33,930 nt of DNA. Origin: Acidobacteriaceae bacterium. Lineage in GTDB: Bacteria > Acidobacteriota > Terriglobia > Terriglobales > Acidobacteriaceae. The stretch is taken from positions 1 through 33,930 of the forward strand of contig JANYKL010000123.1 of the NCBI GenBank assembly GCA_025361625.1, written 5' to 3'. Under the pieces are notes generated by a model, which saw only the letters and a program-made list of their open reading frames with translations, did not search any database and had not been told where the DNA came from. Each line of letters starts with the position of its first letter. Position 1 is the first letter of the stretch. Shown piece after piece: positions 1 to 33,930 of the stretch. A program made the position numbers and the translations under genes.

Positions 1-2
1 GC

Positions 3-566
3 GATCTCGCGACGATGCTGACCGTGGCAGAAGAATTATCAACTGCAGGAATTTCTGTATTGCAATATCGCAACAAGTCAGACAGCGCCGGGCTAATGCT
101 CAACCATGCCGGAGAATTTCGTTCTCGCCTCGGAACCAAGATCAAGCTGATTATGAACGACCGCGCCGACCTTTGCCTCGCCGCCGATTTCGATGGCTTG
201 CACGTCGGGCAAAATGATCTGTCGCCCGAATCCGCGCGACGGATCATTGGCAACGAACGCTGGCTCGGGGTCTCGACGCACAACCCCGAACAGGTTACCG
301 AAGCCGATAACACTCTCGCTGACTACCTCGCCATCGGCCCGATCTTTGCGACGAAAAGCAAATTGGATTCGGATCCGGTTGTTGGGCTCGATGGCCTGCG
401 CCGGGCAAGGGAACTAACGCGTAAACCATTGGTAGCGATCGGTGGAATTACTCGCGCCAATGCGATGGCGGTGATCGACGCCGGAGCCGATTCGGTGGCG
501 GTGATATCCGACTTGTTACTGGAGCCGCGCAAATCAGCAGAGCAATTCTTGCGCCTTCTGGGGTAA
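3..566 (+). CDS. thiE: Thiamine-phosphate synthase, 5' end outside the window
   Basis: ThiE condenses hydroxymethylpyrimidine diphosphate with thiazole phosphate to give thiamine monophosphate in the cytoplasm. The reading frame is open to the left edge (codons D-L-A-T precede the first ATG at 15), so the N-terminus is missing by roughly 15-25 residues. Family landmarks seen in order: QYRNK (substrate diphosphate region), LIMNDRADLCL, DGLHVGQNDL, GVSTHN, YLAIGPIFATKSK, VAIGGI and AGADSVAVISD, the last two being the phosphate-binding strands of the TIM barrel. The other thiamine gene in the window, thiG, lies about 19 kb away on the opposite strand, so thiamine genes are dispersed here. The identity is secure; only the start is unknown. 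Confidence 0.93.
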   Translation, partial: DLATMLTVAEELSTAGISVLQYRNKSDSAGLMLNHAGEFRSRLGTKIKLIMNDRADLCLAADFDGLHVGQNDLSPESARRIIGNERWLGVSTHNPEQVTEADNTLADYLAIGPIFATKSKLDSDPVVGLDGLRRARELTRKPLVAIGGITRANAMAVIDAGADSVAVISDLLLEPRKSAEQFLRLLG

Positions 567-728
567 AGTTGACTGCATAATTACAAATTGCGGTCTTTGC
601 ATCATTGTTAGCCTTAAACGCTTTACGCTAGGGCTCGTCATACTTCACTTTGTGGGTGATGACAATCCTAATAACGCGAATTAGCATCAACTCGAACAAG
701 GTTACGTTTTGCAACGCCTGGGAGGTTC

Positions 729-2297
729 GTGAGCACTAAAATTTCCCCACCGGTCTCAAAGACTAGCGCCAGCGATTGGCAGCGGCATACAAATCAGGAT
801 AAAGAACTGGTTAAAGGCCTTGGCCTAACCAGCGCCACCATGCTCGTCATGGGCTCGATGATCGGGTCGGGCATCTTTATTGTATCCGCGGAAATTTCTC
901 GCGAAGTCACTTCACCGGCGTTGCTGATTGGCGCTTGGCTGATCACAGGGTTTTTAACTATCGTAGGCGCGCTGACTTATGGCGAACTGGCGGCGATGAT
1001 GCCGCGGGCGGGAGGACAGTATGTATATCTCCGAGAGTCACTTGGCCCCCTGTGGGGCTTTCTTTATGGCTGGACGCTGTTTCTCGTAATTCAAACTGGG
1101 ACGATTGCGGCTGTCGGCGTCGCGTTCGGAAAATTTCTAGGTATATTCTGGCCCGCCATTTCTTCTTCGCAGTGGATCGTTCATCTTTGGAAAGTGCCCA
1201 GGTTTACCGTCGGTCCGATGGTGCTTGGCGGCATGGATGTTGGTTTGAATACTCAGAATCTCGTTGCAATACTCGTTGTCGTACTGCTTTCCGTCATCAA
1301 TATTTTTGGCGTGAAGACCGGGGCTGCGATCCAGAACATATTTACGACCGCAAAAGTTTCTGCGCTCTTTGGTCTCGTGTTGTTCGGGATTTTTCTTGGC
1401 CGCAATGCACAGGCGATTGCCAGGAATTTCGGGGCAAACTTTTGGATGAATTCCGGCCTTGGCGATTTGCACGAAGTCGGCACCGCGGGAGCAAGCGTCC
1501 TGGTTTCGACTCTGACCGTGTTAGCAATCGCGCAGGTGGGTTCTCTCTTTTCCGCGGATGCATGGAATAACGTCACTTTCACTGCCGGCGAGGTAAAGAA
1601 CCCCAGCCGCAATTTGCCATTATCACTAGCCATCGGCACCGGCGTCGTAATCGCGCTCTACATCGGTTGCAACTTTATTTACCTCACTGCGCTACCGCTG
1701 ATGGGTAGTCCGACCGGAGCAACGCTGCTCGATCGAGGTATTCAGTACGCCCGCGAAGATCGCGTAGCGACCGCGGTCATGACATCAATGTTTGGTTCCG
1801 CCGGCGGAGGATTGATGGCGGTTGCTATCATGATCTCCGGGTTCGGTTGCTGCAACGGCTTGATTCTGTCGGGCGCGCGCGTTTATTACGCGATGGCGAA
1901 AGATGGTCTTTTTTTTCGCAGCGTCGCAAAAATTCATCCTACCTACAAAACGCCCGCCGTTTCTCTGATGGTGCAGATGGTGTGGACCTGCGTGCTCTGC
2001 ATCTCCGGAAGTTATGGCCAACTGCTCGACTATATTATTTTTGCCGTTCTTGTTTTCTACGTGCTGACCATCGTCGGGCTCTTCGTTTTACGGCGCACAC
2101 ATCCTGACGCGGAACGGCCGTATAAAGCCGTGGGATACCCTGTCCTGCCCATCATTTACATCATTATGGCTTTGTTTATTGATATCGTGCTGTTACGCTA
2201 CAAGCCGCAGTTTACCTGGCCCGGACTGTGCATCGTGCTGCTCGGCATTCCGGTGTACTACATCTGGCGGCCGCGTAACCAGACTGCCTCCGTTTAA
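729..2297 (+). CDS. APC superfamily amino acid permease (LAT/SteT-like)
   Basis: Inner-membrane amino acid/polyamine transporter of the APC fold. The GTG start at 729 has a strong ribosome-binding site GGAGG at 721-725. A hydrophilic N-terminal tail of about 30 residues precedes TM1, which carries the unwound-helix motif GSMIGSGIF (residues 42-50); the rest is about 12 hydrophobic segments, with the family motif GEVKNPSRNLP in the middle and RVYYAMAKDGL near TM8. The length (522 aa) is slightly above the usual 440-500 aa. It is followed 20 bases later by a second APC permease, so the two probably share a transcript. The sequence resembles L-type and Ser/Thr exchangers, but substrate cannot be read from it. 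The 160 bases upstream hold no promoter I would defend. Confidence 0.88.
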   Translation: MSTKISPPVSKTSASDWQRHTNQDKELVKGLGLTSATMLVMGSMIGSGIFIVSAEISREVTSPALLIGAWLITGFLTIVGALTYGELAAMMPRAGGQYVYLRESLGPLWGFLYGWTLFLVIQTGTIAAVGVAFGKFLGIFWPAISSSQWIVHLWKVPRFTVGPMVLGGMDVGLNTQNLVAILVVVLLSVINIFGVKTGAAIQNIFTTAKVSALFGLVLFGIFLGRNAQAIARNFGANFWMNSGLGDLHEVGTAGASVLVSTLTVLAIAQVGSLFSADAWNNVTFTAGEVKNPSRNLPLSLAIGTGVVIALYIGCNFIYLTALPLMGSPTGATLLDRGIQYAREDRVATAVMTSMFGSAGGGLMAVAIMISGFGCCNGLILSGARVYYAMAKDGLFFRSVAKIHPTYKTPAVSLMVQMVWTCVLCISGSYGQLLDYIIFAVLVFYVLTIVGLFVLRRTHPDAERPYKAVGYPVLPIIYIIMALFIDIVLLRYKPQFTWPGLCIVLLGIPVYYIWRPRNQTASV

Positions 2298-2317
2298 TCG
2301 ATAGGAGAGTGTTATTA

Positions 2318-3919
2318 ATGACGGACATCTTTGCAAAAAAACCGCTCGATCAGTTAATGGAAGAGGCGCGAGACACTGGCTCAGAGAGCTTGAAGCGCAC
2401 GCTCGGTGTTTTTCAGTTAACTGCGTTGGGCGTCGGAGCGGTCATTGGGGCGGGAATCTTCGTGCTCTCTGGCTTGGGCGCGCACTATGCCGGGCCGGGC
2501 TTGATGCTTTCGTTCGTTCTCTCTGGTCTGGGGTGCGCCTTCGCAGCGCTCTGCTACGCGGAATTCGCGGCGATGATTCCGCTCGCGGGCAGCGCCTACA
2601 CGTATGCTTATGCGACCCTCGGCGAGATTTTCGCGTGGATCATTGGCTGGGACTTAACCCTCGAATACGCCATGGGCGCGAGCACGGTTTCCTCTGGTTG
2701 GTCGAATCACTTTATCGAACTGCTCGACATCCTTCATATCAAGATGCCGCTTTGGCTTGCTTACGACCATTGGACCGGGCTGCACACTGCCGAAGACCTC
2801 GTTGCCCGGAAGATGACCGTGGCTTCAGATGCCTCGCTGGTCGCGGGAACTCAGGCCTTTCTGGAAAAGAAGACGGCGATTCTTGCTGCGCAATCGCCTG
2901 ATTTGTTGCAGCGAGCGCATGATCTGCTGGGCGCTCCCCATCTCTTTGGATATGAGATTGGGCTCAATCTTCCTGCCTTTATCATCGCTCTCGTGATCAC
3001 CGCAATTCTTGTAGTCGGAATCAAGGAAAGCGCACGCTTCAATGCGACGATTGTCACGATAAAAGTGGCGGTTGTTATTTTTGTAATCGGGCTAGGGTTT
3101 CGATACGTCTCTGCGGCCAACTGGGGAACCGACTGGGCAAGCTTTGCTCCGTTTGGCTTCTCAGGCATTGGAGCAGGAGCAGCCTACATATTCTTCGCGT
3201 ACATAGGTTTTGACGCCGTTTCGACGACCGCGCAGGAAGCAAAGAATCCGCAGCGCGACTTGCCGATTGGCATCATTGCGTCGCTCTTGATTTGCACCGC
3301 ATTGTATATAGCAGTGGCTGCCGTTCTCACCGGCATGGTGCCTTGGCGCGACGTGAATATTGAAGCGCCAATCGCACGCGCTTTCATGGATCGCGGCCTC
3401 ACCGGCGCGTCGCACATCATCACGCTTGGCGCGCTGGCGGGCCTGACCAGTGTGATGTTGGTCATGTTGCTCGGACAAACCCGCGTTCTGTATTCGATGG
3501 CAAATGACGGTTTGTTGCCGAAAAAATTTTTCGCCGCCGTTCATCCTCGCTTTCGCACGCCGTGGAAGAATACGATGCTGGTTGGATTGCTGGCGGCCAT
3601 CGTCGGCAGTCTTACGCCGATCGACGACATTGGAAAAATGGTTAATATCGGAACACTCCTGGCATTCGTGATTGTATGTATCGCCGTCATGGCGTTGCGG
3701 CGAACGAATCCTGGCCAGCCGAGGCCATTCCGAACCCCGTGGGTCCCGTTTGTGCCGATCATGGGCATCATCTTCAACGGCTACATGATGTATAAGCTTG
3801 GCTGGATTAACTGGGCGCGCTTATTTATCTGGCTTCTGATCGGAATGTTTGTCTACTTCGGCTACAGCCGAAAACATAGCCGTGTGCAGGCCGCGCTCCA
3901 GGGACGCAAAGTTTCGTAG
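2318..3919 (+). CDS. APC superfamily permease, cationic amino acid transporter (CAT)-like
   Basis: Second amino acid permease, 533 aa. I place the start at ATG 2318 because AGGAGAG at 2303-2309 lies 8 bases before it; an in-frame GTG at 2309 sits inside that ribosome-binding site. TM1 has GVGAVIGAGIF (residues 38-48), and the motif EAKNPQRDLPIGI and the RVLYSMANDGLLP segment are typical of the YfnA/CAT branch (TC 2.A.3.3). Between early TMs there is a hydrophilic, helix-prone loop at about residues 150-215 that is longer than in the first permease. The C-terminal part RRTNPGQPRPFRTPWVPFVP is also a CAT hallmark. It differs enough from the upstream permease that recent tandem duplication is unlikely; the pair probably covers different substrates. 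Confidence 0.88.
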   Translation: MTDIFAKKPLDQLMEEARDTGSESLKRTLGVFQLTALGVGAVIGAGIFVLSGLGAHYAGPGLMLSFVLSGLGCAFAALCYAEFAAMIPLAGSAYTYAYATLGEIFAWIIGWDLTLEYAMGASTVSSGWSNHFIELLDILHIKMPLWLAYDHWTGLHTAEDLVARKMTVASDASLVAGTQAFLEKKTAILAAQSPDLLQRAHDLLGAPHLFGYEIGLNLPAFIIALVITAILVVGIKESARFNATIVTIKVAVVIFVIGLGFRYVSAANWGTDWASFAPFGFSGIGAGAAYIFFAYIGFDAVSTTAQEAKNPQRDLPIGIIASLLICTALYIAVAAVLTGMVPWRDVNIEAPIARAFMDRGLTGASHIITLGALAGLTSVMLVMLLGQTRVLYSMANDGLLPKKFFAAVHPRFRTPWKNTMLVGLLAAIVGSLTPIDDIGKMVNIGTLLAFVIVCIAVMALRRTNPGQPRPFRTPWVPFVPIMGIIFNGYMMYKLGWINWARLFIWLLIGMFVYFGYSRKHSRVQAALQGRKVS

Positions 3920-3936
3920 TCGGTTGTTCTGGCGTG

Positions 3937-3956
3937 GACGGGCGGAGCCGCCCGTC
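3937..3956. terminator. GC-rich hairpin between convergent genes
   Basis: An 8-bp perfect inverted repeat GACGGGCG / CGCCCGTC with a 4-base loop GAGC lies between the stops of the permease (+) and the dehydrogenase (-). On the + strand a TTTTATT tract follows only after about 9 bases, and on the - strand there is no T-run, so it is a weak intrinsic terminator. It may equally be a dispersed palindromic (REP-type) element. Confidence 0.45.
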
Positions 3957-3967
3957 TCCGCTACGTT

Positions 3968-4762
3968 TTATTCTTCCTGGATTTTCCTTGCGATGGCGGT
4001 CGCCATACTTCTGGGCGAGAGTCGTATCGACTGCGCAAGTATCCAATTGTTTAGGCCGGAGATGACGACCGGCTTGCCAGCCATGAGGGCGCGATAACCG
4101 TCTTCTGCAACCGTAGTCGCGTCCATCGATCCGAATTTCAACAACTTCATCGATGTGGCGTTGGCACGCTTGTGGAACTCCGTCGCCGTCGCTCCGGGAC
4201 ACAAGCAGGTCACAGTGACCCCGGACCCTTTTAGTTCATTTGACAGGGCTTCCGACAAATGCAGCACGTAGGCTTTAGTGGCAAAGTACACCGCCATGAG
4301 CGGTCCGGGCTGAAACGCAGCGGTGGACGCCACGTTCAGGACCCGTCCACTGCTACGGGCAACCATTCCTGGGAGGTAAAGTCTCGTGAGATGGGTCAGA
4401 GTCGTGACGTTCAGCTGAATCTGCCGGAGACAGTCTTCCAAATCATTGTCGGCGAAAAACCCGTACTGCCCGAACCCGGCGTTGTTCACCAGCACGTCGA
4501 GTTGAATATCTGCTCGAGTTGTTTGGTCGAACACATAGGCGGATGCTCCGGGATCGCTCAGGTCGGTCGGGAGTATAAGCGAATGCGTACCGTATGCCTT
4601 TTGCAACTCCGCAGCGAGGATGCGTAACTTGTCTCCGCTGCGCGCCGCAAGCACCAGTTCGTAGCCTTCGCGAGCAAAGATGCGGGCGAACTCCAGTCCA
4701 ATGCCTACCGATGCGCCCGTGATCAGTGCGGTCTTGCGTTTCGAAGCATGGTCACGGGTCAT
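3968..4762 (-). CDS. Short-chain dehydrogenase/reductase (SDR family)
   Basis: NAD(P)-dependent oxidoreductase of the classical SDR fold, 264 aa from the chosen start. Seen in order: cofactor motif TGASVGIG (residues 15-22), NNAG (93-96), catalytic Ser146 in NVASTAAF and YFATK (Tyr159, Lys163), then the PG motif in CLCPGATATEF. I choose ATG 4762 rather than the upstream in-frame ATG at 4807 because that longer version would run into the aldolase coding sequence, and because ATG 4762 overlaps the aldolase stop as TAATG, a classic translational-coupling arrangement. It is similar to the DltE/YqjQ-like SDR group; the substrate is unknown. Coupling to an aldolase hints at a carbonyl or sugar-derived substrate, but that is inference. 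Confidence 0.88.
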   Translation of the reverse strand: MTRDHASKRKTALITGASVGIGLEFARIFAREGYELVLAARSGDKLRILAAELQKAYGTHSLILPTDLSDPGASAYVFDQTTRADIQLDVLVNNAGFGQYGFFADNDLEDCLRQIQLNVTTLTHLTRLYLPGMVARSSGRVLNVASTAAFQPGPLMAVYFATKAYVLHLSEALSNELKGSGVTVTCLCPGATATEFHKRANATSMKLLKFGSMDATTVAEDGYRALMAGKPVVISGLNNWILAQSIRLSPRSMATAIARKIQEE

Positions 4763-5769
4763 TACAACTTGGCCAACTCCGGCTGCACCCCATAAATTGA
4801 ATACCACGAAGTAGCCGCCTTCAGGCGATCGTTAACATTGTTGATGTTCTTCACGCCTTCGTCCTCAAGCCATTTGCGGAAAGCATCGGCACCCTGTTTT
4901 GCATAGACCGGAATGCCGTCTTTCCACGTGGCGCGGCCGCAGAGCACGCCATTAAATTTAACTTCCGATTCGGCGGCTAGTTCCAGCGCCTCCGTGAATT
5001 CTGCGTTGCTCACTCCAGCTGATAAGTAAATAAAAGGCTTGGTGCAGACTGCTTCGGCTGCCTGAAAGAACGTCATCGCCTCTTCTTTCGTGTAAGCTCT
5101 TTCGCCCTTGTAAGCTTTTGCTCCCTCAACATATTTCATGTTGACCGGAATTTCGACCTTCATCACATCGACGCCATACCGATCCTTGGTGAATTCGCGC
5201 ATGCTCTCGATCACGGCCTTGGGCTTTTTCTTCGCGAATTCGAAACCCTTTTCATCGACGCCCTCTTCGTACACGACAAACTCAAGAAAGAACGGAATGT
5301 CGTTGGCGCGGCATTCGTCGCCAAGACGTTCCACCCACGCATGCTTCTGATCGTTGATCTCTTTTGAGTCGAGCGGGGTGTAATAAAGAAGAATTTTCAA
5401 GCAGTCAGCCCCGGCCTCTTTTAAGCGGCGCACCGACCAGTGATCGAGCAGGTCGCCGAGACGGCCGGGTTCGGTCTTATCGTACCCGGTCTTTTCGTAA
5501 GCCATTAGCAACCCCGCATTTTTTGCGCGCCGCTTTGAGGCCGGCAATCCCCATTCCGGATCGAGCAGAATGGCACTGGCATGCGGGGTTAAAACTTCTG
5601 TCACCAGCGTCTTGAACTCTTCCATCATCGCGTCCGAAACTTCACTTCCTTTTTCCTTCGCGAGCGACTTCTGCAACGAGCCGCGCTGGTCCATGGCCGC
5701 GGCAGCGATTATTCCGCGTTGATCCGAAACTGCTTTCATGCCGGCCAGTTTGCCGGGGCTGAGCTTCAT
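4762..5769 (-). CDS. lacD: Class I aldolase, LacD (tagatose 1,6-bisphosphate aldolase) family
   Basis: LacD-type class I aldolases cleave tagatose 1,6-bisphosphate or fructose 1,6-bisphosphate into DHAP and glyceraldehyde 3-phosphate; relatives such as YihT act on sulfofructose 1-phosphate. The 335-aa protein shows AMDQRGSL (26-33), ILLDPEWGLPAS, LLMAYEKTGYD, LKILLYYTP, the Schiff-base lysine in DVMKVEIPVN (Lys204), YLSAGVS and FNGVLCGRATW, all LacD hallmarks. The start at 5769 follows a GGAGA-type ribosome-binding site at about 5776-5781; the open frame continues upstream to 5838, but those residues have no family match. It is followed without a gap by an SDR gene (TAATG overlap). The sequence alone cannot decide between tagatose, fructose and sulfo-sugar substrates. 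The gal operon in the same window is more than 20 kb away. Confidence 0.85.
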   Translation of the reverse strand: MKLSPGKLAGMKAVSDQRGIIAAAAMDQRGSLQKSLAKEKGSEVSDAMMEEFKTLVTEVLTPHASAILLDPEWGLPASKRRAKNAGLLMAYEKTGYDKTEPGRLGDLLDHWSVRRLKEAGADCLKILLYYTPLDSKEINDQKHAWVERLGDECRANDIPFFLEFVVYEEGVDEKGFEFAKKKPKAVIESMREFTKDRYGVDVMKVEIPVNMKYVEGAKAYKGERAYTKEEAMTFFQAAEAVCTKPFIYLSAGVSNAEFTEALELAAESEVKFNGVLCGRATWKDGIPVYAKQGADAFRKWLEDEGVKNINNVNDRLKAATSWYSIYGVQPELAKL

Positions 5770-5937
5770 AAAATGTCTCCTGTTACGCAAAATGTTGAAA
5801 TCAAAACCTGGCGACTCGAACGTGCCCAATATGAACACCTATTCTAATGTAGAAAGAGCTTGGCTCCGTCGTAGCACCGCCGCGAAAACCGTCGCCAGTC
5901 GCCGCGGCGAGCCCCCGGTCGCGCGTCCCGCGCCGCA

Positions 5938-6675
5938 TCACTGCAATAAAGCCAGGGTGCCAAGCAATGCTTGCTGTTTTGCGATCAGTTGCTGAACGCC
6001 TTGCCTTGCGAACGCCATCATATTTGCCAGTTGGGCATCGTCGAAGACTTGATGTTCCGCGGTCGCTTGCAGTTCGACAATCTTGTTCCCGGCCGTCATT
6101 ACAAAATTCATGTCCACGTCGGCGCGGGAGTCTTCTTCGTAGTTGAGATCGAGAACGACCTCGCCATCGACGACGCCAACGCTGATGGCGGCCACAAAAT
6201 CCTTAATTGGCGCCGCAGTCAGAGTGCCGGCCTCGATCAGGCGTTCAAGAGCCAGCCCAAGCGCTACGAATGCTCCGGTTATCGAGGCCGTTCTGGTGCC
6301 GCCGTCCGCCTGAATCACGTCGCAGTCGATCCAAATGGTACGTTCGCCCAAGCCCTTCAGGTCGACGACCGCCCGAAGCGAACGTCCAATCAAACGTTGA
6401 ATCTCCTGGGTGCGTCCGCTTTGCTTTCCCTTTGCCGCCTCGCGCGCGCTTCGAGTCAAAGTTGAACGCGGCAGCATGCCATATTCGCCTGAGATCCATC
6501 CCTTGCCTGAATTTCGCATAAATGGCGGTACCGTTTCTTCGATCGACGCGGTGCAGATCACGCGAGTGTTGCCCATCTCGATCAACGCCGAGCCTTCGGC
6601 AGTTGAGATGAAGTTTGGGATAATGTTGACGGGCCGAAGCTGGTCGGGAGCGCGATTATCGCTGCGATAAATCAT
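5938..6675 (-). CDS. rph: Ribonuclease PH
   Basis: RNase PH is a phosphorolytic 3'-exoribonuclease that trims tRNA precursors and structured RNAs as a hexameric ring. At 245 aa the length is typical. It carries [30 protein letters not shown] (87-102, including the phosphate-binding Arg) and [19 protein letters not shown] (117-135), and ends with the usual helical tail. The upstream partner on the same strand is a GerMN protein (gap about 185 bases, holding a 16-bp tandem repeat), an adjacency also known from Bacillus (gerM-rph). Downstream, rdgB would be expected in many genomes but a LacD aldolase is found instead. Confidence 0.96.
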
Positions 6676-6765
6676 GTAAGAAGGATTCTAAATGACCTGG
6701 CTCTTGCGTATCACTTTCTAGCTAAACCAGTGCCTAATTTTATCGCGAACTGTCGCTACAACATT

Positions 6766-6797
6766 GATTGAAAGACTCAGGGATTGAGAGACTCAGG
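6766..6797. repeat. Tandem 16-bp repeat upstream of rph
   Basis: Two directly abutting 16-base copies, GATTGAAAGACTCAGG and GATTGAGAGACTCAGG, differ at one base. They lie about 90 bases upstream of the rph start, between rph and the GerMN gene. A shorter 7-base tandem AGCTACG x2 is at 6846-6859. The function is unknown; either could be a regulator site or slipped-strand duplication. Confidence 0.7.
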
Positions 6798-6861
6798 CCA
6801 ATTTGACTACGCGGGTAAGTGCGCGCTTAAAGCTCGCTATCTGGAAGCTACGAGCTACGTC

Positions 6862-7446
6862 TTACTGCCTGCCGGCTTGCCGCATCTCTGCTACATCGAA
6901 CCAGTCACTTAAATCCGCATGACCTGCCAGCGTGTCGCGCCTTTTGCCTTCGACAAGAATACTCACTCGCTGGATGCCGGGTACATTCGCCGCCAGAGTT
7001 TCGAGCAGGGAATTGATGGTGAGTTGCTCGCTAAGAATTCCAGAGCGGTGTTGATCGGCGAAAGCGGCATTGACGTCGACAACTGCCGCGCCAGGATCGA
7101 TGAGGTAAATGCTGCGGATATCTGAAGCGGGGGGCAAAGGATGGGCCGCTCCAGGCTGCTGATAAATCCGCAACAGTGCGCGCAACAATTCTTCAGCTCG
7201 CTGCTGGCGTCCGCCAGGCAGCGGAATTTTTGCTGATCGCGCCCGCAAGATGCCCATAGCATCATCCGCAACGTAGAGGACCACCGTCTCCGTCGGTCCG
7301 CTTGCCGGTGGTGGCACGGGCAAAACGCTAGCCGCCGGAGGCAACACCGCTCCCGCCTGTCGCTGCACGCGGCGCAAATAGACGCCCATTGCGACGACAA
7401 CCGCCAACAGTAATGCGACCGCGATGATGAGGCTTCTCGGAATCAT
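6862..7446 (-). CDS. GerMN-domain membrane-anchored protein
   Basis: 194-aa protein with an N-terminal hydrophobic anchor (about residues 5-25), a Pro/Ala-rich linker (about 35-52) and a GerMN domain (about 55-175). Typical GerMN landmarks are VVLYVADD, RAEELLRALL, IRSIYLIDPGAAVVDVNAAF, SGILSEQLTINSLLETLAANVPGIQRVSILVEGKRRDTLAGHADL (given here in its parts). In Bacillus the domain occurs in GerM, a lipoprotein involved in spore germination and cortex work; acidobacteria do not sporulate, so a role in envelope or peptidoglycan biology is more likely. The gene follows the amidase by 42 bases and precedes rph, so all may be cotranscribed. No lipobox cysteine is visible, so I expect a membrane anchor rather than a lipoprotein. 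Confidence 0.82.
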   Translation of the reverse strand: MIPRSLIIAVALLLAVVVAMGVYLRRVQRQAGAVLPPAASVLPVPPPASGPTETVVLYVADDAMGILRARSAKIPLPGGRQQRAEELLRALLRIYQQPGAAHPLPPASDIRSIYLIDPGAAVVDVNAAFADQHRSGILSEQLTINSLLETLAANVPGIQRVSILVEGKRRDTLAGHADLSDWFDVAEMRQAGRQ

Positions 7447-7488
7447 CGGTCTTTATATTCTGTCATCCTATTCTGTCGTCCCCGTGAG

Positions 7489-8946
7489 TCACTGTACTGC
7501 CAGCCGATCGCGTATCGAAGTTACGGCATCTGCGATGGCGGACGCGGCCCGCTGTTGATAATTGGCAGACGTGAGGTCGTCAATCCCATTTCCGCCCGGG
7601 GCCAACTCCACGGCCACAGCCGGCATCGACAGGTTATTCAGTGGACGCAATGAAACTGAGGAACTGCGCACCTGAAATTCTCTCTTCTGCATTTCCGCAA
7701 CGATCGCCGACGAAATCGCGCGGCTAATGGGCAGGCTTGGAGACTGGGCCGCGTTCCACGGCTGAAATACGCCGCTGCTGATTCCTTGCAGTGGCAATAG
7801 CGCGGTGTATACGGCTGCTCCGGTGCCCTGCGAAACCGCGTGCAAGCCGATGTAGACGCCTGCCCCTGACGAATTTGCAGATGAAGCGCGCTGGTCCAGC
7901 GTCAAAGTATTGTCTCCGTCGCGAGGCATGCTGACTACAAAGCCGCGTTGCTCCAATTCGTGCCGCAGCAGGCGAGCAAAACCGAGCGTGACATTTTTCT
8001 CAGCAACCGATTCGCTCAACGCGGCGCCGCGTTCTTGACCGCCGTGCGCCGGATCAATAAATGCAAGCACGCGATGTACCACCGGCGCCGGAAGGGACGC
8101 TTGTGAAGGAGAAGATGCTCCGGCCGAAGACTGGCCTGGCAACGACGTGGCTGGGGTCGACGCGCCCTGTGCGGGCGCTATGGAATTAGTGCCGCCTCGG
8201 GTTGAGCTGATCGCACTTGCTACCTGCGGAGGGATCGGTCCAACCGTAATCGTTTTACGGCTATTGCTAAACGTCGCCATCAGAGAACTGGTAGCGGCGA
8301 TGTCAATCTCGGCATCTCCGTTATTTTCGAAATAGCTCGCCTGAGAAATTATCTTGTTTTCAAAAGAAATCGACTGGCTCCCCGGGGAGATCAGTGGGTC
8401 GCGTTTGAAGATCATTCGCAGTCTGCCCGGCTCGGTCGAGATGGTTGGGTTTACGGGAAAGGTGAAATTGAGAATGAGATGTGGCGGTGTGTTCGCATCT
8501 AGTTGGAAGCTGACCTGAGTGCCAACTCCACCGATAAACAACCGCCGGGAGGCTTCGCGAAAATTTACCGGCGCGCCCAGAAAGCGTCGTAGCACATCGC
8601 TGATCGAGGTGACTGGAATCAAGCCGCGAGAATTTTCGATCAGGAACGGCGCAGACAGATCGAAGTCACGGCTATGAATCCTCGCTCTGGTTCTTTCAGC
8701 AAAAAAATCAGCGGCCACCGCGTTGTAGTGCAGACCCCAGTGCGCGCCACCGGCCTGGCTGCTTACTCGGCCGAGCGGTTCGAGCAATTCAAGCAAGCCG
8801 ACATATTCGCGTCCGCCGCGTTCAATTACGGGCACGGTGTAAATCGCTACCGGAGAATAGATGGAAATGTGTTTCTCATCGGCGTAGACCGCACCCGGCA
8901 GAAGCATCACGATGGCCAACAGAGTGGCTGCGGTCTTATTCGCCAT
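7489..8946 (-). CDS. Exported N-acetylmuramoyl-L-alanine amidase (Amidase_3) with N-terminal AMIN-like region
   Basis: Zinc amidase cutting the lactyl-alanine bond of peptidoglycan in the periplasm. A signal peptide (about 1-22, VYA-DE) is followed by a copper-amine-oxidase-N-like/AMIN-like beta region (about 25-235), a Ser/Ala/Pro-rich linker (about 243-290) and an Amidase_3 domain (291-485). The zinc ligands are visible as His301 in DPAHGG, Glu316 in VAEKN and His369 in IGLHA; the catalytic Glu is Glu447 in VAVELAP. The usual SIHAN and E-GF-N motifs are altered to GLHAV and ELAPGG, so it is a diverged family member although all four key residues remain. It lies in a run with DUF1015 (82 bases upstream) and GerMN (42 bases downstream). 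Confidence 0.86.
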   Translation of the reverse strand: MANKTAATLLAIVMLLPGAVYADEKHISIYSPVAIYTVPVIERGGREYVGLLELLEPLGRVSSQAGGAHWGLHYNAVAADFFAERTRARIHSRDFDLSAPFLIENSRGLIPVTSISDVLRRFLGAPVNFREASRRLFIGGVGTQVSFQLDANTPPHLILNFTFPVNPTISTEPGRLRMIFKRDPLISPGSQSISFENKIISQASYFENNGDAEIDIAATSSLMATFSNSRKTITVGPIPPQVASAISSTRGGTNSIAPAQGASTPATSLPGQSSAGASSPSQASLPAPVVHRVLAFIDPAHGGQERGAALSESVAEKNVTLGFARLLRHELEQRGFVVSMPRDGDNTLTLDQRASSANSSGAGVYIGLHAVSQGTGAAVYTALLPLQGISSGVFQPWNAAQSPSLPISRAISSAIVAEMQKREFQVRSSSVSLRPLNNLSMPAVAVELAPGGNGIDDLTSANYQQRAASAIADAVTSIRDRLAVQ

Positions 8947-9028
8947 GGTGAGCGTCGTTCAAATCCAGGCTTTCTTCGCCGACTTCTCTTTCACATCCGA
9001 CCGAAAACGATATCCGGCACTCCAGCGG

Positions 9029-10348
9029 CTACTCCCAGGCGTAAATCGTGAGCCCGCTCAATAACTTCGGATAAAAATCAGTGGATTTCTGCGGCAGAAC
9101 TTCCCCCGCAAACGCAATATCGCGAACTTGATCCATCCGCGCCGGATTCATCAGGAATGCGATCTGCGCCTTTCCGCTTCTCACCTGCGCCAAAGCGTCA
9201 GCCATCTCGCGGGTGTAGGCGACGTTCTCCTGATTACGAATTGACTCTTCGGAAATACTTAACACTCGCTCCAGAATGCACTTGTGCAACTGAACTACAT
9301 CGAGCCCCTGCTGACGTGCAGACAAATTTACAAGCACACCGTCAGCACCGACTTTCGGGTTTCGAAGCAGGTACGCATGAGAGGCAGTTACCGCCAGAAG
9401 CGCCGTTCCCGCCTCCCCTGCCCGGCGAAGGAGTAGGTTCGCCGCTACCGCATCGATCGCTGCATCGACTTTTTCAACCGTAAAGAACTTCTGCGCTTCG
9501 GCTTCGAATTGACTTCCGGAAAAGGATGGCAAACCGAATACGATGCGATGCGTTGGCAGGATTACTAGTCCCGCCAAATCCATATCGACAAATGTCATCA
9601 TTGTCGACTCATAAGGTAGGAGGTGACCGGAGCCGGAGGCGGTTTCCTCTCCTGACCGTCTTTCTTTGCGATATGCGATAGCCGTTTCATAGCGGTGATG
9701 GCCATCCGCGATCAACAACTTTTTCTCTCGCATCGCCTGCTGTATCGAGGCGATGATTTTGGAATCCGAAATCTTCCACACGCGATGGAGGGTCTTATAT
9801 TCGTCCGTGACCTCAATATCAGGCTGCCGAGAGGTTTCGAGAAGAGCTTCAATCTTTCCTCCGCCGCCATAAAGCATGAAAATTTGCTCAAGCTGTGCAC
9901 GTGTCGCTCGTAAAAGCTGAAGTCGGTCGGCTTTCGGCTTGGAAAGTGTCTGCTCGTGCCTGAAAATAACCTCGGCCGAGTAGTCTTCCAGGCGGCCGAG
10001 GGCGATAAATCCCTTCCGTTCTGCCCGCCCCGGATGCCCAGGCGCGCCTGCCGGAATTTCAAAGGACTGCGTATAGCGGTAGATGCTAGGTTCGGCGTCC
10101 TTGCGTAAAATCCCAGACTGGCGCCACTCCTGAAAGGTTGATGCGGCCCTGGTGTAGGCGTTCTCAGCGTCGCCATCCCAGGGAAGCGATTTTCCGAGAA
10201 TCAACCGCACCAGATTGTTAGGGCTCTCCTCGTAGTAAACCTCTTGCATTGCGGGACTTATCTTGTCGTAAGGTTGGGTCACAACGCTGTGAATGGGAAC
10301 TCGCTGCTGGTCGTAGCGCCAGGCCTGGAAAGGAAGTATATGGGCCAT
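9029..10348 (-). CDS. DUF1015 family protein
   Basis: 439-aa cytoplasmic protein of the widespread DUF1015 family (PF06245). Recognised from the N-terminus AHILPFQAWRYD, VTQPYDKISP, the NLVRLILGK segment, the signature LLIADGHHRYETAIAYR, and MMTFVDMDLAGLVILPTHRIV. I choose ATG 10348 (MAHILPF) over the upstream in-frame ATG at 10384 because family members begin here. The molecular function is not established; members are often described as HTH or SpoOJ/ParB-like on weak grounds, which I do not adopt. It is first in the minus-strand run towards the amidase and is divergent from the VWFA genes, sharing a 312-base intergenic region. Confidence 0.85.
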   Translation of the reverse strand: MAHILPFQAWRYDQQRVPIHSVVTQPYDKISPAMQEVYYEESPNNLVRLILGKSLPWDGDAENAYTRAASTFQEWRQSGILRKDAEPSIYRYTQSFEIPAGAPGHPGRAERKGFIALGRLEDYSAEVIFRHEQTLSKPKADRLQLLRATRAQLEQIFMLYGGGGKIEALLETSRQPDIEVTDEYKTLHRVWKISDSKIIASIQQAMREKKLLIADGHHRYETAIAYRKERRSGEETASGSGHLLPYESTMMTFVDMDLAGLVILPTHRIVFGLPSFSGSQFEAEAQKFFTVEKVDAAIDAVAANLLLRRAGEAGTALLAVTASHAYLLRNPKVGADGVLVNLSARQQGLDVVQLHKCILERVLSISEESIRNQENVAYTREMADALAQVRSGKAQIAFLMNPARMDQVRDIAFAGEVLPQKSTDFYPKLLSGLTIYAWE

Positions 10349-10555
10349 AGTCGGGAAGCCAGAATTGTAGCAGGGTCGTTTCAAACAACTTGCCGCTGGT
10401 GTTGGGACGTTGGTTTGAAAATATAAAGCAATTTAGTCCGGACGTTGCCCGCCGCCCCGGCTCTGAGACGAAAAAACGGGAAGAATTAAATTGAGCGCGC
10501 GAGACAAGGAAGCTACCTCCCGGTGTGAAAGGGAATCTAAATTTCGTTGACGAAA

Positions 10556-10573
10556 AGGTGACAATGGTCACCT
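10556..10573. promoter_or_regulatory. Candidate operator in the VWFA promoter
   Basis: Perfect inverted repeat AGGTGAC-AATG-GTCACCT (7-bp arms, 4-base spacer) in the divergent region 10349-10660. It overlaps the position of the -35 box if the extended -10 at 10581-10589 is used, which is how a repressor site would sit. The rest of this intergenic region shows nothing else I can name. Confidence 0.5.
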
Positions 10574-10580
10574 AGTCTTG

Positions 10581-10589
10581 TGCTACTAT
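10581..10589 (+). promoter_or_regulatory. Candidate extended -10 promoter for the VWFA genes
   Basis: TGCTACTAT matches the extended -10 pattern (TGN-TATAAT-like). Transcription would start near 10596, giving a leader of about 65 bases before ATG 10661. No good -35 is present, as is common for extended -10 promoters. This placement argues against translation starting at GTG 10580. Confidence 0.4.
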
Positions 10590-10660
10590 CCGATTTAGTT
10601 AGCGCGCGTGATCCGTTTGTCGGCGGGTCTCCTCGCCGGACGCGGGTTTTGTGGGGCCTC

Positions 10661-11674
10661 ATGTTGTTCGGCAAATTGTTCTCGTCCTTATCGTCCTTCC
10701 TGGCACTTCTGATGATGGTTGTGTGCGGCGTGCTTACCCTTCCCGCTCAGAATTCCACCGAAGACGTCCACATTCAGCCACGAGTGCAGCAACCTCCTCC
10801 CAAAGAACCTGAGATCGACACGGCGTTCAAAACCCACACCAAGCCCATGAAAGTGACAGTCGATATGGTGTTGGTGCCAGTGACGATCACCGATCCGCTG
10901 AATCGATTAGTGACCGGGCTGGATCGTCAGAATTTCAATCTCTTTGAGGGCAAAGACCAGCAGGAAATTAAGACCTTCTCTAGCGAAGACGCTCCGGTTT
11001 CGATCGGTGTCATCTTCGACATGAGCGGCAGCATGAGCAGTAAAGTCGAGCGCGCTCGCGAGGCGGTCGTGGAATTTTTTAAGACCGCAAATCCGCAAGA
11101 CGAGTTCTTTATGATCACCTTTGCGGACAAGCCGGAAGAGATCGCGGATTTCACCAGTTCGGTCGACGACATTCAAGGACGACTGCTTTACTCGGTTCCG
11201 AAGGGCAGAACTGCTCTGCTCGATGCTATCTACCTCGGCGTCAATAAAATGCGGGCGGCGAAGTATCCCAAGAAGGCGTTGCTGATCATTTCGGACGGCG
11301 GCGACAACCACAGCCGTTACACCGAAGGCGAAATTAAATCCATGGTCAAGGAAGCCGACATTCTGATTTATGCGATTGGCATCTACGACCATTATTTCCC
11401 CACCGACGAAGAGCGGCTTGGGCCCGCACTGCTAGCCGACGTCACCGAACTGACCGGCGGCCGAGCGTTTACGATCGATAACCCGAACGACTTGGCGGAT
11501 GTATCCACAAAGATTGGCATAGAATTGCGCAACCAATATGTCATCGGATACCGCCCTAAGAACCCGGTGCGCGACGGCAAATGGCGTAAGATAAAAGTGA
11601 AACTCTCACCGCCCAAAGGATTGCCTCCGCTCAAGGTTTACGCCAAGACGGGTTATTATGCGCCGACGGAATGA
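10661..11674 (+). CDS. Secreted VWA-domain protein, acidobacterial VWFA type (first of pair)
   Basis: 337-aa exported protein. A signal peptide (MLFGKLFSSLSSFLALLMMVV...LPAQ) is followed by a short linker, a beta region with the DPLNRLVTGLDRQNFNLFE motif common to acidobacterial VWFA proteins (TIGR03436-like) and a von Willebrand A domain with an intact MIDAS: DMSGSMSS, Thr in KGRTALLDAI and Asp in IISDGGDN. VWA domains with MIDAS bind a metal and mediate protein-protein adhesion; the partner is unknown. The frame is open to GTG 10580, but the signal peptide and candidate promoter favour ATG 10661, which has only a weak GGGG ribosome-binding site. Its 3' end overlaps the next, homologous gene by 17 bases. 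Confidence 0.85.
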   Translation: MLFGKLFSSLSSFLALLMMVVCGVLTLPAQNSTEDVHIQPRVQQPPPKEPEIDTAFKTHTKPMKVTVDMVLVPVTITDPLNRLVTGLDRQNFNLFEGKDQQEIKTFSSEDAPVSIGVIFDMSGSMSSKVERAREAVVEFFKTANPQDEFFMITFADKPEEIADFTSSVDDIQGRLLYSVPKGRTALLDAIYLGVNKMRAAKYPKKALLIISDGGDNHSRYTEGEIKSMVKEADILIYAIGIYDHYFPTDEERLGPALLADVTELTGGRAFTIDNPNDLADVSTKIGIELRNQYVIGYRPKNPVRDGKWRKIKVKLSPPKGLPPLKVYAKTGYYAPTE

Positions 11675-12710
11675 AGCCTTCTTTTTATTATTTCTTCTTT
11701 TTACCGCTCCATTCCTGATTCATTCGCAGCCAGCATCGCAACCGCGAGCTTCACAGCAGCAAACGCCGCTACCCCCTACGAAGCCGGGCACACCAAGCCC
11801 CGGCACCGACGCCGCTCCCGGTAACGCGCCGCTTGAATCCCAAGGAGCAGAGTCCGACAACGGCGTTTTTATCTTCCGCAAGAAAGTTGATGAAGTTCTG
11901 CTGCACGCGACCGTTGTCGACGACAAGCAGCGCATCGTCACCAATTTGGAGCAGGGCGACTTCAGTGTGTCGGAAGACGGTCACCAGCAAGTGATCACGT
12001 CCTTTCGCCACGAAGACATCCCCGTGGCGATGGGCATAGTGGTCGACAATTCCGGATCAATGCGCGAGAAGCGGCAAAAAGTAAATGCAGCAGCCCTGAA
12101 CCTGGTGCGCGCGTCGAACCCAAGCGATGAAGTCTTCATCGTGAATTTTAACGACGAATACTACCTCGATCAGGATTTCACCGCCAGTATCAAGAAGTTG
12201 AAGGCAGGATTAGAAAAGATTGAGTCGCGCGGGGGAACGGCGCTTTATGACGCTGTCGTCGCTTCGGCCGATCATTTAAAGAAGGATGCCAAGCTGGAGA
12301 AGAAGGTGCTTTTCGTCGTGACTGACGGCGAGGATAACGAAAGCTCCGAGACACTGGAGCAGGCGGTGCGGCGTTTACAGACGGAGAACGGGCCGACGGT
12401 ATATTCCATCGGCGTCCTGGAAAAAGAAGAGCACCCGAAGCACGCTAAACGAGCTCTGCAAATCATGTCGCAGAGGACCGGCGGCATCGCCTTCTTTCCG
12501 CAAACCTTGGACGAAGTTGACGCCATCAGCCGCACCATAGCCCACGACATCCGCACGCAATACACGATCGGATATAAGCCGACCACGCCCAAAAGCCAAG
12601 GTGGATACCGTCAGGTAAAAGTTGAAGTCCGTTCGCATAGCCGGAAATTGATTGTGCGGACAAAGAGCGGTTATTACGCCGGGGCTGAGCCCTCGTCAGG
12701 CGCCCAGTGA
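11658..12710 (+). CDS. Secreted VWA-domain protein, acidobacterial VWFA type (second of pair)
   Basis: 350-aa paralogue of the preceding gene, starting inside it (17-base overlap), so the two are surely cotranscribed and probably translationally linked. A signal peptide (about 1-24, ending LIHSQPA) is followed by a Pro/Gln/Thr-rich, low-complexity stretch (about 25-65), then the strand motif VVDDKQRIVTNLEQGDFSV and a VWA domain with intact MIDAS: DNSGSMREK, Thr in GGTALYDAV and Asp in VVTDGEDN. The C-terminal part TQYTIGYKPTTPKSQGGYRQVKV parallels QYVIGYRPKNPVRDGKWRKIKV of the first gene (both given in short comparable segments). The conserved ends suggest one extra C-terminal beta domain. 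The role is likely extracellular or periplasmic binding. Confidence 0.86.
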   Translation: MRRRNEAFFLLFLLFTAPFLIHSQPASQPRASQQQTPLPPTKPGTPSPGTDAAPGNAPLESQGAESDNGVFIFRKKVDEVLLHATVVDDKQRIVTNLEQGDFSVSEDGHQQVITSFRHEDIPVAMGIVVDNSGSMREKRQKVNAAALNLVRASNPSDEVFIVNFNDEYYLDQDFTASIKKLKAGLEKIESRGGTALYDAVVASADHLKKDAKLEKKVLFVVTDGEDNESSETLEQAVRRLQTENGPTVYSIGVLEKEEHPKHAKRALQIMSQRTGGIAFFPQTLDEVDAISRTIAHDIRTQYTIGYKPTTPKSQGGYRQVKVEVRSHSRKLIVRTKSGYYAGAEPSSGAQ

Positions 12711-12769
12711 ATTAAACGCGTTACCGCCGGCGATTGACGCTCCCCGGTTCGTTCCTTACTCTGTAGGGA

Positions 12770-13720
12770 GTGCCTACCACGATCGCAACCTCACGCTTAC
12801 GCCTTAGCGACGACATATCGAAACTCGTCGGCGAAACGCCGATGCTTCACATGCGCAGGCTGTCCCCGGATGGGGGAGCCGACATCTTCGCAAAACTCGA
12901 GTATCTCAATCCCGGTGGCAGCGTGAAAGACCGTGCTGCCATTGGATTGATTGAGCATGCCGAGCGCGAAGGAAAGCTTAAGCCGGGAGGAACCGTCATC
13001 GAAGCGACTGCAGGCAACACCGGCATTGGTCTCGCACTTATTGGCGTCAATCGCGGCTACAAGGTTCGCCTATTCGTACCCGAAAAATTTTCCGAAGAGA
13101 AAGTCATTTTAATGCGTGCGTTGGGAGCTGAAGTGACCCGAACGCCGGAATCCGAAGGCATGCAGGGAGCGATTCAGCGGGCTCGTGACTTACAGGCCGC
13201 CAGCCCGGGCGCATTTCTGGCCGCCCAGTTCGATAACCAAGCTAATACCGATTATCACTACGAAACTACGGCTCGCGAAATCTTCGAGCAGATGGAAGGC
13301 CGCGTCGATGCGATCACGATTGGCTGCGGTACGGCGGGCACATTCACCGGAGTTGCGCGTTTTTTGAAGGAGCGATTGCCCAAGCTTTTTGCAGTCGCCG
13401 TGGAGACGGAAGGCTCGATCTTAGGCGGCGGCAAGCCCGCTCCGCACAAAGTGGAAGGAATCGGCAACACTTTTATCCCGGGTAATTTCGACCGTTCCGT
13501 TTGCGACGAAGTTTTTAAAGTAACCGACGAACAGGCCTTCCAAATGGTCAAACAATTAGCGGCCAGCCAGGGCGTATTGGCCGGCTCGAGCGCAGGCGCC
13601 AACGTCTATGCGGCTATAGAAATTGCCAAGCGTCTCGGGGCAGGGCAGCGAGTTGTAACCATGATCCCCGACTCCGCCGAACGCTATTTATCAAAAAAGA
13701 TTTTCGAAGGCGGCATCTAG
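12770..13720 (+). CDS. PLP-dependent cystathionine beta-synthase / cysteine synthase
   Basis: Fold-type II PLP enzyme, 316 aa. The PLP lysine is Lys53 in NPGGSVKDRA; the substrate loop is EATAGNTGIG (79-88), where most cysteine synthases have TSGNTG; the phosphate loop is GCGTAGTFTG; the C-terminal loop is GSSAGANVYAA. The segment KVEGIGNTFIP resembles the cystathionine beta-synthase branch (VEGIGYDFIP in animals). A cystathionine gamma-lyase/synthase gene follows closely, which matches the mccA-mccB reverse transsulfuration pair of Bacillus. The alternative is a plain O-acetylserine sulfhydrylase (cysK). Start: the GTG at 12770 is the only upstream option because an in-frame TAG lies at 12764, yet its purine run (AGGGAG) abuts it, so initiation is unusual or slightly further in. 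Confidence 0.85.
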   Translation: MPTTIATSRLRLSDDISKLVGETPMLHMRRLSPDGGADIFAKLEYLNPGGSVKDRAAIGLIEHAEREGKLKPGGTVIEATAGNTGIGLALIGVNRGYKVRLFVPEKFSEEKVILMRALGAEVTRTPESEGMQGAIQRARDLQAASPGAFLAAQFDNQANTDYHYETTAREIFEQMEGRVDAITIGCGTAGTFTGVARFLKERLPKLFAVAVETEGSILGGGKPAPHKVEGIGNTFIPGNFDRSVCDEVFKVTDEQAFQMVKQLAASQGVLAGSSAGANVYAAIEIAKRLGAGQRVVTMIPDSAERYLSKKIFEGGI

Positions 13721-13758
13721 AAGCTTCAGCGTGGCTATAGAAATTCTTGGAGAAGATT

Positions 13759-14913
13759 TTGGCTAAACAGAAATGCGGCTTTGCCACGAAGGCGATTCAT
13801 GTCGGGCAAGAGCCCGACCCTCTTACCGGAGCGGTCTCCGCACCGATCTACCCTACTTCAACATACGTTCAGCAAGAGATCGGCAAGAATAAGGGGTACG
13901 AGTACGCACGCGTTTCAAATCCCACCCGCGACCGCCTCGAAACGAACCTGGCAGCGCTTGAGGGCGGCATCTCTGCTCGAGTCTTTGGGAGCGGCATGGC
14001 CGCGATCAACGCCATCACCAGCATGCTCAAGGCTGGAGATCACGTCGTAGCAGGGCATAATCTTTATGGTGGCACTCCACGCTTGTTCAACCAGGTTCTG
14101 ACCAACTTTGGGCTGACCTTCACTTATGTCGACACTTCGGATCTGCAAAAAGTTGAAAAAGCGTTCCGAAAAAATACTCGGCTGCTTTTTGTAGAAACCC
14201 CGACAAACCCGCTCATGGAGCTCTGTGATCTGAGTGCGATTGCCGAGCTGAGCCATCAACATAAGGTTGAGCTGGTGGTTGACAACACGTTTACCTCTCC
14301 TTACTTTCAGCGCCCTATCGAGTTTGGAGCTGACATGGTTGTCCATTCAACTACCAAGTTTCTCAACGGCCACAGCGACGGCCTCGGCGGCGTGGTCGTT
14401 TGCACCCGGCGCGAGCAGGCGGAAAAGCTGGCGTTCTTGCAAAAGTGCGCGGGAGCGATACTATCTCCGTTTGAGTGCTGGCTAATTTTGCGCGGGGTCA
14501 AAACGCTGGCTGTGCGAATGGAGCAGCATGACCAAAGCGGGCGCAAAGTTGCTGCATATTTGGCACAGCACAAAAAAGTAAAAAGAGTTTTTTATCCCGG
14601 GCTCCCCGATCATCCACAGCATGAGTTAGCGAAGCGTCAGATGACCGGTTTCGGATCAATGATCACGTTCGAGACGGGGTCGCTTGCGAACGCCAATGGA
14701 ATGTTGCGCAAAGTTCGAGTCTGTTCCTTGGCTGAATCGCTTGGTGGCGTCGAAACTCTGATCTCGCACCCGGCCACCATGACCCACGCAGGGGTGGGAG
14801 AAGAGGGACGACGAAAAATCGGAATTACGGATGGTATGGTGCGTATATCGGTTGGCATCGAGAATGTCGAAGATATTCTCGCCGACCTCGATCAGGCTTT
14901 GGCCGCCAGCTAG
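13759..14913 (+). CDS. Cystathionine gamma-lyase / gamma-synthase (trans-sulfuration PLP enzyme)
   Basis: Fold-type I PLP enzyme of the Cys/Met metabolism family, 384 aa. It shows YPTSTY, YEYARVSNPTR, FGSGMAAINA, ETPTNP, VVDNTFTSPYFQRP, the PLP lysine in HSTTKFLNGHSD (Lys200) and SLGGVETLISHPATMTHA. I choose TTG 13759 because GGAGAAG at 13749-13755 sits at correct spacing; the upstream TTG 13747 would overlap that site. It lies 38 bases after the CBS-like gene. As a pair they would convert homocysteine plus serine to cystathionine and then cysteine (reverse transsulfuration); if the first gene is CysK, this enzyme could instead be MetB or an O-acylhomoserine sulfhydrylase. The SHPATMTHA segment is shared by MetB and CGL, so sequence reading cannot settle it. 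Confidence 0.87.
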   Translation: MAKQKCGFATKAIHVGQEPDPLTGAVSAPIYPTSTYVQQEIGKNKGYEYARVSNPTRDRLETNLAALEGGISARVFGSGMAAINAITSMLKAGDHVVAGHNLYGGTPRLFNQVLTNFGLTFTYVDTSDLQKVEKAFRKNTRLLFVETPTNPLMELCDLSAIAELSHQHKVELVVDNTFTSPYFQRPIEFGADMVVHSTTKFLNGHSDGLGGVVVCTRREQAEKLAFLQKCAGAILSPFECWLILRGVKTLAVRMEQHDQSGRKVAAYLAQHKKVKRVFYPGLPDHPQHELAKRQMTGFGSMITFETGSLANANGMLRKVRVCSLAESLGGVETLISHPATMTHAGVGEEGRRKIGITDGMVRISVGIENVEDILADLDQALAAS

Positions 14914-14931
14914 GTTTACTTCACAACTTTC

Positions 14932-15726
14932 ATGTCATCGTCCTCTCGTGAATGGAACGCTGCCGACTACCACCGGCTGTCGGCTCCGCAATTTGAGTGG
15001 GGGCAACGCGTTCTGAATGAGCTCCTCCTGCGAGGCGACGAATGTGTGCTCGATGCCGGGTGTGGCACAGGTAAGTTGACCCGCCTGCTGCTTGAAAATC
15101 TCCCGCACGGGAAAGTAGTGGGTGTCGATCTCTCGCGCAACATGGCTACGTACGCCCGTCAGAATCTCGAACCGGGTTATGGAGCTCGCGCCAGCCTTGT
15201 CGCGGCTGACCTGCTTGACCTTCCGTTCTCGAATTGTTTCGATGGAGTCTTTAGCACGGCGTCATTTCACTGGGTGACAAATCACGACCGGTTGTTCCTG
15301 AACCTTTACGGTGCACTGCGGCGAGGCGGCTGGCTGCACGCGCAATGCGGAGGTGGCCCCAATCTCGCGCGCTTGCGCCAACGTGTGCGCGAGTTGTCGC
15401 AGGAGTCTCCGTTTGCGGAATGGCTGGCAGATTTTCGCGAGCCATGGCTTTTTTCAGATGCGGAAGAAGCAGCGCGCCGCCTTCATTCCGCGGGATTCCA
15501 CGAGGTGAAAACGTGGCTCGAACAAGCCAGGTTCGCAGCGAAAGGGCCGGAAGAATTCGAGGGCTATCTCGGGACCTTCGTGCTACATCGCAATTTGGAA
15601 ATGCTTCCTGACGCAGAATTGCGGTCTACATTCTTGCGGCGGCTTGTGGAGTGGTCGATGGCAAGCGACGCTCCATTCGTGCTTGACTATTGGCGGCTGA
15701 ATATCCGCGCGCTGAAGGCGGGCTAA
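14932..15726 (+). CDS. SAM-dependent class I methyltransferase (trans-aconitate methyltransferase-like)
   Basis: 264-aa cytoplasmic methyltransferase. The SAM-binding motif I is VLDAGCGTGKLT (39-50), followed by GVDLSRNM (motif II), ADLLDLPF and FSTASFHWV. The opening WNAADYHRLSAPQFEWG resembles the Tam/trans-aconitate 2-methyltransferase group, which begins WDPxxY. The gene starts 18 bases after the cystathionine lyase/synthase on the same strand, so it may share its transcript; a link to the SAM/homocysteine cycle is attractive but only inferred. The true substrate is unknown. Confidence 0.83.
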   Translation: MSSSSREWNAADYHRLSAPQFEWGQRVLNELLLRGDECVLDAGCGTGKLTRLLLENLPHGKVVGVDLSRNMATYARQNLEPGYGARASLVAADLLDLPFSNCFDGVFSTASFHWVTNHDRLFLNLYGALRRGGWLHAQCGGGPNLARLRQRVRELSQESPFAEWLADFREPWLFSDAEEAARRLHSAGFHEVKTWLEQARFAAKGPEEFEGYLGTFVLHRNLEMLPDAELRSTFLRRLVEWSMASDAPFVLDYWRLNIRALKAG

Positions 15727-15810
15727 ACCCCGCTAAAAGCCGACATTGTATTTGCCTACTGATCGCAGATCGCGGTGGCGAACCGCAGCCAGTTAGAAGC
15801 GGGCGCCCTC

Positions 15811-16128
15811 CTACCGTACCGATTCTCCGATCCATCGGAGATATTCTGCGCTGCCATCTTCGATTGCGATTTTGATGCACTCTGGATTTTCGTAGGAGTG
15901 CAGCTCAATCAGAGTATCAAGCAACTGCTGAAAGGCGCCGTCAGTAGTCTTGATCAACAGCAGAAATTCAGCGGCAGTTTCAACTTTTCCTTCCCAGCGA
16001 TAAATCGACTCGACGTGGGGAACGACGTTGACGCAGGCTGCGAGTTGACGCTCAACGATTTTGTGCGCCAGGTTGCGTGCCTCTGCAATCGATGAGCAAC
16101 TGGTGAGAACAAGCTTTTTATCTGTCAT
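15811..16128 (-). CDS. cutA: Divalent-cation tolerance protein CutA
   Basis: 105-aa protein of the CutA1 family: small trimeric, PII-like ferredoxin fold, linked in E. coli to copper tolerance though the biochemical role is debated. Landmarks are LVLTSCSSIAEARNLAHKIV, RQLAACVNVVP, ESIYRWEGKVE, EFLLLIKTT and HSYENPECIKIAIEDGSAEYLRWI. The family commonly has HPYExPE; here it is HSYENPE. The gene is divergent from the phosphohexomutase with only about 40 bases between their starts. Confidence 0.93.
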   Translation of the reverse strand: MTDKKLVLTSCSSIAEARNLAHKIVERQLAACVNVVPHVESIYRWEGKVETAAEFLLLIKTTDGAFQQLLDTLIELHSYENPECIKIAIEDGSAEYLRWIGESVR

Positions 16129-16169
16129 ATAAAATTATGCATCCAAGAGTCGAGAATACGAGGCGACGG

Positions 16170-17582
16170 ATGGCCACACAAATCAAGTTCGGTACTTCTG
16201 GATGGCGGGCCGTAATGGCCGACGAGTTCACTTTTGCGAATGTGCGCCGCGCCGTGCATGGCATCGCGGGTTACGTGGCTTCGAAAAATCCCCAGGGAAA
16301 AGTGATCGTGGGGCGCGACCCGCGTTTTTTAGGCGAGACACTTTGCTCGATGGCTGCGGAGATCCTGTCGGGTCATGGATTGACGCCTCTCATGATTGCC
16401 GACCCGGCGCCCACTCCAGCTATTTCGTACGCCGTCACGCAAACGAAAGCTGATGGAGCGATCAATTTCACCGCCTCGCATAACCCTCCGGAATATAACG
16501 GCATAAAGTTTTCGACACCCGACGGTGCGCCAGCGCTGCCGGAAGTGACTATGGCAATAGAATCCGAGATTGCCGCTTATGACGCCGACCCGCAGTCATC
16601 TTCGAAAGATGGCGAACGCTCCGGACCCAAGCAGCAATCGCTCGATCCACGCACGACATATCTTTCCCGGCTGCGTGAAATAGTCGATCTTGAAATCATC
16701 AGGAAGTCGGGCATCAAGATCGCGTTCGATCCCATGTGGGGGGCCGCGCGGGGATATTCGGACGGATTGCTGCGCGATGCCGGCATCACGGTGGTCGCGG
16801 TTCACGATTATCGCGATGTACTGTTCGGCGGTCACGCTCCCGAACCAGACGATGAATTGCTTGAGGATCTTCGTCACAAGATGCGTGAAATGGGAGCCGC
16901 CATGGGCATTGCGACCGATGGTGACGCCGACCGCTTTGGAATCGTCGACGAAGACGGAACGTTTATCCAGCCGAACTACGTCATCGCATTGCTTTTTGAC
17001 TATCTTGTCGAGACGCGTGGCTGGAAAAATGGCGTTGGCAAGTCCGTGGCAACGACCAACCTTGTCAACGCTCTCGCCGCGAAGCACAAAATCGAAGTGC
17101 ACGAAACTCCGGTTGGATTTAAGTACATTGGGGAACTGATCAAGCAGGATAAAATTCTCATTGGCGGAGAAGAAAGTGCCGGTCTTTCGATACGCCAGCA
17201 TGTTCCCGAAAAAGATGGAGTGCTCGCCGGGTTGCTCTGCTGCGAGATGGTTGCGCGCCGGGGACAGTCGCTCGGTAAACAAATTAAAGCTTTATTTGCT
17301 GATGTTGGTTCCTTCTACCCCACTCGCGAAAACTTCCGCTTGACGCCGGAAGTAAAAGAGAAGTTTACTGAGAAGTTACGTCGTGATCCCCCTGAGTTTA
17401 ATGGCTCAAAAGTTGCTTCTGCAGTGAGAACCGACGGCCTGAAGCTATTGTTCGACAACGGATCATGGGTTTGCTATCGCCTTTCGGGGACCGAACCGGT
17501 AGTCCGCGTCTACAGCGAGGCACGCAGCGAGCCCGAACTGAAGAATTTGAGTGCGGCAGCAAAGGCCTGGATATTCGATTAA
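16170..17582 (+). CDS. Phosphoglucomutase / phosphomannomutase (alpha-D-phosphohexomutase)
   Basis: Interconverts hexose 1- and 6-phosphates through a phosphoserine. From ATG 16170 the protein is 470 aa. All four active-site loops are present: FGTSGWR at the N-terminus, the phosphoserine loop TASHNPPEYNGIKF (Ser103), the metal loop DGDADRFG (250-257), the sugar loop GGEESAG (332-338) and the phosphate loop RLSGTEPVVRVY. I prefer ATG 16170 over the upstream ATG at 16137 because GAGG at about 16159-16162 is well spaced and family members start MxxxIKFGTSGWR. Loop residues alone do not tell glucose from mannose specificity; the GEESAG loop is common in glucose-type and bifunctional enzymes. It could feed UDP-sugar synthesis. 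Confidence 0.9.
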   Translation: MATQIKFGTSGWRAVMADEFTFANVRRAVHGIAGYVASKNPQGKVIVGRDPRFLGETLCSMAAEILSGHGLTPLMIADPAPTPAISYAVTQTKADGAINFTASHNPPEYNGIKFSTPDGAPALPEVTMAIESEIAAYDADPQSSSKDGERSGPKQQSLDPRTTYLSRLREIVDLEIIRKSGIKIAFDPMWGAARGYSDGLLRDAGITVVAVHDYRDVLFGGHAPEPDDELLEDLRHKMREMGAAMGIATDGDADRFGIVDEDGTFIQPNYVIALLFDYLVETRGWKNGVGKSVATTNLVNALAAKHKIEVHETPVGFKYIGELIKQDKILIGGEESAGLSIRQHVPEKDGVLAGLLCCEMVARRGQSLGKQIKALFADVGSFYPTRENFRLTPEVKEKFTEKLRRDPPEFNGSKVASAVRTDGLKLLFDNGSWVCYRLSGTEPVVRVYSEARSEPELKNLSAAAKAWIFD

Positions 17583-17623
17583 AGCGGTAACAGTCAGTCA
17601 GGGATCGGCAGGAAGTATTTAGC

Positions 17624-18118
17624 ATGGATCTTCGGTTAGGACCGACCTCACGAGTCAGCATCTTTCCCGGGCCGCACGCGGGGCTGCGGGCAGCAATCGA
17701 CTGCGCGCGGGAGCAGGCAAGAGATCATGGCCCAAAGGCGGAGGCCGCCGCGGCGCGTCTGGTTGAGCGCACTCGTCCTGCGTGGTCGTGGCTAGCGATG
17801 GAATGGCGCCGCGTCGGGACGGTGGCTGCGGCCTTGGTCATCGTCGCAATCGTTGTGCATGCCATGTTTGGCGCCAACGGCATGGTTGCATATCGCCAGA
17901 AACACAGCGAGATGCAAGCTCTGCAAACCGAAGTGGATCGTCTGCAAGAGGAGAATACGCGGCACCAAAATCAGATCGACTCGCTCAAATCCGATCCGGC
18001 TGCTATCGAGAAAGAGGCGCGAGAACAATTGCATTACACTCGCCGCGGAGAAATCGTTTACGTCTCACCCGATCCTCTAACCAAGCCTCCGGTCGGGCGC
18101 GCGAAAAACGGTAAATAA
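17624..18118 (+). CDS. FtsB/DivIC-like septum formation initiator with long N-terminal extension
   Basis: 164-aa bitopic membrane protein. A cytoplasmic N-terminal region of about 63 residues (Ala/Arg-rich) precedes one transmembrane helix (about 64-84) and a periplasmic coiled coil (about 93-122, heptad-like Leu/Gln/Glu) with LQEENTRHQNQIDSLKSDP, then the FtsB/DivIC-type motif EKEAREQLHYTRRGEIVYV. FtsB works with FtsL and FtsQ in the divisome. Canonical FtsB is about 100 aa and lacks the N-terminal extension, which is the unusual part here. An ATG start is used at 17624 with AGGAAG upstream. It follows the phosphohexomutase by about 40 bases. Confidence 0.82.
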   Translation: MDLRLGPTSRVSIFPGPHAGLRAAIDCAREQARDHGPKAEAAAARLVERTRPAWSWLAMEWRRVGTVAAALVIVAIVVHAMFGANGMVAYRQKHSEMQALQTEVDRLQEENTRHQNQIDSLKSDPAAIEKEAREQLHYTRRGEIVYVSPDPLTKPPVGRAKNGK

Positions 18119-18151
18119 GATCTCTCGATCGAGACCGCTCACCGCGCAGCC

Positions 18152-18697
18152 CTACTGTGCGAATACAGCGCGGCCATTATCAAGCAAACATCTTTCGCTC
18201 TTAGGGGCATTCGACGGCTCCATCTTCTGTCGGCGAACCGTTTTCCACCACTGCAACAGAGGTTTTAATTGCGACTGATAAGGTTTGAGGCTTTTGCCGT
18301 CCATAAATTCAAAGTTTTGAAAGTGTCCGTCCCGCGCGATGCTGATCGAATAGGGATGAGTTTCTTGCATTACAAGGGGCGGTACATAGGGAGGAATTTT
18401 TAGCTCGCGTAAATCTTTATTGTCCAAAATGCTTGCCAAGCCATTCCATTGCTCTTCAGAAAGCTCGCCCTCGAACACCTTGCGATCGAGATCCTTGCCG
18501 TGATGAAGGACTGCTTTTTCTGAGTGGAAGCGGTGATCCGAAAATACTACCGTGCAGTAATGGTCGGCGGACATCGAGGAAGGCTCTACTTCCGACAAGA
18601 ATAATCGAATCGAAGCAGGCTCAGATTTTCCGTCCAGAGCGGCGGCCTCGAGGGACAAGAGCAGCGAAAACGACAAAAACAAAAAGTTTATTCTCAT
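18152..18697 (-). CDS. Secreted protein of unknown function (paralogue A of a tandem pair)
   Basis: 181-aa protein with a signal peptide (MRINFLFLSFSLLLSLEAAA). I do not recognise a named domain. The body shows the order C-TVVFSDHRF, a charged strand region, EGELSEEQWNGLASILDNKDL, PPYVPP and a C-terminal LKPLLQWWKTVRRQK followed by a single Cys near the end (RCLLDN). The same order of elements is found in the protein encoded immediately upstream (stop to start gap 4 bases), so the two are probably diverged tandem paralogues and co-expressed. This looks like a small acidobacterial secreted-protein family. Confidence 0.7.
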   Translation of the reverse strand: MRINFLFLSFSLLLSLEAAALDGKSEPASIRLFLSEVEPSSMSADHYCTVVFSDHRFHSEKAVLHHGKDLDRKVFEGELSEEQWNGLASILDNKDLRELKIPPYVPPLVMQETHPYSISIARDGHFQNFEFMDGKSLKPYQSQLKPLLQWWKTVRRQKMEPSNAPKSERCLLDNGRAVFAQ

Positions 18698-18701
18698 CGC
18701 T

Positions 18702-19361
18702 TCACCCGATGTTCATCGGTGCGCAATACTGCGGCTTTGAATCCTTGAATTCTGACTTGTTTTTCTTTTCCAAACCTTCGAACCATTTCATCATTGGGCT
18801 TAGCGTCTTCTGATACGGAGCGCCATTATCGATGAACTTGTCCATTCCGCTCGCCTCATTTGTTTTGAGCCGCTCTTTGATCGTCGTGAAATGCTGAGTC
18901 GACCCAATTTGCGCATCGATGCTTTCAATTTCGCGAACGGAGACGGCGTTGTCGGGAAATTCAGGCGGCTTTGGACTCGTTATTCTTTTCAAGTTTTCTT
19001 CATCAAGTATGCCCTTTAAGCGTTGTAGGTCGTCTGCACTTAGAGAGCCTTCTGCCGTCTTGACCTTTGGCTTGCCGACAGTTGATTCCTCTCTTCTCTC
19101 CATCACGAACTTACCGTCTCCGTACACAACTAAGCAGGATAGCGAATTAGGATAACTTGAAACGCTTCCCGATTTACCGTAAGTGATGCCATTCATACCT
19201 TGAGCGTGGACCACATTGGTTTCGAGGTTTAGAACCGCTTTTGAGCGCTGCAGTTTCAGCACGGTCGACTGGTCCTGTGATAAAACGAAAGTCGTAAGAG
19301 AAAGAAACGCTATCAGCCACTTCAAAGGTACTAACTTGGTGCAAGAGCGGGACGAGATCAT
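18702..19361 (-). CDS. Secreted protein of unknown function (paralogue B of a tandem pair)
   Basis: 219-aa protein from ATG 19361, chosen because GGAG lies about 8 bases before it; an in-frame ATG exists at 19388. The N-terminus (about 1-28, LVPLKWLIAFLSLTTFVLS) is a signal peptide. Elements parallel to the downstream protein are SCLVVYGDGKFVMERRE, EGSLSADDLQRLKGILDEENL, PKPPEF and LSPMMKWFEGLEKKNK with a Cys near the C-terminus (QYCAP). No named domain is recognised. It is the first gene of a two-gene minus-strand unit and its start faces the small secreted protein gene at 19518. Confidence 0.7.
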   Translation of the reverse strand: MISSRSCTKLVPLKWLIAFLSLTTFVLSQDQSTVLKLQRSKAVLNLETNVVHAQGMNGITYGKSGSVSSYPNSLSCLVVYGDGKFVMERREESTVGKPKVKTAEGSLSADDLQRLKGILDEENLKRITSPKPPEFPDNAVSVREIESIDAQIGSTQHFTTIKERLKTNEASGMDKFIDNGAPYQKTLSPMMKWFEGLEKKNKSEFKDSKPQYCAPMNIG

Positions 19362-19431
19362 AAGGAGTGCTCCAGTCGTTGGATTCATCAGTGCGCGATG
19401 ATACCCTGAAACCGGTCGGCAGGGGACAAAT

Positions 19432-19459
19432 TTGTTACATTTGTCTCTGCACTTAAAAT
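19432..19459 (+). promoter_or_regulatory. Candidate sigma-70 promoter of the small secreted protein gene
   Basis: -35 TTGTTA (19432-19437) and -10 TAAAAT (19454-19459) are separated by 16 bases. The predicted start is near 19466, about 50 bases before ATG 19518. The -35 lies in the loop of an inverted repeat GACAAAT...ATTTGTC (19425-19445), and a 12-base perfect palindrome follows at 19474-19485. Confidence 0.55.
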
Positions 19460-19473
19460 AGGCGGTCTATGTT

Positions 19474-19485
19474 AGAGTGCACTCT
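19474..19485. promoter_or_regulatory. 12-bp perfect palindrome in the 5' leader
   Basis: AGAGTGCACTCT lies just downstream of the predicted transcription start and 22 bases upstream of the ribosome-binding site AGGAGG (19508-19513). It could be a dimeric repressor site. No regulator gene is adjacent. Confidence 0.4.
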
Positions 19486-19517
19486 GCATAATGTTTCGTA
19501 GATTGCTAGGAGGATCC

Positions 19518-19844
19518 ATGCGAAAACTGTTCTTGTTGTTGGTTGCAGGTGCAATGGTAGTGTCCATTGCTTCGGCGTCATTTGCGGCTGATTCTGAAAC
19601 CGTAAAGGGTGTAGTTAGCAACTCAAAGTGCGGTGCTAAAGATGCGAGCGCTGACGGAGCAGCTTGCACGAAGAAGTGCATTAAGGCTGGCGCCAGTGCG
19701 GTCATCGTAACTGACACAGATCAGAAGGTTGTGATGGTAGACAATCCCGATTCGCTCAAAGATCATTACGGACATCACGTTGCCGTGACCGGAAAAATGG
19801 ACGGTGACAAGATGCACGTCGACACTGTTGCGATGGCTAAGTAA
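19518..19844 (+). CDS. Small secreted three-cysteine protein (DUF5818-like)
   Basis: 108-aa exported protein starting at ATG 19518, four bases after a perfect AGGAGG. The signal peptide (MRKLFLLLVAGAMVVSIASASFA) ends near residue 23. The mature part has Cys38, Cys50 and Cys54 (SKCG ... ACTKKC), then short beta strands VIVTDTDQKVVMVDN, HHVAVTGKMDGDKMHVDTVAMA. This arrangement of SxCG, CTxxC and a VTGxxxG beta motif is common in acidobacterial secreted proteins that I associate with DUF5818 from memory. The function is unknown; the Cys arrangement could hold metal or disulfides. The gene stands alone with its own promoter and terminator. Confidence 0.75.
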   Translation: MRKLFLLLVAGAMVVSIASASFAADSETVKGVVSNSKCGAKDASADGAACTKKCIKAGASAVIVTDTDQKVVMVDNPDSLKDHYGHHVAVTGKMDGDKMHVDTVAMAK

Positions 19845-19866
19845 CAGGGTGGCTTGAGTGTAAGAG

Positions 19867-19895
19867 AAAGGGCGGCTTTATGCCTGCCCTTTTTT
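19867..19895 (+). terminator. Intrinsic terminator of the small secreted protein gene
   Basis: Stem AAAGGGC / GCCCTTT extended by GGC / GCC with a one-base bulge and TTTAT loop, followed by a T-run; it starts 23 bases after the stop codon. Confidence 0.8.
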
Positions 19896-19958
19896 ATGCT
19901 CGGACCATCCTTGCTTCGGCCATTCCTGCTTCCATCATCGTGCTTCGACCATCAATGT

Positions 19959-20732
19959 CTATCGCACGACTCCTTCTAAGGGGGAACTGGCCGTAGCGTA
20001 AAGTTTTCTTGGCATGCGGCCCGCCAGGTGAGCCTGTCGGCCGGCAACTACGGCGTGCTTCATCGCCTCCGCCATGAGGATCGGTTCTTGCGCTCCGGCG
20101 ATTCCCGTATTCATCAAGACTGCGTCGTAGCCAAGCTCCATGGCGATGGCAGCGTCGGACGCGGTTCCCACTCCTGCATCCACGATGAGCGGGACGCCCG
20201 TAATCAATTCGCGCAGTATACGCAAGTTCACGGTGTTCTGAATGCCGAGGCCACTTCCGATTGGCGCCCCGAGCGGCATAACCGCCGCCGCACCCGCATC
20301 GACCAAGCGCTTAGCAATGACAATGTCGTCGGATGTGTAAGCGAGCACCGTGAATCCTTCCTTTGCCAGCACGGCGGTAGCTTCGAGCGTTGCCTGTACG
20401 TCCGGATAGAGCGTTGCCTGATCGCCGATTACTTCTAGCTTAACCCAGTCAGAGAGCCCTACCTCGCGAGCCAGGCGCGCCGTACGGATCGTGTCGTCGG
20501 CTGTATAACATCCGGCCGTGTTGGGGAGAAGGAAATATCTCTTAGGGTCGATGTAGTCAAGCAGCGACTCTTTGCTGCGATCAAGATTCACGCGCCGCAC
20601 CGCCACCGTGACCATGTCCGCACCGCTCGCTTCAAGGGCGCGCGCGGTTTCTTGAAATGACTTGTATTTCCCCGTCCCGACGATGAGGCGGGACCGAAAT
20701 TCCTTGCCAGCGATGAATAGCGAATCTGTCAT
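19959..20732 (-). CDS. thiG: Thiazole synthase
   Basis: ThiG makes the thiazole phosphate of thiamine from deoxyxylulose 5-phosphate, dehydroglycine and ThiS thiocarboxylate; it forms a TIM barrel with a Schiff-base lysine. From ATG 20732 it has 257 aa with [10 protein letters not shown] (17-26), [10 protein letters not shown], the lysine in WVKLEVIGD (Lys98), [37 protein letters not shown] and [10 protein letters not shown]. The first ATG of the open frame, at 20783, would add 17 residues without family match. There is no thiS, thiF or thiO next to it and no recognisable TPP riboswitch upstream; instead the upstream region has an imperfect direct repeat. Confidence 0.95.
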
Positions 20733-20741
20733 AACTTTGCT

Positions 20742-20808
20742 ATTGTACGGCGAGAGCGGAGCCCATCGGTGATTTGGGAGCAATTGTAGAGAGCGACAAG
20801 CCCATCGG
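20742..20808 (-). repeat. Imperfect direct repeat upstream of thiG
   Basis: Two copies (20742-20769 and 20783-20808) share three blocks in the same order: ATTGTA, GAGAGCG and GCCCATCGG on the + strand. On the thiG strand each copy ends with TACAAT, a good -10-like hexamer; the distal one would give a leader of about 44 bases. It could be a duplicated promoter or operator. Confidence 0.55.
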
Positions 20809-20840
20809 GGAGTTTGCTGCTGGCTGAATGCTTTGGTCGA

Positions 20841-22637
20841 CTAATGATGAAGCGAAGACTCGTGCGGCTTGTAGTCGTTTTCAGCTTTTACATACATCTC
20901 GTCGATCAGAACTCGGTAGCGATCTTCAATGCCGCGTCGACGTACTTTAAAAGTGTGAGTGAGAGTGCCGTTGTCTGCTGAAAACTCTTCGGGAACAAGC
21001 AAAACGCGCTTCAGCCTTTCGAAGCGTGCCAAATTGCCGTTCAGTTCCTCAATGATTCCATTATAAAGAATTTGTACTTTGGCATCGGCGACCAGAAGTT
21101 TACGAGAAGAACAATCGACCTGATTGGCGCGCGCCCAATTTTCCAGAACCGCGAAGTCGGGCGCGATCAGCACCGCTGGAAATTTCCTTCGGTCGCCGAT
21201 CACGACCGCAGTCCCGATCAGCGGATTCAATTTCAGGGAGTTCTCGATGGGCTGCGGAGCAATAAATTTCCCGCCGGACGTTTTTATCAAATCCTTTTTG
21301 CGATCGGTGATCGAGAGAAATCCGTCGCTGTCGAGATTACCGATGTCTCCGGTCTTGAACCATCCGTCTTCGAACGCCGCTTGTGTTTCTTCTGGGCGAT
21401 TCCAGTATCCAGAAAATATTGATGGACCACGCGCCAGCACTTCTCCATCGTCGGCTATCTTTACCTCGACGTTCGGGAGCGGCTTGCCGACAGTTCCTAT
21501 TTTGTGATTTTTGGGAGTGTTGACCGCGATCACGGGCGAGGTTTCAGTCAAGCCGTAACCCTCGTGAATCGGGATCCCAATATCGGCAAACCACTCCGCG
21601 AGTTCACGGCCGAGTGGCGCGCCGCCAGAAATAAATTCCTCCGCATTTCCTCCCATACCGACGCGCACTTTTGAAAAGAAGAGACGATCGGCCAGCTTCC
21701 ACGAAGCGGATGTCGGCTTCTTGCCGGCCAATACCTCGTCGCGATGCGCCCGTCCCACAGCGAGTGCCCAACGATAAATCTCGGCTTTCGGAAAGCCGGA
21801 AGTTTTCAAAATCACTTGCCGCCGAAGCTTTTCGTAAACGCGCGGCACTGCGATGAACAGGTTTGGTCGAACTTCAGAGAGCGCGGTTGCCAATTGCGAA
21901 ATGTCCGGGCAATAAGCCAGTACCACGCCGCGATAGAGGAGCGCGAAGTCGACGTGACGAGCGGTGACGTGGGACAACGGCAAAAAAGATACACTGACTT
22001 CCTCCTTGTCGCCGAAACCAAATGCCTCCATCGAGCAGGCAATATTAGAGGTCATATTGCCGTGCGTGAGCATCACTCCTTTAGCCGTGCCGGTTGTACC
22101 CGAGGTATAGATGATGGTTGCCAAATCGTCTGGAACTACAGACCGCGATTGCGTTTCGAATTCGGCGACAAAGTCTTTAGGGTCGTCATGCAGGATTGTC
22201 TGCATCAGGACCGCGTCGCTGCCGTCGACCGTATCCATAACAAGAACCCGTTCGAGCGGAGTATTTTTCTTAATAGTTAGCACTTTTTCCAACTGGCTCT
22301 TGGAGGAGACAGCAATGATTCGGGCGCCGGAGTCATTGAGAACGAATGCGGTCTGATGGGCGGTCTGAGTCGCGTAAATGGGGACTGTGACCGCTCCCAA
22401 GGTCAGCGCTGCAAAGTCCGCGATGGTCCACTCGGGACGATTCTCGCTGAGGATTGCAACACGGTCGCCTTTTCGAATTCCCCAGGCCGCAAAAGTCCGC
22501 GATACGGCAACGACCTGCTGAAACAGTTCGGCTGCGGAGATTGCCTTCCAGCCAAGCCCGTCTTTTTGCATCATGACGCGGCTGCGACCGCTCTGCCTGA
22601 CGCTTAGCAGAATATCGTTTAGCGTTCGAATGCTCAT
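20841..22637 (-). CDS. Long-chain fatty acyl-CoA ligase (AMP-binding, FAA1-like)
   Basis: Activates fatty acids to acyl-CoA through an acyl-adenylate. From ATG 22637 (GAGG just upstream) the protein has 598 aa, normal for the FAA1/long-chain group. Seen in order: the P-loop-like IIYTSGTTGTAKGVMLTHGN (in two parts of the A3 motif), FLPLSHVTAR, FISGGAPLGRELAEWF, EGYGLTETSP, GWFKTGDIG, the hinge TDRKKDLIKTSGGKFIAP and a C-terminal FKVRRRGIEDRY segment, where the last lysine region closes the adenylation site. It is upstream of thiG by about 108 bases; no functional link is expected. It is divergent from the selenoprotein gene. Confidence 0.9.
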   Translation of the reverse strand: MSIRTLNDILLSVRQSGRSRVMMQKDGLGWKAISAAELFQQVVAVSRTFAAWGIRKGDRVAILSENRPEWTIADFAALTLGAVTVPIYATQTAHQTAFVLNDSGARIIAVSSKSQLEKVLTIKKNTPLERVLVMDTVDGSDAVLMQTILHDDPKDFVAEFETQSRSVVPDDLATIIYTSGTTGTAKGVMLTHGNMTSNIACSMEAFGFGDKEEVSVSFLPLSHVTARHVDFALLYRGVVLAYCPDISQLATALSEVRPNLFIAVPRVYEKLRRQVILKTSGFPKAEIYRWALAVGRAHRDEVLAGKKPTSASWKLADRLFFSKVRVGMGGNAEEFISGGAPLGRELAEWFADIGIPIHEGYGLTETSPVIAVNTPKNHKIGTVGKPLPNVEVKIADDGEVLARGPSIFSGYWNRPEETQAAFEDGWFKTGDIGNLDSDGFLSITDRKKDLIKTSGGKFIAPQPIENSLKLNPLIGTAVVIGDRRKFPAVLIAPDFAVLENWARANQVDCSSRKLLVADAKVQILYNGIIEELNGNLARFERLKRVLLVPEEFSADNGTLTHTFKVRRRGIEDRYRVLIDEMYVKAENDYKPHESSLHH

Positions 22638-22792
22638 CCGCCTCGATCGTTGGCCGTATGTGCTAGTCAATATTGTACGCACAGCCAGCCTCCGAAAACG
22701 CATAAACGCAGCCCAGAATGCCTGTAGTTATTACTTCAGAGACGTTACCTTTGACCGATCAAGCGGTCGCAAGGTAGGCTTAGAGAGCTTTT

Positions 22793-22818
22793 GCGGAGGA
22801 AACCCGCGGAGGAAACCC
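22793..22818 (+). repeat. Perfect 13-bp tandem duplication carrying the ribosome-binding site
   Basis: GCGGAGGAAACCC is present twice back to back (22793-22805 and 22806-22818). The second copy places GGAGG 8 bases before ATG 22821; the first adds an extra GGAGG 13 bases further upstream. The purpose is unknown; it may be a standby ribosome site or a recent slippage event. Confidence 0.85.
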
Positions 22819-22820
22819 GT

Positions 22821-23405
22821 ATGAAGGTGAAACGAATCGTCAATTCCGCGAGGGTTATGTTTTTGGCGTATTTGTCTTTCGCAGTAATGGTCTCTCCGCA
22901 ACTGCAGGCCGAGAACAAGAAACCGGAGCCGCAAATCATGAAATTAAAAATAGGCGATACTGCACCCGATTTTAAATTGAAATATTTTGACGGCACCGAC
23001 CTGAAGGAAGTTTCGCTGAGCCAATATCGCGGCAAAAGCAATGTCGTGCTCGGCTTTTATATCTTTGCCTTCACCGGTGGTTGAACCGCGCAAATGAAGG
23101 CCTTCCAGCAAAATTTGAAAAAGCTGGAAGCCGCCGACACTCAGGTTCTGGGTGTAAGCATGGATAGCCCTTTTGCCAACAAAGCCTTCGCCGATTCCAT
23201 CGGTGTAACCTTCCCGCTACTGAGTGACTGGGGCGGAGATGTCACCCGTGAATATGGCCTCTACGTCGACCAATACAAAGCTCCCCGTCGTGTCAATTAC
23301 CTGATCGGTAAAGATGGAAAAATTATTGAAGAGCAGATCGATAAAGACGCCATTGATCCGACCAAGATCGTCGACGTGTGCGAACGTAAGAAAGTGAGCC
23401 GCTAA
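22821..23405 (+). CDS. Exported peroxiredoxin-like selenoprotein (in-frame TGA read as Sec88)
   Basis: Redoxin/AhpC-TSA fold protein of 194 aa if TGA at 23082-23084 is decoded as selenocysteine. A signal peptide (1-30, ending QLQA) directs it to the periplasm. The domain shows KIGDTAPDFKLKYFDG, VSLSQYRGK, VVLGFYIFAFTGG-U-TAQMKAF, VLGVSMDSPF, FPLLSDWGGDVTREYGLY and RVNYLIGKDGKI. The U sits exactly where peroxiredoxins have their peroxidatic Cys (FTxxC-T-xE/QM), and coding resumes in the same frame on both sides with full family similarity. The only other Cys in the mature protein is Cys187, a possible resolving residue. The ATG at 22821 has GGAGG at 22808-22812. The alternative, a nonsense mutation in a Cys gene, would need a change at precisely the catalytic codon (TGC or TGT to TGA). 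Confidence 0.85.
23102..23130 (+). promoter_or_regulatory. Candidate bacterial SECIS hairpin downstream of the UGA codon
   Basis: CTTCCAGC (23102-23109) can pair with GCTGGAAG (23123-23130), an 8-bp perfect stem with a 13-base A-rich loop, 17 bases after the TGA. A competing 7-bp pairing GCCTTCA (23067-23073) with TGAAGGC (23095-23101) would put the TGA in its loop. Bacterial SECIS elements lie directly 3' of the UGA inside the gene; which fold is used needs folding and comparison. The apical loop does not show the usual early G, so this is tentative. Confidence 0.4.
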
Positions 23406-23585
23406 ACACATTTTGGCATTCGATGCGCACGGTTCGCGTGTCAATCTCGCTTCCCTCGTAGCGTCAGTAAGCAGTCCAAGAGCGAACCTTGGCTCCGTTA
23501 CCGTAATCGCGTTTGTGCGACAGCTATTCGCGGCAGCACTACCTTAAGACGGGAGTCGCCACCCAAACACCCACGCCCCTAACAT

Positions 23586-23618
23586 AAAAAAAATGGACCG
23601 GTTGCTTTCACCGGTCCA
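23586..23618 (-). terminator. Intrinsic terminator of the Ser/Gly/Thr-rich protein gene
   Basis: On the - strand TGGACCGGT and ACCGGTCCA form a 9-bp perfect stem with a 7-base loop, followed directly by eight T residues (A-run 23586-23593 on +). It lies about 30 bases after the stop codon. Confidence 0.9.
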
Positions 23619-23648
23619 GGGGGAGAAATTGATTTTTTTCGTGCGGTT

Positions 23649-24092
23649 TTAGTACTGCGGTGGCGGTGTCTTGCTGTCACTGTTTCCGGAAGTTCCGCTG
23701 CTACTACCAGATGTACCGTTGCTGGATGTTCTACTGCTCGAAGTTCCAGAGGCTCCCGCGCCTGTGCTGGATCCGCTGCTCATGCCCGAACTAGAGTCAC
23801 CCATTGTTCCGGTAGAAGAGGTAGAACTGTCACCACTGTTCTTATTCTTCTTGTCGTGCTTCTTGTGTTTGCTGTCTGATTGAGATTGTTGATCTTGTCC
23901 CATCGTCGAGCTACTCCCCTGGGTTGATGTGCTTCCCTGGCTTGAAGTATCTCCTTGGCTGGTTGAGGATTGGCTGGTGCCCGGGCCGGAGCCTTGGGTA
24001 CCCGAGCTGGTACCTTGGCTGCTACCACTTGTCTGGGCAACGGCAAATGCGCTGGCCAAAGCCAGCACTGCGAAAACCGGTGTTATGCGCAT
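23649..24092 (-). CDS. Secreted Ser/Gly/Thr-rich low-complexity protein
   Basis: 147-aa protein with a clear signal peptide (MRITPVFAVLALASAFAVAQ). The mature part is almost entirely Ser, Gly, Thr and Gln in irregular short repeats (SSQG, STSQG, SSG), split by a basic segment KHKKHDKKNKN at about residues 76-86, and it ends KTPPPQY. There is no named domain and no Cys, so it is probably disordered and surface- or matrix-associated, possibly O-glycosylated; that is inference. An AGGAG ribosome-binding site precedes ATG 24092. A strong intrinsic terminator follows, which supports a genuine expressed gene and not a chance open frame. Confidence 0.75.
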   Translation of the reverse strand: MRITPVFAVLALASAFAVAQTSGSSQGTSSGTQGSGPGTSQSSTSQGDTSSQGSTSTQGSSSTMGQDQQSQSDSKHKKHDKKNKNSGDSSTSSTGTMGDSSSGMSSGSSTGAGASGTSSSRTSSNGTSGSSSGTSGNSDSKTPPPQY

Positions 24093-24681
24093 CTTGAATC
24101 TTCTCCTGATAATCTTTTTTAAAACTTACTGTAACCTCACGTGATCTTAATTTGCGGACGGAGCGCTGAAAATCGAGGAGAAACTTGAGTGCGCGACGTT
24201 CTATACCCTACGGGACCTTTTACCGGTACGCCGCAGTACAAAACCTGAACTCACTTACCGTTGAATTTTAGGAACAAGCAGAGATCCGGCGACGACCCTG
24301 CTATCGCAGCAGCGCGCATCGGCCATCGGTTACCTCGTTCTCTACCGAGGGATGACGATTGGACAAGTTTTCAAATTGTTTCGCTAACTCCGATCGACTA
24401 ATGTCTAACCAGCCGTCGAAACGTGTCGAGGTACGAAACATTACGGGGGACTGCAGACATCTCCCTTCCTCACGGCTCGCTACACCCCTTTAGTCGGCAC
24501 TGCAATTACAGAAAACCCTGTATGGAGCCAATGTAGCGGTATCGTGATAACGTGCCCTCTAAAGATTTCTAAATGTTAAGCAAATCGCGGAACGACTAAG
24601 GAATGGTGCAGGCCCGACTTTCGGAGTGCGCAGCAAACAGAATGACTTTATTCGTGGGGAGTTTGCTTTGGATAACGACTT
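24093..24681. other. 589-base region without a gene
   Basis: No open frame with coding character and no tRNA-like or riboswitch-like fold was recognised. Noted are the palindrome TCACGTGA at 24137-24144 close upstream of the Ser/Gly/Thr-rich gene and a small hairpin CCTCG/CGAGG at 24333-24350. The right half presumably carries the promoter of the receiver-like gene, but I cannot assign boxes. Confidence 0.5.
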
Positions 24682-25098
24682 ATGTCTAGACCATTTTTAT
24701 TGAAAAATAACAATTCTTCATCCCGGCCCTTCAAGATCGATCAAACCAAAATTGTGATCTATGAAACTCAGGCCGTAGTTCTGGCCTATCTAGGAAAACT
24801 ACTGAACGCGTGCGGATTCATTGTCAAAGGCGAAGTGGAACGAACCGAGAACTTGCGCAATGAGATCGCCAGAGTTGCTCCCCATGTGATTGTTGTTTCG
24901 GACGCCGATCCAAAACAGGCTCTAGAAGTTGTGCGCGAAATATCCGATTCGACAAACTCCCCGATCATTCTCTGTACTCTCGGAACTGTTCCCGAAGAAC
25001 AATCGCAACTGGAACTCATGGGAGTGGCGGCTGTAGTCCCTCGCACCGAGACCGAGATCGGGGGCATCATCGGAGCTATTCACCGCTGTCGGGCCTAG
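24682..25098 (+). CDS. Degenerate response-regulator receiver-like protein
   Basis: 138-aa protein resembling a CheY-type receiver. The first strand reads TKIVIYETQ (residues 22-30) where receivers have the acidic pair DD, here only Glu28. Strand three is PHVIVVSDADP with Asp74 or Ser73 at the phosphorylation position. The last strand AAVVPRTETE has Arg121-Thr where the conserved Lys-Pro lies. So the phosphorylation pocket is altered and it may act without phosphotransfer, as a pseudo-receiver or a stand-alone signal-binding domain. There is no output domain. It precedes the glycosyltransferase by about 120 bases, so it could regulate surface-glycan synthesis; that is only context. No strong ribosome-binding site is seen before ATG 24682. 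Confidence 0.6.
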   Translation: MSRPFLLKNNNSSSRPFKIDQTKIVIYETQAVVLAYLGKLLNACGFIVKGEVERTENLRNEIARVAPHVIVVSDADPKQALEVVREISDSTNSPIILCTLGTVPEEQSQLELMGVAAVVPRTETEIGGIIGAIHRCRA

Positions 25099-25216
25099 TC
25101 GCGGCCCGTTTGTAGCGCTGACGTTTGCAACGATTTTGAGGAGTAGCTAAGCACGCTGTTGGATGTGGCGTAAGGTACACATCGAACCCTTCGATGAGGT
25201 TTGGCATCTTAGAAAC

Positions 25217-26368
25217 ATGAACTTGCTGGTCTTCTCACATTTGCGTTGGAATTTCGTTTTTCAGCGTCCTCAGCACTTGATGACACGCTGTGCAGTTGAC
25301 CATCGTTTATTTTTTTGGGAGGAGCCAGTTTTCGACGCAGGTGCCTCGTTCGTTGAGGTACGGGAGGTCGGATCCCAGATTAGAGTAGTTGTGCCACATC
25401 TTCCGACCGGCCTGACTGATTCTGAAATAAAAAATATTCAGGCGGCTTTAATACGCGAACTCATCACTGAATACGGTATCGATAAATATTCGCTGTGGTA
25501 TTACACGCCAATGGCGGTGGAGTTTACTCGAGACCTGCAACCTCAGGTAGTCATTTATGACTGCATGGACGAGCTGACTGCTTTCCGGGGGGCGCCACCC
25601 GGCCTTCGAGCGGCCGAAGCGGAATTGTTTGCCAAGGCCGACCTTGTTTTCACGGGCGGTACTAGCCTCTATCAAAGCAAGAACTCCCAACACCGTGCGG
25701 TTCATTGTTTCCCCAGCAGCATTGATCGTGAATTCTTTGTAGCCGCGCGGCGGCTTTCTACCGAGCCATCAGATCAGGCATCGATTCCACAACCGCGTTT
25801 AGGTTACTGCGGAGTGATTGATGAACGCATGGATCTGGATTTATTAGCGTCAGTATCCGACGCGCGACCCGATTGGCATTTTGTGATGATCGGTCCGGTC
25901 GTCAAAATAAATCCTTCGGAACTGCCCCAGGGTGCGAATATCCATTATCTCGGAGCGAAAGACTACAGTGATCTTCCCTCATACCTGTCAGGGTGGCAGG
26001 TCGGCCTCCTGCCATTCGCTCAAAATGAATCGACCCGCTTCATAAGTCCGACAAAGACTCCCGAGTATCTCGCCGCCGGCCTGCCAGTGGTCTCTACTCC
26101 GATCGCGGATGTCGTCACGCCTTACGGCCTCAAGGGGTTGGTTGAGATTGCTAAGACGGCTGAGGAGTTCATCGCCGGCGCGGAACGTGCTATTCGTTCC
26201 CGAAACTCTGCCAAACGTCTCGAAATGGTCGATGAGTTCCTTTCAGAGATGTCTTGGGATACTACCTGGGAGCAGATGAACCGTTTAATAGAAGCAACCG
26301 GCCGCGGAAGGCGCGTGCTGGCGGACGACGCGCTGACTAGCCGGGGCAACGCGGCAGCAGCAGATTAG
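25217..26368 (+). CDS. Glycosyltransferase of the GT-B/GT1-type associated with galactofuranose genes
   Basis: 383-aa cytoplasmic glycosyltransferase. The N-terminus MNLLVFSHLRWNFVFQRPQHLM is a recognisable signature of a group frequently encoded beside or fused to UDP-galactopyranose mutase. Further landmarks are LWYYTPMA, VIYDCMDELTAFRGAPP, ADLVFTGGTSLYQSK, CFPSSIDREFF, LGYCGVIDERMDLDLLA and, in the C-terminal nucleotide-binding half, LPSYLSGWQVGLLPF and SPTKTPEYLAAGLPVVSTPI with the acidic donor-binding position replaced by TKTPEYLA. I choose ATG 25217 by this N-terminus; the open frame extends to ATG 25163. It lies 8 bases before glf, so they form an operon that probably makes and transfers galactofuranose (Galf). 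Confidence 0.83.
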   Translation: MNLLVFSHLRWNFVFQRPQHLMTRCAVDHRLFFWEEPVFDAGASFVEVREVGSQIRVVVPHLPTGLTDSEIKNIQAALIRELITEYGIDKYSLWYYTPMAVEFTRDLQPQVVIYDCMDELTAFRGAPPGLRAAEAELFAKADLVFTGGTSLYQSKNSQHRAVHCFPSSIDREFFVAARRLSTEPSDQASIPQPRLGYCGVIDERMDLDLLASVSDARPDWHFVMIGPVVKINPSELPQGANIHYLGAKDYSDLPSYLSGWQVGLLPFAQNESTRFISPTKTPEYLAAGLPVVSTPIADVVTPYGLKGLVEIAKTAEEFIAGAERAIRSRNSAKRLEMVDEFLSEMSWDTTWEQMNRLIEATGRGRRVLADDALTSRGNAAAAD

Positions 26369-26376
26369 GGGCATTC

Positions 26377-27576
26377 ATGTTCGATTATCTTATTGTGGGA
26401 GCTGGTTTCGCAGGGAGTGTGCTTGCCGAGCGTCTGGCAAGAATTTCGGACAAAAGCGTGTTGCTGGTTGATCGCCGTTCGCATATAGGCGGCAACGCGT
26501 ATGACCATTACAACGAGCACGGAATTCTTGTGCATAAATACGGTCCGCACATTTTTCACACGAACTCGCGAGACGTTTTCGAATACCTTTCACAATTCAC
26601 GGAATGGCGACCCTACGAACATCGCGTCCTGGCGAGCGTTGATGGGCAATTGCTGCCGATGCCTATCAACCTCGACACCTTGAACAAGCTTTATGGGTTG
26701 AGCATGAATTCTTTCGAAGCCGAAAAGTTTTTGGAGACAATGGCGGAGAAAAAGCAGGAGATCAAAACGTCGGAGGACGTGGTCGTCAGCCGGATCGGGA
26801 GAGAGCTATACGAGAAATTTTTCAGGAACTATACCCGCAAGCAATGGAATATGGACCCATCAGAACTCGATGCCGCCGTTACTGCTCGCGTGCCCGTGAG
26901 AACTAATCGAGACAGCCGCTATTTTAGCGACACGTACCAGGCGATGCCGCTGCATGGATATACGAGGATGTTCGAGAATATGTTGGACCATCCAAATATC
27001 AAGATCTTGTTAAATGCAAACTATCGTGAGATCGGGAAGTCAATAGCCTACCGGCAGCTCATCTACACTGGTCCGATCGACGAATTCTTTGATTTTCGCT
27101 ACGGCGAGCTTCCATACCGGTCACTCAGATTTAAGCACGAAACCCTGAACAAGCCGAATTTTCAGACTGCAGCGGTCGTTAATTATCCGAATGAACACCT
27201 GTATACGAGAGTGACAGAATTTAAATACTTGACCGGGCAGGAGCACCCGAAGACCAGCGTCGTTTACGAATTTCCGCAGGCGGAGGGCGATCCTTACTAC
27301 CCGGTACCTCGCCCCGAAAATAACGCGATGTACAAGAAGTATAAAGAGCTTGCTGACTCTACTACCGGAGTGCACTTTGTCGGGAGGCTGGCGACCTATA
27401 AGTATTACAACATGGATCAAGTGACGGGCCAGGCTCTTGCCACGTTTAAGCGTATTACGGTAGCTAAACACCATGCGGTCGGTGCCGCGCTGCATGACCG
27501 TTTGTATACAAGCATTCCTGTTCAGACCGCAGCATCTGGAACTGCTCTCGCCGAACGCGAAGATGCCGCTGCGTAA
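26377..27576 (+). CDS. glf: UDP-galactopyranose mutase
   Basis: FAD enzyme converting UDP-galactopyranose to UDP-galactofuranose, the donor for Galf in cell-surface glycans. At 399 aa the length is typical. It has the FAD-binding GAGFAGSVLAERLA near the N-terminus, GGNAYDHYNEHGILVHKYGPHIFHT (in its GGNAYD and GPHIFH parts), the active-site segment FRNYTRKQWNMDPSELDAAVTAR, RYFSDTYQAMPLHGYT and the C-terminal GRLATYKYYNMDQ. The start ATG 26377 has AGGGG just upstream, overlapping the glycosyltransferase stop region. It is convergent with the galactose operon on the - strand, which could supply its substrate UDP-galactose. The last about 30 residues are poorly conserved. Confidence 0.95.
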   Translation: MFDYLIVGAGFAGSVLAERLARISDKSVLLVDRRSHIGGNAYDHYNEHGILVHKYGPHIFHTNSRDVFEYLSQFTEWRPYEHRVLASVDGQLLPMPINLDTLNKLYGLSMNSFEAEKFLETMAEKKQEIKTSEDVVVSRIGRELYEKFFRNYTRKQWNMDPSELDAAVTARVPVRTNRDSRYFSDTYQAMPLHGYTRMFENMLDHPNIKILLNANYREIGKSIAYRQLIYTGPIDEFFDFRYGELPYRSLRFKHETLNKPNFQTAAVVNYPNEHLYTRVTEFKYLTGQEHPKTSVVYEFPQAEGDPYYPVPRPENNAMYKKYKELADSTTGVHFVGRLATYKYYNMDQVTGQALATFKRITVAKHHAVGAALHDRLYTSIPVQTAASGTALAEREDAAA

Positions 27577-27640
27577 AAGGGTACGGGCTGGTAGGTCAAA
27601 CCGACGACAGGGTAGGAGTCCCAGAAGGCGTAAAACTGGT

Positions 27641-29902
27641 TCAGCGCCGGATTGATTTCATTTCGGGGAAGTCTTCAATAGGTTCGGAGTTCGTGTTTAT
27701 TCGGGTTTCACCTACGAAGCGACCCAAAGCATCTTCAAGGGATGGCAACAGCAACGCCCTTTCACTCGAAAGCGCGCTATTCGCGGGTCGTTGAGCCTGT
27801 AAAGGCAGATCTCTTAGTGGGCACTTCTCTAACGAATTCGTGGGGATCCCAGTTGCCAGCGCCGCCCTCTCCACGAGCGATGCCCAACTGATAACTCCAA
27901 CGTTAGCAAGATGCCAGATACCAGATTCCCCGTCGATGAGCAAATCCAGGCACATGTGTACAAAGTCGGGAACGTAAGTAGGCGAGAGCATTGTGTCTGA
28001 AGCAGCGACAAAATGTTCGCCTCGCTGTAACTTTCGCATGGCAGTGATGACAAAGTTATCCTCATCCCATGGCCCAAAAAGGGATCCCGATCGTACCACG
28101 AGCGCGGACGGCATCAAAGCGAGCACGCGCTCCTCTGTCTCCACCTTGCACATGCCGTAATAGTTGATTGGGTCAGGCGGGTCGCTTTCAAGGTAGGCAC
28201 CCGTCTTCTTCCCGTTGAAAACTTGGCCGTTTGAAAAAGTTACCAGCCGAATGTCGCGTTGGCGGCACTCCATCGCCAGCAACGCCGGCCCCTCGGTGTT
28301 TTCGCGGTAACAGCGACTCTTATGGGTTTCGGCCTCATCGATACGCTCGTACCCTTCCGCATTGATGATTGCCCATGGCTGAAGCGTGAATAACGCCTTG
28401 TGAACTGATCTGCGGTCGGCGATATCGAGATGTTGGCGCGAAAGCACATGGCAGGGAATCCCCCGGGCTTTGCAGACATGGGCGAAAGCTTGACCGAGCG
28501 TGGTTGAGCCTCCCGTAATTAAAACCGGCCGCACCCGCGCTGACGAATTTTCATCAGGAGAAGTACCGCGAGATATTGCGTCACCGTTTTCATCAACTGA
28601 AAAGCCGTAGATAAAACGTTCGGGACGCTTCCACCACCCCAGAACCTTGAGAATCGGATGTTCCGGAGTATTCCCGGCGGCCAAGTTTCGCATCATCTCG
28701 ACGAGCGCGGTAGGGCGCGGAGGTGACGAGCGGACGTCATACACACCGGGCTCGTAGTGGCCATCGTTGCGGGTAACAAGGTGGTTCCAGTCGAACGCTC
28801 CGAGAAGCGACCAAGCCGTAACCGCCAAAACTTCGGCTCCATCCTTTCTACATTGATCTGCAGCTTGCCAGACCTCCAGGAACCATCGTAACTGCTCCTC
28901 TCGCGTGCAACCGTTATGGCATTCAGTAATAGCGATCGGTAAGTGGTAGCGCGACCATGCCTCCATGACCAGAGCGCGAGGACCTGCCGCCCCATCTCGG
29001 AGGACTCGCGCGGCTAGAACGTCCGCATACTTATCCCGTCCGTTAGTGCCGTGGCTTTCTTCGGGATATCTCTGAATGTTTTCATCGAGGTAACGTTCCC
29101 CACTCAGATAATGATTTATTCCGATTACCCCGGGCGCCAAGGAATTATCGAGAAACCATTCCAACTCAGGTTCCTGAACGCCGGCCCAAATGAAATAGGA
29201 CCACATTGGATGACTGCGATCTACCATCCCAGACAACAAGTCGAAAGTGCACCAGCGGCGCTCGTTTTCAAAATCGGCCTGATATGAGAGCCTTGGCGAA
29301 CTGAAAACTTTCCCTAGATCATCTGTCTGAACGAGCCGAGCCGAGGAATTCACTTGTCGGATCGCTCGAATCGACAAGATCACGGCACGACACTGATTCA
29401 GCAGGGCGCGGGCGAATGACAAGTCGTCATGTTTGTGGGGATACCAATGCCCATACAGCGCGCTGAAGCGTGCAGTCGTTAGCGGTTCGTTGACCGGGGT
29501 GTAATCTGCGATCCAGGGATAGCGACGGGCAACTGCTGCTGCATAATCCGATAAGCGTTGAGGGAATTCCGGGTCGAGAAGATTGGTCGCGCGAGGGCCA
29601 CTGCCATGATGGATCAAGCCCACGACCGGCTTAATGGCAAACTTCTTCAGGCATTCTAAAGATGCGTCCGCCCAACTCCAATCAGCTCTGGCAGTACCAT
29701 CCGGCGCTGTCTCTTCCCAGAGTATTGGGTGCCGAAGCGCCTTGATTCCAAGGGACGCAAATCTCTCAAAATCAGAAAGTCGGTGCCGATGACCGGTCCG
29801 TATGAGTTGCTCGAAATACACTCCTTCAACGCGGTTGATCGTGCACTCAACCCCGCCCCATAGCTGAAGACCCGGCTTGCCGGGTTCCTGCTTGTTCCCC
29901 AC
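27641..29902 (-). CDS. Fusion of a GH1-type glycosidase and an RmlD-like reductase
   Basis: 753-aa two-domain protein. Residues about 12-405 look like a glycoside hydrolase family 1 barrel: acid/base Glu139 in TPVNEP, nucleophile Glu327 in ITECHNG (usually TENG) and TAWSLLGAFDWN. Residues about 457-750 resemble dTDP-4-dehydrorhamnose reductase: VLITGGSTTLGQ, FSNGQVFNGKK, Tyr582/Lys586 in YYGMCK, SPTYVPDF and ANVGVISW. The start is GTG 29902: it has AGGGAG at 6-base spacing and follows the galT stop by 13 bases; the open frame continues to 30130 but that part is galT in another frame. The joining of hydrolase and NAD(P) reductase suggests processing of one sugar, or that the hydrolase part builds or edits glycans. 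Its substrate is unknown. There is no signal peptide, so it acts in the cytoplasm. Confidence 0.8.
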   Translation of the reverse strand: MGNKQEPGKPGLQLWGGVECTINRVEGVYFEQLIRTGHRHRLSDFERFASLGIKALRHPILWEETAPDGTARADWSWADASLECLKKFAIKPVVGLIHHGSGPRATNLLDPEFPQRLSDYAAAVARRYPWIADYTPVNEPLTTARFSALYGHWYPHKHDDLSFARALLNQCRAVILSIRAIRQVNSSARLVQTDDLGKVFSSPRLSYQADFENERRWCTFDLLSGMVDRSHPMWSYFIWAGVQEPELEWFLDNSLAPGVIGINHYLSGERYLDENIQRYPEESHGTNGRDKYADVLAARVLRDGAAGPRALVMEAWSRYHLPIAITECHNGCTREEQLRWFLEVWQAADQCRKDGAEVLAVTAWSLLGAFDWNHLVTRNDGHYEPGVYDVRSSPPRPTALVEMMRNLAAGNTPEHPILKVLGWWKRPERFIYGFSVDENGDAISRGTSPDENSSARVRPVLITGGSTTLGQAFAHVCKARGIPCHVLSRQHLDIADRRSVHKALFTLQPWAIINAEGYERIDEAETHKSRCYRENTEGPALLAMECRQRDIRLVTFSNGQVFNGKKTGAYLESDPPDPINYYGMCKVETEERVLALMPSALVVRSGSLFGPWDEDNFVITAMRKLQRGEHFVAASDTMLSPTYVPDFVHMCLDLLIDGESGIWHLANVGVISWASLVERAALATGIPTNSLEKCPLRDLPLQAQRPANSALSSERALLLPSLEDALGRFVGETRINTNSEPIEDFPEMKSIRR

Positions 29903-29915
29903 TCTTCGCTCCCTC

Positions 29916-30941
29916 TTATAGCTCGCAAACCTCTCGCAAAAGCTGGGCAGCCGATTCCGGCGTAATATCGCGCTGCGGAGTGCCCAACATTTCGAAGCCA
30001 ACCATGAACTTTTTGATGCTTGCGGAGCGAAGAAGGGGCGGATAAAAATGCGCGTGCAAGTGCCACTCGGGATGACTTTCGCGCGTACAAGGTTGCTGGT
30101 GAAATCCCATGGAATAAGGAAAAGACACATTAAACAAGCGGTCGTAGGCTCTCGTAAGCTTGTTCAGGGTTTCCGCCAGTTGGTTTTTTTCGTCCTCCAA
30201 AAGATAGGAAATGTCAGCGATATGTCTACGACTGACAACAAGAGTCTCAAACGGCCACAGCGCCCAGAAGGGAACTACCACCACAAACCGTTCATTCAGC
30301 AACACGATGCGTTCTGAGTGTTTGGTCTCGACGCGGGTGTAGTCACAAAGCAAACAACTCCCGCTCTCGAGCAAATACTTTTGCATCGACTTTTGTTCTT
30401 TAGCGGGCTCATTCGGAATCGATTGCGTCCCCCAAATCTGACAATGAGGATGTGGGTTACTGGCGCCCATCATTGCACCGCGGTTCTCGAAGATCTGAAC
30501 ATACTGAATGAAATCCCGCGAACGGAGGTCTTTGAACTGTTCAATCCACATTTCGATTACGAGCCGGGTATCCTCTATGGCCATACCAGCCATAGTGAGA
30601 TCATGACGGGGCGAGAAACAACCCACTCTGCAGATTCCCCGCTCCGGGCTTGACACAAGCAAGTCTGAGCTGTTTATTTCACTATCGATGGCCGTGGCCT
30701 GCAATGCAGGGAAATCGTTGTTGAAAACAAATGTAGATGTGTACTTCTCATTCCTAAGTCCACCAAATCTCGCGTTTCCTGGACATAAGTAGCAGGATGG
30801 GTCATATTGCGGTTGAACATCAGCAGCCGAATCGTGAATCTGGCCTTGCCATGGCCTTTGGGTACGATTAGGAGATACTAAGACCCATTCGCCGGTGAGT
30901 TGATTAAGTCGGCGATGAGATGAATCGATTGGCTCTGACAT
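29916..30941 (-). CDS. galT: Galactose-1-phosphate uridylyltransferase
   Basis: Leloir-pathway enzyme exchanging UMP between UDP-glucose and galactose 1-phosphate. At 341 aa it matches the usual length of about 345 aa. Landmarks are GEWVLVSPNRTQRPWQGQ, zinc-site CYLCPGN (Cys50, Cys53), FENRGAMMGASNPHPHCQIWG with the catalytic His166 in HPH, and GFHQQPC...EWHLHAHFYPPLLRS. It sits 45 bases after galK and 13 before the GH1-RmlD fusion gene. Both Cys50 and Cys53, and the downstream His residues, are kept, so it should be active. A galE epimerase needed to recycle UDP-galactose is not in this window. Confidence 0.95.
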   Translation of the reverse strand: MSEPIDSSHRRLNQLTGEWVLVSPNRTQRPWQGQIHDSAADVQPQYDPSCYLCPGNARFGGLRNEKYTSTFVFNNDFPALQATAIDSEINSSDLLVSSPERGICRVGCFSPRHDLTMAGMAIEDTRLVIEMWIEQFKDLRSRDFIQYVQIFENRGAMMGASNPHPHCQIWGTQSIPNEPAKEQKSMQKYLLESGSCLLCDYTRVETKHSERIVLLNERFVVVVPFWALWPFETLVVSRRHIADISYLLEDEKNQLAETLNKLTRAYDRLFNVSFPYSMGFHQQPCTRESHPEWHLHAHFYPPLLRSASIKKFMVGFEMLGTPQRDITPESAAQLLREVCEL

Positions 30942-30986
30942 GATTCTCAGCGAGTGACTCAGGTTGGGATTATAACGACGCGCGAG

Positions 30987-32210
30987 CTAGAGAAGGGGCG
31001 CTGGCTCGTTCTCATTCCAACTGCGTTCTAAACCGTGGTTCGCAATCCCCGCCCCATCCGAAGCCGAAGTGACGTAGACCTCAGGATCAATGTTTGTGGC
31101 TTGTTTATATTGTTTTGCAATAAGGGATTTGAAAAGATCTATGGAGTCGCTCTCAACGAGGTTAATGGTGCAACCTCCGAACCCGCCTCCGGTCATTCGC
31201 GCGCCGTGCAAACCCGGAATTCTACAGGCAAGATCGACCATTATGTTCAACTCAGGACAGCTCACCTCGTAATCATCTCTCAAACTGACGTGAGAGGCCT
31301 GCATGAGTCTGCCAACAGTGGAGAGGTCATTATTTTGGAGAGCTTCAGCCGCATGCAAAACTCGCGCATTCTCACTAACAACGTGTCGTGCTCGGCGTAG
31401 CAGTGTAGGCGACAACCCACCGCCGTACTCATCTAAATCGCCTTGCGTGATGTCGCGCAGGGCGCTCACTCCATCAATTCGATCCGCAAAATATCGGACG
31501 CACTCCTCACACTCCGAACGGCGCTCATTATATTTACTACTACCGATGGCGTGCCTTACCATGGTGTTGCAGATAACAAGACTAACGTTCTTCGGGATTG
31601 GAACGTATCGTATATCCAAAGTTCGACAATCAAGTAAAAGAGCATGGCCAGCACGACCGAACACAGATGAATATTGGTCCATAATGCCGCAATGCGCACC
31701 AACAAATTCGTTCTCAGCACGCTGACATAGTTTGGCTACGTCGACAGGTCCCATTCGAGCATCCATAAGGTCCAGCAGCGAGAACGCCACTGCAACCTCA
31801 AGAGCCGCCGACGAACTTAAACCTCCTCCGATGGGTACCCCGCCGTCTACAAGTAAGTTCGCGCCCTTCACGGAGTATTTCAATCGTTGAAACTGAAGTT
31901 CGACACCACGTATGTAGTCCGTCCAATCACCTCTTGGTTGTGGAAGGGCTTCAGATAAATCCAGAGCCGCGCTATCGCCTTCCTGAAGTGAATGCACTTT
32001 TAACTCAAATGTTTCAGTGGGCCCATAAGCAACCGCGACGTCAAAGCCGATCGCGGCGGGCAAAACGAATCCTTGGTTGTAATCCGTATGTTCCCCAATG
32101 AGGTTCACTCGCCCGGGAGCACGGAATATTCGCGACGCCCCTCCAAAGCAGGTTTCAAATGCCTTCTTCAGTTCTTGATCTAACGCCACGGCTTTGGCTT
32201 CTTGACTCAT
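30987..32210 (-). CDS. galK: Galactokinase
   Basis: GHMP kinase phosphorylating galactose at C1, first step of the Leloir pathway. 407 aa, slightly above the usual 380-390. Substrate motif GRVNLIGEHTDYN (33-45), phosphate motif PIGGGLSSSAALEVA and third motif MTGGGFGGCTI are all intact, and the catalytic Asp lies in CGIMDQY. The start ATG 32210 lies 12 bases downstream of the GH2 stop, so it is in one transcript with the glycosidase. A C-terminal tail after EVYVTSASDGAG is about 20 residues longer than in E. coli. Confidence 0.95.
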   Translation of the reverse strand: MSQEAKAVALDQELKKAFETCFGGASRIFRAPGRVNLIGEHTDYNQGFVLPAAIGFDVAVAYGPTETFELKVHSLQEGDSAALDLSEALPQPRGDWTDYIRGVELQFQRLKYSVKGANLLVDGGVPIGGGLSSSAALEVAVAFSLLDLMDARMGPVDVAKLCQRAENEFVGAHCGIMDQYSSVFGRAGHALLLDCRTLDIRYVPIPKNVSLVICNTMVRHAIGSSKYNERRSECEECVRYFADRIDGVSALRDITQGDLDEYGGGLSPTLLRRARHVVSENARVLHAAEALQNNDLSTVGRLMQASHVSLRDDYEVSCPELNIMVDLACRIPGLHGARMTGGGFGGCTINLVESDSIDLFKSLIAKQYKQATNIDPEVYVTSASDGAGIANHGLERSWNENEPAPLL

Positions 32211-32222
32211 GACACGGATTCG

Positions 32223-33930
32223 TCACAAAGATACGTGAAAGCGGGGCTTGCAATCAGGGCCTGCTAAGTATTGAACAATGCCGTCCAGAAGATTGGTGGC
32301 ATACGGGTCTTCCCCATATTTGTCGAATTGATAGGTGGTGACTATCATCCTTCCACTCCCAACGCCTATCTGTGCCGCGAGTGCACAGTTCCGATTGAGC
32401 CAACCCAGCGTAATCCCCGATAAAACATCCTCGACCATATCGGGCGTAATGCCATCAATGACGTAATCCGGAGCGACCTTTGCAGTCTCGAAGCCTAAAA
32501 TTGTGGTGAAAGCAACGGAAGCGAATGGTTGCCGATCACTACGAATCCAGTTGAAGTTCGAAAACCACCGGCCATCGAGTTCGGTACCAGCACGGGTGGC
32601 AATGCTGATAGGCCAGATACTTGGCAACGAATCTTCCGAGTTTGCAATCAGTAGAACGCTCCCACCGTTTTCGAGATGACTGGATACGAACTCATCATAG
32701 CGGGTGGCAATCAACACCGTTTGTGGTCCAGGAGCTTGCTTCTTGACATAGCCGGAGGCGCGTAATGCAAGATCCAATGCTTCTAACTCCTTCGAGTGGG
32801 TTAGAACCTCGGCGGATTGTTCAGAATTGCTCCTAGGTAAAACAAATAAATCGTATGAGTTTTCGGAAATGCGAAGTCCGTTTCGGAGGCGGACCTCGAT
32901 TACAAGCCGCTCAATCGTTGGACTATCAAAGTGGGGAAGGTCAAGCTCAATCGACTGTAAGTCGACAACACTTCCAACTTGGATATTACCGTTCAAGTTA
33001 AACTGGCCGCCCTGACCTGAGTCGGTCCTCCAGCGAACTTTGGAACCCGCAAGATCCCGCTCGCTGAAGTGCGACAGTAACGTGCTCAGCACAACTTTGT
33101 TGCCACCCCAAAAGCAATGGGTTGCCATCTTGCACATGATCAGATCGGGCTGCTGGAGCCCACTGAGTTCATTGCAATAAACTTTTTCATTTCTCCACAT
33201 ATCCAGTAGGCCATTGACTTCCCAGTGGACATCGGTGATGCCTGTGACCACGTAGCCTTGGATAGAACTATAGGAGCGGATGCTTTCAATCTCGTATTTA
33301 AGAGACGCAAACTGATGCCACTGTGTTGCCTCCGCCATGTCGTTGAAATTCGCAAACAGTTTGTCAAACCCATAAAGATGAAAGCGCTCCAGCACTCCTT
33401 TCGGCCTTGTGACCTCGCGTTCGCCAAAAGCCACATCAAACCACCAAGGCAAACGGGAAGGTAATTTCGGCAATCCCCAATTTCCAAACTCTGAAACAAC
33501 CAATGGCTCCCGTCCTGAGCGCTCCGCATCTCCATAGGGGCTAAAGGTCCATGCCGGACGCGAAGCGAATTCATGCAACCACTTGTCCCACTTGTCAGCC
33601 TGATCGGGCATCGAGTAATACTGGTGAAAATCTTCCACATCCGTCTTTAGATGAAAGTTGCCTTCGCACGCGCTGTTGTCGATTACCAGCCTGCCTAGCG
33701 GAGCCAACAACTTTTTTATTCGGTCGAATGTCGTGCGCAGCCATTCACGTTGGGCGGCGTCTTTTAGATCGATCCCCCATGACTCATTCATGATGGTCTG
33801 CAAAACGATGCAAGGATGGTTCCAATCACGGATCAGAATTTCCCAAAACATCTTTTCAGCCCGAACCGCTGCCATGGTAGAAAAATGGTCGGCCGGGAAC
33901 CAGCAGTCGCTCCAGGAGGGAAGTTCGGTC
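32223..33930 (-). CDS. GH2-type glycosidase (beta-galactosidase/glucuronidase clan), 5' end outside the window
   Basis: The open frame continues past the right edge (T-E-L-P-S-W precede the first internal ATG at 33875), so only the C-terminal about 568 residues are seen. The clan A barrel is recognised by RDWNHPCIVLQTIMNESWG with the acid/base Glu in NESWG, and by PLVVSEFGNWG with the nucleophile Glu in SEFG. The region after about residue 280 is beta-rich (RWRTDSGQGGQFNLNGN, LRNGLRISENSYDLFVLPR), then a Rossmann-like part with SHLENGGSVLLIAN that recalls the GATase-like trimerisation domain of beta-galactosidases. It is first in the galK-galT-fusion operon. The sugar specificity is not fixed by the sequence; galactosides are favoured only by the operon partners. 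Confidence 0.78.
   Translation of the reverse strand, partial: TELPSWSDCWFPADHFSTMAAVRAEKMFWEILIRDWNHPCIVLQTIMNESWGIDLKDAAQREWLRTTFDRIKKLLAPLGRLVIDNSACEGNFHLKTDVEDFHQYYSMPDQADKWDKWLHEFASRPAWTFSPYGDAERSGREPLVVSEFGNWGLPKLPSRLPWWFDVAFGEREVTRPKGVLERFHLYGFDKLFANFNDMAEATQWHQFASLKYEIESIRSYSSIQGYVVTGITDVHWEVNGLLDMWRNEKVYCNELSGLQQPDLIMCKMATHCFWGGNKVVLSTLLSHFSERDLAGSKVRWRTDSGQGGQFNLNGNIQVGSVVDLQSIELDLPHFDSPTIERLVIEVRLRNGLRISENSYDLFVLPRSNSEQSAEVLTHSKELEALDLALRASGYVKKQAPGPQTVLIATRYDEFVSSHLENGGSVLLIANSEDSLPSIWPISIATRAGTELDGRWFSNFNWIRSDRQPFASVAFTTILGFETAKVAPDYVIDGITPDMVEDVLSGITLGWLNRNCALAAQIGVGSGRMIVTTYQFDKYGEDPYATNLLDGIVQYLAGPDCKPRFHVSL

Follow-up and report, generated by a model that had tools for sequence, protein, structure and literature searches.

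The window analysed here is the whole stretch of 33,930 nucleotides from an Acidobacteriaceae genome, and the gene under study lies at 22821-23405 on the plus strand. It comprises 194 codons followed by TAA and contains one internal stop, a TGA at 23082-23084 that forms codon 88. Its read-through translation begins MKVKRIV, continues as FAFTGG-stop-TAQMKAF across the TGA and ends VDVCERKKVSR before the terminal stop. A first-pass annotation had described a single in-frame TGA splitting an otherwise continuous frame, together with its TxxU context, a leader and Cys187, and each of these can be read in the translation. The same annotation expected standard gene calling to miss or split the gene; the mechanical list of open reading frames does cut it in two (22791-23084 with a TTG start, and 23094-23405 starting at the ATG of M92), and for real gene callers this outcome is plausible. 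The features of the locus, all on the plus strand, are as follows.

22808-22812, plus strand: putative Shine-Dalgarno-like GGAGG, read from the sequence, 8 nt upstream of the ATG
22821-23405, plus strand: selenocysteine (Sec) peroxiredoxin-like coding sequence with predicted Sec at residue 88 and a TAA stop, from translation, domain match and conservation in relatives
22821-22910, plus strand: predicted signal peptide, residues 1-30, from the sequence and a crude hydropathy and K/R criterion, with putative cleavage after LQA
23061-23063, plus strand: Ile81, at the Pro place of the Pxxx(T/S)xxC motif, from the alignment of 84 rows (motif from the available text of PMC5302317)
23073-23075, plus strand: Thr85, the T of TxxU, from the same alignment
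23082-23084, plus strand: in-frame TGA, predicted Sec88, at the peroxidatic position, from translation and codon comparison in 84 rows
23102-23130, plus strand: SECIS-like hairpin separated from the TGA by 17 nt, in which a 15-nt loop lies between the arms 23102-23108 and 23124-23130
23289-23291, plus strand: Arg157, a conserved Arg of active-site type (84 of 84 rows)
23379-23381, plus strand: Cys187 (TGC), candidate resolving residue (83 of 84 rows) in a C-terminal helix of the structural model

Directly before the ATG, a 13-nt tandem duplication (gcggaggaaaccc twice, 22793-22818) gives two Shine-Dalgarno-like motifs. The gene adjoins a divergent AMP-binding gene of acyl-CoA-synthetase type (20841-22703, minus strand), beyond which lies ThiG (19959-20783, minus strand). 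Among 33 Acidobacteriota loci, many of them cut short, 32 also have the AMP-binding neighbour and 19 have ThiG; the one without the AMP-binding gene, L031, includes just 289 bases on the upstream side of the match. These surroundings constitute an old, stable neighbourhood. Near the window gene we noticed no redox or operon partner, AMP-binding and ThiG being no obvious partners. Elsewhere in the window, a frame of 829 residues (27641-30130, minus strand) joins a weak match to glycosyl hydrolase family 1 to an RmlD-type reductase domain.

The codon at position 88 is conserved far beyond this genome. A first scan with one genome per species found 34 relatives, mainly close ones, and codon 88 is TGA in 33 of them, all Acidobacteriota by their titles; the exception is a Kosmotogaceae protein of 41% identity that has TGT. 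These 34 nearest sequences have 45 invariant positions, of which 88 and 187 are the only ones with a chalcogen. A profile search over 299 genomes of the class, of which the best 150 matches were listed and counted, yielded 133 matches with exactly one TGA, one with a TGA and a TAG and 16 without a stop, so that among these best 150 at least 115 of the 299 genomes hold at least one TGA form. The best 30 loci of this search, the window's being one, all have TGA in the place of codon 88 and a Cys aligned with residue 187. We picked 20 further loci: 12 of the 16 listed without a stop, which carry TGC or TGT exactly at codon 88, and 8 with a stop, which have TGA there; the C-terminal Cys is present in all 20. 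An alignment of 84 rows has a Sec or Cys codon at 88 throughout, TGA in 71 (hereafter Sec rows) and TGC or TGT in 13 (Cys rows), the latter being the 12 loci chosen for having no stop plus the outlier L049. Genomes sampled from the window's own family either carry the gene with TGA or yielded no copy of it; Cys forms that share Cys187 occur in other families of the class. When 33 relatives were compared pairwise with the window, median pN/pS was 0.24 before the TGA (residues 40-87) and 0.19 behind it; these values are rough because dS is at or near saturation, and they indicate that both halves of the gene are under purifying selection. A search for plasmid copies matched 286 records, all below 60% identity. 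Among the matches listed, 14 genomes in family f5 of the class have two TGA-bearing matches close together on one contig (for example G144:C374:6155-7189, G104:C32:13136-14171 and G140:C43:4979-5977); in one genome, G028, the second of the pair also contains a TAG.

Translated through the TGA, the window protein matches the Pfam AhpC-TSA domain with 118 bits (cut-off 26) over residues 44-169 and the Redoxin domain with 76.2 bits (cut-off 26.6). Because the AhpC-TSA match runs across the TGA, a chance frame is ruled out. The leader of about 30 residues (MKVKRIVNSARVMFLAYLSFAVMVSPQLQA, with a putative cleavage site) passes a crude criterion of hydropathy and K/R content, as do 78 of the 84 rows in all, and the leader is the support for export. 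Three of the others (L022, L028 and L082) miss it by the K/R rule only, and three (L049, L086 and L091) have no visible leader. Within the domain, position 85 is Thr in 82 rows and Ser in two, Arg157 is kept in 84 of 84 rows and Cys187 in 83, L049 being the exception and also the one row with a Cys at +5. Leaving L049 aside, the residues at 88 and 187 are the sole chalcogens of the domain in 81 of 83 rows, the window's included; L091 and L099 have a third. The idea in the first-pass annotation that Cys187 might be the resolving residue is stronger than the single sequence could make it, because this Cys is kept in 83 of 84 rows. The alignments indicate that TGA88 is maintained as a Sec/Cys site together with the Thr, the Arg and Cys187. 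A structure predicted for the mature protein from 30 sequences (pLDDT 88.4, pTM 0.83) places Cys187, model residue 157, within the last helix (model residues 151-163). Its best matches among solved structures are M. tuberculosis BcpB (Z 23.4), AhpE (22.7) and archaeal and bacterial BCP/PrxQ proteins (22.0-22.4), which cover about 150 residues and are tied within about one Z unit; typical 2-Cys enzymes come next at about 21. Nearest by sequence are an archaeal-type peroxiredoxin entry and AhpE.

One residue departs from this pattern. The first-pass annotation had placed the TGA at the peroxidatic cysteine position in FTGG-U-TAQM; conservation of Thr85, Sec88 and Arg157 agrees with it, but the motif Pro is replaced by Ile81 in the window and position 81 is I in 37, V in 32, P in 14 and F in one of the 84 rows. 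The available text of PMC5302317 terms Pxxx(T/S)xxC definitive for peroxiredoxins and reports it in 99.3% of members. Peroxidase activity is thus not to be assumed, because Ile or Val replaces the motif Pro. With the motif Pro gone and a distal Cys present, a genuine exported selenoprotein of this fold might instead be a cell-envelope oxidoreductase that acts on thiols and disulfides or modifies thiols in another way, a reading in keeping with the definitive status given to that motif and with the I, V or F that 70 of the 84 rows have at position 81, 66 of them among the 71 Sec rows. We judge it unlikely, given that the active-site Thr (or Ser) and Arg are retained in every row, that the nearest folds are peroxidases of AhpE/BCP type, that the read-through translation of the window protein has no CxxC or UxxC motif and that Pro persists in members of the same tree, in 5 of 71 Sec rows against 9 of 13 Cys rows (counts uncorrected for ancestry). 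The window protein is probably a selenoprotein of the peroxiredoxin fold that works like a peroxiredoxin, albeit without the motif Pro that marks the superfamily.

The genome that contains the window (3.83 Mb in 196 contigs, 95.69% complete, 0.34% contaminated) encodes the machinery to insert selenocysteine. The first-pass annotation had proposed a search for selA, selB, selD and tRNA-Sec, and all four were found over their cut-offs: tRNA-Sec with 71.4 bits (14 weaker matches lie below the cut-off), SelB with 360.8, SelD with 355.1 and SelA with 513.3. Only matches over cut-off were counted here, because low-scoring matches to tRNA-Sec, SelB and SelD occur in 14 of 14 control genomes and to SelA in four. 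SelD (L012:1501-2451, minus strand) is itself a selenoprotein, with TGA in AGUASK. A DsbD-type membrane protein (DsbD_TM, 64.7 bits) is also encoded. One other genome, G006, has two SelB genes over cut-off (G006:C197 and G006:C17, 432.9 and 380.7 bits).

SelB and the TGA gene occur together. The profile search covered 74 genomes of the window's family, in many of which 12 of a larger number of first-look candidates were scored. Fourteen of them reach E 1.1e-38 or better, always with a TGA form, and 60 have nothing better than 5e-28, matches taken to be other peroxiredoxins. SelB (E 1e-98 or better) is present in 14 of the 14 genomes with the gene versus 5 of the 60 without it (G018, G054, G206, G227 and G254; a sixth, G260, has a weak match of 2.3e-69), an association with a Fisher p of 2.5e-11 (8.5e-11 with G260) that overstates independence because the genomes share ancestry. 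Over the 299 genomes of the class, SelB at E<1e-80 is found in 107 of 115 genomes with a TGA gene versus 104 of 184 others, a comparison group that is not clean and may hold matches beyond the best 150. The eight TGA-gene genomes without a strong SelB match (G015, G132, G164, G188, G190, G226, G253 and G264) are 79-94% complete and consist of about 80 to 990 contigs.

Behind the UGA, a spacer of 17 nt leads to a stem of 7 pairs with a 15-nt loop, an arrangement common to the window's clade. In the 58 Sec rows of this clade the first stem pairs in 85.8% of cells (8 columns) versus 20-56% for slid partners, and 6 or 7 of its 7 pairs form in 56 of the 58. A second group of 13 Sec rows has another stem, UAUCA-GGC-UGAUA (UACCA-GGC-UGGUA in four rows), which is 98.5% paired versus 8-59% for slid partners, with 5 of 5 pairs in 12 of the 13 rows; both stems were read from the very sequences scored and are thereby favoured over their slid versions. 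On 12 Cys rows the second stem is 43% paired, and it is complete in one of the 13, L091. Median minimum free energy is -12.1 kcal/mol in the 71 Sec rows versus -5.9 in the 13 Cys rows, and against synonymous-codon shuffles the median z is -1.47 versus 0.03, with 69 of 71 Sec rows beating the shuffle mean; the corresponding p values, 3e-7 for energy and 3e-4 for shuffle z, overstate independence because the rows are related. Two Sec rows of the 71 show no gain in stability over their own shuffles, and Cys rows L084, L087 and L049 fold well. The window's own hairpin is only modestly more stable than synonymous shuffles (z -1.0); in plain shuffles its z is -2.3 and -2.5, and values for ten relatives lie between -0.5 and -2.8. 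The RNAalifold covariation term is 0.07, with one compensated pair. Support for the hairpin consists of stability and pairing, not of covariation, because slid partners show as many double changes as the true stem or more (up to 5 versus 2). On these measures, a SECIS-like stem-loop follows the UGA in Sec rows, and Cys rows as a group are without it.

By eye, the apical loop starts CAAAA in the window and CAGAA in many relatives. The bSECISearch consensus expects a G in the apical loop, and the window's loop, as read by eye, lacks such a G. Bacterial hairpins vary, and some fall outside the consensus model (PMC12013277, in its available text). We also considered the hairpin of selD in the window's genome as a parallel and set it aside; it looks alike by eye but folds no better than shuffles (z -0.68).

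In a tree of the 84 rows, rooted at the midpoint and with bootstrap support not fully settled, Cys rows sit in several places among Sec rows. The Cys rows L085 and L089 group with the Sec rows L095 and L097 (100/99, 99/82), the Cys row L090 groups with the Sec rows L092, L093 and L099 (99/84, 100/94), and a group of seven Cys rows lies beside these (99/92). L086 and L091 have long branches and an unsure placement. Outside this mixed group of 25 rows and L049, the remaining 58 rows, including the window, are all Sec. L091, a Cys form (TGC) of unsure place in which no leader is visible, can still form the complete 5-pair stem of the Sec rows related to it and is perhaps a recent change from Sec to Cys.

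That UGA88 is decoded as selenocysteine, as the first-pass annotation had proposed, is strongly supported by these comparisons of sequence. Insertion of a different residue such as Trp or Cys at UGA88, or a selenium-free read-through such as a changed genetic code would bring, is very improbable: the codon comparison by itself shows read-through, and the presence of SelB is no proof of its use at UGA88, but the TGA gene co-occurs with SelB, all 13 homologues without TGA have Cys at 88 and none Trp, and six of the 22 open frames of at least 250 codons in the window end in TGA, not all of these frames being genes. A changed code is rejected, since the Pfam-supported frame at 27641-30130, with its RmlD and glycosyl hydrolase matches, terminates at TGA. 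Equally hard to credit is a true stop, whether in a decayed gene, through a read error or between two peptides with re-initiation at Met92, for although both halves are listed as open reading frames and the 34 nearest rows all have Met at 92, 14 of the 84 rows have L or I there, the TGA is kept in 71 rows with purifying selection on both sides, the Cys forms are one continuous frame and a split would place Thr85 and Arg157 on separate peptides. The same evidence answers two ways in which the first-pass annotation had said it could fail, a sequencing error being excluded by TGA at codon 88 in many genomes and decay of the 3' half by the pN/pS after the TGA.

The best NCBIfam score of the window protein is 79.7 bits against a cut-off of 270, for PrxU (NF040737, 'Prx, TxxU'), a model we take to be that of the Eubacterium acidaminophilum enzyme. 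No NCBIfam model reaches its cut-off for the window protein, so automatic annotation may truncate the gene; over 31 rows of alignment A3 the best E-value is 8.4e-26. In PrxQ and BCP proteins the resolving Cys lies a few residues after the first Cys, and such a nearby Cys is missing from the window protein and from all rows but the outlier L049. In atypical 2-Cys enzymes of Prx5 type the resolving Cys follows in the same chain at a distance of about 100 residues; Cys187, the candidate resolving residue at +99, would be similar in spacing. AhpE (Rv2238c of M. tuberculosis) and BcpB/PrxQ are the closest solved structures (25-32% identity, Z 22-23), but AhpE is a 1-Cys enzyme according to its PDB titles, whereas the window's family keeps Cys187 in 83 of 84 rows. 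Like the window protein, PrxU combines the AhpC/TSA fold with a TxxU active site in which Sec is the peroxidatic residue (PMC13188914, Table 1); the window protein differs from it in lacking the motif Pro and in having a leader and a single distal C-terminal Cys. The Prx-SUH thiol peroxidase (NF045827) shares Sec and the superfamily, but the window protein scores 35.1 bits against a cut-off of 298 and has TxxU where the Prx-SUH motif is given as CxxU (PMC13188914, available text). Scores this far below cut-off led us to reject identity with PrxU, Prx-SUH or the AhpC model. Prx-like selenoproteins of UxxC, UxxU and UxxS type (same text) likewise have Sec in a domain of AhpC/TSA type; the window protein instead has GGU-TAQ, with no Cys, Sec or Ser at +3 and a Cys at +99.

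A 2026 review on the selenoproteins of prokaryotes (PMC13188914, available text) includes Prx TxxU among the verified types and also gives several Prx-like ones, and the available text of a 2006 survey (PMC1794560) counts four selenoproteins of three families in Acidobacteria without naming them there. It is possible that the family was noticed earlier under 'Prx' in that count. The available texts of these two papers and of PMC9312934, PMC12013277 and PMC5029168 contain no description of the window's Sec family, and in the open-access texts available we found no description of a Sec peroxiredoxin that combines export and a distal Cys with loss of the motif Pro. PMC12013277 includes Occallatibacter, a relative in cultivation, among the Sec-utilizing bacteria. 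Sec peroxiredoxins as such are already known; the window protein differs from those described by its leader, the Ile81 in place of a near-universal Pro and the distal Cys.

We consider it likely that the window encodes an exported thioredoxin-fold selenoprotein of peroxiredoxin type, with Sec at 88, that acts as a peroxidase resolved through Cys187. SelB and Sec-tRNA, guided by the hairpin 17 nt downstream, would read the UGA at 23082-23084 as Sec88, and the leader would carry the protein across the inner membrane into the periplasm. There the selenolate of Sec88, beside Thr85 and Arg157, would attack a peroxide and become a selenenic acid. Cys187, in the last helix and the only other chalcogen of the domain, could then condense with Sec88 to a selenenylsulfide, either within the chain or across a dimer, and a periplasmic thiol donor fed by the DsbD-type membrane protein may reduce this bond.

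The wider reading, to which we give about equal weight for and against, is that this protein belongs to an unnamed, class-wide set of envelope Sec peroxidases in Acidobacteriota, mostly without the motif Pro, with a Sec88-Cys187 cycle, two hairpins and repeated exchanges of Sec and Cys. The two hairpins within one protein family offer tests of what SelB requires, and the mixed Sec and Cys forms, with their constant second Cys, are natural counterparts in which the benefit of selenium to an enzyme can be studied. If such a family of envelope Sec peroxidases is real, Acidobacteriota would have a selenium-dependent defence against peroxide outside the cytoplasm.
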